From Ancylobacter sonchi (GTDB lineage: Bacteria; Pseudomonadota; Alphaproteobacteria; Rhizobiales; Xanthobacteraceae), in contig NZ_JAHBGF010000028.1 in the NCBI RefSeq assembly GCF_018390695.1, forward strand, positions 1 to 64,000: DNA of 64,000 nucleotides, given 5' to 3'. Of this stretch, positions 1 to 64,000 are shown in pieces. A model generated the notes under the pieces. It did not search any database and was not told the DNA's origin. It saw nothing but the letters and a program-made list of their open reading frames with translations. Position 1 is the stretch's first letter. Each line of letters begins with the position of its first letter. Position numbers and translations under genes: made by a program.

Positions 1-351
1 GGCGCGGGGGGTTCGGACAGCCTGTACGGCCATGACGGCAGCGACCGGTTGTTCGGCGAGAACGGCAACGACTACATGACCGGCGGCAAGGGCACCGACG
101 CCTATTATGGCGGCGCCGGCTACGACTACGCGATCCTGGAGCAAGGTAGCGGGGTCGACTATTTCGTCGACTGGAACGTGACGCGCGACCGGGTAGTGTT
201 CGACAGCGACATCTTCACCTCGATCGGAGCGGTGCTGACGGCGGCGTTCCAGAACGGCACCGACGTGGTGATCTGGGACGGCCACGACGGCATCGTGCTA
301 CAGAACGCCAAGCTCGCCGACCTCACCCCGAGCAACTTCCTGTTCGTGTAG
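1..351 (+). CDS. RTX (hemolysin-type calcium-binding repeat) protein, C-terminal part
   Basis: The reading frame is open from base 1, so the gene starts outside the window and only about 116 C-terminal residues are visible. The first 40 residues carry glycine/aspartate nonapeptide repeats of the RTX type (for example GENGNDYMTGG and GGAGYDY), which form calcium-binding beta-rolls in proteins exported by type I secretion. The last 70 residues are an acidic, hydrophobic tail of the kind that carries the uncleaved type I secretion signal (ending NFLFV). The catalytic or adhesive part of the protein lies upstream and cannot be inferred. It is read toward the mobile element and probably marks host chromosome on the far side. 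Confidence 0.85.
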   Translation, partial: GAGGSDSLYGHDGSDRLFGENGNDYMTGGKGTDAYYGGAGYDYAILEQGSGVDYFVDWNVTRDRVVFDSDIFTSIGAVLTAAFQNGTDVVIWDGHDGIVLQNAKLADLTPSNFLFV

Positions 352-710
352 CCACGATCCGCGCTCCCGCCGACATTGTTGTCATCCCAAGGCAGCACCA
401 CGGAAAATTACATTCCAGAGTTGCGAAAGTTTAACTATTCGCGGAAACGGGGATGCCATATTGAAGCGCCGCCCCTCGTCGCCCCCGCCCCCAAGCAGGG
501 TGGCGCCCGGCAGGCCGAGCGCTCCCCGCAATGCGCTCGGCCACTTACATGTGGACGTGAGCTCACCTGCCAACGCGTCTCTAAGCAAGATCCGGTTGAT
601 CGCACAATACCCAACGCGGCATGCCGCTTAGGGTCTGACACTGCCATCAGCGGAACAAAATCGGAGCGCGATGGTTCGCCTAACAACGCCTTGATCGCAC
701 GAGATCGACC
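352..710. other. Gene-free stretch between RTX gene and element
   Basis: This stretch of about 360 bases contains no reading frame with a convincing start, ribosome binding site or family resemblance. An open frame at 376-762 has poor coding character and overlaps the next gene. The left border of the dusA-inserted element should lie here or beyond the window, but no clear copy of the dusA 5' end was found. Confidence 0.4.
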
Positions 711-1058
711 ATGTCCTTCACGAAGCACCTTTCGAAGTTCAGGATTTCCGCCGCGCTGCTGATCGCGGGGTTTATGGGCGCGCCGGACAGTCAGGCGTCG
801 GCGGACGATGGCTTGGTGGACTCAAGGAAGCTCGCCGCCATCCGCGAAAAGTGGCAGATGCCGCCGGAAGCACTAGCTGATCGACTGGGAGTGCCGTTCC
901 AGGTCTATATCGCTATGGAACAGGGAGCCCAGCCTATCGAGAGCAAGCACCTGCTTGCCCTCGAAGCGATCGGCATTGATCAGTGCCTGGTGAAGCAGGA
1001 CACCCGTATGCTGGTGCCCGAGGTTCGGCTGGCGCTCGATGAGGCGGTCGAGGCTTAG
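711..1058 (+). CDS. Small helix-turn-helix-like protein
   Basis: This 115-residue protein has an unusual layout. Residues 10-31 form a hydrophobic, signal-like stretch ending in QASA. Residues 38-85 resemble a Cro/CI-type helix-turn-helix (a pattern around LAAIREKWQMPPEALADRLG, then an acidic turn and an LLALEAI helix). A secreted DNA-binding domain makes little sense, so the real start may be a downstream GTG near residue 36, or the hydrophobic part may be an accident of an upstream fusion. The ribosome binding site at the ATG is weak. It is convergent with the minus-strand phage genes, 1 base from the end of the next gene. No function beyond probable regulation can be given. Confidence 0.5.
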   Translation: MSFTKHLSKFRISAALLIAGFMGAPDSQASADDGLVDSRKLAAIREKWQMPPEALADRLGVPFQVYIAMEQGAQPIESKHLLALEAIGIDQCLVKQDTRMLVPEVRLALDEAVEA

Positions 1059-1059
1059 C

Positions 1060-1713
1060 CTAGAGCCCCATCACGCGCCCCAACAGCCCGCGGCGCTGCA
1101 CTGCCTCCGGCACGACGCCGATAGGGCGCTGTTCGATGCGGTCGCGATACACCGACGTCAGCACCACGGGGCCGCCGATGAGGTGCCGATGGGCCTCGGC
1201 CACAAGGTTCCGCATCACGCCCATAATCCGCGGCAGGTCGCCCATGCGGATGGTGTCCGTATCCGCCGGCAAGTGCATCGCCTTGTAGGCTTCCGTGCTC
1301 GCTGGGCTGGCGTGGAAAGTACCGACATCGTGAGCGACCCACGGTTCCAACCCGGCATCCGATGCAGTGGCACAGACGATGATCCGCGGTGTTACATCGT
1401 CAAACCCGACCAACACGACCAGCTGCGAACCCCGCTCACCAGCCGCGGCACGGGCAGCCTGCACGGCACGCAGTGCGTCCGGCAGGGCTTTGACGGCGTC
1501 AGCAAAGTTGCCGGCGCGCATTGAAATCGCGGTGGCGAGTGCGCCAAGTGACTCACTCGTGCCCATCACGGCAAGCGCCGCCGAGAGCTCCGGCAGCGGG
1601 AAGGATTTCGCCAGAGAGAAACGCTGGCCGGTTGCGTCGACGCCGCGAGAGTCGGTTGCGATATGAACCGCGCGGGTCGGGTGGCTTTGGGTGAGAGCGA
1701 TGATGGCCGTCAT
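1060..1713 (-). CDS. Phage protein with Ntn-hydrolase-like N-terminus
   Basis: This 217-residue protein begins MTAIIALTQSHPTRAVHIATDSRG, a strand-turn-strand pattern (beta strand, ...TDSRG...) like that of proteasome/HslV-type Ntn-hydrolase folds. Proteins of this kind occur beside tail-tip genes in alphaproteobacterial prophages. The expected catalytic Thr, Ser or Cys after processing is not obvious, so enzymatic activity is not claimed. Its ATG overlaps the stop codon of the upstream gene by 4 bases (ATGA), so the two are translationally coupled. The Ntn comparison is a fold impression from the N-terminal 40 residues only. The rest, rich in Ala/Val and ending RRGLLGRVMGL, is unrecognised. 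Confidence 0.6.
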   Translation of the reverse strand: MTAIIALTQSHPTRAVHIATDSRGVDATGQRFSLAKSFPLPELSAALAVMGTSESLGALATAISMRAGNFADAVKALPDALRAVQAARAAAGERGSQLVVLVGFDDVTPRIIVCATASDAGLEPWVAHDVGTFHASPASTEAYKAMHLPADTDTIRMGDLPRIMGVMRNLVAEAHRHLIGGPVVLTSVYRDRIEQRPIGVVPEAVQRRGLLGRVMGL

Positions 1714-1901
1714 CGATCTTTCTCCGGACTCGGAATGAAGCTGGCGCCGATGGCGAGGCCGAGAGTCAAAATGCTCGAGGCAATTGCGGCAGTGCTGCCG
1801 GTGAGGCCAATCGAGGCGACCAGGATTGCCGAAATCGGCTCGGCCGAAGCCGGCGAAACGAAGAAGGCCGCCAAGATGGCGGCCGGAACTACGAATCTCA
1901 T
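1710..1901 (-). CDS. Small hydrophobic phage protein (tail-tip-like)
   Basis: The product is a 63-residue, very hydrophobic protein with a signal-peptide-like start (an AAILAAFFVSPASA stretch), then a second Ala/Ile/Gly-rich segment ending SFIPSPEKDR. It could be a two-segment membrane protein, or a remnant of the hydrophobic N-terminal region found in phage tail-tip proteins. It sits directly upstream of and overlaps the Ntn-like gene. A gene-free gap of about 130 bases separates it from the prohead protease, which is where capsid and tail genes would be expected in a complete phage. Confidence 0.55.
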   Translation of the reverse strand: MRFVVPAAILAAFFVSPASAEPISAILVASIGLTGSTAAIASSILTLGLAIGASFIPSPEKDR

Positions 1902-2028
1902 AGATTTCCCATAGAGTTATGCGTCACAGGGAGCGCTAGGGGTCATATTCTGAATTGCAGACGCGCGCGTTGTGGGACCCCGCTGATACGAGGATCAGAG
2001 GCGACTGGACTTCTGGCCCAGCCCCCGG

Positions 2029-2589
2029 TCACCCGATCCCACGCAGCCTCATGGCGGCTTCGGCCTTTCGACGCAGGCGCTCCGCCGACGCGGCAACATT
2101 GCGTTGCCCCCCGAGGTCTGCGCTGGTGCTTTCATATGCAGGCCAACCCACAAGCGACATCTCGATGAGGTCGACATCTGTGATGGTCCTGACGGGGAAT
2201 CCAGAGGCGTCGGTGTCCCAGTCCTCCTCCACCACTCGAAAGCCGATGGAGCAGCCCCTGATGTCCCGGCGCGTTACGGTACCGATCGCCGTCTGCCCGT
2301 CTGGAGTGCTGGGGTCGGCTTCGAGCTCGAAGCGCAGCCCCCTCTCATCCTCGCGTAACTGCAATGTCCCTGCGGACACGCGCGCCAAGATCCTGCCGGC
2401 GTCGTGGTGAAGCAGGGCGAGCACGTCGGGGCTCTCTACAAGGCTGCGTCGAAAGCAGCCCGGCCTAAGTATCTCCCGGAAAGCGCCGCCGATCACAGCC
2501 GGGCTGTTGAACCGCGCGGCATAGCCGCTGATCGAAGTGCCTCGGGTCTCCGGGGCTGCCTCGGTACGGCGCTCCTGCTCATTTCCCAC
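2029..2589 (-). CDS. HK97-family prohead protease
   Basis: This 186-residue serine protease belongs to the family that trims the scaffold and capsid of HK97-like phages during head maturation. Three expected features are visible: the histidine motif ALLHHD (His61/62), the nucleophile motif GCSIGF (Ser114), and the acidic residue in DLIEMSLVGWPA (Glu143). Length is typical. It starts at GTG with an AAGG-type ribosome binding site 7 bases upstream and overlaps the preceding small gene by 11 bases. In phages it lies between portal and major capsid; here neither is present. It is therefore either a relic, or a protease acting on a helper phage's capsid (inference). Confidence 0.9.
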   Translation of the reverse strand: MGNEQERRTEAAPETRGTSISGYAARFNSPAVIGGAFREILRPGCFRRSLVESPDVLALLHHDAGRILARVSAGTLQLREDERGLRFELEADPSTPDGQTAIGTVTRRDIRGCSIGFRVVEEDWDTDASGFPVRTITDVDLIEMSLVGWPAYESTSADLGGQRNVAASAERLRRKAEAAMRLRGIG

Positions 2590-2764
2590 TGCGCACCTTC
2601 CGCTCCGCGGCTTCCAGACGTGCGAGGCGAGTGGCCATCCCGCCGCTGCGCAAAGTCAGAGCGATAGCCATCGGATCTCTATCAGTGCCTGTGAAAGTCT
2701 TGCCGCGCACAGTGATCTTCCGCGGCTTCTTGGCCGGCTTCGCGTCGGCGCGTTCAGTTGCCAT
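2579..2764 (-). CDS. Small basic hypothetical protein
   Basis: This 61-residue, strongly basic protein opens with a Lys/Ala/Pro-rich stretch (ADAKPAKKPRK), then a short TVRGKTFTGTD strand and an arginine/alanine helix (MATRLARLEAAERKVRSGK). It overlaps the genes on both sides by 11 bases, which supports expression as part of one transcript with the prohead protease. No family is recognised. The helix could be a small scaffold-like or DNA-binding segment, but this is only a guess. Confidence 0.55.
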   Translation of the reverse strand: MATERADAKPAKKPRKITVRGKTFTGTDRDPMAIALTLRSGGMATRLARLEAAERKVRSGK

Positions 2765-3338
2765 AGTAACCGGCCTCCCGCGCGTTCTTCAAAAAGACCT
2801 CGATATGACCACCATCAAACGCATTGCCCATCCAGCCGAGATTCATCGGGCGAAGCGTCGACCAGGCGATGTCTTCAACTTCGAGTTGGCTTCGCAATTC
2901 GTCGTAAGATTTTCGCTCGGCATCGAGGGCTTGCATGGCCCGGCACAAAGCCGCAACGCGACGACCGTATTCGGGCCGCACCTCGTCGCACACAAGGCGG
3001 CTTGCGCGCCCGCGCGCCTCCCGCAGGCGCTGGTCCAGGACGGTGAGGGCCGCGGTCACGTCCCGGTCAAGCTGAGAAAGCTCCGAGAGTCGACCGTGGA
3101 CGCTGGTCTGCGCGACAGTATCTTCACCTAGCAGGCTTGCGACGCCTGCGCGGTAGGCAGGCACCGGGGCGGTGGCGAGACCTTGCTCGAGCTTACGGCG
3201 CTCGCGGATGGTGGCGGTCTGCTTATCCAGCAACTCGGCGCGCTTGGCGATCAGCGCCGCATATTCCGGCACGGTGGTCAGCGGCGGCACGCGGTAAGAT
3301 TCGGCCGCCACCGCCTTGTTCTTTGACAAGAGGCCCAT
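2754..3338 (-). CDS. Hypothetical coiled-coil phage protein
   Basis: This 194-residue protein is charged and helical from about residue 25 to 165, with heptad-like stretches (AALIAKRAELLDKQTATI and LDQRLREARGRASR), and probably forms a coiled coil. The C-terminal 30 residues are glycine/asparagine-rich and likely globular. The ATG has a good GGAGG ribosome binding site 5 bases upstream and follows the stop of the previous gene without a gap. It lies in the head region of the element, where a scaffold or head-completion protein would be expected, but no family was recognised. Confidence 0.6.
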   Translation of the reverse strand: MGLLSKNKAVAAESYRVPPLTTVPEYAALIAKRAELLDKQTATIRERRKLEQGLATAPVPAYRAGVASLLGEDTVAQTSVHGRLSELSQLDRDVTAALTVLDQRLREARGRASRLVCDEVRPEYGRRVAALCRAMQALDAERKSYDELRSQLEVEDIAWSTLRPMNLGWMGNAFDGGHIEVFLKNAREAGYYGN

Positions 3339-3761
3339 TCAGCCCTCCATAATTTTCGAGGAGATGCGGACAGTCGTGTCCCAGATCACAGCAGGCGCGA
3401 TCACAGTGACAGCGGCAGCGACGTGCGGGTGCAGGTCCGCCCACGTGCCGGCGTGAAGCTCGAAACGCCTTGGCCCCAGACACCGCGACAGTACGAGCCC
3501 GCCAGGATCGGGTTCGACACCGGCCAGGGTCGCGGCGGCAGCATTGGCCGATTTCACCGGCCAACCGGCCGCGGTCAGCGCATAGGCGATGCCGAGCAAG
3601 TAGGCGTCACTTATCGAAAGCAGGATTCGCCCGTTGGTCTTCTCGCCTACATAGTCGGAGGCGCCGCGGGCAAGGCGCGAGCGTAGGTCGTGTTCGGAAA
3701 CACCAAGCAGTTCAGCGACTTCGCAGACGGTCATGGTCGGATCGTGATGGTGGGGAAGCAT
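3339..3761 (-). CDS. Helix-turn-helix (excisionase/MerR-like) hypothetical protein
   Basis: In this 140-residue protein, residues 10-35 (MTVCEVAELLGVSEHDLRSR) match the N-terminal helix-turn-helix of excisionase or MerR-fold proteins, in which an AELLGVS turn places the recognition helix. The C-terminal half is hydrophobic and not recognised. It could be a regulator or a small terminase-like DNA-binding subunit. An AAGGG ribosome binding site lies 7 bases before the ATG. It is the first gene after the terminator at 3806-3821, so it probably starts a separate transcript running through the prohead protease. Confidence 0.6.
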   Translation of the reverse strand: MLPHHHDPTMTVCEVAELLGVSEHDLRSRLARGASDYVGEKTNGRILLSISDAYLLGIAYALTAAGWPVKSANAAAATLAGVEPDPGGLVLSRCLGPRRFELHAGTWADLHPHVAAAVTVIAPAVIWDTTVRISSKIMEG

Positions 3762-3805
3762 GGTTTGGCCCTTGGCTCATGCCAATAGTGAAATGAAAAG
3801 AAAAA

Positions 3806-3821
3806 CCCCGCCGAAGCGGGG
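3806..3821 (-). terminator. Intrinsic terminator after the 3890-4795 gene
   Basis: CCCCGC and GCGGGG pair around a four-base loop. Read on the minus strand the hairpin is followed by TTTTTCTTTTC. It lies 70 bases after the stop of the upstream minus-strand gene. Confidence 0.8.
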
Positions 3822-3889
3822 CTTAATCATTGGGGTTGAAGAGCTCGCCAACCCTTCATTATTATTCCGCGCGAGGCGACGGAAAGGGA

Positions 3890-4795
3890 CTACGCCGCCT
3901 GCAGCAACTCCTGAAGGCGGGCCACAGCGTCCCGTAGCATTCTCTTCCCGCGACGCTGGGCGGTCTTTCCGCCACGCCCGAACAACCTTCCGATTTCCGC
4001 GAAGTTCTGCGCCTCAAGAGCAGCGTCGAGCACCGCGACGTCGTCGGCACTCAGCCGCTGCCGCACCCGGCACGCCAGGCGACCCGCATCTATGCGCTCG
4101 TCCACGCTGGGCGGCGGCACCATCGCCTGCGGATCCACGGCACCGCCTGCGGAGCCTCGCCAGGCGGCGAGGCGATCACGAACCGGGAACTCGCCGCAGT
4201 GCGTGAGCGCGCCGCGGGGGATGCGGATCTCGCCGCGCCTCGGACGGTCGAGCTCGTCGAGGATCAGGGCAGTCTCATAAGTCTCGCCGCCTGCGAACCG
4301 GAGCGCGCCCAGCCGGGCCAGCGGGGCGCAGGGAGCGCCCCCGACAATCGCTGGCGCTGCACCAGGGTGAACGTCCATATCGCCGCCCACAGGTACTGCC
4401 GGCCCGCCGTATTCCGAATAGGCCACCTCGACGTCGCCCATGGCCCTCATGATTTCCTCGGGGCGCGGGCGCATCTCGAGCTCGGAGTCGACAGAGGGAG
4501 GCGGAGGGGCTTCCGTCCATTCATCCTCGTAGCAATCGAACGGCTCATCCGCGGCGTTGTCGTTGGCTGCGGCGAGCATCCAGTTGGTTGTCAGAGGTTC
4601 GACTGGCTGGCACAGGCCCCGCCAGGTGCGCAGCGCGGGCGCAATGCCGGCAAGGTCAGCGTGGCGCCCCTTGCCCGGCCGGTCGCGAGGTAGGATGTCG
4701 CTGTCATTCACCGGGGCGCGCATGGCCCAGCTGGCCAGGACGGCACGGTGTTGCTCAGGCGAACGGACGGTCGCGCCGTCCATGTGGAAGGTCAT
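3890..4795 (-). CDS. Hypothetical protein with C-terminal sigma-like helix-turn-helix
   Basis: This is a 301-residue protein. The start at 4795 (MTFHMDGATVRS) is chosen because AGGAG lies 7 bases upstream; a longer frame to 4909 has no such site. The middle is acidic and proline-rich without recognised domains. The last 65 residues (LSADDVAVLDAALEAQNFAEIG followed by an arginine-rich helix) resemble sigma region 4 or a phage late regulator helix-turn-helix, as in Q-like antiterminators. It is divergent from the small gene at 5289 and the first gene left of the regulatory stretch, a position that fits a late-gene activator (inference). Confidence 0.65.
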   Translation of the reverse strand: MTFHMDGATVRSPEQHRAVLASWAMRAPVNDSDILPRDRPGKGRHADLAGIAPALRTWRGLCQPVEPLTTNWMLAAANDNAADEPFDCYEDEWTEAPPPPSVDSELEMRPRPEEIMRAMGDVEVAYSEYGGPAVPVGGDMDVHPGAAPAIVGGAPCAPLARLGALRFAGGETYETALILDELDRPRRGEIRIPRGALTHCGEFPVRDRLAAWRGSAGGAVDPQAMVPPPSVDERIDAGRLACRVRQRLSADDVAVLDAALEAQNFAEIGRLFGRGGKTAQRRGKRMLRDAVARLQELLQAA

Positions 4796-5288
4796 CGGCG
4801 AGCTCCTGATAATGGTGGGGGCGGCCCGTCTCCGCGGGCTCGCAAGTAATATAGCGCTGCGCGCCGCCTCCCGCCCGCGCCCTCGCGCGAGAACGTCTGC
4901 GCAATGCACAGGGGGGCTGGGTCAGAAGTCAGGGCCGTGCGGACCCCGCACCGGCGCCGTCCAGCAAGACGCGAAGCCGCGAATATTCAGGATGTGTACA
5001 GGGGTATTCAGGCACCTTAAAAAATAACTCGAAAACTCGCGGGATCGCGCATGAAGGGACACCGCCGGTCCGAGGTTTTCGTCGCTCCAGACCTTCGGAT
5101 ACCCCCCACCCCACAAATGGCCCCTGACGGGCCGCTCCCGTTCCGTGATGTTTCGCCCGCCACCTCGATATCGCCGCCAGCGGGCATCTCTGGCCTCGCA
5201 CGCGCGCTTGCGCGCGTGAGTCAGCGTTTTTCTGTATTGGCGTTAGCTGTCGACGACAGCGCCGGTACTTAGACGAGACGGTCGTGGA
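4796..5288. other. Divergent regulatory stretch without genes
   Basis: About 490 bases separate two divergent genes. It contains a GC hairpin with 9-base arms (CACGCGCGC at 5199-5207 and GCGCGCGTG at 5210-5218) followed by a T-rich run, and a perfect palindrome at 5246-5260. Small open frames here (for example 5051-5272) lack coding character. Confidence 0.5.
5246..5260. promoter_or_regulatory. Perfect 15-base palindrome, candidate operator
   Basis: GCTGTCG and CGACAGC flank a single A. It lies about 30 bases upstream of the start of the small plus-strand gene and within the divergent control region, a suitable place for an element-encoded repressor. No binding protein is identified. Confidence 0.4.
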
Positions 5289-5540
5289 GTGTTGAGTACC
5301 CCCATGGCCTCCCGCCGACTGGCCGATGAATATGATGCGGCTCAAGCGAGGGGGGAGGTCCGTCGACCGAACAACGAAAAAACCACTTCTGGATTGGAAG
5401 CGGTTTCAGTTACCGACATCGGCCTCACGCACAAGCAGATCCACGAAGCCCGCCAGATACGGGATGCTGAGGTGGCAAGCCCTAGTGTTGTTAGGCGGAC
5501 ACTGGACGCGCTGATTGAGGCTAGCGAGGAGCCGGCATGA
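5289..5540 (+). CDS. Small phage replication-associated protein (ParB-like fragment family)
   Basis: This 83-residue protein contains the pattern RLADEYDAAQARGEVRR, then DIGLTHKQIHEARQIRDAE and PSVVRRTLD. That pattern recurs in proteins of alphaproteobacterial phages and plasmids, often next to replication genes and sometimes described as ParB-like. It starts at GTG with a nearby GGAG; the in-frame ATG at 5304 is an alternative. It is the only plus-strand gene in the middle of the element and ends just before the iteron-like cluster and the helicase stop. A role in recognising that DNA is possible but unproven. Confidence 0.65.
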   Translation: MLSTPMASRRLADEYDAAQARGEVRRPNNEKTTSGLEAVSVTDIGLTHKQIHEARQIRDAEVASPSVVRRTLDALIEASEEPA

Positions 5541-5582
5541 TTGCTCCTGCCCGGCAGTAAACAATCGGCGGTGCTCCACCAA

Positions 5583-5717
5583 TGCGCCACCAGCGCAATT
5601 GGTGGATGGCGCTTGCGCCACCACCGATTTTTACTAAGGGCAATTTGGTGGTGGCGCAGCCGAAATTCTGAATCTCGTTGCGCCACCAATGCGCCACCAA
5701 ATTTCGGTGGTGGCGCA
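5583..5717. repeat. Iteron-like cluster: six copies of TGCGCCACCA in both orientations
   Basis: TGCGCCACCA occurs at 5583-5592, 5614-5623, 5679-5688 and 5690-5699, and its inverse TGGTGGCGCA at 5649-5658 and 5708-5717. Two hairpins result: 12-base perfect arms at 5614-5625 and 5647-5658 around a 21-base AT-rich spacer, and 10-base arms at 5690-5699 and 5708-5717. The cluster lies between the small ParB-like gene and the 3' end of the helicase-primase genes, like iterons of P4-type satellites and plasmids. A transcription terminator role for the hairpins is an alternative. Confidence 0.7.
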
Positions 5718-5721
5718 GCCC

Positions 5722-6984
5722 TTAGGCGGCCCGGCCCGGACGGTTTGCCTCGACGACCCTCACGCCCTTACGGGGCTTGCGTTCGGCATCGTCGTGATAC
5801 TCGACCTCCTCAATGACGCCGTTAGACCTCCACGCCTTGAGGATCGATGCCGCCTGCTCTGGCACGACATCGGTGTGGCGGATGACGACGTGACCCGCCC
5901 AGCGCGGTCCCCTCTTGGAGTCAGTGTAGGCATAAAGAGAACCGGTTTGCTTTCCGTCCTCGTCCACCAGGCCCTTCGCGAGTTCATCAAGGATGGTGTT
6001 GGCTATCGGTATTGTGATGGCGTCCATGGCATTCGGCGGAACCCAAGGATGAAGCACGCCGACATCGTCACCATGCTGCTCCGGCGTGCCGTTGGCGAGG
6101 CGAATAGTCTCCTTTCGAAACCACTTCGCGGCCCCCGTCGTGAGCGTCAGGTTCGCCTTCGCGTCGTCGAACCGCACGAACATATGACGCTCCGTTTCGG
6201 GCACCCCCAATACCTTCGCATCGACGTCCGACATGCTGAACAGCGTGACCACGGTGCGCGCCACGCCCACCAAGGCGCTGCCGCCGCGGGCGGCGTTCAT
6301 GTCGCCTGGTGCCGCGGATAGAGCCTTCGATACGTGGTGCACCAAGAGCACGGCGGCATTGGCCTGGCGTGCAACATCGCGCCAGATCGCGGCTGCCCAC
6401 TTCACCTCGGAGTTGGAGTTCTCGTCTCCCTCAAACGTCTCAGCGAAGGGGTCGACCACCAGCACGTCAATCCCGTTTGATTTCATCGTGGCGATCAACG
6501 TATCCGCCAACGGCAGGCGAGTGACCGTCTTCGTCTTGGGATCGGTTTGGGCGACGACGATGCTCGACGGATCTTCCGCCAGAAACAGGCGATCGGCCAG
6601 CGCGCGGCGATCAAGCTTCATTGCCCTCAGGGCGGCGGCCAGGCGCCGCTGCATTTCGTCGACGTCATCCTCGCTGTTCACCCACATGACATTGTAGGAG
6701 CCCCTTGGACGCAGCCCGCCCCACGGTTCGCCGTCGGCCATGACAAGGCCGGCCTGCAGGGTCAGCAGGGACTTGCCAGCACCCGGTGGCGCCACCAGTA
6801 CCGACAGGTGTCGGCGGATGAGCAGGCCGGGAACGATCCACTGTCGGACGGGGATTGAGGCCTCTTCGAAATCGAGGGCGCGCACCAGCTTCAGCTTGCC
6901 GGCAGTGTTATCGTTTGCAGCCTTCAGGGGCTGGAATGCCTCGCCCGGTTCGCTCTTGGACGTCAAAACATTGAGCCTTACCAT
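5722..6984 (-). CDS. RepA-type hexameric DNA helicase (AAA_25 family)
   Basis: This 420-residue ATPase has a Walker A motif APPGAGKS at residues 65-72 and a Walker B motif IDVLVVDPF at 172-180, followed by a sensor-like LLVHHVSK stretch. This is the RecA-fold layout of plasmid RepA-type replicative helicases. The C-terminal 110 residues are variable and look like a winged-helix DNA-binding domain (VVPEQAASILKAWRSNGVI). The start at 6984 overlaps the primase stop as TGATG, so translation is coupled; a longer open frame upstream is only the primase read in another frame. With the primase it forms a self-contained replication module beside the iteron-like repeats. Confidence 0.85.
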   Translation of the reverse strand: MVRLNVLTSKSEPGEAFQPLKAANDNTAGKLKLVRALDFEEASIPVRQWIVPGLLIRRHLSVLVAPPGAGKSLLTLQAGLVMADGEPWGGLRPRGSYNVMWVNSEDDVDEMQRRLAAALRAMKLDRRALADRLFLAEDPSSIVVAQTDPKTKTVTRLPLADTLIATMKSNGIDVLVVDPFAETFEGDENSNSEVKWAAAIWRDVARQANAAVLLVHHVSKALSAAPGDMNAARGGSALVGVARTVVTLFSMSDVDAKVLGVPETERHMFVRFDDAKANLTLTTGAAKWFRKETIRLANGTPEQHGDDVGVLHPWVPPNAMDAITIPIANTILDELAKGLVDEDGKQTGSLYAYTDSKRGPRWAGHVVIRHTDVVPEQAASILKAWRSNGVIEEVEYHDDAERKPRKGVRVVEANRPGRAA

Positions 6985-7916
6985 CAAGCCGCCTCCGCCA
7001 GATCGGCCATATCGGCACCCGCGCAAGCCGGTGTGACGATGGTCACCTCCGCTCCCGCGCTGTGCCAGCGCGCACCGCAGTCGTTTGCAGCGGCCAAGCC
7101 GGCGGCATCGTGATCCGCGAAGATCGTCAACGCCTCGATGCCGCCCAGCACTGGAAATGCTGAGAGGTTGTTCGCCACGAGACAGGCCCATACTGGCCGG
7201 AAGGGCGCCGCTAGGGCAGTTTCTATTCCTTCGGCGATGGCGAGCCCTGTGGTGACGGAGTCGTCCGACGAAAGCCTCACCACGCCGGTGGACGGATAGC
7301 CCTTCATGAATAGGCGATCGAGCTTGCGAGCCTGTTCGTCCAGGTAGGTGAACTGAATCGTATGGGCGTCGCCCGTCGCGGGGTCCGTCACCAGCGCGGC
7401 CATTGCCTGATCGCGCGGGTAGTAGCGCAGAGCGTCGCCGTCGTAGGAGAGCCCCCGGCTGGCCAGATATGCCTCTGCCAATGTCCCGGTGATGGGGATG
7501 CATTGCGCCCAGCGGCGAAGTACGGCCTCGCCCATCGATCGAGGCGAACGGACGATCGACAGCGGCGGTGGCGGTGCGGGGCGATCTGCCGCCGCCACGG
7601 TGCCGCCCAGGGCATCGGAAAGCCAGTCCTTCGCGGACCGTGGGTCAAGGCCGAGGCAGGCGACGACGATATCGATAGGGCTATAGCTCTGTCCCTCCGC
7701 ATGGTCGCGGATGCCGCGGTTGCTGAAGGACAGTGCGCGCGGACGCTTTGCATTGGGCAGGCCCGCGCGACGAGAAGACCGGAAGCCTGCGACGGCGCTG
7801 TAACCGGACTGGGTGCGCTTGAGACGGGGAAGGCCGAGGGCGGGCACCCAAGCGGCAAGGTCGGACAAGGCGGCGTCTTTGATGGCACGGTAGGAATTAC
7901 GCTGCGTCTGCGTCAC
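6984..7916 (-). CDS. Toprim-domain primase
   Basis: This 310-residue protein has a C-terminal Toprim fold: the glutamate motif LAIAEGIETALA at about residues 220-231 and the DxD-type motif LTIFADHDAAG at about 257-267. The N-terminal half resembles the accessory domain of phage and plasmid primases, but the usual zinc-finger cysteines are missing, so primer synthesis is inferred from the family. GTG at 7916 is chosen because GGAGG lies 8 bases upstream; the ATG at 7922 would leave a gap of only 2 bases. It is coupled to the helicase downstream and overlapped by the SpoVG-like gene upstream. Confidence 0.8.
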   Translation of the reverse strand: MTQTQRNSYRAIKDAALSDLAAWVPALGLPRLKRTQSGYSAVAGFRSSRRAGLPNAKRPRALSFSNRGIRDHAEGQSYSPIDIVVACLGLDPRSAKDWLSDALGGTVAAADRPAPPPPLSIVRSPRSMGEAVLRRWAQCIPITGTLAEAYLASRGLSYDGDALRYYPRDQAMAALVTDPATGDAHTIQFTYLDEQARKLDRLFMKGYPSTGVVRLSSDDSVTTGLAIAEGIETALAAPFRPVWACLVANNLSAFPVLGGIEALTIFADHDAAGLAAANDCGARWHSAGAEVTIVTPACAGADMADLAEAA

Positions 7917-8145
7917 GGCCATTGCCTCCGATCGCCGAGGATGCGGCGCTGGTGATGGACTGAGCGAGGTCGATGCTGAAGCTCACGGTCGCCTTCCTGC
8001 CGCGCTCGGAAGGGAAGGCGCGAGGAGAGCCGTCCGCGGCTCGTCGAATGACGACGTCGAAGATGCGCAGCCCTCCGACATCGATATCGGCATGGGCAAG
8101 CGTTCCCGATCCCGGCGGGGCCAGGCGGATGCTGAGTATCTTCAA
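7897..8145 (-). CDS. Small SpoVG-like protein
   Basis: This 82-residue protein begins MKILSIRLAPPGSG when started at the TTG at 8145, which has GGAGG 7 bases upstream; the upstream ATG at 8160 overlaps that ribosome binding site. The strand pattern (KILSIRL, ADIDVGGLRIFDVVIRR, RAFPSERG) resembles the small nucleic-acid-binding SpoVG fold seen in phage early regions. The 3' end overlaps the primase by 20 bases. Function is probably accessory to replication or early expression; sequence similarity is only moderate. Confidence 0.6.
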   Translation of the reverse strand: MKILSIRLAPPGSGTLAHADIDVGGLRIFDVVIRRAADGSPRAFPSERGRKATVSFSIDLAQSITSAASSAIGGNGRDADAA

Positions 8146-8212
8146 AGGGGAGTCCTCCATCAGGAGGTTGCTATTGCCCGCGCGATGCGGGCGGCTGCTG
8201 GTGCAGGTAGGG

Positions 8213-8674
8213 CTAGGCGGCGCGCCGGAGGACAGGCACTTCGGGTGCCTCATCCTGGTCAGGGAAGAAGTATTTCATGACCTGCCCTTCCTGATTGAGC
8301 AGGGCGCTAAACGGGCGGTACCGTAGATCATCCAGATCGCGCACCTCCTCGATCCCCGCCGCTCGGCAGATGCGTGCCAGTTCGGCATGGGAGACGACCC
8401 GTGCCGGCAGGGGAGCATAGATGGGAGCAACGATCGCCAAGCGGACGACGACGGTACCGCGGTCGCTCCCGATATCGTCGACCTCCATGCTGAAGGGCAG
8501 TGCGGCACCTAGCTCGGCCTCTGCGGCGTCAGACCAGTGTTCATCCGCCGTGGCGTTAAATGGCTCGATCAGCCGGCATGACGGAACCTCGATCATGTAG
8601 TGCGGCTCCATCGCGACACGCAGCGCGGCGGCGTAGACGTGTGTATAGGCGCCCAAGGGGTGAATCCCGGACAT
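8213..8674 (-). CDS. Hypothetical element protein
   Basis: This is a 153-residue protein of unknown family. The start at 8674 is supported by an AAGGAGG ribosome binding site about 6 bases upstream. A mid-section with alternating hydrophobic residues (GTVVVRLAIVAPIYA) suggests a beta-rich domain, and the acidic C-terminus includes KYFFPDQDEAPEVP. No catalytic motif is seen. It lies between the ART-like and SpoVG-like genes in the early region, so an early accessory role is likely. Confidence 0.6.
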   Translation of the reverse strand: MSGIHPLGAYTHVYAAALRVAMEPHYMIEVPSCRLIEPFNATADEHWSDAAEAELGAALPFSMEVDDIGSDRGTVVVRLAIVAPIYAPLPARVVSHAELARICRAAGIEEVRDLDDLRYRPFSALLNQEGQVMKYFFPDQDEAPEVPVLRRAA

Positions 8675-8743
8675 ACTTCCTCCTTCCCGCACAGCGCGCG
8701 GCTGGCGGGTCACGGTGGTGGATGAGGTGATGGTGGCAGGTGG

Positions 8744-9535
8744 CTAGGCGGCGCGGGCTGCTGGCTCGACGTAGGCGTGCAGCTCTTCGAAGATGTTCCT
8801 GGCCTTGGTGGGATCTATGACCACCTCCGACTCCCGGCCGGATGTCTCCCACAGGGCGAGAATGTGCTTTACCGGGTAATCGCAAGTCAGAACTGCGGCC
8901 CAGCTACCTCCGCAGGCGTTGCCGTTCGCGAACCGCTCTGCGGTCGCCCTGTCGCGCGACCAGGACATGCCTCGGCATCGGGCGCTCGTCACCTCGGCAG
9001 GCCTTCCCGTTCCGCGATAGATCCTGACGGTTGTCCCGGTTGTTCGGAGCGCGGCCATCGTAGCCATCTCCTCCTCGTCCATCAGAAGGGCGTGTCCGGC
9101 TTCTCGGAAATACTCCCGAAGTATGACCTTGCTCGTGGCATTAACGTAGAGTGCTCCGACCGCGTTGCCCGCGACGAACCCTTCCTTCAACAGCGCAGCG
9201 CGCACGCGCGGACCACCGGCCCGCATGTAAAGCAGAAAGTCCGGAATCTGACCCCGGCATTCACCGTCCACCGTCCAGGTAAGACTGGCTGCCGCTTCAC
9301 ATGCCTCGTCGTCATCTCGAACCTGGACGAACACAAGGTCGATGAAACGGTCGATAGCCTTCAGGTGCCAATCCATCGGGTCGTCGGAATTGCCGTGGAA
9401 CATGCCTTCGGCGCGGAGCCGGGCATGTCGGGAGACGATGCAGGCGATGGCGTCCTTGCGGAAGCGTTCGGCCTGCTCGTCTGGCGTCAGCTTCGACCAC
9501 CGGTAGGCGGCATATTCTCGATTGAAGTTCACCAT
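8744..9535 (-). CDS. ADP-ribosyltransferase-like protein
   Basis: In this 263-residue protein the C-terminal 100 residues show the ordered signature of R-S-E ADP-ribosyltransferases: an arginine in RIYRG (Arg174), a serine motif in GMSWSRDRATAERFA (residues 189-203), and an E-x-E pair in GRESEVVIDP (Glu235 and Glu237). Related domains occur in phage proteins and toxins that modify host proteins with NAD+. The N-terminal 160 residues are helical and unrecognised. The start (ATG 9535) is coupled as TGATG to the alpA stop. In an early region, a host-takeover or anti-phage role is plausible; activity is inferred from motif order only. Confidence 0.6.
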   Translation of the reverse strand: MVNFNREYAAYRWSKLTPDEQAERFRKDAIACIVSRHARLRAEGMFHGNSDDPMDWHLKAIDRFIDLVFVQVRDDDEACEAAASLTWTVDGECRGQIPDFLLYMRAGGPRVRAALLKEGFVAGNAVGALYVNATSKVILREYFREAGHALLMDEEEMATMAALRTTGTTVRIYRGTGRPAEVTSARCRGMSWSRDRATAERFANGNACGGSWAAVLTCDYPVKHILALWETSGRESEVVIDPTKARNIFEELHAYVEPAARAA

Positions 9536-9750
9536 CACGCCGCGCTCCGCAGGTCGCGCGCGGCGATGCGGGCGTCAATCCATGCGTCGACCTCGGCGCG
9601 AATGAATGCGATCCGACGATCACCGAGCGGCACAGCAGCCGGGAAAGTGCCCGCGGCCCGCCGCTTGAACAACTCGGCCCGCGAGAGACCGATTTCTCGC
9701 ACGACGTCGGCGACGGACATCAGGCGTGGCGTATTATCATTAGCCGGCAT
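9535..9750 (-). CDS. AlpA-family regulator (MerR-fold)
   Basis: This 71-residue protein has the family pattern MSVADVVREIGLSRAELFKR, RRAAGTFPAAVPLGDRRIAF and VDAWIDARI. AlpA-type proteins control excision and integrase expression in phages, satellites and integrative islands. A GGGAG ribosome binding site lies 6 bases before the ATG. It is the first gene inward of the integrase, with a spacer of about 175 bases (9751-9927) in which no gene is seen. Confidence 0.85.
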   Translation of the reverse strand: MPANDNTPRLMSVADVVREIGLSRAELFKRRAAGTFPAAVPLGDRRIAFIRAEVDAWIDARIAARDLRSAA

Positions 9751-9927
9751 ACTTAACTCCCTGGGTGGGAGGTGGCTGGGGATGGTTGCTCATGCGGGCA
9801 TCGGCGCCCGCTACGTCAAATAAGGTAACTCCGACCCAGCCGCCGCGCTATGTGCCCAATCGGGAGAAAGTCCGCGCGACGCACAAAATCGTCAGCGCGG
9901 CAGGGCTCGCAGCATGGGGCAAGCCGT

Positions 9928-10998
9928 TCACGGATCTACCTTCGGGAGCCAGCGCCAGCCGATGTACTTGTCGCCGGTCTCGCGCAGGTGTGCGTATCGC
10001 TGTAACGATTGCCAAGAGCGGTGCCCGGACACGCTTGCGGCTTGAGGGATAGTCCGCCCCATCTCAAAAAGCCGCGACACGCCTTCGTGTCGCAGGTCGT
10101 GAAAGTGCAGGTCGTCTATCCCGAGTACATGGCACGCCCGCGTGAAGGCGGCGCTGATCGCGTCAGTGGAGAATGGAAAGATGCGATCGCCCGTTCTTGG
10201 CATGGACTTGATCACGGCTAGCGCCTCTGGTGGCAGATCGACATACACATCGTTGCCGAGCTTCTGCCCAGGGTGCTTCATATCGCGTATCAAGATGCGA
10301 CTGTGGCGTTCGTCCAAGTCCGCCCAAAGCAGCCGGGTAATTTCCTCCTGACGCCTAGTGGAGAAGAGGGCGAAGAGCGCGATCTTGACCATCGGCGCGG
10401 AGTCCGGCGCGCGCGCTTGCCGCTCCGTGAAATGGATGAGGACTCGATCGAGCTCGGCGAGGGTAGGGCGCCTGTCACGCTTCTTCGATTTCGAGGTGGT
10501 GCCGAGCCGTCGCAGCACCACCAACGCCGCCTTGAATTTCTCCTTGTCCAGCGGGATGCCCCATGCAGGCTTTGCGATGTCGAAGATCGATGCCAAGTGG
10601 CTGAGATAATTGTTCACCGTTTGCGGCTGCCGTCCGCCTTCGAGCAGTCCCTGCGCGAAAGCAACTATGTCCTCGCTGCCGATTGCGGCGCTATCCATGG
10701 CGGCGAGGGGAAGTGTCTTGATGGTTCTCAGCACCTGCGCCTTGGTCTTGCCCGGCGCCTTGGTGGTCTCCTTGAGATAGCGGTCGATGGCCTCAGCCAA
10801 CGTCGCCTTCGGCACAGGGGTGAGGCCGCCGGGCCGATCCAGCTGGGCCTCGCGCCAGCGAAGCCAAGCCTTCGCTTCCCGCTCCTTGTCGAACGTCTTC
10901 GCCTCTCGATGCAGGAATTCCTTGCCGCGCTTGCGGACGATCTGCGCGGTATAGCCGACGGTGCCGTCCGACCTGCGCCGTGCTAGGATCGATCCCAT
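9928..10998 (-). CDS. Tyrosine recombinase (phage-type integrase)
   Basis: This 356-residue integrase starts MGSILARRR. The catalytic set is intact: Arg215 in STRRQEE, a beta-hairpin lysine region near 241 (KHPGQKLG), His300 and Arg303 in HFHDLRHE, His326 in SGHRSW and Tyr335 in LQRYAHL. Residues 1-55 form the arm-binding domain and 65-160 the core-binding SAM-like domain. A GTG at 11091 would add 31 residues but would place a palindromic operator-like site inside the gene, so 10998 is preferred. It lies immediately 5' of dusA and presumably integrates the element there. Confidence 0.9.
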   Translation of the reverse strand: MGSILARRRSDGTVGYTAQIVRKRGKEFLHREAKTFDKEREAKAWLRWREAQLDRPGGLTPVPKATLAEAIDRYLKETTKAPGKTKAQVLRTIKTLPLAAMDSAAIGSEDIVAFAQGLLEGGRQPQTVNNYLSHLASIFDIAKPAWGIPLDKEKFKAALVVLRRLGTTSKSKKRDRRPTLAELDRVLIHFTERQARAPDSAPMVKIALFALFSTRRQEEITRLLWADLDERHSRILIRDMKHPGQKLGNDVYVDLPPEALAVIKSMPRTGDRIFPFSTDAISAAFTRACHVLGIDDLHFHDLRHEGVSRLFEMGRTIPQAASVSGHRSWQSLQRYAHLRETGDKYIGWRWLPKVDP

Positions 10999-10999
10999 C

Positions 11000-11039
11000 G
11001 GTACAACACGCCCCGTTCTTGGTACAACATCGTTGTACC
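11000..11039. promoter_or_regulatory. Operator-like GGTACAAC repeats at the integrase start
   Basis: GGTACAAC occurs at 11000-11007 and 11021-11028, and its inverse GTTGTACC at 11032-11039. The last two form a perfect palindrome with a three-base centre. Location just upstream of the preferred integrase start and near the attachment site suggests an operator or arm-type recombinase sites. Confidence 0.55.
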
Positions 11040-11108
11040 GGAGGTTGAAAAATGGGGCAATGTCCCGAATTTCCGTGACTGATGCTGACACGCTAAGGGC
11101 CTATTAAA

Positions 11109-12131
11109 TTGCTGATAGAAAAGACAAATCTAGATATTCCAAGCTCTTGGCGATTCAGCGTGGCGCCCATGATGGACTGGACCGACCGGAATTGCCGGGC
11201 GTTCCATCGCGTGCTGTCGGCCCGGACCCTGCTCTATACCGAGATGGTCACCGCCAATGCGGTGATCCATGGCGATCGGGAGCGCCTGATAGGCTTCTCG
11301 TCCGTCGAACATCCGGTGGCGCTGCAGCTCGGCGGCTCCGATCCCGAGGCTCTGGCCAAGGCCGCCGCCATTACCGCCGAGTGGGGCTATGACGAGATCA
11401 ACCTCAATGTCGGCTGCCCGTCCGATCGGGTGCAGGGCGGCAATTTCGGCGCCTGCCTGATGCGCGATCCTGTGCTCGTCGCCGCCTGCGTTGCGGCGAT
11501 GAAGGCGGGGGTCGGTATTCCCGTCACCGTCAAGTGCCGCATCGGCGTCGACGAGCAGGACCCGGAAGTGGCGCTCGACGCGCTGGCCGACGCCGTGCTG
11601 GAGGCCGGTGCCGACACGCTCACCGTGCATGCGCGCAAGGCGTGGCTGCAGGGGCTGTCGCCGAAGGAGAACCGAGACATTCCGCCGCTCGACTACGACC
11701 GGGTCTACCGGCTGAAGCAGCGCCTGCCGCATGTGCCGGTCATCATCAATGGCGGCATCGGCTCGCTGGAGGAAGCGGAAGCGCATCTCCTCCATGTCGA
11801 CGGCGTCATGCTCGGGCGCGCCGCCTATCAGCAGCCGGAGCTGCTGCTCGATGTCGATTCGCGGCTGTTCGGCGCGGAAGACCCGCATGCCGACGGGTTC
11901 TCCGCCGTCGCCGCCTTCGAGCCCTACATCTCCGCGCATCTCGAGGCTGGCGGAAGGCTGCACGACATCACCCGCCACATGCTCGGCCTGTTCACCGGCC
12001 GTCCCGGCGCGCGAGCCTATCGCCGCCGGCTCGCCATCGAGGGCGTGAAGCCGGAGGCGGGGCTGGACGTGCTGCGGGCCGCGGTCGACGAAGTCCGCCG
12101 CGCCGAGGAACGCCGGGCACTGGTGGCATGA
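11109..12131 (+). CDS. dusA: tRNA-dihydrouridine(20/20a) synthase
   Basis: This 340-residue FMN enzyme reduces uridines 20/20a in the tRNA D-loop. Family motifs are present: SVAPMMDWTDRNCR at the FMN-binding start, YTEMVTANAV, NLNVGCPSDRVQ with the catalytic cysteine, VTVKCRIGVD, HARKAWLQGLSPKENR and INGGIGS. The first 13 residues (starting at TTG 11109, with AAGGG 8 bases upstream) are unlike other DusA proteins and have no ATG, consistent with a new 5' end supplied by the inserted element. An in-frame stop at 11094 excludes a longer form. The TauE/SafE gene follows with a 4-base overlap. Confidence 0.92.
   Translation: MLIEKTNLDIPSSWRFSVAPMMDWTDRNCRAFHRVLSARTLLYTEMVTANAVIHGDRERLIGFSSVEHPVALQLGGSDPEALAKAAAITAEWGYDEINLNVGCPSDRVQGGNFGACLMRDPVLVAACVAAMKAGVGIPVTVKCRIGVDEQDPEVALDALADAVLEAGADTLTVHARKAWLQGLSPKENRDIPPLDYDRVYRLKQRLPHVPVIINGGIGSLEEAEAHLLHVDGVMLGRAAYQQPELLLDVDSRLFGAEDPHADGFSAVAAFEPYISAHLEAGGRLHDITRHMLGLFTGRPGARAYRRRLAIEGVKPEAGLDVLRAAVDEVRRAEERRALVA
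11150..11180. other. Probable attachment site within the 5' end of dusA
   Basis: dusA is a frequent phage target and recombination falls in the segment coding for the conserved WRFSVAPMMDWTD. Upstream of that segment the coding sequence is AT-rich and unlike dusA, which indicates element-derived DNA. The exact core cannot be fixed because no second copy was found in the window. Confidence 0.5.
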
Positions 12132-12967
12132 TGATCGCGTCGCTTCCCCTCGACCAGATCCTGTGGCTGGTCGGGATCCTGCTCGCCGCCGGTTTCGCCA
12201 CCGGTATCCTCGCCGGCCTGTTCGGCATTGGCGGCGGCGCCATCGTGGTGCCGGTCCTCTACGAGGTGTTCGGCGCCGTCGGGGTACCCGACGCGCTGCG
12301 CATGCATCTCGCGGTCGGCTCGGCGCTAGCCATCATCCTGCCGACGGCGCTGCGTTCCTTCTTCGCCCATCGCTCGCGCACCAAGATCAATACCGGCGTG
12401 CTGCGGCAATGGGTGGTGCCGATTGTCATCGGCGTGCTGGCCGGCACGGCGCTGGCGGCGGTGTCGCCGGACCGGGTGCTACAACTGGCCTTCGTGGTCT
12501 TCGCGGTGCTGATGTCGATCCGGCTGCTGTTCGCGCGCGACAGCTGGGTGCTGGCTGACCAACTGCCCGGGCCGTGGCCGATGCGGCTCTACGGGGCGTT
12601 CATCGGCGTGATCGCCTCGCTGGTCGGCATCAGCGGCGGCGGCATCGCGGTCGCCATCCTGTCGCTCTACCGGGTGCCGATCCATACGGCGATCGCCACC
12701 TCTTCCGGGCTCGGGGCGCTGATCGCGGTGCCTGGTGTGATCGGCTATGTGCTGGGCGGCTGGCCCCACCTCGCCGAGCTGCCGCCGCTGTCGGTCGGCT
12801 TCATCTCGCTGCCCGGCGCCGTGCTGGTCGGCTCGGTGGCGGTGCTGGCGGCGCCGCTCGGCGCGAAGCTGGCGCATCGCTTTAGCAAGCGCCAGCTGGA
12901 GGTCGGCTTCGGCCTCTATCTCGCCTTGATGGGGCTGCGCTTCCTGGCGGCGCTGGTCTCCGGCTGA
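12128..12967 (+). CDS. TauE/SafE-family sulfite or organic anion exporter
   Basis: This 279-residue inner-membrane protein has about eight hydrophobic segments. It carries the family's duplicated glycine-rich motif: GLFGIGGGAIVVPVL in the first half and VGISGGGIAVAILSLY in the second. Family members export sulfite, sulfoacetate or related anions, but substrate cannot be read from the sequence. ATG 12128 overlaps the dusA stop (ATGA), so the gene depends on dusA transcription and hence on the promoter at the element border. Confidence 0.88.
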   Translation: MMIASLPLDQILWLVGILLAAGFATGILAGLFGIGGGAIVVPVLYEVFGAVGVPDALRMHLAVGSALAIILPTALRSFFAHRSRTKINTGVLRQWVVPIVIGVLAGTALAAVSPDRVLQLAFVVFAVLMSIRLLFARDSWVLADQLPGPWPMRLYGAFIGVIASLVGISGGGIAVAILSLYRVPIHTAIATSSGLGALIAVPGVIGYVLGGWPHLAELPPLSVGFISLPGAVLVGSVAVLAAPLGAKLAHRFSKRQLEVGFGLYLALMGLRFLAALVSG

Positions 12968-12977
12968 GGGCGCGCCC

Positions 12978-13706
12978 TCAGCGATCCAGCGCCTTGGCCC
13001 GCATCACCAGCTTCTCGCCGCGGATCTCGAAGCTGTCGAGGCGGGACAGGAAGGTCATGCCGAGCAGGCTGTGCTTGAGCGTGCCGGGGCTGGCGATCAG
13101 CGCCGGGACCTGACGCTCCTCGATGCTGCCGGCGATCGACACCCGGTCGAGCACCACCGCGGCGGCCCGGCCGCGACCATTGGCGGTGTCGATCGGGATG
13201 TCGTAGCGCAGCAGTTCCATCGGCAGGCCGGCGGCCACCGCGTCTTCCGGGGTGAGCACGACGCTGGAGGCACCGGTGTCGACCAGCATCGGAATGCGGT
13301 TGCCGTTGATCTCGACGCGGATGTTGAAATCGCCGTCGCGGGCGCGGGCCACCTCGATCGCCGGGCCGGTATCGTGGCCGACCGGCACCGCGTAGCCGGG
13401 GGCGAGCTCGGCCAGCACGCGATAGGCAACACTATGTATTTCAAAGCGATAGGCGTAGCCGACGCCCAGCACGGCGAAGATGACCAGCCACAGTGCGGCG
13501 GCGCGCAGCGCGTCGCCGAGCCGGCCGGCAAAGGCGGCGACCGCGCCGGCTCCGACCACCAGCGCCAGCGCCGATAGGGCGACCAGGCGGGTGAGCTGGT
13601 TGGTGGTGAGCCCGGCGACGCCGCCGGCCTCGGCATTCCACAGGATCAAGGCGATGCCGGCCGCAAGCCCGATCACCACCACCCACATGAAGCGGTCGGC
13701 GTTCAT
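12978..13706 (-). CDS. Membrane-anchored clan AA retropepsin-like aspartic protease
   Basis: This 242-residue protein has three N-terminal hydrophobic segments (residues 5-75) followed by a periplasmic retropepsin-like domain. The catalytic motif is MLVDTGASSVVLTPEDA, and ALIASPGTLKHSLLGMTFL matches the flap and second conserved region of the TIGR02281 family. Such proteins act as single-domain dimers; substrates are not known. The start at 13706 overlaps the DUF1289 stop as ATGA. It is the last gene of the run cobS-DUF1289-protease and converges with the TauE/SafE gene. Confidence 0.87.
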   Translation of the reverse strand: MNADRFMWVVVIGLAAGIALILWNAEAGGVAGLTTNQLTRLVALSALALVVGAGAVAAFAGRLGDALRAAALWLVIFAVLGVGYAYRFEIHSVAYRVLAELAPGYAVPVGHDTGPAIEVARARDGDFNIRVEINGNRIPMLVDTGASSVVLTPEDAVAAGLPMELLRYDIPIDTANGRGRAAAVVLDRVSIAGSIEERQVPALIASPGTLKHSLLGMTFLSRLDSFEIRGEKLVMRAKALDR

Positions 13707-13933
13707 CGGGCGGACTCGCGGCTCTGGGACACGCGACTCCGGGACTCGCGGCGGTTCTGCCGGGCGAGGCGGTTCATGATCGCGCGGCGCGCGGTTTCGT
13801 CTAGGCTGGGCCAGGCGCCGATCTCCTCGAGAGTGCGTCCGCAGCCGAGGCAACGATGGCCGTCGGCATCGAGTGCGCACACTCCGATACAGGGGGTAGA
13901 AACACGGTTGGGCATTGGAATCGGGCGGTTCAT
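13703..13933 (-). CDS. DUF1289 small cysteine-motif protein
   Basis: This 76-residue protein shows the DUF1289 signature TPCIGVCALDADGHRCLGCGRT, four cysteines likely binding a metal, followed by the helical segment EEIGAWPSLDETARRAIM. Function of the family is unknown. The ATG overlaps the cobS stop by 4 bases, and the stop overlaps the protease start by 4 bases, so all three are co-translated. An internal ATG at 13915 is an alternative start. Confidence 0.85.
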   Translation of the reverse strand: MNRPIPMPNRVSTPCIGVCALDADGHRCLGCGRTLEEIGAWPSLDETARRAIMNRLARQNRRESRSRVSQSRESAR

Positions 13934-14724
13934 CCGATCGACCGCGCGAAGATAAGCGCCCCCAGAAGGAACGCAATCTCGACGGTCAGCGCCGCCGCAC
14001 CGGCGACGTCCCCGGTTTGCCCGCCAAATTTGGCCGACGCAAGGCGGACGACGCCGCTCCACGCCAATGCGGCGACGAGAAGGCCGCTGAGGAATTCCAC
14101 CCAACCCATTGTCATTAAAACGGAAATAGCGGAGATCGCGATGGCGGCGATCCCCGCCTTCCACAGTGTGGCGCGCGAGGGGCGACCGGCGCGGCCGGCG
14201 AGCCCGTCCGGGCGGGCGGAGGGTAGGGCGGCGATCAAGCCGAGCGCCGCCAGCCGGGACAAGGTCGCGGCGGCGAGCAGGGCGCCGGCGGCACCGGCCC
14301 ATGAAATCGTGGCCAATCCTTCGAGGGCGCCGATGCGCAGCAGCGTCGCCAGCAGCAGTGCCACCGCGCCGAAAGTGCCGAGCCGGCTGTCGCGCATGAT
14401 GGCGAGGCGCCGCTCGCTATTCATGCCGCCGAGCCCGTCGGCGGTGTCGGCGAAACCGTCCTCGTGCAGCGCCCCGGTGGCGAGGGTCATCGCCCCGACC
14501 GCCAGCGTCGCGGCGATGAAACCGGGCAGGACGGTCAGGCTGGTGAGGTGGACGATGAGGCCGATCAGGCCGATGAGGGCGCCGGCGAGCGGGAAGCAGG
14601 GGCCGAGCCGGTCGAGGTCGGGAGGGCCGTCCTCCGGTTCCCATGAGAAGCGCGGCACCGGCAGCCGTGTGAGGAAACGCAGCGTCGCCGGAAGGTATAT
14701 GAGTGTGGTTGGCGGCAGAGGCAT
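13930..14724 (-). CDS. cobS: Adenosylcobinamide-GDP ribazoletransferase
   Basis: This 264-residue integral membrane enzyme joins adenosylcobinamide-GDP to alpha-ribazole, the last step of the cobalamin nucleotide loop. Diagnostic motifs are RLPVPRF near the N-terminus, GALHEDGFADTADGLGG and IMRDSRLGTFG, followed by hydrophobic helices. Length is typical. It is the first gene of a three-gene coupled unit and lies next to bluB, which makes the lower ligand, and near cobT, which activates it. Confidence 0.93.
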   Translation of the reverse strand: MPLPPTTLIYLPATLRFLTRLPVPRFSWEPEDGPPDLDRLGPCFPLAGALIGLIGLIVHLTSLTVLPGFIAATLAVGAMTLATGALHEDGFADTADGLGGMNSERRLAIMRDSRLGTFGAVALLLATLLRIGALEGLATISWAGAAGALLAAATLSRLAALGLIAALPSARPDGLAGRAGRPSRATLWKAGIAAIAISAISVLMTMGWVEFLSGLLVAALAWSGVVRLASAKFGGQTGDVAGAAALTVEIAFLLGALIFARSIG

Positions 14725-14739
14725 GGGATGCGGCTTCGC

Positions 14740-15372
14740 TCAGCGCTGCAGGAAGACGTCGCCGGGCGGCAGGCGGTGCTCCCAGCCGGCGCGCTCCAGC
14801 TCCGGGATATCGGAGGGCGCGCGGGGATAGCCTATGCACAGATGGGCGATGAGCCGCCAGTGCCCGGGCACCTCCAGTGCCGCCGTCACCGCCGGCGCAT
14901 CGAGGATCGATACCCAGCCGAGCCCGATCCCCCGCGCCGCCGCCGCCAGCCACAGCGTGTGCACGGCGAGGACGGCGGAATAGCCGAGGGTCTCGGGCAT
15001 GGTGGCGCGGCCAAGGCCATGGCCGATCTGCGTCTCGGTGTCGACGAAGACGGCGACCTGCTCAGGCGCATCGTCGAGCCCGGCGAGCTTCAGCCGGGCA
15101 TAGAGGCTGGCGCGTTCTTCCTCCTGGGCGGCGAGGGCCTCGGCGTTGCAGGCCTCGAAGATGGCGCGGATCCGGGCCCGCCGCGCCGCCGAGGCGACCC
15201 GCACGAAGCGCCAGGGCTGGCTGAGCCCGACGCTCGGCGCCTGATGGGCCTGACGGAGCAGGGTATCGAGCAGCCCTTCCGGCAGCGGCCGGGTCTCGAA
15301 ATGCCGGACGTCCCGCCGCCAGTGGAACAACTGGTCGAGTTCGCTGCAGAAGGTGGGAGACAGGGCGCTCAT
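14740..15372 (-). CDS. bluB: 5,6-dimethylbenzimidazole synthase
   Basis: This 210-residue flavin enzyme cannibalises reduced FMN to give dimethylbenzimidazole, the lower ligand of vitamin B12. Recognised by FHWRRDVRHF at the start, APSVGLSQPWRFVRV, ERASLYARLKLAGLDDAPE and GIGLGWVSIL, as in the nitroreductase-fold BluB family. A GGGAAG ribosome binding site precedes the ATG. It is transcribed toward cobS with a 15-base gap, consistent with one operon. Confidence 0.93.
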   Translation of the reverse strand: MSALSPTFCSELDQLFHWRRDVRHFETRPLPEGLLDTLLRQAHQAPSVGLSQPWRFVRVASAARRARIRAIFEACNAEALAAQEEERASLYARLKLAGLDDAPEQVAVFVDTETQIGHGLGRATMPETLGYSAVLAVHTLWLAAAARGIGLGWVSILDAPAVTAALEVPGHWRLIAHLCIGYPRAPSDIPELERAGWEHRLPPGDVFLQR

Positions 15373-15442
15373 GCGGCTTCCCGTAGCAGAAATCGCCGCG
15401 TGGCGTCAGCCGGCGCTCCGGTCCCACCGTGCGCGCGGTGGA

Positions 15443-15739
15443 TCAGGCCGCGCTGTCGAGCGGCCGGATGTCCGTGACGTCGGCGGCCGCCCGCTCGGCA
15501 CGCACGAGGTCGTGAGCGGCCTGGAGGTTCATCCAGAATTCCGGCCCGGTGCCGAACAGGCGGCCGAGCCGCAGGGCGGTGTCGGCAGTGACCGGTGTTT
15601 CCTCCCGCGCCAGCCGCTCGATCCGGGTGCGCGGCACATGCACCGCCTTGGCCACCGCATAGGGGCTGAGGTTCAGCGGCAGCAGGAACTCCTCGCGGAG
15701 GATCTCGCCGGGATGGATGGGGGGCAGGGGGCCGTGCAT
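15443..15739 (-). CDS. higA: HigA-family antitoxin
   Basis: This 98-residue helix-turn-helix protein starts MHGPLPPIHPGEILREEFL, the standard HigA opening. Helix-turn-helix residues lie at about 24-45 (SPYAVAKAVHVPRTRIERL) and the C-terminal WMNLQAAHDL is a family hallmark. GAGGA lies 7 bases before ATG 15739; an upstream ATG at 15793 would run into higB and lacks such support. It neutralises HigB and represses the operon by binding the upstream palindromes. Confidence 0.92.
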   Translation of the reverse strand: MHGPLPPIHPGEILREEFLLPLNLSPYAVAKAVHVPRTRIERLAREETPVTADTALRLGRLFGTGPEFWMNLQAAHDLVRAERAAADVTDIRPLDSAA

Positions 15740-15749
15740 GGGGCTGTCC

Positions 15750-16031
15750 TCAGTGATAGTCGGCGATCTCGACATCATGGGCGTGTCCGTCACGCCAGAC
15801 GAAGCAGATGCGGAATTGATCGTTGATGCGAAGAGAATGCTGACCAGTGCGATCGCCCTTCAGTTGCTCCAGACGGTTGGCCGGCGGTGCCCGCAGGGAT
15901 TCGAGGGTGACGACGGCATTCAGCATGGCCAGCTTGCGCCGGGCGACGCGGAGCAGATCAGCAGGAAAACCCTTGCCGCTCGTGCCGTTCCAGACCGCCC
16001 GAGCCTGTTTTCCCTTGAAGCTCTGGATCAT
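15750..16031 (-). CDS. higB: HigB-family toxin (RelE superfamily mRNA interferase)
   Basis: This 93-residue toxin starts MIQSFKGKQARAVWNGTSGKGFP and contains NRLEQLKGDRTGQHSLRINDQFRICFVW, the conserved core of HigB/GraT-type ribosome-dependent endoribonucleases. Toxin precedes antitoxin with a gap of 10 bases, the usual order for this family. Residues of the C-terminal strand (RICFVWRDG) are intact, so the toxin looks functional. Confidence 0.92.
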   Translation of the reverse strand: MIQSFKGKQARAVWNGTSGKGFPADLLRVARRKLAMLNAVVTLESLRAPPANRLEQLKGDRTGQHSLRINDQFRICFVWRDGHAHDVEIADYH

Positions 16032-16059
16032 AGCTGGACCGCATTCTCATGCGTCATAT

Positions 16060-16108
16060 GTATCTCATGGTGATACGTATTGCAAGAAGCTGTATCTCGA
16101 TATGATAC
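16060..16108. promoter_or_regulatory. Paired GTATC-N7-GATAC operators of higBA
   Basis: Two copies of GTATC-N7-GATAC lie at 16060-16076 and 16092-16108, 32 bases apart (about three helical turns), directly upstream of higB. They are placed for cooperative binding by HigA dimers over the promoter. Confidence 0.7.
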
Positions 16109-16201
16109 GGATGTCATCGACCTGACAGTAGGGCCATCGTGACGTGCCTTCGGACGCATACATGGCGCTTCCGTCCACCTCCCATTTATCGGTTGCCTCG
16201 C

Positions 16202-16225
16202 GGGCGGGGAGGGCGTACCCCGCCC
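16202..16225. other. GC-rich hairpin upstream of cobT
   Basis: GGGCGGGG and CCCCGCCC pair around an 8-base loop. No T-run follows in either direction, so it is not a clear terminator. No cobalamin riboswitch core was found around it. Confidence 0.4.
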
Positions 16226-16296
16226 ACGCTTCATCGCCCGGCCTTTTCCCTTCTCCCCGTGGCCGGACCTTCGCGACCTGAACCTTCGAGAGACCC

Positions 16297-17319
16297 ATGC
16301 AGCGCACCGCCACCGGGCTTCCCTTCGACGACATCCGCAACCTGTTCCTCTCCCTGCCGGCGATCAATGCCGAGGCGGAGGCAGCGGCGCGGGCGCGGCA
16401 GGGGCAACTGGTCAAGCCGCCGGGCGCGCTCGGGCGGCTCGAGGAAATCGCCATCAAGCTCGCCGGCTGGCAGGGGCGCGAAATCCCGCGCATCGACCGC
16501 CCGACGGTCGCGGTGTTCGCCGGCACCCACGGCGTCGCCAAGCGCGGAGTCTCGCCCTATCCGCCGGAAGTGACCAAGCAGATGGTCGCCACCTTCACCG
16601 ACGGCAAGGCGGCGGTGAACCAGATCTGCGGCGTGTTCGGCGCCGGCCTCAGGGTGTTCGACCTCGCGCTGGACATCCCGACCCGCGACATCGTGGAAGA
16701 GGACGCGCTCACCGAGGCGGAATGCGCCGCCACCATGGCCTTCGGCATGGAGGCGCTGGCGGGCGAGCCGGACCTCTTGTGCCTCGGCGAGATGGGCATC
16801 GGCAATACCACGGTGGCGGCGGCGATCTTCCACGGCCTCTATGGTGGCAGCGCCACCGAATGGGTCGGGCCTGGCACCGGCGCCACCGGCGCGGTGCTGG
16901 CGGCCAAGATCGCCGCCGTTGAGGCGGCGGTGGCACGCTGCCGGGGTCATCTCGACGACCCGCTGGAAGTGCTGCGCCGGCTCGGCGGGCGCGAACTCGC
17001 CGCCATGGCCGGCGCCATCCTCGCCGCCCGCATGCAGCGCGTGCCGGTGGTGATCGACGGCTATGTGGTGACGGCTGCTGCCGCCGTGCTGCACGCGCTC
17101 GACCCCTCGGCGCTCGACCATTGCTTCGCCGGCCATGTCTCCGCCGAGCCCGCCCATGCCCGGGTGCTGGAGCGGCTGGGGATGAAGCCGCTGCTCGACC
17201 TCGGCATGCGGCTCGGCGAAGGCTCCGGCGCGGCGCTGTCGATCGGCGTGATCAAGGCCGCTGTCGCCTGCCATGGCGGCATGGCGACCTTTGCGGAAGC
17301 CGGCGTCGCGGACGCCTGA
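16297..17319 (+). CDS. cobT: Nicotinate-nucleotide--dimethylbenzimidazole phosphoribosyltransferase
   Basis: This 340-residue enzyme forms alpha-ribazole phosphate from dimethylbenzimidazole and nicotinate mononucleotide. Motifs include KPPGALGRLEEIAIKLA, VFAGTHGVAKRGVSPYP, GEMGIGNTTVAAAI, the GPGTGATG loop, and HVSAEPAHARVLERLG near the C-terminal catalytic glutamate region. It is divergent from bluB/cobS across the higBA module and completes the lower-ligand pathway in this cluster. Confidence 0.93.
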   Translation: MQRTATGLPFDDIRNLFLSLPAINAEAEAAARARQGQLVKPPGALGRLEEIAIKLAGWQGREIPRIDRPTVAVFAGTHGVAKRGVSPYPPEVTKQMVATFTDGKAAVNQICGVFGAGLRVFDLALDIPTRDIVEEDALTEAECAATMAFGMEALAGEPDLLCLGEMGIGNTTVAAAIFHGLYGGSATEWVGPGTGATGAVLAAKIAAVEAAVARCRGHLDDPLEVLRRLGGRELAAMAGAILAARMQRVPVVIDGYVVTAAAAVLHALDPSALDHCFAGHVSAEPAHARVLERLGMKPLLDLGMRLGEGSGAALSIGVIKAAVACHGGMATFAEAGVADA

Positions 17320-17323
17320 GCGG

Positions 17324-17884
17324 GTGCGGGCTCCGGGTGGCCGCTGGCGCGTGCCTCGCCGGTTTCCGGCGGCGGGCGGTACGCGGCGCGGCAGGTGGCG
17401 GCCGTCGACCTGGCATGCGGTGCTGGTGGCGGCGGTGATGATCGTCGCGGCGCTGGTGATCGAGCGGTTCGTGCCGCCGCTGGACGGCGCCATGCGGGTG
17501 GCCGATGGCGACAGTTTCGAGCTCGGCGGCACGCGGGTGCGGCTGGAGGGCATCGACGCGCCCGAGCTGCACCAGAATTGCGGCGCGCCGGGCGCGTCGT
17601 GGCCCTGCGGGCAGCGGGCCAAGCAGGCGATGCAGCAGGCGGTCGCCGAAGCCGGCAAGGATGGCGTGACGTGTCGGCCGGTCGATGGCGACCGCTACGG
17701 GCGCTCGGTGTCGATCTGCCAGGCGGGCGGGCGCGACCTCGGGGCGCTCATGGTCGAACAGGGCTGGGCGGTGGCGACCTCCTTCGCCTATCGCGGCGAA
17801 GAGGCGGCGGCGCGGGCTGCCGGGCGCGGCATCTGGTCCGGCCCCTTTGAGATGCCGGCGGATTTTCGCGCCCGGCAGCGGTGA
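17324..17884 (+). CDS. Membrane-anchored thermonuclease-family (SNase-like) protein
   Basis: This protein of about 186 residues has a basic N-terminus, one transmembrane segment (about residues 33-50) and an SNase-like OB-fold domain. Conserved nuclease features are VADGDSFELGGTRVRLEGIDAPE (with the first arginine) and VDGDRYGRSVSIC. The start is uncertain: GTG 17324 lies 4 bases after the cobT stop but without a good ribosome binding site, and an ATG at 17273 inside cobT is possible. The domain faces the periplasm, where family members degrade nucleic acid. Confidence 0.75.
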   Translation: MRAPGGRWRVPRRFPAAGGTRRGRWRPSTWHAVLVAAVMIVAALVIERFVPPLDGAMRVADGDSFELGGTRVRLEGIDAPELHQNCGAPGASWPCGQRAKQAMQQAVAEAGKDGVTCRPVDGDRYGRSVSICQAGGRDLGALMVEQGWAVATSFAYRGEEAAARAAGRGIWSGPFEMPADFRARQR

Positions 17885-17885
17885 C

Positions 17886-18557
17886 ATGAACCGCTCCCGC
17901 GACCATTTAGGGGCGATGGACGCCACGCTCTCCCCGCTCGACACCGTGCTCGCCGAAATCCGCGCCTGCCGTGCCTGCGTGGAGGCGCCGCGCGGCAAGC
18001 CGCTGCCGCATGCGCCGCGCCCGGTGCTGCATGTCGGCCCCTCCGCGCGGCTGCTGATCGCCTCGCAGGCGCCGGGCACCAAGGTGCATGCTTCCGGCCG
18101 CTCCTTCGACGACGCCTCCGGCGACCGGCTGCGCGACTGGCTCGGGCTCGACCGTGCGCGCTTCTATGACGAGGCGAGGGTAGCTATCGCCGCCATGGGG
18201 TTCTGCTTTCCCGGCCAGGACGCCAAGGGCGGCGACCTGCCGCCGCGCCGGGAATGCGCCGCTCTGTGGCACGACCGGCTGTTCGCGGCGCGCCCGGCAT
18301 TCGAGCTGATCGTCGCGGTGGGGGCGAGCGCGCAGGCCTATCATTTGAAGCGGCTGGGGCTGGCTGATTTCACCGTGCTCGGCCTGACCGAGCGGGTGAC
18401 GCGCTGGCGCGAGATCTTCGAGGCGCGGCAGGCACCGCGGGTCATCCCGCTGCCGCATCCCTCCTGGCGCAACACCGGCTGGCTGAAGCGGCACCCGTGG
18501 TTCGAGGCCGAACTGGTGCCGGTGCTGCGCGCCGAGGTGGCGCGGCTGACGGGGTGA
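17886..18557 (+). CDS. Uracil-DNA glycosylase superfamily protein
   Basis: This 223-residue protein has the UDG-fold motif LLIASQAPGTKVH (motif A position, residues 57-69) and a C-terminal HPSWRNTGWL in the motif B position, plus conserved FCFPG and DLPPRRECAALW. It lacks the full four-cysteine iron-sulfur set of family 4, keeping only RACRAC near residue 27. It may excise damaged bases, but the exact specificity is unknown. It starts directly after the SNase-like gene; an ATG at 17916 is an alternative. Confidence 0.8.
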   Translation: MNRSRDHLGAMDATLSPLDTVLAEIRACRACVEAPRGKPLPHAPRPVLHVGPSARLLIASQAPGTKVHASGRSFDDASGDRLRDWLGLDRARFYDEARVAIAAMGFCFPGQDAKGGDLPPRRECAALWHDRLFAARPAFELIVAVGASAQAYHLKRLGLADFTVLGLTERVTRWREIFEARQAPRVIPLPHPSWRNTGWLKRHPWFEAELVPVLRAEVARLTG

Positions 18558-18563
18558 GACGCC

Positions 18564-19319
18564 TCAGCGCGACACGGCGACGTGCCGGTTGAGGCGGCGC
18601 TCCAGCACGTCCCACACCCGGCGCACGATCTCCACCATCAGCAGGTACAGCACGGCGGCCCACAGATAGACCTCCATGTCGTAGGAGCGCGAGAAGGCGA
18701 GGCGGGTGACGCCCATCAGGTCGTAGACCGTCACCACCGAGGCGATGGCGCTCGACTTGATCATCAGCACCACCTCGTTGCCGAGCGGGCGCAGTCCGAC
18801 CGCATAGGCCTGCGGCAAGAGGATGGTGCGGTAGATCTGGTAGCGGGTGAGGCCGAGCGACTTGCCGCCCTCGTTCTGGCCGACCGGCAGGCTCTGCAGG
18901 CCGCCGCGCAGGATCTCCGCCTGATAGGCGGCGGTGTTGAGCGTGAAGGTGAACACCGCGCAGTTGAAGGCGTCGCGGAAGAACCACCACAGGCCGATAT
19001 CGGTGAAGAACTCGCGGAACTGGCCGGCGCCGTAATAGACGAGGAAGGTCTGGGCGAGCAGCGGCGTGCCGCGGAAGAAATAGGAATAGCCGAAGGCGAG
19101 GCGGGAGGTGATCCTGCCGCCCTCGACGCGGGCGACGGCGAGCGGCAGGGCGAGAATGGCGCCGAAGATCATCGACAGCCCGACCAGCTCGACGGTGACC
19201 CACACGCCCTGCAGGAAGCGCAGGCCGTAGCGGTCCATCAGATCGGCGTTGAGGCCGATAAAGCCGGCCACCGCGAGGAAGCCCTGGCCAATGGGGGTGA
19301 GGAGCGCATCCAGCATCAT
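18564..19319 (-). CDS. Polar amino acid ABC transporter permease (HisM-type)
   Basis: This 251-residue inner-membrane permease has five or so transmembrane segments. The EAA-loop motif is AEILRGGLQSLPVGQNEGGKSLGL and the N-terminal signature is FLQGVWVTVELVGLSM. The start at 19319 overlaps the upstream permease stop as ATGA. With its partner it forms the translocation channel for the binding protein at 20230; substrate probably lysine/arginine/ornithine or an opine, by family. Confidence 0.9.
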   Translation of the reverse strand: MMLDALLTPIGQGFLAVAGFIGLNADLMDRYGLRFLQGVWVTVELVGLSMIFGAILALPLAVARVEGGRITSRLAFGYSYFFRGTPLLAQTFLVYYGAGQFREFFTDIGLWWFFRDAFNCAVFTFTLNTAAYQAEILRGGLQSLPVGQNEGGKSLGLTRYQIYRTILLPQAYAVGLRPLGNEVVLMIKSSAIASVVTVYDLMGVTRLAFSRSYDMEVYLWAAVLYLLMVEIVRRVWDVLERRLNRHVAVSR

Positions 19320-20035
19320 TTCGCTCCCGCCCGCTTGAGGCCGCGGCTGGCCCTCGCCTCGGCGCGGGTCAGCACCAGGCTGGAGAGGATGGAGAAGACG
19401 AGATAGATGAGGCACGCCACCAGATAGAAGAAGAAGGGCTGCTTGGTGACGCCCACCGCGATCGCGGTCTGCCGCATCAGGTCGTTGATGGCGATGACCG
19501 AGACCAGCGAGGTGTCCTTCATCAGCACCATCCAGTTGTTGGACAGGCCAGGCAGGGCGACGCGCCACAGCTGCGGGAAGACCACGAGGCGGAACGCCTG
19601 CCATTTCGGCAGGCCGAGCGCGGCGGCGGCTTCCTTCTGCCCGCGCGGCACCGCTTTCAGCGCGGCGTAGAACACCTCGGAGGAGAAGGCGGCGAGCACC
19701 AGGCCGAGGGCGACGACGCCGGCGAGGAACTGGTTCACCTCGACATTGGCGCCGGGCCAGAAATACCCGGCGAGGCGGGTGAGCAGCATCTGTCCGCCAT
19801 AATAGACGATGAACAGCGTCAGCAGTTCCGGCAGGCCGCGGAACACGGTGGTGAACAATGTGGCCGCCGACCGGACGACCGGCGAGGGCGCGTCCTTGCC
19901 GAGCGCGACGAGCAGCCCGAGCGCGAGGCCGAAGGGCAGGGTGGCGAGGGCCAGCTCGACGGTGAGCAGGGCACCGCGGGCGATCTCGTCGCCCCAGCCG
20001 CCCGGACCGAAGGAAAGCAGGGTCAGGAATTCCAT
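19316..20035 (-). CDS. Polar amino acid ABC transporter permease (HisQ-type)
   Basis: This 239-residue permease has the typical start GWGDEIARGALLTVELAL, TTVFRGLPELLTLFIVYYG, and the EAA-loop LKAVPRGQKEAAAALGL that contacts the ATPase. It is coupled to the HisM-type permease by a 4-base overlap. No gene for the cognate ATPase lies in the window; a subunit encoded elsewhere must serve. Confidence 0.9.
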   Translation of the reverse strand: MEFLTLLSFGPGGWGDEIARGALLTVELALATLPFGLALGLLVALGKDAPSPVVRSAATLFTTVFRGLPELLTLFIVYYGGQMLLTRLAGYFWPGANVEVNQFLAGVVALGLVLAAFSSEVFYAALKAVPRGQKEAAAALGLPKWQAFRLVVFPQLWRVALPGLSNNWMVLMKDTSLVSVIAINDLMRQTAIAVGVTKQPFFFYLVACLIYLVFSILSSLVLTRAEARASRGLKRAGAK

Positions 20036-20187
20036 CCCGGGAACGGCGCTCCGCTTGCGGCCAGGACGGGCTCAGCGGCCCGGAAGCACGTCAGATTCGG
20101 CAGATGCGAGCATGGGCCGGCCCCGAAGGGGGTTCAAGCGGGGCGCGGCAGCTCGGGCGGCAGTTCGGGCGGCGGATCACGACAGGC

Positions 20188-20220
20188 GAGGGGCCGGCAG
20201 GGGAAGCGGCCGGCCCCCTC
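20188..20220 (-). other. Hairpin between binding protein and permease genes
   Basis: A GC-rich stem (GAGGGGCCGGC paired with GCCGGCCCCCTC, one bulge) lies between the stop of the binding-protein gene and the permeases. No T-run follows, so it probably stabilises or partly attenuates the message, giving more binding protein than permease. Confidence 0.45.
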
Positions 20221-20229
20221 GCCCGGCGA

Positions 20230-21006
20230 TCAGTAGACGCTGAACGGGAAGTACTTGGCGTTGATGGTCTTGTAGGTGCCGTCGGCGAGGATTTCGTCGA
20301 TCGCCTTGTTGAACATCACCACCAGCTCGGGATCGCTCTTGCGGATGCCGACGCCGACGCCGTCGCCGAAATATTTCGGATCGGTGTATTCGGCGCCGGT
20401 GAACTTGCAGCAGGCGCCGTCCTTGGTGGCCAGCCACTCCATCAGCACCACCTTGTCGGCGAGGATGGCGTCAAGGCGGCCATTGGCGAGGTCGAGATTG
20501 GCCTCGTCCTGCTTGCCGTACAGCTTCACCTCGGCGCCGGCCTTGCCGTAGACGTCCTCGAGATAGTTGGAGTGGATGGTCGAGCCCTGGGCGCCGAGCA
20601 CCTTGCCCTTCAGCGCCGCCGGCGAGGTCTCGGTGATCGGGGAATCCTTGCGCACCGCGAAGGTGGCGGGGGTCTTGTAGTACTTCTTCGAGAAGTCGAT
20701 CTGCTTCTTGCGTTCCTCGGTGATCGACATCGAGGCGACGATGGCGTCGTACTTGCCGGCCTGCAGCGCGGGGATGATGCCGTCCCAATCCTGGGCGACG
20801 AAGGTGCACTCGACCTTCATCTTGGCGCACAGCGCCTTGCCGATGTCGATGTCGAAACCCTTGAGCTCGTTGTTCTCGACATAGTTGAAGGGCGGATAGG
20901 CGCCCTCCGTGCCGATGCGGACGGTTTTCCATTCCTTGGCGGAGGCGCCGCTCAACGCGGCCGCAACCATCACGGCGGCCGCCGCGAAACGGGTGACGAG
21001 GCTCAT
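20230..21006 (-). CDS. Amino acid ABC transporter substrate-binding protein (ArgT/HisJ-like)
   Basis: This 258-residue periplasmic protein starts MSLVTRFAAAAVMVAAALSG with a cleavable signal ending near GASA. Mature motifs include VRIGTEGAYPPFNYVE, GFDIDIGKALC and DGIIPALQAGKYDAIVASMSIT, as in the lysine/arginine/ornithine or opine-binding family. An AGGGGA ribosome binding site precedes ATG 21006. It is the first gene of the operon and is followed by two permeases. Confidence 0.92.
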   Translation of the reverse strand: MSLVTRFAAAAVMVAAALSGASAKEWKTVRIGTEGAYPPFNYVENNELKGFDIDIGKALCAKMKVECTFVAQDWDGIIPALQAGKYDAIVASMSITEERKKQIDFSKKYYKTPATFAVRKDSPITETSPAALKGKVLGAQGSTIHSNYLEDVYGKAGAEVKLYGKQDEANLDLANGRLDAILADKVVLMEWLATKDGACCKFTGAEYTDPKYFGDGVGVGIRKSDPELVVMFNKAIDEILADGTYKTINAKYFPFSVY

Positions 21007-21211
21007 GCTGTTCCCCTTTGGAAGATTGCCCTGGGCCGGTATTTTTTTGTTCCGGCAGCGGCGATGCTGGCATTTTTCCGGGGGATTGCGCAACCGGGGG
21101 TGATGCATTCTTGGTCACTGGCCACAGGTGACCGCGAATTGCGCATGCGGGCGCGGCGGGGCGGTGTCCGGGCGGCGAGGCCGAGGGGCGCCGCCCGGAG
21201 CCGGGGGCGGG

Positions 21212-22105
21212 TCAGGCGACCTTGGCGTCGGGGGTGCCGGCCCGCGCGGCCAGTCGCTCGCGGATCGGCGCCGGCAGCTGGCGGGCCGACTTGATGCGCG
21301 GCAGGTCCATCTCGACGATGGCGGCGCGATCCTCGCCGAAGAGCGCGGCGTATTCGGCGTGATTGTCGAAGCGGCGGCGCGTGACGTTGTCGACGAAGGT
21401 TTCCGCCGGCACGCCCTCGGCAAGGACGAGCGCGTGGTCTTCCAGCTCGATGTGGAAATAGGTGAAGCGCTCGGCGGGGCGCGCGACCCGTGCGACGCTG
21501 CTGCCGTTCACCAGCGCGGCAGCGTGTACCAGCGCCCCGTCGATCAGCAATGCGTGATCGGGGGAGAGAAGGAGGTCGTCGGCCGGCAGGTTCTCGCCCA
21601 GCGCGCCGGCGCCGACGCGGATCGGGTAGGCGTGCAGCGGGTCGGCGAAGGCAGCGACTACCGTGCGGCGGCCGATCCAGCGGATCGGGCGGGTCTCGCC
21701 GGCCGCGGTGAGCACGAGGTCGCCGAGGGCGAGGTCCTCGATCTTGCGCGGGCCGCCGGGGGCGGCGATCCGGGTTCCGGCCAGGAAGCATACGACGACG
21801 GGATCGGAATTGATGGTGTCGGTATCGATCGTGCTCGGGAAGGTGAAGGACGAGGGGTCGGCAACATTCGACCAGATATAGACGATGCCATTTCCAGGCG
21901 CGACGACGATGAATGTTTCGCCGTTGATCACGATGGTTCCTGAATAGTCGCCAATATTGGCGCCTCCATCGATGATGTCATCCGTGCTGGTAAACGTTTC
22001 GTCGGAATTTGAGTCGGTGATAATTCCTACCTCGCTCGACGACGTCAAGAAGGTGCCATTCGATTCTAGGTATTCTGCCTTCACGTTATAGTCATAAGTT
22101 GCCAT
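21212..22105 (-). CDS. Hint (hedgehog/intein) domain protein
   Basis: This 297-residue protein has a variable acidic, Ser/Thr-rich N-terminal part (residues 1-100) followed by a Hint_2-type domain beginning at Cys106 in CFLAGTRIAAPGGPRKIEDL. Further motifs are GDLVLTAAGETRPIRWIGRR, LLLSPDHALLIDGALVHA and YFHIELEDHALVLAEG. Such domains are autocatalytic processing modules; many bacterial Hint_2 proteins are large and associated with RTX-like secreted proteins. The first third uses AT-richer codons than the rest and the upstream 110 bases are AT-rich, suggesting a recombined or acquired N-terminal part. Confidence 0.85.
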   Translation of the reverse strand: MATYDYNVKAEYLESNGTFLTSSSEVGIITDSNSDETFTSTDDIIDGGANIGDYSGTIVINGETFIVVAPGNGIVYIWSNVADPSSFTFPSTIDTDTINSDPVVVCFLAGTRIAAPGGPRKIEDLALGDLVLTAAGETRPIRWIGRRTVVAAFADPLHAYPIRVGAGALGENLPADDLLLSPDHALLIDGALVHAAALVNGSSVARVARPAERFTYFHIELEDHALVLAEGVPAETFVDNVTRRRFDNHAEYAALFGEDRAAIVEMDLPRIKSARQLPAPIRERLAARAGTPDAKVA

Positions 22106-22414
22106 GTCGCATCTCCGAATTGTTTAAAAACGAAAATACATTCATCCGCGAATTTATCGGATTTGCATTACGCTATGATCGCGTATGCCTCTGCGTCAAT
22201 TATATTTCGGTCGCGGATGGAGGCTGCCGGGTAGCGGCTCCTTCAGCCGGTCGCGACCGGCCGATGCGGCGTCACGACCCGACGGGTAGGTGCGGGGCGT
22301 CGACGTGGCGATTACCCCGACAGATCACCCCATGCCGGCGGACGGGTTGACGCTGGCGGCGCGCTGGTGTCTCACGGTCTGAACTGTTTCCAAGAAGAGC
22401 CGGGAGTATTCGAC

Positions 22415-23629
22415 ATGGCGGTGAGCGCGGACGAGGTTAAGACGCGACTGGCGCAGGTTTCCGCGCCGGACGGCCGCCCGATCACCGAAACGGGCGTGCT
22501 GTCGGAGATCCTGGTCTCCGACGGCAAGGTGTATCTGTCGATCACCGTCGACGCGCGCGAGGCGCAGGCCTGGGAGCCGGTGCGCGCCGCCGTGGAACGT
22601 ACCGTGCGGGCGACGCCGGGCGTGACCTCGGCGCTGGTGGCGCTGACCGCCGAGCGCAAGGCGGGCACGTCCTCTCCCGCGCCCGCGCCGGCCGGCGGCT
22701 CCTCGACGACGCCGGTGCGCGTCTCCGGGCAGGGGGCTCAAGCGGGGCACTCTCATGCCGGCCATTCGCATGCCGGCCACACCCACGCGCCGCAGCCGCC
22801 CGCCGATCCGCAGAAGGAATCGCGCGGCCTGCCGGGAGTGGGCTCGATCATTGCGGTGGCGTCCGGCAAGGGCGGCGTCGGCAAGTCGACGCTGGCCGCC
22901 AATCTGGCGCTGGGGTTGTCGGCGCTCGGGCTGAAGGTCGGCCTGCTCGATGCCGATATCTACGGTCCCTCGGTGCCGCGCCTGATGGGGCTGAAGGGCA
23001 AGCCGGACGTCGAGGGGCGCATGCTCCAGCCGATGCACTCCTGGGGCCTGAAGGTGATGTCGATCGGCTTCCTCGTCGAGGAGGAGACGCCGATGATCTG
23101 GCGCGGCCCGATGGTGATGTCGGCGATCAGCCAGATGCTGAAGGAAGTGGCCTGGGCGCCGCTCGACATTCTCGTCGTCGACATGCCGCCCGGCACCGGC
23201 GACGCGCAGCTGACCATGGCGCAGCAGGTGCCGCTGGCCGGAGCGGTGATCGTTTCCACCCCGCAGGACCTCGCTTTGATCGACGCGCGGCGCGGCGTCG
23301 CCATGTTCCAGAAGGTGAACGTGCCGGTGCTCGGCGTGGTCGAGAACATGAGCTACTTCCTGTGCCCGCATTGCGGCACCCGCTCCGACGTGTTCGGTCA
23401 TGGCGGGGCGCGGCACGAGGCGCAGCGGCTCGGCGTGCCCTTCCTCGGCGAGGTGCCGTTGCAGATGGCGATCCGCGAGACCTCCGACGCCGGCCGCCCG
23501 ATCGTCGCCACCCAGCCCGACAGCCCGGAGGCGCGGATCTATCGCGACATCGCCGTCGCCGTGCGGGCGACGCTGGAAGGCGGCCGCGCCACCGCGCGCC
23601 CGGTGCCGCGCATCGTGGTGGAAGGCTGA
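22415..23629 (+). CDS. apbC: Mrp/ApbC iron-sulfur carrier ATPase with His-rich linker
   Basis: This 404-residue protein has an N-terminal MIP18-like domain (residues 1-80), a Pro/Ser linker holding the His-rich repeats GHSHAGHSHAGHTHA (111-125), and a P-loop NTPase domain with the deviant Walker A SGKGGVGKS (150-158), YGPSVPRLMG, MPPGTGDAQLT and the cluster-binding CPHC. It carries iron-sulfur clusters to apoproteins. A GGGAG ribosome binding site supports ATG 22415. The His-rich linker is unusual. Confidence 0.92.
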   Translation: MAVSADEVKTRLAQVSAPDGRPITETGVLSEILVSDGKVYLSITVDAREAQAWEPVRAAVERTVRATPGVTSALVALTAERKAGTSSPAPAPAGGSSTTPVRVSGQGAQAGHSHAGHSHAGHTHAPQPPADPQKESRGLPGVGSIIAVASGKGGVGKSTLAANLALGLSALGLKVGLLDADIYGPSVPRLMGLKGKPDVEGRMLQPMHSWGLKVMSIGFLVEEETPMIWRGPMVMSAISQMLKEVAWAPLDILVVDMPPGTGDAQLTMAQQVPLAGAVIVSTPQDLALIDARRGVAMFQKVNVPVLGVVENMSYFLCPHCGTRSDVFGHGGARHEAQRLGVPFLGEVPLQMAIRETSDAGRPIVATQPDSPEARIYRDIAVAVRATLEGGRATARPVPRIVVEG

Positions 23630-23709
23630 GGCGACGGGGAGAGGTTCCGTTTATCCTGCTTTGGAGAAAATTCGCCTATCCCATTGATAAGTCGACCTGA
23701 TGGGTGCGA

Positions 23710-24537
23710 TCACTCCTGCTGCGGCGGGCCGGCGAGGAGGGCGTCGAGTTCGGCCGAGGAGATCGCCGTGTCGAGAAAGCCGAAGCGGCCGGTCTCCCGC
23801 ATCTCCCGCGCGGCACGCACCACGCCGCCATAGGCGAGCCGGGCGAGCGAGGAGCCGAGGCTGATGCGCCGCACGCCCGCTTCAGCCAGATCGGCCACGG
23901 TGAAGCGCGCGGCGCCGATGCCGATGACGGCGTTGACGGGCTTCGGCACCGCCGCGCAGACGGCGCGCACCGCTGCGAGGTCCGGCAGGCCGGGGGCGTA
24001 GAGCACGTCGGCGCCGGCGGCGGCGTAGGCCTGAAGGCGGCGAATCGTATCGTCGAGGTCCGGTCGATCCCAGAGGAAATTCTCCGCCCGCGCGGTGAGC
24101 ACGAAGTCGTCGCCGAGCGCGTCCCGAGCCTCGACGGCGGCGGCGATGCGCTCGACGGCGAGCCCGAGATCGTAGATCGGATCGGCCGGGCGGTTGGTGT
24201 GGTCCTCGATCGAGCCGCCGGCGAGGCCGGTCGCGGCGGCGAGGCGAATGGTGCGCGCCACCTCCTCGGGGGTGTCGCCGAAGCCGTTCTCCAGATCCGC
24301 GGACACCGGCAGCGAGGTTGCGTCGACGAGGAGGGCGCAATGGGCGAGCACGTCCTCGCGGCTGGTCTGCCCGTCCGCCACTCCGCGCGCCAGCGCCATG
24401 CCGGCGCTGGTGGTGGCCAGCGCCGCAAAGCCCAGCGCGGCGAAGAGGCGCGCGGTACCGGCATCCCACGCATTGGCGAGGATGAAAGCGCCCGGCCCGT
24501 CGTGAAGGGCGCGGAAGGCGGCGGCTCGGCTGGGCAT
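23710..24537 (-). CDS. Isocitrate lyase/PEP mutase family protein
   Basis: This 275-residue TIM-barrel protein resembles the PEP phosphonomutase and 2-methylisocitrate lyase group: ILANAWDAGTARLFAALGF, ADLENGFGDTPEEVARTI, GLAGGSIEDHTNRP and a DFVLTARAENFLW metal-site region are visible. The usual catalytic loop cysteine motif (KKCGH in isocitrate lyase) is absent, so it is more likely a phosphonomutase-like or oxaloacetate-acting member. It converges with apbC; a longer frame upstream of 24537 has no good start. Confidence 0.85.
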   Translation of the reverse strand: MPSRAAAFRALHDGPGAFILANAWDAGTARLFAALGFAALATTSAGMALARGVADGQTSREDVLAHCALLVDATSLPVSADLENGFGDTPEEVARTIRLAAATGLAGGSIEDHTNRPADPIYDLGLAVERIAAAVEARDALGDDFVLTARAENFLWDRPDLDDTIRRLQAYAAAGADVLYAPGLPDLAAVRAVCAAVPKPVNAVIGIGAARFTVADLAEAGVRRISLGSSLARLAYGGVVRAAREMRETGRFGFLDTAISSAELDALLAGPPQQE

Positions 24538-24566
24538 GGCGCGCTCCGGCGGCTTGGATGACCTAG

Positions 24567-25877
<1,311 letters not shown>

Positions 25878-25893
25878 CGGTGAGGTGATCGGG

Positions 25894-25923
25894 CATGCCC
25901 GGGGCTCGCTCCGGGCATGTTTC
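25894..25923 (+). terminator. Terminator after TRAP binding protein 1
   Basis: CATGCCCGG and CCGGGCATG form a perfect 9-base stem around an 8-base loop, followed by a short TTT. It ends the first TRAP gene as a separate transcript. Confidence 0.65.
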
Positions 25924-26107
25924 GTCGCTGGCTCGCCGGTGGCGGCCGCGTTGCCCGTGTGGCATGGCGCGGCGGGGCGGGATCGCATGGGTGCCGATCA
26001 TGTCGGCCGACGGCGTTTCAGCCTATGCGACGTCGACACCCGACACTTTGGCGCTCGAAGCCTTCGCGCCCGAAGCCCAGGTGTCTGATGCATCGGTGTC
26101 TGATGCG

Positions 26108-26344
26108 TCAGCGTCCGAACTGGGCCTCGCAATCCAAAGTGAACTGGCGCTTGATCGCTTCCGGCAGGGTGCCGGGTCCGAAGCTCTTCTTCGCCCGCGC
26201 CATGCATTGCTCGAACGGGGTCCGCGACCGGGCCGGAGCGCTCGCCTGTGCCGGCCGCCCGCCGCCATGCAGGTTGGCGCGGATGAAATGACCGGCGCCG
26301 ATGACGATGACCATGCTCAGGATCGAGGCGAGGACGCGGTTCAT
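26108..26344 (-). CDS. Small membrane-anchored two-cysteine protein
   Basis: This 78-residue protein has an N-terminal hydrophobic segment (MNRVLASILSMVIVIGAGHF), a proline/alanine linker and a C-terminal helix with cysteines 24 residues apart (FEQCMARAKKSFG to FTLDCEAQ). It resembles in layout the neighbour at 26471-26758, with Phe-x-x-Cys-Met and a second cysteine at similar distance, which suggests disulfide-bridged periplasmic helical proteins. No family is recognised. Confidence 0.55.
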   Translation of the reverse strand: MNRVLASILSMVIVIGAGHFIRANLHGGGRPAQASAPARSRTPFEQCMARAKKSFGPGTLPEAIKRQFTLDCEAQFGR

Positions 26345-26470
26345 GGGACAGGCTCCGGCACGGTCGGGCGTGGCCGCCAGCGTATCAGGCGGCTGGCCCC
26401 GGCGACATCGTCCCGCGCGCGGCCTATGGCGGATCGTCCCTTAGCGGAGTGGTTGGCGCGGATGGCCACG

Positions 26471-26758
26471 CTATTTGCCGGCGGAAGCGTCGCATTTCAG
26501 CGCGATCTGGCGGTGCTGGGCGCCGGACACCGCCTGCGTGCCGCCATGCGCCTTGAGCTCGGTGGACATGCATGTCTTGAACGCCGCCTGTGCCGCCGGC
26601 GAGCGCGCCTTGTCGCCCATCGGCTGCACGGTGTTGGCGTGGACGGTGGTGGCCAGTACGAGGCCGGCCAGCACGAGACCGCCTCGCGCGCGAGTGGGGA
26701 ACGGGATTCCGGTATGTCCCGGCAGGCGCGAGGCCGGCCGCTCCGGCAATGGACGCAT
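26471..26758 (-). CDS. Small secreted two-cysteine protein
   Basis: This protein of about 95 residues starts at 26758 (MRPLPERPAS), with a hydrophobic signal (GGLVLAGLVLATTVHA) and a mature helix bearing AAFKTCMSTELKAHGG and IALKCDASAGK. Cysteines are 25 residues apart, matching the neighbour's layout. A longer frame upstream to 27253 is mostly the shadow of the TRAP 2 gene. The gene sits on the opposite strand between two TRAP binding-protein genes. Confidence 0.55.
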   Translation of the reverse strand: MRPLPERPASRLPGHTGIPFPTRARGGLVLAGLVLATTVHANTVQPMGDKARSPAAQAAFKTCMSTELKAHGGTQAVSGAQHRQIALKCDASAGK

Positions 26759-26831
26759 GACGGCATTCCCTCTGGCTGGCGGGTGGCAGCAGCCTACCAT
26801 GCCGGCGCCCGGCGCGGAGATGTTGCGTTGA

Positions 26832-28076
<1,245 letters not shown>

Positions 28077-28137
28077 TCCGTGCCCGTCCCGCGACCAGGT
28101 TTCGCGGGGCGGCCCCCGAACCCAAGGATTGACGACG

Positions 28138-29244
28138 ATGACCCGCTCCCTCGAGCGCCGCGCCCTTCTCAAGGGCGCCGGCATCGCCACCGCGACCGCC
28201 GCCGCCTCGCTGGCCTCCCCGGCGATCGCCCAGACCGCGCCGACCGTGCGCTGGCGCCTGACCACCAGCTATTCCAAGGCGCTGCCGACGCTGTTCGGCG
28301 CCAGCGAGCTGTTGGCCAAATATGTGAAGGAGGCCACCGACGGCGCCTTCCAGATCGACGTCTTCGCCCCCGGCGAGATCGTGCCCGGCCTGCAGGCCTT
28401 CGACGCGGTGCAGAACGGCACGGTCGAGCTCGCCCAGACCGCGCTCTACTACTACATCGGCAAGGATCCGGCCTTTGCGCCGTTCACCACCATGCCGTTC
28501 GGGCTGAACGCCCGCATGCAGACCGCCTGGATGTACCATGGCGGCGGGCAGGAGCTGCAGGACAAGTTCCTCGCCAAATACGGCGTGGTTGGCTTCGTCG
28601 GCGGCAATACCGGCGCGCAGATGGGCGGCTGGTTCCGCAAGGAGATCAAGTCGGTCGCCGATGTCTCCGGGCTGAAGATGCGCCTGCCGGGCCTCGCCGG
28701 GCAGGTGATGGCCAAGCTCGGCCTGGTGCCGCAGAACATCGCCTCCGGCGACATCTACGCCGCGCTGGAGAAGGGCACCATCGACGCCGCCGAATTCGTC
28801 GGCCCGGTGGACGACGAGAAGCTCGGCTTCGTGCGGGTGGCGCCCTATTACTACTATCCCGGCTGGTGGGAAGGCGGACCGACCATCCACTTCATCGCCA
28901 ACGACAAGGCGTGGGCCAAGCTGCCAGCGAACTACCAGGCGGTGTTCAAGGCGGCGAGCGCCTATGCCAATGCCGACATGCTGGCGAAATACGACGCCGG
29001 CAACCCGGCGGCGCTGCGGCGGCTGGTGGCGGCCGGGGCGCAGCTGCGCGCCTTCCCCATCGAGGTGATGGACGCCGCCTACAAGATCAACACCGAGCTG
29101 ATGGCGGAGATCTCCGGAAAGAACGAGGCGTTCAAGGAGATCTACGGCTCGATGATCGCCTTCCGCAACGAGGGGTACCTCTGGTGGCAGGTCGGCGAAT
29201 ATCCCTATGACGGCTACATGATCCGCGCCCGCCAGCGCGGCTAG
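28138..29244 (+). CDS. TRAP transporter substrate-binding protein 3 (DctP/TakP-like)
   Basis: This 368-residue third paralogue has a signal around ERRALLKGAGIATATAAASL, cleaved near AIAQ. It is closest to copy 2: [37 protein letters not shown] and [15 protein letters not shown]. It differs where copies 1 and 2 have [18 protein letters not shown], reading FVGPVDDEK, so ligand may differ. ATG 28138 has AAGGA 9 bases upstream. Copies 2 and 3 probably form one transcript. Confidence 0.92.
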   Translation: MTRSLERRALLKGAGIATATAAASLASPAIAQTAPTVRWRLTTSYSKALPTLFGASELLAKYVKEATDGAFQIDVFAPGEIVPGLQAFDAVQNGTVELAQTALYYYIGKDPAFAPFTTMPFGLNARMQTAWMYHGGGQELQDKFLAKYGVVGFVGGNTGAQMGGWFRKEIKSVADVSGLKMRLPGLAGQVMAKLGLVPQNIASGDIYAALEKGTIDAAEFVGPVDDEKLGFVRVAPYYYYPGWWEGGPTIHFIANDKAWAKLPANYQAVFKAASAYANADMLAKYDAGNPAALRRLVAAGAQLRAFPIEVMDAAYKINTELMAEISGKNEAFKEIYGSMIAFRNEGYLWWQVGEYPYDGYMIRARQRG

Positions 29245-29281
29245 AGTACGTCCGGTGAATTCCGGTTCACCAGACGTACTC
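29244..29281. terminator. Long inverted repeat after TRAP genes, terminator-like
   Basis: Arms GAGTACGTCCGGTGAA (29244-29259) and the inverse of GAGTACGTCTGGTGAA (29266-29281) pair with one mismatch over 16 bases around a 6-base loop. It begins at the last base of the stop codon; the following TTGTTC is a weak T-run. Confidence 0.6.
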
Positions 29282-29297
29282 CAGGGTCTTGTTCGGG

Positions 29298-29345
29298 CGC
29301 GTTTTCTTCACGCGAACCGGACTCCACTTCGCTCGAAAACGCTCT
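29298..29345. repeat. Palindromic intergenic repeat
   Basis: GCGTTTTC and GAAAACGC, with inner GCGAA and TTCGC, flank an ACCGGACTCCAC centre. Very similar palindromic elements occur many times in intergenic DNA of Hyphomicrobiales (from memory). It is probably a non-coding palindromic repeat family, not a gene. Confidence 0.55.
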
Positions 29346-29384
29346 GGGCGCGGCTTCTGGCGGGATCATCTTGAAAGCGGCGCC

Positions 29385-30308
29385 TCAGGCGGCGCCGCTT
29401 TCCACCTCGGCCGCGCCGGCCCGGCGCGGCGGATCGAGGCGCGGGCGGCCATTGTCGCGCACCGTGTAGATGCCGGCGGCGACGATCAGCGCCATGCCGG
29501 CCACCGAGACGAGATCCGGCACCATGCCGAACAGCGTGGCGCTGAGGAACACCGCGCACACCACCGCGGCGTAGCGGAACGGCGCGATCACCGCCGGATC
29601 GGTGCCGCGGAAGGCGGCGATGGTCAGCCCGTTGCCGAGGATCAGCGTGCAGCTGCCGCCGAGGATCAGCAGCAGCGTGTGAAGATCGAGCGGCTTCCAT
29701 TCCTCGAAGCCGGCGCCGGCAAAGCCGAGTGCCATGCCGCACAGCGCGGTGCCGAAGGTGACGACGAGGCTCGGCACGTGGCGCCCGATGCGTCCGGTGA
29801 CGAAGTCGCGCAGCGTCATCAGCATCGCGGTGATCACCGGCAGCACCGCGACCGGCGCGAAGCTGGACGCGCCCGGCTTGATGATCAGCCCGACGCCGAC
29901 CAGCCCGACCGCCACGGCGATCCAGCGCTGCCAGCCGAACTTGGAGCCGAGCAGCATCACCGCCGCCGCCACGGTGAGCAGCGGTGCGATCTGCACGATG
30001 GCGGCGGCATCGGCGATCGACATGACGGCGAGGGCGGTCATGAAGATATAGGTGCCGGTCGCCTCGGCCCAGGAACGCACCATGGTGCGCCCGTCCACCA
30101 CATGGCGCAGTGAGCGTAATTCGCCTCGCCACGCCATCAGCGTGATCAGCATCAGCGCGGCGATGAGACCGCGCAGCGCCATCATCTGCGAGGGCGGCAG
30201 GCCCTCGCCGGTCAGCACCAGCTTGGAGAAGGCGTCGTTGCCGGAGAAGAAGGCGGAGCCGCCGATCATCAGGAGGATGCCGCGACGGTTGGTCTTTTGA
30301 TCGTGCAT
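29385..30308 (-). CDS. EamA/DMT-family transporter
   Basis: This 307-residue integral membrane protein has about ten hydrophobic segments in two EamA halves. Typical motifs are FFSGNDAFSKLVL, LRGLIAALMLITLMAW, IVQIAPLLTVAAAVMLLG and FRYAAVVCAVFLSATLFG. Members export amino acids or metabolites; substrate is unknown. The gene converges with the TRAP cluster. Confidence 0.9.
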   Translation of the reverse strand: MHDQKTNRRGILLMIGGSAFFSGNDAFSKLVLTGEGLPPSQMMALRGLIAALMLITLMAWRGELRSLRHVVDGRTMVRSWAEATGTYIFMTALAVMSIADAAAIVQIAPLLTVAAAVMLLGSKFGWQRWIAVAVGLVGVGLIIKPGASSFAPVAVLPVITAMLMTLRDFVTGRIGRHVPSLVVTFGTALCGMALGFAGAGFEEWKPLDLHTLLLILGGSCTLILGNGLTIAAFRGTDPAVIAPFRYAAVVCAVFLSATLFGMVPDLVSVAGMALIVAAGIYTVRDNGRPRLDPPRRAGAAEVESGAA

Positions 30309-30385
30309 GGGACGGGCGGGGAGCGAGGGGCGGCGGACGGGGAGAGGCGGGCGAGACTAGCGGGGAGGTGGCAACAAAGCGTTGC

Positions 30386-31642
30386 TCAGCGCTCCTCGCA
30401 GGCGACTTCAGTGAGGGCGACTTCGGGCTTGGCGACGTCGGATTTGGCGACGCCATGGCCGGCGCCGGCCGGCGCGGCCCCCATATGGGCGACCGGCTCG
30501 CCGCGTCCCTCCAGCGCCCGCGAATAGACGCACAGGCCGAGCGCGCCGAGCGCCAGCGCTGCGCCGACCCAGGGCAGCGATGCATAGTCGATGCCGACGG
30601 TGAGCGCCGCGCCGCCGATCCAGGCGCCGGCGGCGTTGCCGAGGTTGAAGGCGCCTTGGTTCAGCGTCGAGGCGAGGTTGGGCGCGCCGACGGCGGCGTC
30701 GACCACCCGCACCTGGATCGGTGCCACCACGGCGAAGACCAGGATGCCCCAGATGAACACGTTGACCACCGCCGGCAACTCGTGGCCGATGGTGAACACC
30801 AGTGCCACCAGCACGAGCGCAAGGCCGACGAAGATGCCCATCAGCGAGGGCATCAGCTTCCAGTCGGCCAGCTTGCCGCCGAGGATGTTGCCGATGGTGA
30901 TGCCGACGCCGAACAGCAGCAACACCACGGTGACGGCGTGCGGGGTGAGGCCGGTCACCTCGCGCAGCAGTGGCGCGATATAGGTGAATACGGTGAACAG
31001 GCTGGCCGAGGCGAGCACGCTCATCGACATGGCGAGCAGCACCTGCGGGCGCTTCAGCACCCGGAACTCGCGCAGGATGTTGCCGCTGCTGTGCGGGATC
31101 GCCGAGGGCACCCAGACGGCGATGGAGGCGACCGCCAGCAGGCCGATGATCACCACCGCCCAGAAGGTGGAACGCCAGCCGGCGAACTGGCCGAGCGCGG
31201 TGCCGAGCGGCACGCCGAGCACATTGGCCAGCGTCAGACCGGCGAACATCAGCGCGATGGCGCTCGCCCGCTGGTTCGGCGGCACCAGGCTGGCGGCCAC
31301 CACCGCGCCGATGCCGAAGAAGGCGCCGTGGCAGAAGGCGGTGACGACGCGCGCCGCCATCAGCATCCAGTAGTCCGGCGCGACGGCGCACAGGAAGTTG
31401 CCGACGACGAACATGCTGGCGAGGCCGACCAGCGTCGCCTTGCGCGGCAGCGAATTGGTGATGATGGCGACGATCGGCGCGCCGATGACCACGCCCATGG
31501 CGTAGCCGGTGACCAGCAGGCCGGCGGCCGGGATGGTCACGCCGAGATCGGCCGCCACCTCGGGCAGCAGCCCCATGATGACGAATTCGGTGGTGCCGAT
31601 CCCGAAGGAGGCCATGGCCAAGGCCAACAGCGGCAGCTGCAT
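30386..31642 (-). CDS. DHA1-family MFS transporter
   Basis: This 418-residue protein has twelve predicted transmembrane helices, opening with PLLALAMASFGIGTTEFVIMGLLPEVAADLGV, the mark of the AraJ/arabinose efflux-like DHA1 group, and with the loop motif NSLPRKATLVG. C-terminal to the membrane part is a cytoplasmic tail of repeated VAKSDVAKPEVA words. It probably exports sugars or drugs. It reads in the same direction as the EamA gene with a 77-base gap. Confidence 0.9.
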   Translation of the reverse strand: MQLPLLALAMASFGIGTTEFVIMGLLPEVAADLGVTIPAAGLLVTGYAMGVVIGAPIVAIITNSLPRKATLVGLASMFVVGNFLCAVAPDYWMLMAARVVTAFCHGAFFGIGAVVAASLVPPNQRASAIALMFAGLTLANVLGVPLGTALGQFAGWRSTFWAVVIIGLLAVASIAVWVPSAIPHSSGNILREFRVLKRPQVLLAMSMSVLASASLFTVFTYIAPLLREVTGLTPHAVTVVLLLFGVGITIGNILGGKLADWKLMPSLMGIFVGLALVLVALVFTIGHELPAVVNVFIWGILVFAVVAPIQVRVVDAAVGAPNLASTLNQGAFNLGNAAGAWIGGAALTVGIDYASLPWVGAALALGALGLCVYSRALEGRGEPVAHMGAAPAGAGHGVAKSDVAKPEVALTEVACEER

Positions 31643-31805
31643 GGGTGACTCGCGCGGTGCTATGAGGTGATTCCGTGCCGCTTCCCTAGCAGTCCGGACC
31701 GCTTCCAGAAATGCACAAGCTGTTGCAACGCAGCAAGATCAGCTCACGCGCGGCAGCCATGCGGCTATCGCGCGGGCGGTTAACCGAAGGTGAATCGGTC
31801 GGATT

Positions 31806-32855
31806 TCAGCCGCCGGTCACGCTCATGTGACGGCGAAGCGCCGGCGCCTGGCCGGGGCGGTCGATCACGAAGTCGTGCCCCTTGGGCTTGCGGAAGATGG
31901 CGTCGTCGAGCGCGGCGTGCAGGTTCTCGTCGCTCTCCGAGGCGCGCAGCGGCGCGCGCAGGTCGGCGGCGTCCTCCTGGCCGAGGCACATATACAGAGT
32001 GCCGGTGCAGGTGACGCGCACGCGGTTGCAGCCCTCGCAGAAATTATGCGTCAGCGGGGTGATGAAGCCGAGGCGTCCGCCGGTCTCGGCGATCGAGACG
32101 TAGCGCGCCGGGCCGCCGGTGCGGTAGGCGATGTCGGAAAGCGTCCAGCGCTGCTCCAGCTGCGCCCGCACGGCAGAGAGCGGCAGATACTGGTCGAGGC
32201 GCTCGGCGCCGGTATCGCCCAGCGGCATCACCTCGATGAGCGAGACGTCCATGCCGCGACCGTGCGCCCACTCGATGAGCGCGGGGATCTCGTCCTCATT
32301 CTCGCCGCGCAGCGCCACGGCGTTGAGCTTCACCTTGATGCCGGCCTGCTGCGCGGCATCGATGCCGGCGAGCACCTTGTTGAGGTCGCCCCAGCGGGTC
32401 AGCGCCCGGAAACGCTGCGGATCGAGCGTGTCCAGCGAGACGTTGATGCGCTTCACCCCGCAATCGGCGAGCTCGCCGGCAAAGCGGGCGAGCTGCGAGC
32501 CGTTGGTGGTGAGGGTGAGTTCTTCCAGCGCGCCGGATTCGAGGTGGCGGGACAGCGAGCGGAACAGCGTCATCACGTCCCGGCGCACCAGCGGTTCACC
32601 GCCGGTGAGGCGCAGCTTCTTGACGCCCCGGACGACGAAGGCGGAGCACAGGCGGTCCAGCTCCTCCAGCGTCAGCAGCTCCGGCTTCGGCAGGAAGGTC
32701 ATATGCTCGGCCATGCAGTAGACGCAGCGGAAGTCGCAGCGGTCGGTGACCGAGACGCGCAGATACGTCACCGCCCGGCCGAACGTATCGACCAGCGGCG
32801 CCCGCGGGGTGTCCCACAGGGCGCTGTCGATGCGCTTTTCGCTCTCAAGCACCAA
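31806..32855 (-). CDS. moaA: GTP 3',8-cyclase (molybdenum cofactor)
   Basis: This radical SAM enzyme of about 349 residues converts GTP to the cyclic pyranopterin precursor of the molybdenum cofactor. The N-terminal cluster motif is [13 protein letters not shown], the C-terminal cluster motif [20 protein letters not shown], and the protein ends in the characteristic GG. TTG 32855 is preferred because GGAG lies 8 bases upstream; in-frame ATGs at 32891 and 32939 lack a good site. It is divergent from the DUF971 gene. Confidence 0.92.
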
Positions 32856-33088
32856 GGCGTCTGCTCCGCATGCTACCGAACACCGTCCCATCCGGGGCGG
32901 CTCGCTACGATATCTAGGGATTCCATGCTGCCATGCCAAGGCGCAGGCTTCTATCGACTGATCGCCGATATCACTCGATTTTGCTGCATCGCACGTTCAG
33001 CATCGCCGCGCGGGGCCGGCTAGCGGACGGGGTTGGCGGCGCCCGCGCGCTCGCTTATGTCAGGGCCGAGCAACAGAGGAAGCCGACC

Positions 33089-33475
33089 GTGACCGACGCC
33101 TCACCCTGGCCGACCGAGCTGAAGGTCCACAAGGACCACCGCACCCTGACCGTCACCTTCGAGGATGGCGCCAGTTTCGCGCTGCCGGCGGAATATCTGC
33201 GGGTGGAGAGCCCGTCCGCCGAGGTGCAGGGCCATTCGCCGGCCGACCGCAAGCTGGTCGACGGCAAGCGCGAGGTGCGCATCCAGGAAGTGCTGCCGGT
33301 CGGTCACTACGCCGTGCGGATCATCTTCGACGACGGTCACTCGACCGGCATCTACAGCTGGGAGACGCTGGCGACGCTCGGCCGCGAGCAGGATGAGCGC
33401 TGGAAGAGCTATCTCCAGCAGCTGGCGGCCAAGAACCTGTCGCGCGACGCGCCGGGCGTCCAGCGCCGGCACTGA
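33089..33475 (+). CDS. DUF971 protein (GBBH-like N-terminal domain)
   Basis: This 128-residue protein is a stand-alone DUF971/GBBH-like domain: WPTELKVHKDHRTLTVTFEDG, FALPAEYLRVESPSAEVQGH, VRIQEVLPVGHYAVRIIFDDGH and IYSWETLATLG. Related proteins are linked to iron-sulfur cluster biology or moaA neighbours in alphaproteobacteria. GTG 33089 with AGAGGA 8 bases upstream decides the start; an ATG at 32933 lies far upstream without support. Confidence 0.88.
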   Translation: MTDASPWPTELKVHKDHRTLTVTFEDGASFALPAEYLRVESPSAEVQGHSPADRKLVDGKREVRIQEVLPVGHYAVRIIFDDGHSTGIYSWETLATLGREQDERWKSYLQQLAAKNLSRDAPGVQRRH

Positions 33476-33539
33476 CGGCCGGCGCGGTCCGTGGCAAGGC
33501 CGGTTCGACGAACCGGCCCGCGATGTCAGTTCGGCGTCG

Positions 33540-34148
33540 TCAGTTCAGCACCACCACGCGGGTGCCGACATTGACGCGCTCATAGAGGTCGGTCACGTCG
33601 TCATTGGTCATGCGGAAGCAGCCCGAGGACACCGCCTGGCCGATGGTCTCCGGCTCGTTGGAGCCGTGGATGCGGTAGAGCGACGAGCCGAGATACATGG
33701 CGCGGGCGCCGAGCGGGTTCTCGATGCCGCCGGGCATGTAGCTGGGCAGGCCGGGACGGCGCTTGCGCATCTGCGGCGGCGGCGTCCAGCCCGGCCATTC
33801 GGCCTTGCGGGTAATGGTCTTGTTGCCGCCCCAGCGGAAGCCGTCGCGGCCGACGCCGATGCCGTATTTCAGCGCCGTGCCGTCCGGCTGCACCAAATAG
33901 AGCCGGCGCTCGGCGGTGTTGATGATGATGGTGCCGGCGGAGTAGGGGCCGGCATAGGCGACGGTCTGGCGCGGGATCGACGAGGCGCCGCGATAGCCCG
34001 CCTTGGGGCCGACGCCGAAATCGAACGGCTTCGGGAAAATGCCGAGGAACGGATTGTCCAAGGCCATGGCCGGCGCCGCCGCCAGCATCGCCGAGCCGGC
34101 CAGGACGGCCGCGGCGGCAAGTGTCTTCAGTCCCATCATCTGCCCCAT
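33540..34148 (-). CDS. L,D-transpeptidase (YkuD family)
   Basis: This 202-residue secreted protein has a signal (LAAAAVLAGSAMLAAAPAMA) and a YkuD domain. The catalytic motif is HGSNEPETIGQAVSSGCFRM, with Cys177 in SSGCFRMTNDD. It links peptidoglycan stem peptides or attaches outer-membrane protein to the wall. The start at ATG 34148 has GGAG 5 bases upstream; alternatives are 34139 and 34136. Confidence 0.9.
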   Translation of the reverse strand: MGQMMGLKTLAAAAVLAGSAMLAAAPAMALDNPFLGIFPKPFDFGVGPKAGYRGASSIPRQTVAYAGPYSAGTIIINTAERRLYLVQPDGTALKYGIGVGRDGFRWGGNKTITRKAEWPGWTPPPQMRKRRPGLPSYMPGGIENPLGARAMYLGSSLYRIHGSNEPETIGQAVSSGCFRMTNDDVTDLYERVNVGTRVVVLN

Positions 34149-34335
34149 GCCATTCTCCACCCGGGCGGATGCCGGGCGCTCGCCGTTCCGATCTCGCGGC
34201 ATGTCTGGCGCGACGCCCCGGAACGTCGGCGATTATGCCGGCTAATCGCAAACGACAGGTTGACGTTGGCGTGACGCGCACTCACGCGCGAGGCGTGCCG
34301 GCGCCCCGCGCATCGGCCGGGCGCCGGCAGCGTCG

Positions 34336-34911
34336 TCAAATGGTGAAGCCGCGCTTCTTCATCTCGGCGCGGACGCGGGTCTCGACTTCCTGACCGAACT
34401 TGGCGCTCCAGGTCTGGATGCCCTTCAGCCCTTCGTCGAGCAGTTCCTGGCGCTGCTCGACCAGCTTGCGGCCGGTGGGCGAGCGGTAGAAGGCCAGCAG
34501 CTCGCCGAGCTCGGCCTCGGTGAACTGCGCCGCATAGGTGCGGGCGAGGATGGCGGTGATTTCCGCCTTGCGGGCCTCGTATTCCGGCACCAGCGACTTC
34601 GCCACGTCGCGCAGGTCGCGGATCAGGTCCGGATTGGCCTGAACGAAGCTGCCGGCGGTCTGCTCGACGATGGTGGGGATGATGGAATCGAAGCTCGACG
34701 CCTCGCCATTGGCGACGAGAAGCTCATTGGCGAGCTTCATGCGTGCCGGGCTCGGCTGCGCGGCGGCAGCGGGGGCGGCGGACTGGGCGAGCGCCGGGCC
34801 GGCGGCCGGCACGCCGAGCGCCAGCGCCGCCGCGACGACGAGCGCGCGCGAGGCACCGAGGCCCGCAATCCTGCCACCGGCGGCGCGACGTCCAGAAAAC
34901 GGAACGTTCAT
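34336..34911 (-). CDS. DUF2059 periplasmic protein
   Basis: This 191-residue protein has an N-terminal signal (VVAAALALGVPAAGPALA) and a helical DUF2059 domain: MKLANELLVANGEASSFDSI, RTYAAQFTEAELGELLAFYR and SPTGRKLVEQRQELLDEG. Function of the family is unknown. ATG 34911 has AGGGAG 6 bases upstream; a 4-base overlapping ATG at 34932 is an alternative. The gene follows rpiA with a gap of 17 bases. Confidence 0.88.
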   Translation of the reverse strand: MNVPFSGRRAAGGRIAGLGASRALVVAAALALGVPAAGPALAQSAAPAAAAQPSPARMKLANELLVANGEASSFDSIIPTIVEQTAGSFVQANPDLIRDLRDVAKSLVPEYEARKAEITAILARTYAAQFTEAELGELLAFYRSPTGRKLVEQRQELLDEGLKGIQTWSAKFGQEVETRVRAEMKKRGFTI

Positions 34912-34928
34912 TGGTAACTCCCTGACGT

Positions 34929-35636
34929 TCATGCCTCGGCGCGGGTAATCGTGGTTGCGCCGGCGGGATCCGCGAGAATGACGCGGCTCGCCATGTTGAT
35001 GAAAAGACCGTGCTCGACGACACCCGGCACGCCCGACAGCGCCAGCGCCAGCGCCGCCGGATCCGGGATCGCGCCATAGGCGGCATCGAGGATCAGATTG
35101 CCCTGATCGGTGACGAAAACATGACCATCGGCGCGCCGGCGCAGCGTCAGCACGCCGTGGCAGCCGGCCGCCTTGGCGGCGCTGGTGATGCCGCGCCGGA
35201 TGGCGGCGAGGCCGAAATCCACCACCTCGATCGGCAGCGGGAAGGCGCCGAGCGTCTCCACCTTCTTGGAGGCGTCGGCGATGACGATCATCTCCCGCGA
35301 GGCTGCCGCGACGATCTTCTCGCGCAGCAGCGCCCCGCCGCCGCCCTTGACCAGGGCGAGGCCGGGGCCGATCTCGTCGGCGCCGTCGACGGTGATGTCG
35401 AGCGCGGGATGCTCGTCCAGCGTGCCGAGCGGCACGCCGAGCTTCTCGGCGAGCGCGCGGGTCTGCTCGGAAGTCGGCACGCCGACCACTTCGAGGCCCT
35501 CCGCCACCCGCTCGGCGAGCAGCTCGACGAAGTGCTTGGCGGTGGAGCCGGTGCCGAGGCCGAGCTTCATGCCGCCACGCACGGATTCCAGCGCCACGGC
35601 GGCTGCCTGACGCTTCAGTGTTTCGACATCGGACAC
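34929..35636 (-). CDS. rpiA: Ribose-5-phosphate isomerase A
   Basis: This 235-residue enzyme interconverts ribose 5-phosphate and ribulose 5-phosphate in the pentose phosphate pathway. Motifs are [51 protein letters not shown] and [14 protein letters not shown] 35636 with GGGAG 7 bases upstream gives the usual length; the frame is open to 35693 but without support. It is transcribed toward the DUF2059 gene. Confidence 0.93.
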
Positions 35637-35726
35637 GAGGGCGCTCCCGGAGAACTGGACACGCTGCCTAACGCCGAAATGCAGCTCGGACAAGCCCGCG
35701 CGCCGGATTTCCCGGCCGGGCGCCGC

Positions 35727-36215
35727 TCAGCGGGCCGGCGCGGTGCACACCACCGCCGCCTCGACGCCGCCGCCCTCCTTCGGCATGTCGCGCACATAGC
35801 AGACGCTCATCGCGCCGGTCTTCACATTGACGCGGAACACGCCGGTCTCGCCGGAATAGCGGGTGGACACCATATCGTAGATGCCAGACTCGCCGGGACC
35901 GGCGCTGGCATCGCGCGGGAAGCAGCGGGTGACGCCGACGACGCTGCCTTCCGGCCGCTCGAACTGGCAGGCGGATACCTCGCCGGTGTGGGTGTTCACC
36001 GAATAGAGCCGGTTGGCCTGCACCGAGGGCGGGGAGCCGAAGACATAGCCCGCGCCATCGGCCGGGGGCGTGGGTGCGGGGGAGGTGGAAGCGCCCTGTG
36101 CGAGGGCGAACCCGCCCGTCATCATCGCCAGCGGCAGGCCGAGCGCGGCGGCGAGCGCGATATGCCGCACGTCGTGAGCCCGGCGCATGAGGGCGGAAAA
36201 CCGCAAGCACGTCAT
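35727..36215 (-). CDS. Secreted hypothetical protein
   Basis: This 162-residue protein has an N-terminal signal (ALAAALGLPLAMMTGGFALA), a proline/threonine linker and a domain with four cysteines (SACQFERPEG, VTRCFPRDAS, MSVCYVRDMP, AVVCTAPAR) and beta-strand pairs (NRLYSVNTHTGEVS, GVFRVNVKTGAMS) that look like two repeats. Start at 36215 has GGGAG 7 bases upstream. Family not recognised. Confidence 0.75.
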   Translation of the reverse strand: MTCLRFSALMRRAHDVRHIALAAALGLPLAMMTGGFALAQGASTSPAPTPPADGAGYVFGSPPSVQANRLYSVNTHTGEVSACQFERPEGSVVGVTRCFPRDASAGPGESGIYDMVSTRYSGETGVFRVNVKTGAMSVCYVRDMPKEGGGVEAAVVCTAPAR

Positions 36216-36354
36216 ATGTCTTCTCCCGAATCCGTCGCCCGTCCGGCATTTCGCCACGCGACGCGTCTACGCTGCAAGCTGGACAGGGAAAGCGGCGGGA
36301 TTGTAGGCAGAATTCATCCGGCTCCGCGTTCTCCGCAACATTCAGGTATCCGCC

Positions 36355-37041
36355 ATGTCCCCTGTTGCCCGCCCGCCCGTCATCGCCTTCGACCTCGACG
36401 GCACGCTCGTCGACACCGCGCCGGACCTCTTGAACACGCTCGACGTCATCCTCCGCGAGGCCGGCGTCGAACCGCTGTCGCATGACGACACGCGCAAGAT
36501 GATCGGCGCCGGAGCCAAGGCGCTGGTGCAGCGTGGGCTCGACGCCGCCGGCCTCGTGCTGCCGCAGGAGCGGGTGGAGGAGCTCTATCTCAGCTTCCTC
36601 GACCATTATGCCGAGCACATCGCCGACGAATCGCGGCCCTTCCCCGGCCTGCTCGACGCGCTCGACCGGCTGGCGGAGGAGGGGCACGTGCTCGCCGTGT
36701 GCACCAACAAGCTGGAATGGCTGTCGCGCCGCCTGCTGGAGCGGCTGGAGATGGCCGACCGTTTCGCGGTGATCGCCGGCTCCGACACCTTCGCCGTCCA
36801 CAAGCCGGATGCCGGGCACCTGATCGGCACCATCGAGGCGGCCGGCGGCGACCGGGCGCTGGCGATCATGGTCGGCGACAGCCTCACCGACGTGACGACG
36901 GCGAAGAATGCCCGCGTGCCCTCGATCGTGGTGCCGTTCGGCTATACCGAGACGCCGGCCGCCGAACTGGGCGGCGACGTGCTGATCGAGCATTTCGACC
37001 TGTTGCCGGCGACGGTGGCGCGGTTGCTGGTGCGCGCCTGA
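36355..37041 (+). CDS. gph: Phosphoglycolate phosphatase (HAD family)
   Basis: This 228-residue HAD hydrolase dephosphorylates 2-phosphoglycolate. Motif I FDLDGTLVDTAPDL, motif II VCTNKLEWLSRR, motif III HKPDAGHL and motif IV MVGDSLTDVTTAKNA are all present, with the helical cap between residues 18 and 85. It is divergent from the secreted hypothetical gene, and precedes the tRNA gene. Confidence 0.92.
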   Translation: MSPVARPPVIAFDLDGTLVDTAPDLLNTLDVILREAGVEPLSHDDTRKMIGAGAKALVQRGLDAAGLVLPQERVEELYLSFLDHYAEHIADESRPFPGLLDALDRLAEEGHVLAVCTNKLEWLSRRLLERLEMADRFAVIAGSDTFAVHKPDAGHLIGTIEAAGGDRALAIMVGDSLTDVTTAKNARVPSIVVPFGYTETPAAELGGDVLIEHFDLLPATVARLLVRA

Positions 37042-37120
37042 ACCGCCGCCGCACCGCGCCCGGTGGGGCCGGGCGGGAGGCGGAAGACGCATCTGAGGCG
37101 TGGATGGCGGCGATGCCCGC

Positions 37121-37150
37121 TTGACACCCATCGGGTGGAGCCAGTAAATC
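37121..37150 (+). promoter_or_regulatory. Promoter of tRNA-Val
   Basis: TTGACA (37121-37126) is a perfect -35 box, followed after 18 bases by TAAATC (37145-37150) as a -10 box, 20 bases before the tRNA start. Confidence 0.7.
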
Positions 37151-37169
37151 GCGCCACCTTGATGGCGGC

Positions 37170-37244
37170 GGGCGATTAGCTCAGCGGGAGAGCACTCCCT
37201 TCACACGGGAGGGGTCGCAGGTTCAATCCCTGCATCGCCCACCA
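37170..37244 (+). tRNA. tRNA-Val (anticodon CAC)
   Basis: The full cloverleaf is present: acceptor GGGCGAT with ATCGCCC, D-arm AGCTCAGCGGGAGAGC, anticodon stem CTCCC/GGGAG with loop TTCACAC (CAC), T-arm GCAGGTTCAATCCCTGC and an encoded CCA end. It marks the left edge of the second prophage remnant. Confidence 0.95.
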
Positions 37245-37540
37245 TCAGGCTCCAAGTTCTTCAATCACTTGAGTTCGATATTCGCCAGGTGCGGCAACGC
37301 ACCGGCGCGCGACCGTTTGCACAGCACAGCGAACGAACCCGTGGAAGAACCGTGGGAATCGTTCCGCCTGTGTTCCCGCCCAAAACGAAAAAGCGCTGAA
37401 CGTCTCTCTCCGGAAGAGTGGGGATCAGCCCACAGGCATGATGCGGACGCGACGACGCGGGCGGCGTTCGGTGGTGTGGCGCATGCGACTCTCCTCTGCT
37501 GTAGCTGTCGGCTCGACGAGAGATTGGCAGTGCGACGGCC

Positions 37541-37700
37541 ATGTGCAACCTCTCCAGCCACAAATCCAACCTCGTCGCGATCACCGATCTGGTCGGGACA
37601 CTCCGCAATGGCGTCGGCAATCTGGCGCCGCAGCCGGGCGTCTACCCCGACCATCCGCCGCCCATCGCGCTCCACCGGGCTCGTGGGGATCGAGCCCGGT
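37541..37700 (+). pseudogene. Truncated SRAP (YedK-like) gene
   Basis: The product starts MCNLSSHKSNLVAITDLVGT and continues GVGNLAPQPGVYPDHPPP, matching the first 45 residues of the intact SRAP protein at 45881 ([20 protein letters not shown]), including the catalytic Cys2. After that the frame departs from the family and no Asn/His active-site parts follow, so it is a broken copy. It lies 300 bases after tRNA-Val. Confidence 0.7.
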
Positions 37701-37898
37701 GGATTTGTCGTCTGCCGCTCCGGGCAAGGCGCGATCGGCGTCTCATCGGAGCGGGTAGCGTGGCCGCGCCTGACCCGAAGGCCGCGCCGGAGCGCCGACG
37801 GTCCATCGGTACGCCGGCGCTCCAGCAAGGCAGGGGGAACCTGCCCTGCTGTCACACCCTACGGGTCGAGGCGGCGCCGGTGATCGGACCGCGCGCGG

Positions 37899-40613
37899 TC
37901 ACACCGTCGAGAACAGCTTCCGCCACGCCCCGCCGGAATAGATCATCCCCACACGCTGGGTATCCGACGTGATGACGATGTCGGAGCCGAGCTCCAGGTT
38001 TCCACCCGAGGCGCTGCTGTCCAGCGTCACGGCGTAGGTACCCCGTATCCGAAAGGTGAGGATACGCCCTTCCATCGCACCGGTAATCGCGGTGATGGTC
38101 TGGGTTCCCACGATGTCGGAGACGCGGATCTCTCGCAGCGGCAGGTCGTTGCGGGCCGGCAGGCTGATCACCCCGCTCGCGGCGTCGAGCGTGAGATAGC
38201 CGTCGCCGAACTCGTTGCCGTATCGCGAGATGATGATGGTACCGGTATCGGATACCGAAGTCGGCGGCGTCCCGCGCTGACGGTTGTTGATGATCCGCAG
38301 CGAGCCGTCAGTGGACCAACTCCTCCCACCGCCGCGTGGCATGCTGGTATAGGCGTCCGAGATGTCCTCGAACACATTGCTGTCGATGTCGATCTCGCTC
38401 ACCATTTCCGTCGTGGAACCATCATGCACGAAGCCGTAGGTGCCGCCTGCCAAGCGGTTGCCACGGATCAGGATATCCGAGCCGCTGAGCTTCTCGGGAT
38501 ACCGGAACCAGATGATCGGCCCGGTGCCGTCGCCTTCGAGGTCGCAGTCCAGTACCGCGACGTGCGATTGGTGCTTGCCGATCAGCTGGAGCGGCGTCGC
38601 GGCGCGCACGCGGCTATTGACCACCCGGAGGCTCTCGAAGCTCGCGCGGGCCACGATCGGGCCGCCGATTTCGCTGTCGGCGATGTTGATCCGCCCGGCG
38701 AACGGGGTCTCGGTATAAGTGGAGGGGGCGGTCGTGATATCCCCGCCGATACCGATGCCGCCGCCGGTCATGCGCAGGCCGACGATATTGTAGTTCTTGC
38801 CGCGCAGCGTCATCCCGTCCACGTTGCGGGCGAGATGGTTGATCAGCGAAAAGTTGTTGACCTCATGCCCGCCGGGCGGGTTCTCGCTCTCGAACGTTTC
38901 GCCGCCGGTGACCACGACGTCGCTGCAGATCAGCCCTTCGGCGCTGACCGTCGAATCGGACATGTAGTTGACGAGATTCGCGAATCCGCAATCGACCGAG
39001 CGACGGCAATATTTGCCATCGGGATCGTTGACGGCCGCGGCGACGCCGCCCTGCAGGGAGATGCCGTAGAATCTCTGGCTGATGGGCGAGGTATTGCTGG
39101 AGTCCGTGTAGTCGCGTCCGAGCGTGTAGGGTGAATCGACCTTCGCGGACACGTAAATCGCCAGGACGATCGACGATCCCTTGAAGTTCTCGCAGTGCGA
39201 CTTTTCCACCAGGATCCGCTCGAACCCGGTGATCGACAGCGGGGATATCGCCGCCGTGCGCAGATACTCGTCCTCCTCATCATTGCTCTCGGACTGGCCG
39301 TCGCCCGGCCCTCGTGCGCGGAAATGGCTGACCGTGCAGGTGCCGCCCAGTTCCAGCCTGCGCACATTGACCGGCAGGGCCACCGGATCGGCCGCGAGGG
39401 TGTAGCTTTCGAGCAGGCCCGAGCCGAGTTTGAAGGTCGTTGCGTCCGTGACGTCGCGGATCTGCGCCATCTCGCCCGCATAGGCGATGCCGTAGCCTTT
39501 GACGCCGGACACGCCGATCCAATACTGATGGGTGCTGGTGACCGCCAGCCAGTCGCCGATGGAAAAGCCCGTCGTGTCGCTCACGCCGAGGCTGGTCGCC
39601 CCCGCACTCGCCGGAAGGGCCAGGCGCGTTTTGGTTCCGGTATAGATCGGTCCGCGGATGCTGAGCCACGGCTCGGCGCGCGTGATCGAGCCCGCCGAGA
39701 GGTCGACGAATCCGGACGTGCCGAAATCGACCGAGACGTCCCGCCCTTTCGGGACCGAGATCCGATGGCGGGCAAGCGCACATTTGTAGCGGCCCCGCGC
39801 TTCGATGGTCGGCGCGTAGCCGCCTGCCACGAGGTTGTTGGTGCGCAGCACCAGCCGCCGGAAAGCATCGTCGTCACGCTGGTAGGCGACGGTGTCGTCG
39901 ATCTTCGCGCCGGATCCGAACATCTCCGGCGTCAGCACGCCGGTGTACGGCGTCGTCACATCTTCGTTCCAGCCGATCGGCATCGGCAGGTAGGTATAAC
40001 CGAACAGATTCACCTGGCCCTGATCGCGGTATTCGATGAGGGAAAAGTTGTCGATCGTGCGATTGAAGCTGGTCGTGCCGGAAAGCTGCAATCCGTAGTC
40101 GCCTTCGCGAAGATAGAACGAAAGCGTGTGCGTAGCCGCACCGCCGACGTCTTCCAGCGTACGGTTCTTGTCCGGATCGGTGTTGAGAACGATGGCCATC
40201 AGGCGGCCGGTGGTGCCGCCTGAGTTGGTTTTCACCTTCCACTGCATGGCCGTGCCGGGTGCCGGCAGCGGATTGGTCGCGCCGGCCGCGCGAAAGTCAT
40301 AGGTGACGACCTCCGACAAACTGGAACCGCTGAGAACGCCGCTGCCCCAGGTGAAGTTGACCAGCGTCCAGGGGGTGTTCGGGAGCGCGGTCGGATCGGT
40401 GGTGAAATTGCCGCCGACGATCAGTTCGGTGCCGAGGAGCGGCATCCCGTTCGCGACGATCGGGTCGCCCTGCGCGTCGAGGGCCACCCGATAATGCGAG
40501 GCGCCGCCATCGCCGGGCGCCGCATAGCCGTCTATGAACACGTCATCCGGCGGAGGGGTCTGAGTGCCCGCCGCGATGGCGTCGGCGAGGGTGTCGAAAC
40601 GTACGGTCGTCAT
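37899..40613 (-). CDS. Phage tail-spike-like protein (right-handed beta-helix)
   Basis: This 904-residue protein starts FDTLADAIAAGTQTPPPDDVF, YAAPGDGGASHYRV: the head-binding/pectate-lyase-like start of phage tail spikes. The long central part has repeated Asn/Gly-rich beta strands (for example NIVGLRMTGGGIGIGGD, IIWFRYPEKLSGSDILIRGN), typical of a parallel beta-helix that binds or cleaves surface polysaccharide. ATG 40613 has GAGG 9 bases upstream; the frame is open to 40907 without support. It is intact, unlike the frameshifted gene at 43118. Confidence 0.82.
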   Translation of the reverse strand: MTTVRFDTLADAIAAGTQTPPPDDVFIDGYAAPGDGGASHYRVALDAQGDPIVANGMPLLGTELIVGGNFTTDPTALPNTPWTLVNFTWGSGVLSGSSLSEVVTYDFRAAGATNPLPAPGTAMQWKVKTNSGGTTGRLMAIVLNTDPDKNRTLEDVGGAATHTLSFYLREGDYGLQLSGTTSFNRTIDNFSLIEYRDQGQVNLFGYTYLPMPIGWNEDVTTPYTGVLTPEMFGSGAKIDDTVAYQRDDDAFRRLVLRTNNLVAGGYAPTIEARGRYKCALARHRISVPKGRDVSVDFGTSGFVDLSAGSITRAEPWLSIRGPIYTGTKTRLALPASAGATSLGVSDTTGFSIGDWLAVTSTHQYWIGVSGVKGYGIAYAGEMAQIRDVTDATTFKLGSGLLESYTLAADPVALPVNVRRLELGGTCTVSHFRARGPGDGQSESNDEEDEYLRTAAISPLSITGFERILVEKSHCENFKGSSIVLAIYVSAKVDSPYTLGRDYTDSSNTSPISQRFYGISLQGGVAAAVNDPDGKYCRRSVDCGFANLVNYMSDSTVSAEGLICSDVVVTGGETFESENPPGGHEVNNFSLINHLARNVDGMTLRGKNYNIVGLRMTGGGIGIGGDITTAPSTYTETPFAGRINIADSEIGGPIVARASFESLRVVNSRVRAATPLQLIGKHQSHVAVLDCDLEGDGTGPIIWFRYPEKLSGSDILIRGNRLAGGTYGFVHDGSTTEMVSEIDIDSNVFEDISDAYTSMPRGGGRSWSTDGSLRIINNRQRGTPPTSVSDTGTIIISRYGNEFGDGYLTLDAASGVISLPARNDLPLREIRVSDIVGTQTITAITGAMEGRILTFRIRGTYAVTLDSSASGGNLELGSDIVITSDTQRVGMIYSGGAWRKLFSTV

Positions 40614-40637
40614 TGTTGCTAACCTCATTGGTTCAGG

Positions 40638-40667
40638 AAAAAAAAAGGCTGGGCGCTGTGCCCAACC
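40638..40667 (-). terminator. Strong intrinsic terminator (minus strand)
   Basis: GGTTGGGC and GCCCAGCC pair around a 5-base loop and are followed on the minus strand by nine T residues. It lies just upstream of the tail-spike start and would isolate that gene from transcripts coming from the right. Confidence 0.85.
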
Positions 40668-40977
40668 GCGGGGAATTCCGGTGCCGCCGACGTTCGCGGA
40701 CGGCACCGGGCAGAGGGGGCTGACGGCAGGGCGGGTCGGATCCGCCGACGCGGGGGCGTCGGGCGGCGGCTTCCTGTCGCTGGAGCGGGAAGGCTTGCGT
40801 CCCGGCGAGGCCGCCGGCGTCGCGGACGGGCGGACGGCTCGGTTTTCCCTTCGGCAGACCGATCGGCGCCCGACGTGGCGCGCGCCGGCCGACGAAATGC
40901 CGGACAAAGCGCTCTCGGGCCGGTTGGAACGCCTGCCGGCGCGCTGCTATGGTCCGCCGCGCTCGAAGGGGGATTTG

Positions 40978-41715
40978 ATGAGAGAAAACGTGCGGATGGC
41001 GGTGATCTGCGGCCTCTGCGTGGTGCTGGGCCTGTGCCTCGGATTTGCCGTGGCGACGACGTTCTGGAACCGGCTGGTGGTGGGCATCAACAGCGAGGCG
41101 CTGTCGAACTGGCTGGGCTTCACCGGCGCGGTGATCGGCGCGCTCGCCACGGTGACGGCCGGTGCGCTCGCCTATATCGGCGTGGTCTACAGCCACGCGG
41201 CGAGCACGCGCGACGACGCCATCCACCGGATCACCGGCTATCTCGCCACCCTGCGCAACCTCTACGCCAACTGGATGGAGCTGAAGGACACGCCGGAGAC
41301 CGATCCGAGCCGCGACCTCAAGGTGCACACGCTGCAGAGCGAATTGCTGCGGCCGGAAGTCACCGTCGCGCTCTACGATTCCATCCTGCAGGAGGACCAG
41401 GTCGCCATCTTCGTGTTCTGCAACACGCTGCGCGTCGGCCTCACCAACGGCCACCCGCACCAGCACAATGCGGCGGGCCTCGCGCTCTACATCTTCGACG
41501 ACGTCACCCGCGCGCTCACCATCCGCAAGCGGCTGCTGGAGGAGGGCAATCCGCTGCGCAAGGTGCAGGGCACCAAGTTCCTGATCCCGGCGCCCTACAT
41601 CAAGGCGCTGTCGAGCGGCGAGACCGCCGATGTGGCGGCCAAGAAGGCGTGGATCTATGCCGAGGAGCATGAGGCGGCGCCGGAGGTCTCCCCGCCGCCC
41701 GCCGCCAACGCCTGA
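40978..41715 (+). CDS. Hypothetical membrane protein
   Basis: This 245-residue protein has two N-terminal hydrophobic segments (VICGLCVVLGLCLGFAVATTF, and WLGFTGAVIGALATVTAGALAYIGVVY) and a cytoplasmic domain of about 170 residues without recognised motifs. An AAGGGGG site lies 4 bases before ATG 40978. It lies on the opposite strand between the tail spike and the lysis genes, like a morphon gene in prophages. The function is unknown. Confidence 0.7.
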   Translation: MRENVRMAVICGLCVVLGLCLGFAVATTFWNRLVVGINSEALSNWLGFTGAVIGALATVTAGALAYIGVVYSHAASTRDDAIHRITGYLATLRNLYANWMELKDTPETDPSRDLKVHTLQSELLRPEVTVALYDSILQEDQVAIFVFCNTLRVGLTNGHPHQHNAAGLALYIFDDVTRALTIRKRLLEEGNPLRKVQGTKFLIPAPYIKALSSGETADVAAKKAWIYAEEHEAAPEVSPPPAANA

Positions 41716-41766
41716 TGGCGCGGACCGCCGGCGACATCCGCGCGTCCCGGTCCCCGCGCTCCGGTG

Positions 41767-42051
41767 TCAGGGCCGGAAGATCTGGATGCGCAGCCCGGCC
41801 CAGACGACGATCAGCACGCCGCCGGTGACGAGGGCGAGCACGGTGTAGCCGATCTTCGCCGCCGCGCCGTCCATGGCCCGGCGCCAGCGCCGCAGGAACC
41901 AGAAATCCTTGCGGGCCTCCTCGCGGTCGTTCTTGTCCTCGAGATGGAGGCCGGCATCGGCGAGACCCCGCCTCACCGATCGCTCGATCAGATCGCCGAG
42001 CTCCTGCCGCGAGACGACGAGCACGACGGATTCCGCGGGCTCGTTCTCCAT
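41767..42051 (-). CDS. Small membrane protein of the lysis cassette
   Basis: This 94-residue protein has a charged helical first half (SRQELGDLIERSVRRGLADAG) and one C-terminal membrane helix (VLALVTGGVLIVVWAGL). ATG 42051 with GGGAGG 9 bases upstream is preferred; a GTG at 42060 overlaps the previous gene by 4 bases. It follows the holin-like gene, so it may be a second holin, antiholin or spanin-like component. Confidence 0.65.
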   Translation of the reverse strand: MENEPAESVVLVVSRQELGDLIERSVRRGLADAGLHLEDKNDREEARKDFWFLRRWRRAMDGAAAKIGYTVLALVTGGVLIVVWAGLRIQIFRP

Positions 42052-42056
42052 CCCGG

Positions 42057-42437
42057 TCACCCTCCCAGCGGTTTTCGCGCGCGCCAGCGGCCGTAGAGCA
42101 CGGTGACGGCGCCGAGAATGGCGGTGAGCTGGGAGGTGAGCGCCTCGACGCTGGGCGGCGAGCCGTCGGCGATGTCGAGCGCCAGCGCATAGAGCCCGCC
42201 GACCAGCGCGACGAGGGCGCCAAGCGTCACCCGCGACTGGTACCAGGGTTCGGCATTGGTGCGGTGATCCAGCCGCGCGAGGGCGTCGCGGACCGCCGGC
42301 TGGCGGGAGAGCTCGCTCAGCACCTGCCCGGCGATCCGCTCGGCCTCGGTGCCGGCGGTGCCATTGCCGGGCATGCGGAGGGCGGCGCGGACGGCGTCGC
42401 GCACGGCACGGGTCAGGGTGGGGACATTGGCGGACAT
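42057..42437 (-). CDS. Holin-like phage protein
   Basis: In this 126-residue protein the first 60 residues are an amphipathic charged region (TRAVRDAVRAALRMPG), followed by one or two membrane segments (SRVTLGALVALVGGLYALAL, TSQLTAILGAVTVLYG), the layout of type III-like holin and R-type holin families. GAGGAGG lies 5 bases before the ATG. It directly follows the endolysin with a 10-base gap, as lysis genes do. Confidence 0.7.
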   Translation of the reverse strand: MSANVPTLTRAVRDAVRAALRMPGNGTAGTEAERIAGQVLSELSRQPAVRDALARLDHRTNAEPWYQSRVTLGALVALVGGLYALALDIADGSPPSVEALTSQLTAILGAVTVLYGRWRARKPLGG

Positions 42438-42447
42438 GGTGGCCTCC

Positions 42448-43023
42448 TCAGGCCTCGTTGACGGAGAGCGTGCCGCTCGGCGCCTGCATCGGCAGCGGCG
42501 AGGGCGGGAAGACGAAGGTCGCGGGCCAGCGCAGGCCGCCGGGGCGCAGCCGGCTGCGGGCGATGCGGGCGACGGTGACGGCGTCGGACTGGTTGCCGCC
42601 GAGCACGTGGTAACCGCCGCGATCCTGGCCGACGAGAAAGCCGACATGGCCCTGCCAGGAGGAGGGCGCGCCGCGCCAGAACACGCCGACGCAGCCATAG
42701 GCCGGCGTCACCAGCCCGGTGCCGAATTTCAGCCAGTTGATCGATGCCCAGGGATCGGGCGGCAGCGTATCGCCCGGCAGGGTGGCGGCGATGCACCAGC
42801 CGGCGAAGGTGCCGCACCAGGCGGTCTCGTCGTCGCGGAACGGGGCGTTGAGCGCCTCCAGCATGCGCAGGATCGCCGGGGCATGCCGGGGCCCCTTGAT
42901 CTCCCGCAGGTCGAGGTGGCGCCGCGCTTCCACGATCCAGGGCGGCGGCGGGGGCGGCGTGAGGGTAGCCGCCGGCGGACCATCGGCGCGCGCGGGCTGC
43001 TTGCGCAGCTTCGGTTGGGTCAT
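42448..43023 (-). CDS. Endolysin-like peptidase (TIGR02594 family)
   Basis: This 191-residue protein has a proline-rich N-terminal linker, then a CHAP/NlpC-type fold: the nucleophile motif AWCGTFAGWC (Cys in ETAWCGTF) and the histidine motif WQGHVGFLVG, with ASINWLKFG between. That is the TIGR02594 lysozyme-like family. It cleaves peptidoglycan at cell lysis. GGAG lies 7 bases before ATG 43023. Confidence 0.85.
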   Translation of the reverse strand: MTQPKLRKQPARADGPPAATLTPPPPPPWIVEARRHLDLREIKGPRHAPAILRMLEALNAPFRDDETAWCGTFAGWCIAATLPGDTLPPDPWASINWLKFGTGLVTPAYGCVGVFWRGAPSSWQGHVGFLVGQDRGGYHVLGGNQSDAVTVARIARSRLRPGGLRWPATFVFPPSPLPMQAPSGTLSVNEA

Positions 43024-43044
43024 GACGAGGCTCCAGAAATGAAA

Positions 43045-43066
43045 AAGCCGCCCGATGGGACGGCTT
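43045..43066 (-). terminator. Intrinsic terminator between pseudogene and lysis genes
   Basis: AAGCCG and CGGCTT, with inner CCC and GGG, form a stem around GAT; the minus strand continues TTTTTC. Confidence 0.8.
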
Positions 43067-43117
43067 CGAACGGAAGGGGTGGGTGGGGCTCAGACGATGG
43101 CGCGGTCGTTGAGCCGG

Positions 43118-43640
43118 CTAACTGGACTGGCGCTTATTGCCTCCGAATGACGTCAAGCCAATCGGGCCGGGTTTGCCGTTCACCCCGACCGTCGCCGGCA
43201 GGCAGGCGGGAGTGCCGAAGGCATCCGTGTTGAATGTCGACGTAAGGGTGTTGGAAGGCCAGAGCAGGGAATGGCTGAATGCCGCGCGGCACACCGAAGG
43301 CCAAGTCGATGGCGGTGTTGCCGGTGAGGGTAACGCACAGGTGCAGGATCTGCGCCGGCGGCGGTAGCCGGGATCGTCGGACGCCATGTCGGTGGGACGC
43401 GGCGCGACGGTGATCGGGTGGTTGTCGAAGGTAGTGCCGGAGGCGGCGATGCTGGGGCCGTCGACGCGGTTCGCGTCGGTCGGCGTGCTGACGGGCGTGC
43501 GGGTGTCCGAGCGGCTGTCTGCCGGTCAGGGCGATGTCGGTGCCGGAGGTCCTCAGCTGGTCGACGCCGGTTTTCGCCGTTGTGCATGTCGAGCTGCGGC
43601 CGGACCATCAGGCGGGCGGATCAGGCAACCGGAGCGTGGG
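43118..43640 (-). pseudogene. Multiply frameshifted phage gene
   Basis: The minus strand is coding-like in pieces that change frame: QLDMHNGEN, then GVDQLRTSGTDIALTG, then a stretch from TPVSTPTDANRVDGPSIAA to DMASDDPGYRR, then QILHLCVTLTGNTAIDLAFG, then GTPACLPATVGVNGKPGPIG before a stop at 43118. Each piece has high GC at third codon positions. At least four shifts are needed, so this is a decayed gene, probably a phage tail-fibre or structural-type protein, not an expressed one. Confidence 0.6.
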
Positions 43641-43853
43641 GCGATGTCGACTGCCGATCCGTAGCGCTCGGCGATCTGGTGCGCGTTCGAGGGGATCGGC
43701 GGGGGCGTTCAGGACGTTATCGTGTCGACGGATGGATCGGTGTCCAGAGTGTTATGTCTAATGGATATATCAAAATAAAACGAATATTTTTACTGGATGA
43801 ATAGTTCTCATTATGTGATTTCGTGCTTAGATTATATTTCATACTTCTACATG

Positions 43854-44486
43854 TCAACTGCCATCGTCATCGAATAGTGCTTTGTATTTACTTTGTATCG
43901 AAGGGTTGTGCCAGTCGTGGGCGCGCCGGATCATGCTGGCGGGTTCCGGTGCCAGCTTCCACAGCGCGACAAGAGCCGATAGGGCGGCCTTCAGGAGGGT
44001 CCCATCGCCGCCGATCGGTGCGTCGTGCAGTGCGACGCGGTCGAGGACGGCGGCGACGCGCGCACGGTCGGGCAGGGCCCGCAAGGCGGCCCGGGCGGCG
44101 CCATATCGACGGTCGAGCCGGGCGTGATGCGCCTCGGTGCTGTCGGGAGCGAGCGGCGGGCTCGCGCCGGCGGCGGGGGAGAGGCGGCCGAGGGCGGAGA
44201 CCGCCTCGCCGGGGGCGGCGATCGCATGGCGATAGGCGATGGCGAGCCGCCGATAGCGCTGGCCGGCATCAAGCTCGGCTTCCGAGATAAGGCCGGCGAG
44301 GTGGAGGCGGCCGAGCTCGCTCTCGGCGAGCCGGCTCTGCCGGGCCTCGCTCGGCAGATGGCGGCGATGCGGCTGGGCGAGGGCGACGGCCATCGCGTCG
44401 GCTTCGGCGGCACGCTGCGCCGCGACGGAGCGCGACAGGCGGCCGGATGCGGTGCGAAGGCGGTTCTTCTGTCGGCTGCGGGCCAT
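43854..44486 (-). CDS. Hypothetical prophage protein
   Basis: This 210-residue, arginine/alanine-rich helical protein opens MARSRQKNRLRTASGRLSRS and contains SRLAESELGRLHLAGLISEAELDAGQRYRRL. It resembles an uncharacterised prophage family of Hyphomicrobiales from early regions (from memory). The C-terminus (IRRAHDWHNPSIQSKYKALFDDDGS) is AT-richer than the rest and borders an AT-rich gap (43740-43853). Function unknown. Confidence 0.6.
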   Translation of the reverse strand: MARSRQKNRLRTASGRLSRSVAAQRAAEADAMAVALAQPHRRHLPSEARQSRLAESELGRLHLAGLISEAELDAGQRYRRLAIAYRHAIAAPGEAVSALGRLSPAAGASPPLAPDSTEAHHARLDRRYGAARAALRALPDRARVAAVLDRVALHDAPIGGDGTLLKAALSALVALWKLAPEPASMIRRAHDWHNPSIQSKYKALFDDDGS

Positions 44487-44504
44487 AAATGTTTCCGTTT
44501 TGTT

Positions 44505-45032
44505 CTAAGCGCGAAATGGGGTCGGGCGGATATCGGCAGCGCGCCTGTCAGCCGACTCCGGCTGGCCCGCGCGGGCATAGGCGTTCCAACTCGCTGGGCG
44601 AATTACCCGGCGGGCGTGCGGTTCGCACCAGGACTGGCCGTGGCGCATCACCGGCGCGCCGCAGCACAGGACGAAGCCGTCGGCGCCACCCCCGACGATC
44701 CAGGCGCATTGGAAATCCGTGCGGGCGAGCAACGGGACGGCCGGGGTGGGCGGGGCCTGGTCCTGCGCGGCCTGGTCCTGCGCGGGCGGTGCCGGTGGCT
44801 GCGGCTCCGCCGGCGGCGGAAGCGCGGGGACGAGCGTCGCCGGGCCGGCAGGCAGTTCCGTCGGGCCGGCGCGGTGGGCCGGCGGCCGGGGCTGCCGGCC
44901 GGTGGTCATCCTGGGCGGGGCCGGCTTCCAGCCGTGGTCCTCGACCGGCATAGCGTCGAAAATCGCTCCAGAAATGTGCCCGCGATCCAGTTCGGCCAGC
45001 CAGTTATCGAGTATGGGGGTGTAACGGGTCAT
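44505..45032 (-). CDS. GcrA-like cysteine-motif protein lacking the N-terminal DNA-binding domain
   Basis: The C-terminal third of this 175-residue protein has CAWIVGGGADGFVLCCG, then HGQSWCEPHARRV, the cysteine/histidine motif of the sigma70-binding part of GcrA. The GcrA helix-turn-helix start (WTDERVELLKKLW type) is absent, replaced by a short acidic start and an Ala/Pro-rich linker. It may act on RNA polymerase without binding DNA itself, or be a truncated copy. It is divergent from the repressor gene at 45119. Confidence 0.65.
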   Translation of the reverse strand: MTRYTPILDNWLAELDRGHISGAIFDAMPVEDHGWKPAPPRMTTGRQPRPPAHRAGPTELPAGPATLVPALPPPAEPQPPAPPAQDQAAQDQAPPTPAVPLLARTDFQCAWIVGGGADGFVLCCGAPVMRHGQSWCEPHARRVIRPASWNAYARAGQPESADRRAADIRPTPFRA

Positions 45033-45083
45033 GGTGCTTGTCGTCTCCCATCAGACAATTCGAAACGTATCGTAGCATCAATT

Positions 45084-45118
45084 CGATTTGTATCAATACC
45101 TGTGATACGATTTGCATC
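45084..45118. promoter_or_regulatory. Operator-like repeats at the repressor start
   Basis: CGATTTGTATC at 45084-45094 and CGATTTGCATC at 45108-45118 are direct repeats spaced 24 bases, and GTATC at 45090-45094 pairs with GATAC at 45104-45108. They overlap the divergent promoters of the repressor and the GcrA-like gene. Confidence 0.6.
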
Positions 45119-45760
45119 ATGGAAGCGGAGAATCCGGCGATGGAGATGGCGGAGCGGTTGCGGCGCGCGCGCGAGGAGGCGGGTTATCGGAGCGCGGCGG
45201 AGGCGGCGCGGGCGTTCGGCTGGAACGAGGTGACCTACCGTGCGCATGAGAATGGGGTGCGCGGGCTGAAGCGCGAGGCGGTGGACAAATATGCCGGCGC
45301 CTTTCGCGTCTCGCCGGTGTGGCTATGGTCGGGCGAGGGGGCGCCGGACAAGCGCAACACCGTGATGGTGCTCGGCTATGTCGGCGCCGGCGCCGAGGTG
45401 TTCTCCATCGACGATCTCAGCAAGGGCGACGGTTTGGAGGAGGTCGAGCTGGACTTCCCGGTGCCCTATGGCAGCATCGCGCTGGTGGTGCGCGGCGACA
45501 GCCAGTACCCGATCTTCGAGGATGGCGACCTGATCGGCTATCACCGGCACAGCGAGGATCCGGCCCAGCTGGTCGGGCGCATGTGCATCGTGCGCCTGCT
45601 CGACGGCCGGACCTTCCTGAAGCGGTTGCGCAAGGGCGCGCAACCCGGCCTGTTCACCCTGGTCAGTGCCAATGCGCCGGATATCGAGGACGTGCCGGTG
45701 GAATGGGCGGCGCGCTACACATTCCATATCCCGTCCTATGCGTGGCGGAAGGCGCGTTGA
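45119..45760 (+). CDS. S24-type phage repressor (helix-turn-helix plus LexA-like domain)
   Basis: This 213-residue protein has helix-turn-helix residues 10-50 (AERLRRAREEAGYRSAAEAA) and a C-terminal S24 domain with the self-cleavage dyad RGDSQYP (Ser128) and RTFLKRL (Lys168); an Ala-Gly site at GYVGAGAEV suits cleavage. It should be inactivated upon RecA activation. The start at 45119 has no ribosome binding site; ATG 45140 has GGAG 9 bases upstream. The gene controls the remnant and probably itself through the operators before it. Confidence 0.85.
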   Translation: MEAENPAMEMAERLRRAREEAGYRSAAEAARAFGWNEVTYRAHENGVRGLKREAVDKYAGAFRVSPVWLWSGEGAPDKRNTVMVLGYVGAGAEVFSIDDLSKGDGLEEVELDFPVPYGSIALVVRGDSQYPIFEDGDLIGYHRHSEDPAQLVGRMCIVRLLDGRTFLKRLRKGAQPGLFTLVSANAPDIEDVPVEWAARYTFHIPSYAWRKAR

Positions 45761-45799
45761 TACGATTGGTATCGAATTTGTTCAATTGTGCAAATTGAA
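45759..45799. promoter_or_regulatory. Palindromes after the repressor gene
   Basis: GATAC (45759-45763) and GTATC (45769-45773) form an inverted pair over the stop codon, sharing the GTATC word with the upstream operators. TTCAATT and AATTGAA at 45781-45799 form a second palindrome. They may be further repressor sites or an end-of-gene hairpin. Confidence 0.4.
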
Positions 45800-45880
45800 T
45801 TGTCGTCGCGGGCGTCGCCTCGAGGCCGGTGCGGTGGCCGGTCGGATTGATCGGCGCCGGCGCTGCGCTAGTCTGGACCG

Positions 45881-46594
45881 ATGTGCAATCTCTACAGCCT
45901 GAAGACCAATGCCCAGGCGATCGCCGATCTGGTCGGCACGCTGGACAATCACGCCGGCAACATGCCGCCGCAACCGGCGATCTTTCCCGACCAGCCGGCG
46001 CCGGTGGTGCGCCTCGCAACCGGCGGCGGCCGCGAGCTGGCCCGGGCCCGCTGGGGCATGCCGCCGCCGGTGGGCCATGGCGGGCCGCCGGTGACCAATA
46101 TCCGCAACCTCGCCTCGCCGCACTGGCGCGCATGGCTCGGCCCGGCGCATCGCTGCCTGGTGCCGTTCACCTCCTTCTCGGAATACGCGCCGACGCCGGA
46201 CCCGGTCAGCGGGCGCCGCGACATCGTCTGGTTCGCCCGCGACGAGAGCCGGCCGCTCGCTTTCTTCGCCGGCCTGTGGACGGCGTGGCAGGGCACGCGC
46301 GGCACGAGGGCCGAGCCGGTGGAGGGGCGGCACGAGCTGTTCGGCTTCCTCACCTGCGCTCCCAATGCGGTGGTCGAGCCGATTCACCCCAAGGCGATGC
46401 CGGTGATCCTCACTACGCGCGAGGAGCGGGAGATCTGGCTGCGCGCGCCATGGGAGGAGGCGAGGTCGCTTCAGCGCCCGCTGCCGGATGACGGGCTGAT
46501 CGTCGTCGCGCGCGGGGCGGCGAAGGCGGACCCGCCCGAGGATGAGGAGCGCGCGCCCGCCCGGCCGGCGTCCTCGCAGCTCAGCCTGTTCTGA
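45881..46594 (+). CDS. yedK: SOS response-associated peptidase (SRAP, YedK/HMCES family)
   Basis: This 237-residue protein starts MCN, so Cys2 becomes the N-terminal nucleophile that crosslinks abasic sites in single-stranded DNA. The family pattern continues with [25 protein letters not shown] and [14 protein letters not shown] (the active-site histidine). A truncated copy lies at 37541. No GTTC-N7-GTTC LexA box was found directly upstream. Confidence 0.92.
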
Positions 46595-46602
46595 AACGAA
46601 AA

Positions 46603-46623
46603 GGCCCGGCGCGCGGCCGGGCC
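46603..46623. terminator. Terminator between SRAP and tctA
   Basis: GGCCCGGC and GCCGGGCC form an 8-base stem around GCGCG. On the minus strand it is followed by TTTTCGTTT, so it ends the tct operon and may also end the SRAP transcript. Confidence 0.7.
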
Positions 46624-46647
46624 CTTGATGTCGATGCGGGGAGGGGA

Positions 46648-48159
46648 TCAGTCCTCGTCGCCACCCACCGGCGCCTTGCGGCCGGTGATGAGGTAGAACA
46701 GCAGCGGCCCGAACAAAGCGAGCGCGGCCAGCGTGTAAAGCGTCAGCGCCACCGGGCTCTGGAACAGCACCAGCGGGTCGCCGACGCTGATGGCGAGCGC
46801 GCGGCGCAGCTGCTGCTCGGCGAGCGGGCCGAGGATGAGGCCGACCACCACCGGCGCGATCGGGTAGTCGTAGCGGCGCAGCACATAGCCGAGCAGGCCG
46901 AAGATCAGGAGCATGCCGAGCTCGACCAGCGACGGGTTGGCGCCGAGCGTGCCCAGCGTCGCGAAGACGAGGATGCCGCCATAGAGCCACGGACGCGGGA
47001 TCGCCAGGAGCTTCACCCACATGCCGACCAGCGGCAGATTGAGGATCAGCAGCATGATGTTGGCGATGAACAGCGAGGCGATCAGGCCCCAGACCAGGTC
47101 CGGATTGGTGGCGAACAGCAGCGGGCCGGGGTTCATGCCGTATTGCTGGAAGCCGGCCAGCATGATCGCCGCCGTCGCCGAGGTCGGCAGGCCGAGGGTG
47201 AGCAGCGGCACCAGCACGCCGGCCGCCGCCGCATTGTTGGCCGCTTCCGGTCCGGCGACGCCCTCGATGGCGCCGTTGCCGAACTCGTCCGGCTTCTTGC
47301 ACAGCCGCTTTTCCAGCGCATAGGACAGGAAGGTCGGGATCTCCGCGCCGCCCGCCGGCATGGCGCCGATGGGGAAGCCGAGGAAGGTGCCGCGAATCCA
47401 TGGCCACCAGGAGCGCTTCCAGTCCTCCTTGTTCATGAACACCGAGCCGCGCACCGGCTCGATCACCTCTTCCGCGCGCGCACCGGCGGCGGCGACCGAC
47501 AGCGTCTCGCCGATGGCGAACAGCGCGACGGCGAGCGTCGTCACCTCGACGCCGTCAAGCAGGTCCGGCACGCCGAACGAGACGCGGGCCTGCCCGCTCT
47601 GCAGGTCGATGCCGACGAGGCCGAGGGAGAGGCCGATGAACAGCGAGGTGAGCCCGCGCGTCACCGAGGAGCCGAACGCCGCCGACACCGTGGTGAAGGC
47701 GAGGATCATCAGCGCGAAATAATCCTCCGGCCCGAAGGAGATGGCGATGTCGACCACGGTGGGGGCGATCAGCGCCAGCCCGATGGTGGCGATGGTGCCG
47801 GCGACGAAGGATCCGATGGCGGCGGTGGCGAGCGCCGGCCCGCCGCGCCCGGCGCGGGCCATCTTGTTGCCTTCCAGCGCCGTGACGATGGACGAGCTTT
47901 CACCCGGCGTGTTCAAGAGGATCGAGGCGGTGGAGCCGCCATACATGCCGCCATAATAGATGCCGGCGAACATGATCAGCGAGCCGGCCGGATCGAGCTT
48001 GAAGGTGATGGGCAGCAGCAGCGCCACGGTGAGCGCCGGCCCGATGCCCGGCAGCACGCCGACGGCGGTGCCGAGCATGACGCCGAAGAAGGCGAAGACG
48101 AGGTTCATCGGCTGCAGCGCAACCATCAGACCCTGTGCGAGAGCGCCGAAAGTATCCAT
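46648..48159 (-). CDS. tctA: Tripartite tricarboxylate transporter, large permease
   Basis: This 503-residue inner-membrane protein has about twelve helices and the TctA motifs [41 protein letters not shown] and the duplicated [17 protein letters not shown]. With TctB and the periplasmic TctC it takes up citrate or other carboxylates using the ion gradient. The gene follows tctB with a 13-base gap. Confidence 0.93.
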
Positions 48160-48172
48160 GAGTGCGCGCTCC

Positions 48173-48658
48173 TCAGATCAGCCGTTCGATGGGGCCGGCT
48201 GGCAGCGACAGCTGCAGGCCCTTGGCGAAGATGAGATAGATCACGAAGCAGATCGCCGCGCCGGCGAGGAAGTGCGCCCAGATCGGCCCGCGCCCGAACC
48301 CCTTGGCGGTGGCGGCGAACAGCCAGCCTGTGGCGATGGAGAAGCCGGCGAAGGGCAGCAGCACGATCTGCCCGACGAGGCCGGCGAGCACCCAGAAGAT
48401 CGGGCGGATCTCGTCGTGCGGCCGCTCCTCCTCGACGCCCTTCATCGCCTCGACCGCATTGGCGATGGCGAGCAGGCCGAGGCCGATGGCGATCAGGGTC
48501 GGGAAGGCGGCCGGTCCGACCGCGCTGTAGGAGGGGATCTGCGCCAGCCGCCAGGCTTCCCAGCCGATGACGGCGGCGAGCACGGCGAGTGCCAGCGCGA
48601 TGACGAAGCGGGCCTTGTCCGGCTTCGAGCCGGAGGAGAGCGGGGTCGGGTCGGACAT
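48173..48658 (-). CDS. tctB: Tripartite tricarboxylate transporter, small permease
   Basis: This 161-residue membrane protein with four helices has the TctB layout: [21 protein letters not shown] at the start, [21 protein letters not shown] and a [20 protein letters not shown] stretch. It is co-transcribed with tctA and preceded by the repeat-containing gap after tctC. Confidence 0.9.
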
Positions 48659-48707
48659 GAGGTGCCTCTGGGGTGTCTCGGATGGGACCGGACGGGTCGG
48701 ACGCAGA

Positions 48708-48777
48708 GCGGCGTGATACTGGCGGCGTGATACTGGCGGCGTGGTACCGGCGGCGTGGTACCGGCGGGGCGATGCTG
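48708..48777. repeat. Tandem 14-base repeat, five copies
   Basis: The unit GCGGCGTGRTACYG repeats without gap at 48708-48721, 48722-48735, 48736-48749, 48750-48763 and 48764-48777, the last copy diverged. It lies between tctC and tctB, 49 bases upstream of tctB. Confidence 0.85.
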
Positions 48778-48917
48778 GCGGTGCGGTCCGCCGGGGTGCC
48801 GTTGACGTAAGGGACGGTGGCGTCGTCCTTTAAGGAAACGCCCGGGCACTGGAGCGCCCGGGCGGCATGGGATCGGAGGGGTGGGCGCCGTCGCTCACGC
48901 CGACGGCGCCCGCCGCC

Positions 48918-49886
48918 TCACTGCACGAGGCCGATTTCCTTCAGCACCGCGGCGGTGTTGGCGATGTCGATGGCGAGCTGCTTCTCGAAGGCTTCGCCGG
49001 CGAGATAGGTGTCCGCCCAGCCCTTCTGCTTCAGCATGTCGGTCCAGGCCTTGGACTTCGCCATCTTCTCGATGACCGCCGAGAGCTCCTTCTTCTGCTC
49101 CGGGGTGATGCCGGGGGCAGCGGCGACCATGCGCCAGTTCTGGATCTCGACGTTGACGCCGGATTCCTTGAAGGTCGGCACGTCCGGGGCGTCCGGCAGG
49201 CGCTGGGCGCTCGACACGCCGAGGATGCGCAGCTTGCCGGCCTTGGCCTGGGCGTCGAACTCGGACAGGCTGGAAATGCCGACCGACACCTTGCCGCCGA
49301 GGATCGAGGCGAGCGATTCGCCGCCGCCGGAGAAGGCGATGTAGTTGAGCTTCTTCGGGTCGCCGCCGATCGCCTTCAGGATCAGGCCGGCCGCGATATG
49401 GTCCGTGCCGCCCGCCGAGCCGCCGGCCCAGGAGACCTTGGCCGGATCCGCCTTCAGCGCCGCGACGAGGTCGGCCATCGACTTCAGCGGCGAATTGGCC
49501 GGCACCGCGATGGCCTCGAACTCGCCTGTGAGGCGGGCGAGGGGCGTCACCTGGTCGAGGGTGACCGGCGACTTGTTGGTGAGGATGGCGCCGACCATCA
49601 CATAGCCGCCGACGATCAGCGCATGGGGGTCGCCCTTGGACGCGTTGACGAACTGCGCGAGGCCGATGGTGCCGCCGGCGCCGGGCACGTTCAGCACCTG
49701 CACGTTGGACACCAGCTTGTCAGTCTGCAGCACGTGCTGCATCGAGCGCGCGGTCTGGTCCCAACCGCCGCCGGGCGCGGCCGGCGCCATGATCTTGAGT
49801 TCCGCCACCTCGGCCTGCGCGCCGGCGAACGGGATGCAACTGGCGAGCACGGCGGCGACGATGGCCCCGCGGAGCATCTTGGTCAT
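48918..49886 (-). CDS. tctC: Tripartite tricarboxylate transporter, binding protein
   Basis: This 322-residue periplasmic protein of the Bug/TctC family has a signal ([19 protein letters not shown]) and motifs [33 protein letters not shown] and [19 protein letters not shown] 49886 has GGAGG 6 bases upstream. It is the first gene of the operon; a 259-base gap with tandem repeats and a GC hairpin (48841-48863) precedes tctB, perhaps lowering permease output. Confidence 0.93.
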
Positions 49887-50317
49887 TGGTTTCCTCCAGT
49901 GGATGGCGGCATTGTTGGGTCGGATGGCGCCATTGCGTATCGCGTGCAAGCTAGTGCGCAGCTTGAAACCTGTCGAGTTCCACGAAAGAACGAACAAGTT
50001 CATGATGTTGCAGTGCAAAATCGACGACTGCGCTGCGGAAGCGGCGGGCGGACGCCCCGGAAGCTGCGCCGTTCCTCTACGGTGGGCGGCCTGTCGATGC
50101 GGGGCTCGCATGCGCCGTGCCCGGCAGCCCATGCCGCGGCCTGAGCCGTGCCGCACGCGGTGCCCGCGCGGACGCCGTCGCCCCGTTTCGCGCGTATGGC
50201 AGGGCTGCGCCGGGCGCTCGATGGCTTGACGCGGGGCGGGCTCGGGGCGACATGGGGCGATATGGCAGGCAGGACCCGCACGTCGCGGTGTCCGCGCCAT
50301 CAGCCGGGAGCTCCGCA
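49887..50317. other. Divergent promoter stretch between tctC and gor
   Basis: About 430 bases without a supported gene. The half next to tctC is AT-richer and likely holds its promoter. No TctD/TctE regulator gene is adjacent. Confidence 0.45.
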
Positions 50318-51721
50318 ATGTCCAGCTACGACGTCGATCTGTTCGTGATCGGGGCGGGCTCCGGCGGTACGCGTGCGGCCCGTATCGCCGCCGGCTATGG
50401 CGCCAAGGTGATGGTCGCCGAGGAATATCGCGTCGGCGGCACCTGCGTGATCCGCGGCTGCGTGCCGAAGAAGCTGTTCGTCTACGCCTCGCGCTTCGCG
50501 CACGAATTCGAGGACGCCGCCGGATTCGGCTGGAGCATCGCCGGCACCAGCTTCGACTGGCCGACGCTGGTCGCCAACAAGGACAAGGAGATCGCGCGGC
50601 TGGAAGGCGCCTATCGCGCCAATCTCGGCCGCTCCGGCGTCGAGATCGTCGCCCAGCGCGCCACCGTCGAGGGGCCGCATGCGGTGCGGCTGGCCGACGG
50701 CACGCGGCTGACGGCGCGGTACATCCTGATCGCCACCGGCGGCCATCCCAATCTCGGCCCGGCCATACCCGGCCGCGAGCTCGCCATCACCTCCAACGAG
50801 GCGTTTCATCTGGAGCGGCTGCCGGACAGCATGGTCATCCAGGGCGCCGGCTATATCGCGCTGGAATTCGCCTGCCTGTTCGCCGGCCTCGGCGTGACGG
50901 TGACGGTGGTGCATCGCGGCGCGCGCCTGCTGCGCGAGTTCGACGACGAGGTCGCCCAGCGGCTCGAGGCGGAGATGCGGGCGAACGGCATCGCCATCGA
51001 GCTTGGCGTCACCATCACCGGAATCCACGCCGAGGCCGGTGCCAAGCGGGTGAGCCTGTCGGACGGGCGCGAGATCGTCGCCGGCGAGGTGATGCTCGCC
51101 ATCGGCCGCCAGCCCAACACTTCCGGCCTCGGGCTGGCGAATGCCGGCGTCGAGCTGGCCGCCAACGGCGCCATCAAGGTGGATGCCGGCTCGCGCACCA
51201 ATGTGCCGTCGATCTACGCGGTGGGCGACGTCACCGACCGGCTGCAGCTGACCCCGGTGGCGATCCGCGAGGGCCACGCCTTCGCCGATACCGTGTTCGG
51301 CGACAAGCCGTGGACGGTCGACCATTCGCTGGTGGCGACGGCGGTGTTCACCGAGCCGGAGATCGGCGTGGTCGGCCTCACCGAGGCGGAGGCGCGGGCC
51401 AAGGGCTACCGGCTCGACATCTACAAGACCGATTTCCGCCCGATGAAGGCGACGCTGTCCGGCCGCGCCACCCGCACCTTCATGAAGCTGGTGGTCGACC
51501 AGACGACCGACCGGGTGCTCGGCGTGCACCTGATCGGCGAGGCATCGGCGGAGATGATCCAGATCGTTGGCATCGTGCTCGCCATGGGCGGCACCAAGGC
51601 GGATTTCGACCGCACCATCGCGCTGCACCCGAGCGCGGCGGAGGAACTGGTGACGATGCGCACCAAGCACGCCTCCAGCGATCTGCCCGAGCAGTCGGCG
51701 GAATCGACACCGGCCATCTGA
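50318..51721 (+). CDS. gor: Glutathione-disulfide reductase
   Basis: This 467-residue FAD enzyme reduces oxidised glutathione with NADPH. It has the FAD motif VIGAGSGGTRAARIAA, redox cysteines in GGTCVIRGCVPKK (Cys43 and Cys48), NADPH-binding GAGYIALEFACLFAGLG, AVGDVTDRLQLTPVA and the C-terminal HPSAAEELVTMR. ATG 50318 has GGGAG 8 bases upstream. Confidence 0.93.
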   Translation: MSSYDVDLFVIGAGSGGTRAARIAAGYGAKVMVAEEYRVGGTCVIRGCVPKKLFVYASRFAHEFEDAAGFGWSIAGTSFDWPTLVANKDKEIARLEGAYRANLGRSGVEIVAQRATVEGPHAVRLADGTRLTARYILIATGGHPNLGPAIPGRELAITSNEAFHLERLPDSMVIQGAGYIALEFACLFAGLGVTVTVVHRGARLLREFDDEVAQRLEAEMRANGIAIELGVTITGIHAEAGAKRVSLSDGREIVAGEVMLAIGRQPNTSGLGLANAGVELAANGAIKVDAGSRTNVPSIYAVGDVTDRLQLTPVAIREGHAFADTVFGDKPWTVDHSLVATAVFTEPEIGVVGLTEAEARAKGYRLDIYKTDFRPMKATLSGRATRTFMKLVVDQTTDRVLGVHLIGEASAEMIQIVGIVLAMGGTKADFDRTIALHPSAAEELVTMRTKHASSDLPEQSAESTPAI

Positions 51722-52082
51722 GACGGTTCGCCTTCCCCGCACGGGACCCAGCGACAGCCGGGTTCCGCACTCGCCGTGATCGACATCGGAGGCCTCCGAT
51801 GTCGATGGAGGAGTGAGGCGAGGGGGCTCCCCGCTTCCCGATCCTATCGCCCCACACCGACCCGCTATGCGGGCCACCCCTGCCCAATGGGAAGAGGCCA
51901 AGGAAGGCGTATACTGGCTCTCCCCGTTGGGTTGCGCGAGGAAAGAGCCCGCTGGCATCGCTGCAATCCTGCTGCGGCGCCACCGCTCTGGCGCTTTCCA
52001 CAGCCTTGGGTGTATAAGGCCGGCCTTTTCCGCGCGGGAAGGAGACAACAAACCGCGCGACGCTGCCGATGAGGAGGCAATC
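51722..52082. other. Stretch between gor and DAHP synthase
   Basis: About 360 bases without a supported gene. It contains a perfect palindrome at 51779-51806 and the promoter of the DAHP synthase gene. No leader peptide with Trp/Phe/Tyr runs was recognised. Confidence 0.45.
51779..51806. repeat. Perfect 28-base palindrome
   Basis: The half-site ATCGACATCGGAGG is followed directly by its exact inverse, without loop. Outer CTCGCC and GGCGAG words extend the pairing. It lies 58 bases after gor; no T-run follows, so it is not a standard terminator. Confidence 0.7.
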
Positions 52083-53468
52083 ATGTCTGACCGCTGGACG
52101 CCGGATAGCTGGAGGGCCAAGCCCATTCAGCAGGTGCCGGACTATCCGAACGCCGAGGCCCTGGCCGCGGTGGAGCGTCAGCTTGCCTCGTTTCCGCCGC
52201 TGGTTTTTGCAGGTGAGGCCCGCCGCCTGAAGCGCGAGCTCGGCAAGGTGGCCAAGGGCGAGGCGTTCCTGCTGCAGGGCGGCGACTGCGCCGAGAGCTT
52301 CGCCGAGCATTCGGCCGACAACATCCGCGATTTCTTCCGCGTCTTCCTGCAGATGGCGGTGGTGCTGACCTATGCCGGCGCCTCCCCCGTGGTGAAGGTG
52401 GGGCGTATCGCTGGCCAGTTCGCAAAGCCGCGCTCGGCGCCGATGGAGACCATCGGCGGCGTGGAGCTGCCGTCCTATCGCGGCGACATCGTGAACGACA
52501 TCGAGTTCACGCCGGAAGGGCGCATCCCCGATCCGCGCCGTCAGGTCGAGGCGTACCGCCAGTCGGCGGCGACGCTGAACCTGTTGCGCGCCTTCGCGAA
52601 TGGCGGCTACGCCAACCTCGCCAATGCGCACACCTGGATGCTGGGCTTCGTGAAGGACTCACCGCAATCCGGCCGCTACCAGGCGCTGACCGACCGCATC
52701 ACCGAGGCGCTCGACTTCATGCGTGCCATCGGCATCGATCCGGAAGTGCACCCGGAGATGCGCTCGACCGATTTCTTCACCAGCCACGAGGCGCTGCTGC
52801 TCGGCTACGAGCAGGCCCTCACCCGCGTGGATTCCACCACCGGCGACTGGTACGCCACCTCCGGCCACATGATCTGGATCGGCGACCGCACCCGCCAGCC
52901 GGACCATGCGCATCTGGAATATGCCCGTGGCGTGAAGAACCCGGTCGGCCTGAAATGCGGCCCGTCGCTGAAGCCGGATGACCTCATCCGCCTTATCGAC
53001 CAGCTGAACCCGGACAACGAGGCCGGCCGGCTGACGCTGATCGCCCGCTTCGGCGCCGACAAGGTGGGCGACCACCTGCCGGGGCTGGTGCGCGCGGTGC
53101 AGCGCGAGGGCCGCACCGTGGTGTGGTCGTGCGATCCCATGCACGGCAACACCGTCAAGGCGGCGTCGGGCTACAAGACGCGTCCGTTCGACCAGATCCT
53201 CTCCGAGGTGAAGGACTTCTTCGCCGTGCACGCGGCCGAAGGCACCTATGCCGGCGGCGTGCATCTGGAGATGACCGGCAAGAACGTCACCGAGTGCACC
53301 GGCGGCGCGCGGGCGATCTCCGACGCCGACCTGAAGGATCGCTACCACACCTATTGCGATCCGCGGCTCAACGCCGAGCAGGCCATCGAGATGGCCTTCC
53401 TCGTCGCCGAGCTGCTGAAGCAGGAGCGTGCGGGCCGCACCCGCCCGGTGACGCAGGCGGCGGAGTAG
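52083..53468 (+). CDS. Class II 3-deoxy-7-phosphoheptulonate (DAHP) synthase
   Basis: This 461-residue enzyme is of the plant/AroA-II type, condensing phosphoenolpyruvate and erythrose 4-phosphate at the start of aromatic amino acid synthesis. Motifs are [67 protein letters not shown] and [23 protein letters not shown] 52083 has GAGGAGG 6 bases upstream. Confidence 0.94.
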
Positions 53469-53481
53469 GGCGCTTTCGCCC

Positions 53482-53533
53482 GATCACTGCCGCGCCGATC
53501 ACTGCCGCGCCGATCACTGCCGCGCCGATCACT
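53482..53533. repeat. Tandem 15-base repeat, three and a half copies
   Basis: GATCACTGCCGCGCC repeats at 53482-53496, 53497-53511 and 53512-53526, with a partial copy to 53533. It lies just after the DAHP synthase stop and does not encode a supported protein. Confidence 0.85.
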
Positions 53534-53609
53534 CCTGCGCGAGGCCGATGCCGGTCTCGCGCACGCCGGCGGCGGTACATTGATCCGCCACGCGAAGCGA
53601 CGATAATCG

Positions 53610-53650
53610 GACGGCGGACGGGGAACCCCTCGTCCGCCGTCTTGCGTTTT
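53610..53650 (+). terminator. Intrinsic terminator after DAHP synthase
   Basis: GACGGCGGACG (53610-53620) and CGTCCGCCGTC (53631-53641) pair over 11 bases around a 10-base loop and are followed by TTGCGTTTT. Confidence 0.85.
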
Positions 53651-53678
53651 GTCGGCCCGAGCGTGCAGGAGGATCATC

Positions 53679-53837
53679 GTGCTTCACATCGATCTGCCGA
53701 ACCGGCCAGCGAGGCCCGCAGCGGTACGGGACCAGATGCGTGCGCGGAAGATCGCGACGTTGAAGGAGCTGTCCGATATCCGTGCCACTGGCTTCGGTGG
53801 CGCCGACGGCGTGGCGATCCTGGGCTACCCGCTCTGA
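53679..53837 (+). CDS. Small hypothetical protein
   Basis: This is a 52-residue, basic protein with a strong CAGGAGG ribosome binding site 6 bases before GTG 53679. Segments NRPARPAAVRDQMRARKIA and LKELSDIRATGFGGADG suggest one helix and a glycine turn. No family recognised. It is placed between a terminator and the FAD monooxygenase gene, and could be translated separately. Confidence 0.5.
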   Translation: MLHIDLPNRPARPAAVRDQMRARKIATLKELSDIRATGFGGADGVAILGYPL

Positions 53838-53904
53838 CGCTGCCACAGCGGGCGGCGACATGCCGTCCGCCGTCCGGTATCGCCGATCCGCGGAGGACAC
53901 GGCC

Positions 53905-55515
53905 ATGAAAGATGCGGCCATGAACGACATACTGATCGTCGGCGCCGGCCCGGTCGGGCTGACGCTCGCCGCCGTGCTGGTGCGCCACGGCGTGCGGGTG
54001 CGGCTGGTCGACAAGCTGGCGTCAGCCTCACCCTATTGCCGCGCCATCGGCGTCACACCGCGCACGCTGGAGGTGATGGACGATCTCGGCCTCGCCGGTG
54101 CACTGGTCGACGCCGGCATATGGCTCGACGGGCTGCGCACCCTGGTGCACGGCCATCCCGCGCGCGACAGCGACAACGACTTCGCCGACCTGCCCTATGC
54201 CCAGCTCGGCGTGCCGCAGGACGCCACCGAGCGCCTGCTGGCCGGGCATCTCGCCGGCCAGGGCGTCGGAATCGAGCGCGGGGTGGAGCTCGCCGGCCTG
54301 ACGCAGGACGAGACGGGCGTCGAGGCACGCTTCGCCGACGGTTCTTCCGCGCGCTTCGCCTATGTCGTCGGCTGCGACGGCGCGCATAGCGCGGTGCGCC
54401 GGGTGCTCGGCATCGCCTTCGAGGGCGAGGCCTGGCCGATGGAATTCATGCTCGGCGACGTGCGCATCGACTGGGACCTTCCGCCCGAGCAGGACTTGCC
54501 GCGCGGGCGGGCGCTGTTCGCGCTGCGCCCGATTCCCGAGGCGCCGCCGGACCTGTTCGTCGCCATCCCGCTGCCGGAGCGCGGGCGCTACCGCGTCTCG
54601 ATGGTCGCGCCGGAGCGGCTCGGCGCCCCGGGGCAGGGCACCGGCCACGGCATCCAGATCGACCGGCCGGGCGCCACGCTCGCCGACCTGCAGGAGGTCG
54701 CCGACCGGCTGCTGCCGGATCCGCCGAGGCTGTCGGAATTGCGCTGGTCGTCGATCTTCCGCATCTCGATGCGGCTCGCCGCGCGCTATGGCACCGGGCG
54801 GGTGTTCATCGCCGGCGACGCCTGCCACATTCATCCGCCGACCGGCGGGCAAGGGATGAACACCGGCATCCAGGACGCCTACAATCTCGGCTGGAAGCTG
54901 GCGGCGGTGGCGCGCGGCGAGGCCGGCCCGGCCCTGCTCGCGAGCTACGAGGCCGAGCGGCGCCCGGTCGCCGAGGCGGTGATCGCCCGCACCGTCGAGC
55001 AGTCGCTGAATTTCGGCCGGCCGCGGCCGCCGGAGGACCGGCTGGCCGATACCCAGCTGCTGGTGAACTATCGCGGCGGTCCGCTCAGCGTCGGTGCCGC
55101 TGTCGGCCCGGTGGAGCCCGGTGACCGGCTGCCGGAGGTGCAGGGCCTGCGCCGCCACGGGCTCGGCTTCCCGCTCCGCCTTGCCGATGCGGTGCGCGGA
55201 CCGGATCTCGTGCTGCTCGCCACGGTGCGGCGCGGCGAGGTTTCGGCGCTGGAGGCATTGGCGGCGCAGCTGCGCGCCTCGGTGCGGGCGCCGCTCCGGC
55301 TGGTGGCGGTGGCGCCCGGCGACGCGGCGGTGGAGGCGCCGCCGGGCGTCAGCCTGTTCTACGATGCGGCCGGCATGTTCGCCGCCGCCTTCGGCCCGGC
55401 CCCGGCGGCGCTGATCGTCCGGCCGGACAAATATGTCGGCTGGACGGGCGCGGTGGGCGATGCCGGGGGCATGCTGGATTATCTCACCGGCGTGCTCGGG
55501 CTGGCGGCGGGGTGA
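53905..55515 (+). CDS. FAD-dependent aromatic monooxygenase (PheA/TfdB family)
   Basis: This 536-residue flavoprotein hydroxylase has GAGPVGLTLAAVLVRHGVRVRLVDK (ADP-binding fold), the DG motif YVVGCDGAHSAVRRVLG and the GD motif GRVFIAGDACHIHPPTGGQGMNTGIQDAYNLGWKLA. The C-terminal 150 residues form the thioredoxin-like domain of phenol hydroxylase-type enzymes. Substrate unknown. GGAGG lies 8 bases before ATG 53905. Confidence 0.9.
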   Translation: MKDAAMNDILIVGAGPVGLTLAAVLVRHGVRVRLVDKLASASPYCRAIGVTPRTLEVMDDLGLAGALVDAGIWLDGLRTLVHGHPARDSDNDFADLPYAQLGVPQDATERLLAGHLAGQGVGIERGVELAGLTQDETGVEARFADGSSARFAYVVGCDGAHSAVRRVLGIAFEGEAWPMEFMLGDVRIDWDLPPEQDLPRGRALFALRPIPEAPPDLFVAIPLPERGRYRVSMVAPERLGAPGQGTGHGIQIDRPGATLADLQEVADRLLPDPPRLSELRWSSIFRISMRLAARYGTGRVFIAGDACHIHPPTGGQGMNTGIQDAYNLGWKLAAVARGEAGPALLASYEAERRPVAEAVIARTVEQSLNFGRPRPPEDRLADTQLLVNYRGGPLSVGAAVGPVEPGDRLPEVQGLRRHGLGFPLRLADAVRGPDLVLLATVRRGEVSALEALAAQLRASVRAPLRLVAVAPGDAAVEAPPGVSLFYDAAGMFAAAFGPAPAALIVRPDKYVGWTGAVGDAGGMLDYLTGVLGLAAG

Positions 55516-55524
55516 GGTGAAGCC

Positions 55525-56529
55525 TCACCAGCCTTCCAGCACGATCTTGCCGATGGCGCGGCCGCTCTCCAGCGCCGCATGGGCGCGCTTGAGGTTCTCC
55601 GCCGTGATCGGCCCGTAATTGGCGCCGAGCGTGGTCTTCACCTGCCCGGCGTCAACCAGCCGCGCCACCTCGTCGAGCAGGTCGTGCTGGGCGATCATGT
55701 CCGGCGTGCCGAACAGCGGCCGGGCAAACATGAACTCCCAGTGCAGCGAGGCGCTCTTCTGCTTCAGCAGGCGCACATCGATCAGGTCGGGATCGTCGAT
55801 CAGCGCCACCTGGCCCTGCGGCTTCAGCGCCTTGACGATCTCCGGCCAGTGGGTGTCGGTGCCGGTGAGGCTGAACACGTGGTCGGCGCCTTCGAAGCCG
55901 GCCCTGGCGAGTTCCTCGGACAGCGGCCGGGTGTGGTCGATCACCGCGTGGGCGCCGAGCTTTTCCAGCCATTCCCGGCTCTCCGGCCGCGAGGCGGTGC
56001 CGACCACGGTGAGCCCGGTCAGCTGGCGGGCGAACTGGACGGCGAGCGAGCCGACGCCGCCGGCGGCGCCGATGATCAGCAGAGTGCCGGCGCTGTCGCG
56101 CGTGAGGCGCAGCCGGTCGAACAGCGCCTCCCAGGCGGTGATGGCGGTGAGCGGTAGCGCCGCCGCCTCGGCAAAGCCGAGCGAGGCCGGCATATGGCCG
56201 ACGATGCGCTCGTCGACCAGATGGAACGGTGCGTTGGTGCCGGGCCGGTTGATGGCGCCGGCGTAGAACACCTTGTCGCCCGGCTTGAACAGCGTCACCT
56301 CGGCGCCGACCGCCTCGACGATGCCGGCCGCGTCCCAGCCGAGGATCACCGGCTCGGCGGCGGTGCCGGCACGGCGCATCCGCACCTTGGTGTCGACCGG
56401 ATTGACGGCGATCGCCTTCACCGCGACCTTGAGGTCGCGCGGGCCGGGCGCCGGCTCCGGCGTGTCGAAGGCGAAGAGCGCGCGCTCCTCGGAGATGGGC
56501 AGCGAGTCGATGTAGCCGATGGCCTTCAT
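55525..56529 (-). CDS. Zinc-type alcohol dehydrogenase-like/quinone oxidoreductase
   Basis: This 334-residue NADPH-binding medium-chain reductase has VNPVDTKVRMRRAG, ILGWDAAGIVEAVG, LTAITAWEALFDRL and the cofactor motif IIGAAGGVGSLAVQFARQLTG. It lacks the structural zinc cysteines and resembles the TIGR02817 group. It is divergent from an HxlR-type regulator, a pairing typical of quinone- or electrophile-inducible detoxification. Confidence 0.9.
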   Translation of the reverse strand: MKAIGYIDSLPISEERALFAFDTPEPAPGPRDLKVAVKAIAVNPVDTKVRMRRAGTAAEPVILGWDAAGIVEAVGAEVTLFKPGDKVFYAGAINRPGTNAPFHLVDERIVGHMPASLGFAEAAALPLTAITAWEALFDRLRLTRDSAGTLLIIGAAGGVGSLAVQFARQLTGLTVVGTASRPESREWLEKLGAHAVIDHTRPLSEELARAGFEGADHVFSLTGTDTHWPEIVKALKPQGQVALIDDPDLIDVRLLKQKSASLHWEFMFARPLFGTPDMIAQHDLLDEVARLVDAGQVKTTLGANYGPITAENLKRAHAALESGRAIGKIVLEGW

Positions 56530-56635
56530 AACGTGTCTCCCGCGCTTTCGCGCCGTGATGCGGATCGGCAGCGAATGTCGGCAAGGCGGCCGGGTCCTGC
56601 AAGAACGCACGAAATTGTCGGCTGGTATCGAAAAT

Positions 56636-56648
56636 GTAAGCCCCTTAC
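56636..56648. promoter_or_regulatory. Palindrome GTAAG-CCC-CTTAC, candidate HxlR operator
   Basis: A perfect inverted repeat in the 167-base gap between the divergent oxidoreductase and HxlR genes, placed to control both promoters. Confidence 0.55.
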
Positions 56649-56696
56649 GTCGCCCGGCGCCGCATCCTACATTCCGCCGGTCGGACGGAGCGGATC

Positions 56697-57050
56697 ATGG
56701 CGAGGCGGCACAGCAATTACACGCGAGGCACCGGCTGCCCGGTGGAGGCGGCGCTGGAGATCATCGGCGCCAAATGGAAGGGTGGGGTGATCTATCACCT
56801 GCTGGAGGGCGAGCTGCGCTTCATGGAACTGCAGCGGCGCATGCCGACCGTGTCGCAGCGCATCCTCTCCAAGGCGCTGCGCGAGCTGGAGGCCGATGGC
56901 GTGATCGACCGCACCGTCTATCCCACCGTGCCGCCGCAGGTCGGCTACCGGCTCACCCCGGAGGGAGAAGCGCTGCGCGCGGCGGTGCTCAGCCTGCGCG
57001 AATGGGGCGCGCGGCGCACGCCGCCGGTGTGTGCCCTCGCGGCGGAGTGA
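56697..57050 (+). CDS. HxlR-family transcriptional regulator
   Basis: This 117-residue winged-helix protein has TRGTGCPVEAALEIIGAKWKG with a conserved N-terminal cysteine (Cys14) that in relatives such as YodB and QorR senses quinones or oxidants, ELRFMELQRRMPTVSQRILSK as the recognition region and a second cysteine near the C-terminus. GGAG lies 6 bases before the ATG. It probably represses the divergent oxidoreductase until its cysteine is modified. Confidence 0.9.
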   Translation: MARRHSNYTRGTGCPVEAALEIIGAKWKGGVIYHLLEGELRFMELQRRMPTVSQRILSKALRELEADGVIDRTVYPTVPPQVGYRLTPEGEALRAAVLSLREWGARRTPPVCALAAE

Positions 57051-57204
57051 TCGGTCGCAACCCATCTCATGTACTGCGCAAGAATTATTCGGCAATATAT
57101 TGAAATATAACGATTCTAACGCACGCACAGCCCTGTTTCCCTCCGAGCGAGAAAAGCTTTAGAACAGCAGCCGACATCGTTCCGCATGGCGCGGGACGCG
57201 GATT

Positions 57205-58542
57205 ATGCTGATGCCCCTCGACGCTCCTCCGCAGGCGTTCGCCGCGCCCGCCCGCATCATTCTCGACCTCACCGACGTGGTGATCCTGCTTTCCGCCGGC
57301 GGCGGGATCGGCGGCATCATCCGGGTGGTGGTGCGCCTCGCGCACCATGCGACGGCCGGCGGGGCCGAGCCTCCGGTGATGCTCGCCTTCTATCACCCCG
57401 CCCGCAAGGCCTATGTCGGCATCGACCCGGCGCTGTTCGCCGACGACAGCTGGACGCGGCCGGCCGATCTGCGCTCCGCGCTCGGCCTCATCGGCGTGCC
57501 GGTGCCGTTCGTCGGCACGCGGCATTTTGACGAGCCGGTGCGCCGTTTCTGGCACATCGCCCGCCGCCGGCTGAAGAACTGGCGCGCTGCCCGTGCCGAG
57601 CGCGCCCCGGCTGGCGCGCGGCCCGTCGGCTGGGCGCTGCGCCCGCTCGATCTCGCGCCGGGCGAGGCGGTGCGCGCGGCGGTGCTCGGCATGGCGTGGA
57701 TGGTGCCGCAGCAGATCGAACGGCTGCGGGCGCTGGCGCCGCAGGTCGAGATCGTCACCCTGATCCACGACCTTATCCCGCTGACCGCCGGCAACGAGGA
57801 ACTGCCGAACCCCGCCTTCGTGCACTGGTTCCGCAGCCTCGTGCGGCAGACCACGCACTTCCTCGCCGTCTCCCGCTACACGGCCGACGAGGTCGAGCGC
57901 GAGGTGGTCGCGATGGGCGGGCATGTCGAGCGCATGGACGTGGTGCCGCTCGCTCATGAATTCGCCTTCGAGGGGACGCCGGACCTCTCGGTCGTACCGC
58001 CCGGCGAGTTCGTGGTGACGGTCGGCTCGCTCGGGCACCGGCGCAAGAATCTCGACCTGCTGCTGGATGTCTGGGGCCAGCTGGGCAAGCGGCTCGGGCC
58101 GGAGCGGCTGCCGACCCTCGTCATCGCCGGCGCGCATGGCCGGCAGGCGGCGCGGCGCGAGGCGGCGATCGCCCGCCATCCCGAGCTCAGCGACAAGGTG
58201 GTGCTGGTCGACCGGCCGAACGACGCCAAGCTGGCGGCGCTCTACCGGGCGTGCCTGTTCCACGTCTATCCCAGCCGCTACGAGGGCTGGGGCCTGCCGG
58301 TAGGCGAGGCGGCGTGGTTCGGCAAGCTCTCGGTATGCTCCGGGATCACCTCGATTCCCGAGGTGATGGGGCCGGCCGCCGACTATTTCGACCCGGCCGA
58401 CGCCGAGGCGATGGCGGCGGCGCTGGAGAAGCCGATTCGCGACCGGGCCTATCTCAGGGGGCGCGAGGCGGAGATCGCGGCGATGGGGCTGCGCAAATGG
58501 GCGGACGTCGCCCGCACCCTCGTCGCGAAGCTCACGCGATGA
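57205..58542 (+). CDS. Glycosyltransferase family 4-type protein
   Basis: This 445-residue GT-B enzyme has an N-terminal half starting RIILDLTDVVILLSAGGGIGGI, then VEIVTLIHDLIPLTAG and HFLAVSRYTADEVERE. The C-terminal nucleotide-sugar domain has VTVGSLGHRRKNLDLLLDVW, FHVYPSRYEGWGLPVGEAAWFGK and TSIPEVMGPAADYFDP, the usual donor-binding glutamate motif. Probably surface polysaccharide synthesis. The upstream 150 bases are AT-rich and hold the promoter. Confidence 0.88.
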   Translation: MLMPLDAPPQAFAAPARIILDLTDVVILLSAGGGIGGIIRVVVRLAHHATAGGAEPPVMLAFYHPARKAYVGIDPALFADDSWTRPADLRSALGLIGVPVPFVGTRHFDEPVRRFWHIARRRLKNWRAARAERAPAGARPVGWALRPLDLAPGEAVRAAVLGMAWMVPQQIERLRALAPQVEIVTLIHDLIPLTAGNEELPNPAFVHWFRSLVRQTTHFLAVSRYTADEVEREVVAMGGHVERMDVVPLAHEFAFEGTPDLSVVPPGEFVVTVGSLGHRRKNLDLLLDVWGQLGKRLGPERLPTLVIAGAHGRQAARREAAIARHPELSDKVVLVDRPNDAKLAALYRACLFHVYPSRYEGWGLPVGEAAWFGKLSVCSGITSIPEVMGPAADYFDPADAEAMAAALEKPIRDRAYLRGREAEIAAMGLRKWADVARTLVAKLTR

Positions 58543-58604
58543 ACCCCATGCCGCGTGGTACAACAGCGATTGCCGAGCCCTCGGCGAGCCATTAAATCAG
58601 CCTT

Positions 58605-60278
58605 ATGTCCAGCGCTCCCGTCGACCAGCTCCTCATTGCCTTCGCCCAGCTCAACCCGATCGTCGGCGACGTCGCCGGCAATCTGGAGAAGGCGCGCGCC
58701 GCCCGGTCCCTCGCGGCCGAACAGGGCGCCGACCTCATCCTGTTCACCGAGCTGTTCATTTCCGGATATCCGCCGGAAGACCTGGTGCTGAAACCTGCCT
58801 TCCAGGCCGCCTGCCGCAGGGCGGTGGAAATGCTGGCGGCCGACACCATCGATGGCGGGCCGGCGGTGCTGATCGGCTCGCCCTGGGTCGATGGCGACAA
58901 GCTCCACAACGCGGTGGCGCTGCTGGAGGAAGGGCGGATCGCCACGCTGCGCTACAAGGTCGACCTGCCCAATTACGGCACGTTCGACGAGAAGCGCATC
59001 TTCGCCGCCGGGCCGATGCCGGGGCCGATCCCGTTCAAGGGCGTGCGGCTCGGCGTACCGGTGTGCGAGGACATCTGGACGCCGGATGTCGTGGAGTGCC
59101 TGTCGGAGACCGGCGCCGAGATCCTGCTGGTGCCGAACGGCTCGCCCTATCGCCGCACCGTCTATGACGAGCGCATGAACATCGCCGTCGCCCGCGTGGT
59201 CGAGAGCGGGCTGCCGCTCGCCTATATCAACCAGCTGGGCGGTCAGGACGAGCTGGTGTTCGACGGCGGCTCCTTCGTGCTCAATGCCGATCGCTCGCTC
59301 GCCATCCAGTTCCCGAATTTCCAGGAGCGGGTGCGCATCACCCGTTGGGAACGCTGGGCCGATGGCTGGCGCTGCGAGGAGGGCGCGCGCGCCCCGCTGC
59401 TCACCGGCGACGAGGCGGATTACGCCGCCTGCGTGATGGGCCTGCGCGACTATGTGGAGAAGAACCGCTTCCCCGGCGTGGTGCTCGGCCTGTCGGGCGG
59501 CGTCGATTCGGCTCTGGTGGCGGCGATGGCGGTCGACGCGCTCGGCGCGGCGCGGGTGCATTGCGTGATGCTGCCCTACCGCTTCACCTCCAACGAGTCG
59601 CTCTCCGATGCCTCGGCGGTGGCCGAGGCGCTGGGCTGCCGCTACGACATCGTGCCGATCGCCGAGGCGGTGGAGGGGCTGGAAGCCTGCCTCAAGCCGC
59701 TGTTCGCCGGCACCGAGCGCGGCATCACCGAGGAGAACCTCCAGTCGCGCGCCCGCGGCACCATCCTGATGTCGGTATCGAACAAGTTCGGCTCGATGGT
59801 GGTGACCACCGGCAACAAGTCGGAAATGTCGGCCGGCTATGCCACGCTCTACGGCGACATGAATGGCGGCTACAATCCGTTGAAGGACCTGTACAAGACG
59901 CAGGTGTTCCGCCTCTGCCACCTGCGCAATGTCTGGAAGCCGGCCGAAGCGCTTGGCCCCGACGGGCGGGTGATGCCGGACAACGTCATCATCAAGCCGC
60001 CGACCGCCGAGCTGCGCGAGAACCAGAAGGACCAGGACAGCCTGCCGCCCTACGAGGTGCTGGACGCCATCCTCGAAGGGCTGGTGGAGAAGGAGCTGCC
60101 GGTCGCCGAGATCGCCGCGCAGGGCTTCGATGCGGCGCTGGTGGCGCGGGTGGAGCGCATGCTGAACCTCGCCGAATACAAGCGCCGGCAGGCGGCGCCG
60201 GGGGTGAAGATCACCCCGCGCAATTTCGGCCGCGACCGCCGCTATCCGATCACCAACCGGTTCCGCGAGACCGCTTAG
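58605..60278 (+). CDS. nadE: Glutamine-dependent NAD+ synthetase
   Basis: This 557-residue enzyme converts deamido-NAD to NAD. It is a fusion of a nitrilase-type glutaminase (Glu in FTELFISGYPPEDL, Lys in LRYKVDLPNYGTFDEKR, Cys in GVPVCEDIWTPDVV) with an N-type ATP pyrophosphatase (PP-loop LGLSGGVDSALVA, then TTGNKSEMSAGYATLYGDM). No clear ribosome binding site was seen before ATG 58605. It follows the glycosyltransferase by 62 bases. Confidence 0.94.
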   Translation: MSSAPVDQLLIAFAQLNPIVGDVAGNLEKARAARSLAAEQGADLILFTELFISGYPPEDLVLKPAFQAACRRAVEMLAADTIDGGPAVLIGSPWVDGDKLHNAVALLEEGRIATLRYKVDLPNYGTFDEKRIFAAGPMPGPIPFKGVRLGVPVCEDIWTPDVVECLSETGAEILLVPNGSPYRRTVYDERMNIAVARVVESGLPLAYINQLGGQDELVFDGGSFVLNADRSLAIQFPNFQERVRITRWERWADGWRCEEGARAPLLTGDEADYAACVMGLRDYVEKNRFPGVVLGLSGGVDSALVAAMAVDALGAARVHCVMLPYRFTSNESLSDASAVAEALGCRYDIVPIAEAVEGLEACLKPLFAGTERGITEENLQSRARGTILMSVSNKFGSMVVTTGNKSEMSAGYATLYGDMNGGYNPLKDLYKTQVFRLCHLRNVWKPAEALGPDGRVMPDNVIIKPPTAELRENQKDQDSLPPYEVLDAILEGLVEKELPVAEIAAQGFDAALVARVERMLNLAEYKRRQAAPGVKITPRNFGRDRRYPITNRFRETA

Positions 60279-60463
60279 CACCTCAGGCGGCCATTGTCGG
60301 CGCCGCGCCTCAAGCCGGCGGTTGCCGGCGTAAGGCCTTGCGCCGGCCACTGCCGCAGTCGTGATGCGCCGAGCCGGCGCGCCGGTGGTATCACTGGCGT
60401 CGGCTGTGGTTTGCGGGGGCTGCCGTCGACGTGCGGTGGCCCGGAGCCGGGCGGAGGCACGCT

Positions 60464-61267
60464 GTGAAGGCGGCGAGGACGATCGGGTTCGCCATGCTGC
60501 TGGCCGGAGGCCTCGGCCTCGCGCCGGTCGTGGCGCAGGACATGCTGCGTCATCTCGACCTGAATTCGCCGCAGATGACGACGGCCGAGATGAGCCGCGC
60601 CGATGTCGAGGCGCTGGTCGCGGCGGCACAGCCGGGCAAACCTGTCGATCTCGCGGGGCGGCGGCTCAATGGCCTCGATCTGTCCGGCCTCGACCTGACC
60701 GGGGCGAATTTCCGCGCCGCGCTGCTTAACCGCGTCAATCTCTCCGGCGCGCATCTCGACGGCGCGGTGTTCGATCAGGCGTGGATGCTGAAGGCCGACC
60801 TCTCCGGCGCCAGCCTGAAGAAGGCCAGCCTGTTCAGCACGCAGGCACAGGACAGCCGGCTCGCCGGCGCCGACCTTGCCAGTGCCCGCATCGCTGGCGA
60901 TCTCTCTCGCGCTGATCTTCGCGGGGCCAATCTCTCCGGTGCCGATTTCAGCGCCGACATGCGCAACCAGTCCATGGGGCTGATGCGCGGCGTGCTGAAC
61001 TCGGCCGATCTCGAGGGCGCCGATCTCGCGGGCGCCAACCTGTCCCGCGCCCAGCTCCGCTATGCCAATCTCCGGGGCGCCAATCTGGCGGGGGCCTCGC
61101 TGGTCGGCATGGATGCCGCCGGTGCCGACCTCACCGGCGCCAATGTGGCCGGCGCCGACTTCAGCAATGCGGATGTCGATTCGGCGCGGCTGATCGGCCT
61201 TGTCGGCCTCGCGGCGGCGAAGAATCTGGATGCCGCCCGCAATCTCGGCCTTTCCATCCGCCAGTGA
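60464..61267 (+). CDS. Secreted pentapeptide-repeat protein
   Basis: This 267-residue protein has a signal (IGFAMLLAGGLGLAPVVA) and about 20 pentapeptide repeats of the A(D/N)LxG type from residue 60 on (for example LSGLDLTGANF, LRGANLSGADF, LEGADLAGANL), which fold into a right-handed quadrilateral beta-helix. A segment with QSMGLMRGVL interrupts the repeats. GTG 60464 with GGAGG 6 bases upstream decides the start. Role unknown; periplasmic or outer-surface. Confidence 0.85.
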   Translation: MKAARTIGFAMLLAGGLGLAPVVAQDMLRHLDLNSPQMTTAEMSRADVEALVAAAQPGKPVDLAGRRLNGLDLSGLDLTGANFRAALLNRVNLSGAHLDGAVFDQAWMLKADLSGASLKKASLFSTQAQDSRLAGADLASARIAGDLSRADLRGANLSGADFSADMRNQSMGLMRGVLNSADLEGADLAGANLSRAQLRYANLRGANLAGASLVGMDAAGADLTGANVAGADFSNADVDSARLIGLVGLAAAKNLDAARNLGLSIRQ

Positions 61268-61317
61268 CGGAAAGGCCCGGTTGTAAGCCGGCCCGGCCTC
61301 GGCGATAAGCCTGCTCC

Positions 61318-62667
61318 ATGACCCGCGCTCCCGTTCTCCGCTTCGCCCCGTCGCCGACCGGCCTCCTGCATGTCGGCAATGCCCGTAGCGCGCTCTACAA
61401 CGCGCTGTTCGCCCGGCGAGAGGGCGGCACCTTCATCCTGCGCTACGACGACACCGACACCGCGCGCTCGACGCGCGAGTTTGCGGAGGCGATCGCGCAG
61501 GACATGGCGTGGTTCGGCATCGCGCCGGATCGCGTCGAGCGGCAGTCGGAACGGCTCGCGCTCTATGACGCTGCCGCCGACCGGCTGCGGGCGGAGGGGC
61601 GCCTCTATCCCGCCTACGAGACCGAGGAGGAGCTGGAGACCCGCCGTCTCTCGCGCCGCCGGCGCGGCCTGCCGCCGGTCTATGATCGTGCGGCGCTGAA
61701 GCTCACCGCCGAGGACCGCGCCCGCCTCGAGGCGGAAGGGCGGCGCCCGCACTGGCGCTTCCGGCTCGAGGGGCGCCCGGTGACGTGGGACGACCTCGTG
61801 CGCGGGCGCCAGAGCATCGATTCGTCCGGCCTGTCCGATCCGGTGCTGGTGCGCGCCGACGGCTCCTATCTCTACACCTTCACCTCGGTGGTCGACGACA
61901 TCGACATGGGGATCACCCATGTCATTCGCGGCGAGGACCACGTCACCAACACCGCGGTGCAGATCGAGATCATCGAGGCGCTGGGCGGCGCGGTGCCGGC
62001 CTTCGGCCACCACAATTTGCTCACCTTGCCGAGCGGCGAGGGGCTGTCGAAGCGGCTCGGCCATCTGTCGCTGCAAGCGCTGCGCGAGGACGGGCAGGAG
62101 GCGCTCGCGGTGGCGGCGCTCGCTTTGTTCACCGGCACCTCGCTGGCGGTGGAGCCGGCGGCCGATCTCGACGCGCTCGCCGCCCGCATCGATCTCGCCG
62201 CCATCTCCCGCGCGCCGGCGCGCTTCGACCCGGCCGATCTCGCGGCGCTCACCGCCGGCACGCTGCATGTGCTGCCCTTCTCGGCGGTGGAGGCGCGGCT
62301 CGCCGCGCTCGGCATAGGCGGCGGCGAGCCGTTCTGGCTGGCCGTGCGCGGCAATCTGGCGACGCTCAAGGACGCGGCGCTGTGGTGGCGGGTGGTCGAG
62401 GGGCCGGTCGCGCCGGTCATTGCCGGCGAGGATGCGGATTTCCTCGCACAGGCCGCCGAGCTGCTGCCGCCGGCGCCGTGGGGCGAGGAAGTCTACGCCG
62501 ACTGGCTGGCGGCGCTGAAGCCGGCATCAGGCCGCAAGGGGCGGGCGCTGTTCCACCCGCTGCGCGCGGCGCTGACCGCCGCCGAGAGCGGACCGGAGCT
62601 CAAGGCGCTGCTGCCGCTGATTGGCCGGGAGCGGGCTCAGGCGCGCCTGAGGGGCGAGGCCGCCTGA
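61318..62667 (+). CDS. gltX: Glutamyl-tRNA synthetase
   Basis: This 449-residue class I synthetase charges tRNA with glutamate. The HIGH-like motif is [20 protein letters not shown] and the KMSKS-like motif [14 protein letters not shown]. The protein is shorter and more diverged than the main GltX and matches the second copy found in many alphaproteobacteria, so it may charge a subset of tRNAs. Start at ATG 61318, 51 bases after the pentapeptide gene. Confidence 0.93.
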
Positions 62668-62824
62668 CGGCTCGCCGCCCCCTCGTGGGGATTGTCGGTT
62701 CTTTTAGGACACAAACGGAGGCGGCGGGAGCCGCTCCGATTTCGGGCAACAGACGGAGGAGGCCGGAGCCGCTCCGTGATCGTCGACGCATGGCGGTGAG
62801 CGATCCGCACCGCCGTCGTCCGAC

Positions 62825-63862
62825 TTATTGCGCCGGCGCCACCGGCTGCTGCTGCTGCGTGCGGGGACGCGGCGTCGCCGGGGCGGCGGCAGGAGTTGCC
62901 GGACGCGGCTGCGCCATCTCGCGCGAGGTATCCTCGGTCACCACGATGTCGCCCTTGCGCAGGGTCGGATCGGTCTCGCTCGACAGCGCCTGCGCCCAGC
63001 TCTGGCCGGCCGGGCGGCAGGAGCAGGCCTGCGAATACTGCTTCTTGTAGAGCAGCGCGTTGGGCAGCGACATGTAGCTCTGGCCGCTGACGCTGACGGC
63101 GTTGTCGATGTCCTCGCCGGAGCTGCGATAGACGTAGAGCCGCGCCTCGGTGCCCGGGCACTGGCGCTGGCACTGGGCCTCGTCCGAGGCGAAGCTGTTG
63201 GCGTTGGTGCTGTAGGAGATCGGGAAGAAGAAGCCGTCGCAGGTGCGCACGCAGACGGTGCGATAATTCGACGACTTCGGCGTCTCCATCTCCAGCGGCT
63301 GGGCGTCCATCGACGGCGCCTCGTCCGATTCCGGATCCTGGCGCGGCACGCCGAACAGCTGTTCGAAGAAGTTGCGCGGCCGCTGCGGGGCCGCCGCCGC
63401 CGCGCGCGACTCGCCGAGCGCGGCCTGGTACTGCGGGCCGCAATTGTTCTGTGCCAGCGCGGTGATCAGCTGACGGCGCTGCTGGTCGTTGCCGCTGCGC
63501 TCGCCGCGGGCCTCGATCATGGTGCGGTCGAGCGTCGAGCGGGCCTGGGCGAGCCGGCGGTTCAGCCCTTCGCATTGCGGCGGCAGCTGCGGCTGGAAGA
63601 TCAGGAAGCCGCGCTTGTCGCAGCCCAGCTGGCGCACCTGCGCGCTGAGATTGGCGACGTCCTGCTGCTGCTGGCCGATGACGGCGCTCAGATCGCGCTG
63701 GCCGCCGCCGCGGTCGAGCTGGGCGAGCTGCCCCTCCAGACGGACGCAGGCGCCGGCATCCTGCGCCATGGCCGCGCCCGTGCCGACCACCAGCAGGGCG
63801 AGCGCTGTGAGGGAGGAACGCACGGCGGAGGCGCGTGAGAGGCCGGCACTGGCGGTTGTCAT
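62825..63862 (-). CDS. DUF2865 secreted protein
   Basis: This 345-residue exported protein has a signal (SLTALALLVVGTGAAMA), a coiled-coil part (residues 35-140, rich in Gln), and the DUF2865 core with cysteines: YRTVCVRTCDGFFFPISY, EAQCQRQCPGTEARLYVY and QYSQACSCRPAGQSW. The C-terminus is a Pro/Ala/Gln-rich tail. Start at 63862. Family function unknown; it occurs in Hyphomicrobiales. Confidence 0.88.
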   Translation of the reverse strand: MTTASAGLSRASAVRSSLTALALLVVGTGAAMAQDAGACVRLEGQLAQLDRGGGQRDLSAVIGQQQQDVANLSAQVRQLGCDKRGFLIFQPQLPPQCEGLNRRLAQARSTLDRTMIEARGERSGNDQQRRQLITALAQNNCGPQYQAALGESRAAAAAPQRPRNFFEQLFGVPRQDPESDEAPSMDAQPLEMETPKSSNYRTVCVRTCDGFFFPISYSTNANSFASDEAQCQRQCPGTEARLYVYRSSGEDIDNAVSVSGQSYMSLPNALLYKKQYSQACSCRPAGQSWAQALSSETDPTLRKGDIVVTEDTSREMAQPRPATPAAAPATPRPRTQQQQPVAPAQ

Positions 63863-64000
63863 TGGTCGGTACTGTCCTGCGCGTTCGGGGCCGCACGTCA
63901 CGGGCGCGACTCCATAAGATCCCTGCACCAAGCACGTCGAGATTGGCCAAAGTTTGAACTCGTCTCCGGCCGACAAGGCAAGCCGGCGAGGCGAGCCTGG

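Follow-up and report, generated by a model that had tools for sequence, protein, structure and literature searches.

Organisation of the locus

The window, the whole 64,000-nucleotide stretch of Ancylobacter sonchi DNA that was analysed, begins at the first base of contig C21 (NZ_JAHBGF010000028.1) and carries an element adjoining a gene taken as dusA, which lies on the plus strand from 11109 on and owes its label both to a preliminary description of this DNA and to its own sequence. The neighbouring minus-strand genes encode a tyrosine integrase (9928-11091; Pfam Phage_integrase), the AlpA-like regulator or excisionase of the element (9535-9750; Pfam Phage_AlpA, E = 3.4e-11), a Toprim primase (6984-7922; Pfam Toprim_3, E = 2e-12) and a 420 aa RepA-type helicase (5722-6984; phrog_25693). 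AAA_25 is the only Pfam profile matched by the helicase (E = 1.3e-41), and its fold is that of a RecA-type core, the nearest solved structure being RSF1010 RepA (Foldseek E = 3.3e-14). The helicase and primase genes abut at 6984 and both reading frames are open, which bears out the helicase-primase pair of the preliminary description with corrected coordinates and both genes on the minus strand. In some relatives, L040 and L094 among them, primase and helicase seemingly form one long frame (746 aa in L094, 698 aa in another example), against two genes in the window.

The element also encodes a prohead protease, the distance from integrase to prohead protease being approximately 9 kb, and no terS was identified among the proteins scanned. 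A comparison of window positions 1-3000 with 10951-11300 for a left attachment repeat found neither an exact 11-mer nor a match of 22 in 30 bases; as dusA islands carry imperfect repeats (PMC4482086), this search is compatible with an attachment repeat being present. At positions 1-1058 the contig opens inside a frame that, judged by eye, resembles an RTX-type repeat protein.

An array of 10 bp iterons occupies the gap between the stop codons of the minus-strand helicase gene and a small plus-strand gene (5289-5540). For this small gene no Pfam profile reached E = 0.001, and PHROG gave just a weak match to a methyltransferase family (E = 5e-4), so that its earlier designation as 'ParB-like' is not supported. 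The word TGCGCCACCA occurs exactly six times, as direct copies at 5583-5592, 5614-5623, 5679-5688 and 5690-5699 and as inverted copies at 5649-5658 and 5708-5717, thereby confirming the four direct and two inverted copies reported previously. A seventh site at 5572-5581 on the plus strand, TGCTCCACCA, differs by one mismatch, and was both read from the sequence and found by motif search. The copies at 5614 and 5649 are the left and right arms of a central inverted pair, whose perfect 12-base arms (5614-5625 and 5647-5658) around a 21-base AT-rich spacer are likewise as previously described; those at 5679 and 5690 form a tandem pair spaced by 11 bp, and that at 5708 lies beside the helicase stop codon. 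Iterons thus flank an AT-rich stretch (5624-5648) on both sides. Between the arms of the central pair lies CCCTTAG followed by TAAAAAT; the CCCTTAG core, listed on the minus strand at 5634-5640 beside a T5/A5 run, is the counterpart of a CCCT(0-4)AG motif counted over the arrays of relatives.

With one further copy at 27856, the window contains seven matches to TGCGCCACCA, a number reached by none of 100 dinucleotide shuffles (mean 0.27). Across the whole 5.8-Mb genome the word is present 90 times and the reversed control word 56 times, and close-set groups of six copies are found at only two places, the window array and C13:146427-146561. The concern, raised by the preliminary description, that the word might be common genome-wide is answered by this clustering in the window and a second prophage alone.

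The second of these places lies in a prophage on contig C13 that has tail and capsid genes, an AAA_25 helicase and, behind the latter, an array of its own with ten TTCCACCCCC sites. A second array, found 1.3 kb beyond the first (locus L035, G000 C13:136000-155999, at approximately 10386-10566), is identical to the window array over 162 bases and adjoins a stretch encoding the last 55 residues of the window helicase, with 54 of the 55 identical. The block corresponding to 5524 to 5890 contains three differences, as opposed to 17 in the 102 bases of 5439-5540, and the exchange therefore looks recent. The C13 copy may be a leftover after replacement of the module, or a captured origin. A further block shared between window positions 8735-9895 and L035 positions 13819-14979, 94% identical, represents additional mosaic exchange.

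Arrays behind related helicases

Close relatives of the helicase were collected from species genomes (six loci) and viral contigs (49 loci, 17 of the contigs being 35-49 kb long), giving 56 loci with the window. An array exceeding its shuffles was present within 270 bases past the helicase stop in 47 of the 55 testable loci, a count which includes the window and six near-duplicates, leaves aside L059 (no motif result) and uses a cut-off set after the motif results had been seen. No array was found at this place in the other eight (L037, L048, L049, L073, L083, L086, L088 and L091). In a scan of whole loci, 35 of the 56 had their strongest word cluster at the end of the helicase; the same scan located word clusters farther downstream of the helicase in L088 (1.9 kb), L037 (6.0 kb) and L091 (6.8 kb), the L088 word agreeing with that of its relative L084. 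A wider family search of 296 genomes gave matches in 95, and the best 30 places were made into loci; excluding the window and the incomplete L104, arrays above shuffles were present in 25 of 28, of which L093 and L094 are close relatives and the others 27-44% identical. Homologous open frames overlap the array region in 14 loci, that of L040 beginning at the helicase stop, and iterons may therefore sit inside a coding gene in L040 and 13 other loci.

The preliminary description had proposed a search of relatives for the same word at the same place; the place recurs, and the word mostly differs. The words differ between elements, examples being TGCGCCATTC, TGCGCCAAAT, TGCGTCAAAT, TGCGCGAGTT, TGCTCCACCT and TTCCCCGGT, with TGC at one end as their commonest anchor. 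Among 41 non-redundant arrays, a direct pair 10-12 bp apart was found in 34 (21.5 expected), and the full inverted-direct-direct-inverted order with such a pair in 23 (1.7 expected); the core CCCT(0-4)AG was present in 72 of 109 arrays, near-duplicates kept, against 25.5 expected. The word is element-specific, and the layout and CCCT..AG core tend to persist. The helicases of L040 and L043 are 97-98% identical, with T and C, respectively, at word position 8 in all seven sites.

Within the genus, the array itself is present in two of 30 genomes, the window's own genome counted. A same-genus relative, G268, with a helicase 83% identical, shares the word and the placement of all seven sites; 67 of 70 iteron bases and 69 of 77 spacer bases are identical to those of the window, compared with 282 of 517 third positions and 882 of 1041 first and second positions of the helicase codons.

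A predicted winged helix and its association with the word

An AlphaFold model built on 45 aligned sequences (mean pLDDT 84) shows the end of the helicase as three principal helices with a wing of two strands, and a separate model of the C-terminal part had a pLDDT of 80. Most of the top Foldseek matches to the C-terminal model were winged-helix regulators, all weak (E of 0.1 or worse). The C-terminus is accordingly predicted to form a winged helix (residues ~316-412, encoded at 5749-6039 on the minus strand), which is proposed as the reader of the iterons. In the model, residue 402, an arginine in the window (codon 5779-5781, minus strand), sits at the tip of the wing.

This residue tracks G at word position 2 (G2). 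In a column-by-position scan of a first set of loci, residue 402 and word position 2 formed the second strongest pair, and a second set, of remote relatives, then agreed; set 3 was thus gathered after the idea had arisen in set 1 and recurred in set 2. Set 3 comprised 90 loci, taken in part as the best 80 of 165, with 44 remaining without near-duplicates and 33 having arrays; its words and C-terminal tails were viewed before the final tally. The final register ignores word positions 1-2 and was chosen after a first register had been seen to put some arrays in the wrong phase, and the wing residue was read as that six before the strand valine, not by alignment column. At a score of at least 2.0, G2 accompanied Arg402 in 18/18 cases and a different residue in 0/1 in set 1, 10/10 and 0/3 in set 2, and 14/15 and 0/6 in set 3 (Fisher p = 1.3e-4, each sequence being treated as one count), where the lone exception, L210, with Arg and no G2, has an unsure register. 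Over all sets this amounts to 42/43 and 0/10; lowering the cut-off to 1.6 gives 53/59 and 0/11, several of the six misses looking like wrong registers.

When the wing residue was read by alignment column at a score of 2.0, the totals became 41/42 and 1/11, and set 3 was unaffected. The mode of reading matters for L084, which has M by column and R by distance and so becomes by column a non-Arg helicase with G2, and for L058 (score 1.96), which has R by column and P by distance. Omitted from the tallies were loci with unalignable C-termini (L095, L096, L109, L110, L116, L118-L121 and L129), L134 as a duplicate of L102, and six near-duplicates in set 1; L093, L094 and L035 were not entered.

A tree built from the helicase cores of 70 loci (cut-off 1.6), with 11 non-Arg tips, has nine changes of the Arg state, compared with 10.5 for shuffled labels, and 14 changes at word position 2. 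As the changes in Arg state are scattered much as shuffled labels are, common descent is unlikely to be the cause of the link. The link is also visible in close pairs: L151 has Arg and the word TGCTCCACC, and L190, at a core distance of 0.14 from it, has Gly and a word with T in position 2; L106 (Arg, TGCCGCACCT) and L111 (Gly, TTCCGCACCT) differ in the same manner. An open scan of all helicase columns against all word positions, excluding eight doubtful registers (L047, L056, L058, L074, L075, L098, L162 and L210), placed R402 and position 2 at the top (z = 10.8), the best core column for that position reaching 4.2. The runner-up was F184 with position 8 (z = 10.3), and many core columns come near the top z for word positions 4, 8 and 9, which is taken as a probable effect of shared descent.

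In Mantel comparisons, word distance correlated with both halves of the helicase and did not favour the C-terminus (partial r = 0.16, p = 0.024) over the N-terminus (0.19, p = 0.002), and a sliding window peaked at residues 381-415 (0.25, 0.23); these correlations are weak and were given no weight. The N-terminal regions of L048 and L053 are 100% identical and their C-termini 61%, with apparently different words, the L048 array being barely above its shuffles (16.4 against 16.3), and L053 and L063 have a common word with C-termini 88% and N-termini 67% identical; as a domain swap, this trio is suggestive only.

Plasmids and a named phage

The helicase search also matches 92 plasmid records, of which the four examined are circular and from Alphaproteobacteria. 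Each carries an array just behind its helicase gene and, by eye, fits the association with G2: L218 and L220 have Arg with G2, and L217 and L219 have Gly without it. Two Microvirga plasmid helicases, 68% identical overall, are paired with the words TGCCCCACCT and TTCCCCACC. Plasmid L219 also has an annotated repC, and L218 encodes a protein with weak winged-helix matches that may be another initiator; these plasmids are therefore no proof of the module replicating alone. In three circular plasmids neither the minimum nor the maximum of GC skew fell at the array, and the array was absent from the one named phage inspected (L221, one of six matches). No origin annotation was present in the five records examined, the plasmid tables listing protein genes only.

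Proposed function and alternatives

The computed features, namely the array, its recurrent place and layout, the drift of its word, the predicted winged helix and the association between Arg402 and G2, make it very probable that the array is the origin of the dusA-linked element, bound by the element's own helicase through its C-terminal winged helix, melted, loaded and primed. The RepA-type helicase would physically bind the iterons by means of this domain, with Arg402 of the wing contacting G2 of the word, and would assemble on the array as a hexamer. Melting would follow in the AT-rich sequence that surrounds the central CCCTTAG; the helicase would load itself onto the strands, and the Toprim primase encoded next to it would lay primers. 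Most likely, then, the array serves as the helicase's own origin, recognised in the way in which the Rep proteins of SaPIs, which are of other helicase types, recognise theirs. Points that weigh against this reading are the eight of 55 loci without an array at the place, the Mantel results, the L040 and L043 pair, the high-scoring core columns of the open scan, the dependence of L084 on how the wing residue is read, the GC skew of the three plasmids and the weakness of the Foldseek matches to the C-terminal model. The candidate origin put forward in the preliminary description is in this way supported by the arrays of relatives, the clustering of the word and the Arg402 association; that description had missed the element-specific nature of the word, the winged helix as its likely reader and the copy in the second prophage. 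That the window copy is active, and that the element replicates itself, as was also suggested there, is inferred.

Iterons often serve as regulatory sites too, and the location of the window array between convergent genes would suit an operator or partition-like site read by another element protein, such as AlpA, the product of the 83-aa gene or a repressor, with a role in regulation or segregation, not as an origin. Such a function appears improbable, since in a clustering of the ORFs around the arrays, with no separate treatment of the primase, the helicase, itself the search query, is the only cluster present in 56 of 56 loci; clusters in 51-53 loci resemble shadow frames of the helicase, the next cluster is present in 25, and the association with Arg402 implicates the helicase. 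Less probable still is that the inverted words merely form hairpins, acting as terminators or structured RNA or DNA, and change together to keep pairing. The array strand does fold strongly as DNA (z = -9.7), and two terminator-like stems are found at 5564-5583 on the minus strand, where 0.3 were expected; yet tandem direct copies are in excess among the arrays as detailed above, no T-run follows either main hairpin on reading the sequence (the stem scan being blind to the hairpin with the 21-base loop), and pairing offers no reason for the Arg402 association. Nor would that association be expected of a mere terminator, the role which the preliminary description had set against its own reading.

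A further possibility is that the prophage has decayed and the array is what is left of its origin, so that origins of this class would be real and the window copy inactive. This explanation overlaps with the favoured one, doubting only the activity of this copy, and is unlikely, if considerably less so than the other two. The element looks short from integrase to prohead protease, and the left attachment repeat was not found in the first 3 kb. Against this, the helicase and primase frames are open, and the array is conserved beyond the level of third codon positions in the same-genus relative.

No account of iterons following an AAA_25 helicase gene turned up in searches of open-licence literature; an initiator helicase that loads itself at an origin right behind its gene, the favoured reading here, is described for SaPI Rep proteins of other helicase families (PMC7581432). 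It is possible, though on balance doubtful, that RepA-type RecA-fold helicases with an added winged helix make up a large and so far unrecognised group of initiators that load themselves, spread over phages, prophages and plasmids of Alphaproteobacteria, whose origin words drift freely within a code that can be read in part, wing Arg specifying G2, and that the C13 prophage has captured the origin of the dusA element beside its own. Were this so, the helicase of one element could set off replication from the DNA of the other, or be titrated by it. With the rule that an element-specific iteron array stands right behind an AAA_25 helicase gene, origins would be located in many phages, prophages and plasmids at once, and the link between wing residue and base would provide a testable case of an initiator and its origin changing specificity together.

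Comparison with known replication systems

RSF1010 RepA shares the helicase fold and is the best PDB match, but the matched chains, at 242-254 residues, are probably too short to include an added domain, and in RSF1010 recognition of the iterons falls to RepC, a protein distinct from the helicase. Lambdoid phages similarly have differing iterons matched to their initiators, although lambda O is not a helicase, and the alpha protein of P4 is a helicase of another type. Gram-negative PICIs carry an alpA gene. In layout the module resembles the order of primase, rep and origin described for PICIs (PMC6092414), as here too the genes for a primase and a putative initiator helicase are followed directly by iterons around an AT-rich stretch. 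In SaPIs, the C-terminal domain of the Rep helicase reads an iteron origin immediately downstream of the gene, and the Rep helicases named there relate to DUF927 or D5/Primase_Cterm proteins (PMC7581432); the window helicase is, by contrast, a RecA-fold AAA_25 protein. The relatives collected here also differ in coming from viral contigs, which may be phages or satellites, in 49 of 55 cases. In the PLE of Vibrio satellites, the DNA-binding domain of RepA and the ori covary and swap as a module (PMC8263062); that system has an initiator with a RepA_N domain and three semi-palindromic iterons of ~30 bp, situated in a noncoding region apart from repA, whereas the array in the window lies directly behind the gene for its proposed reader.
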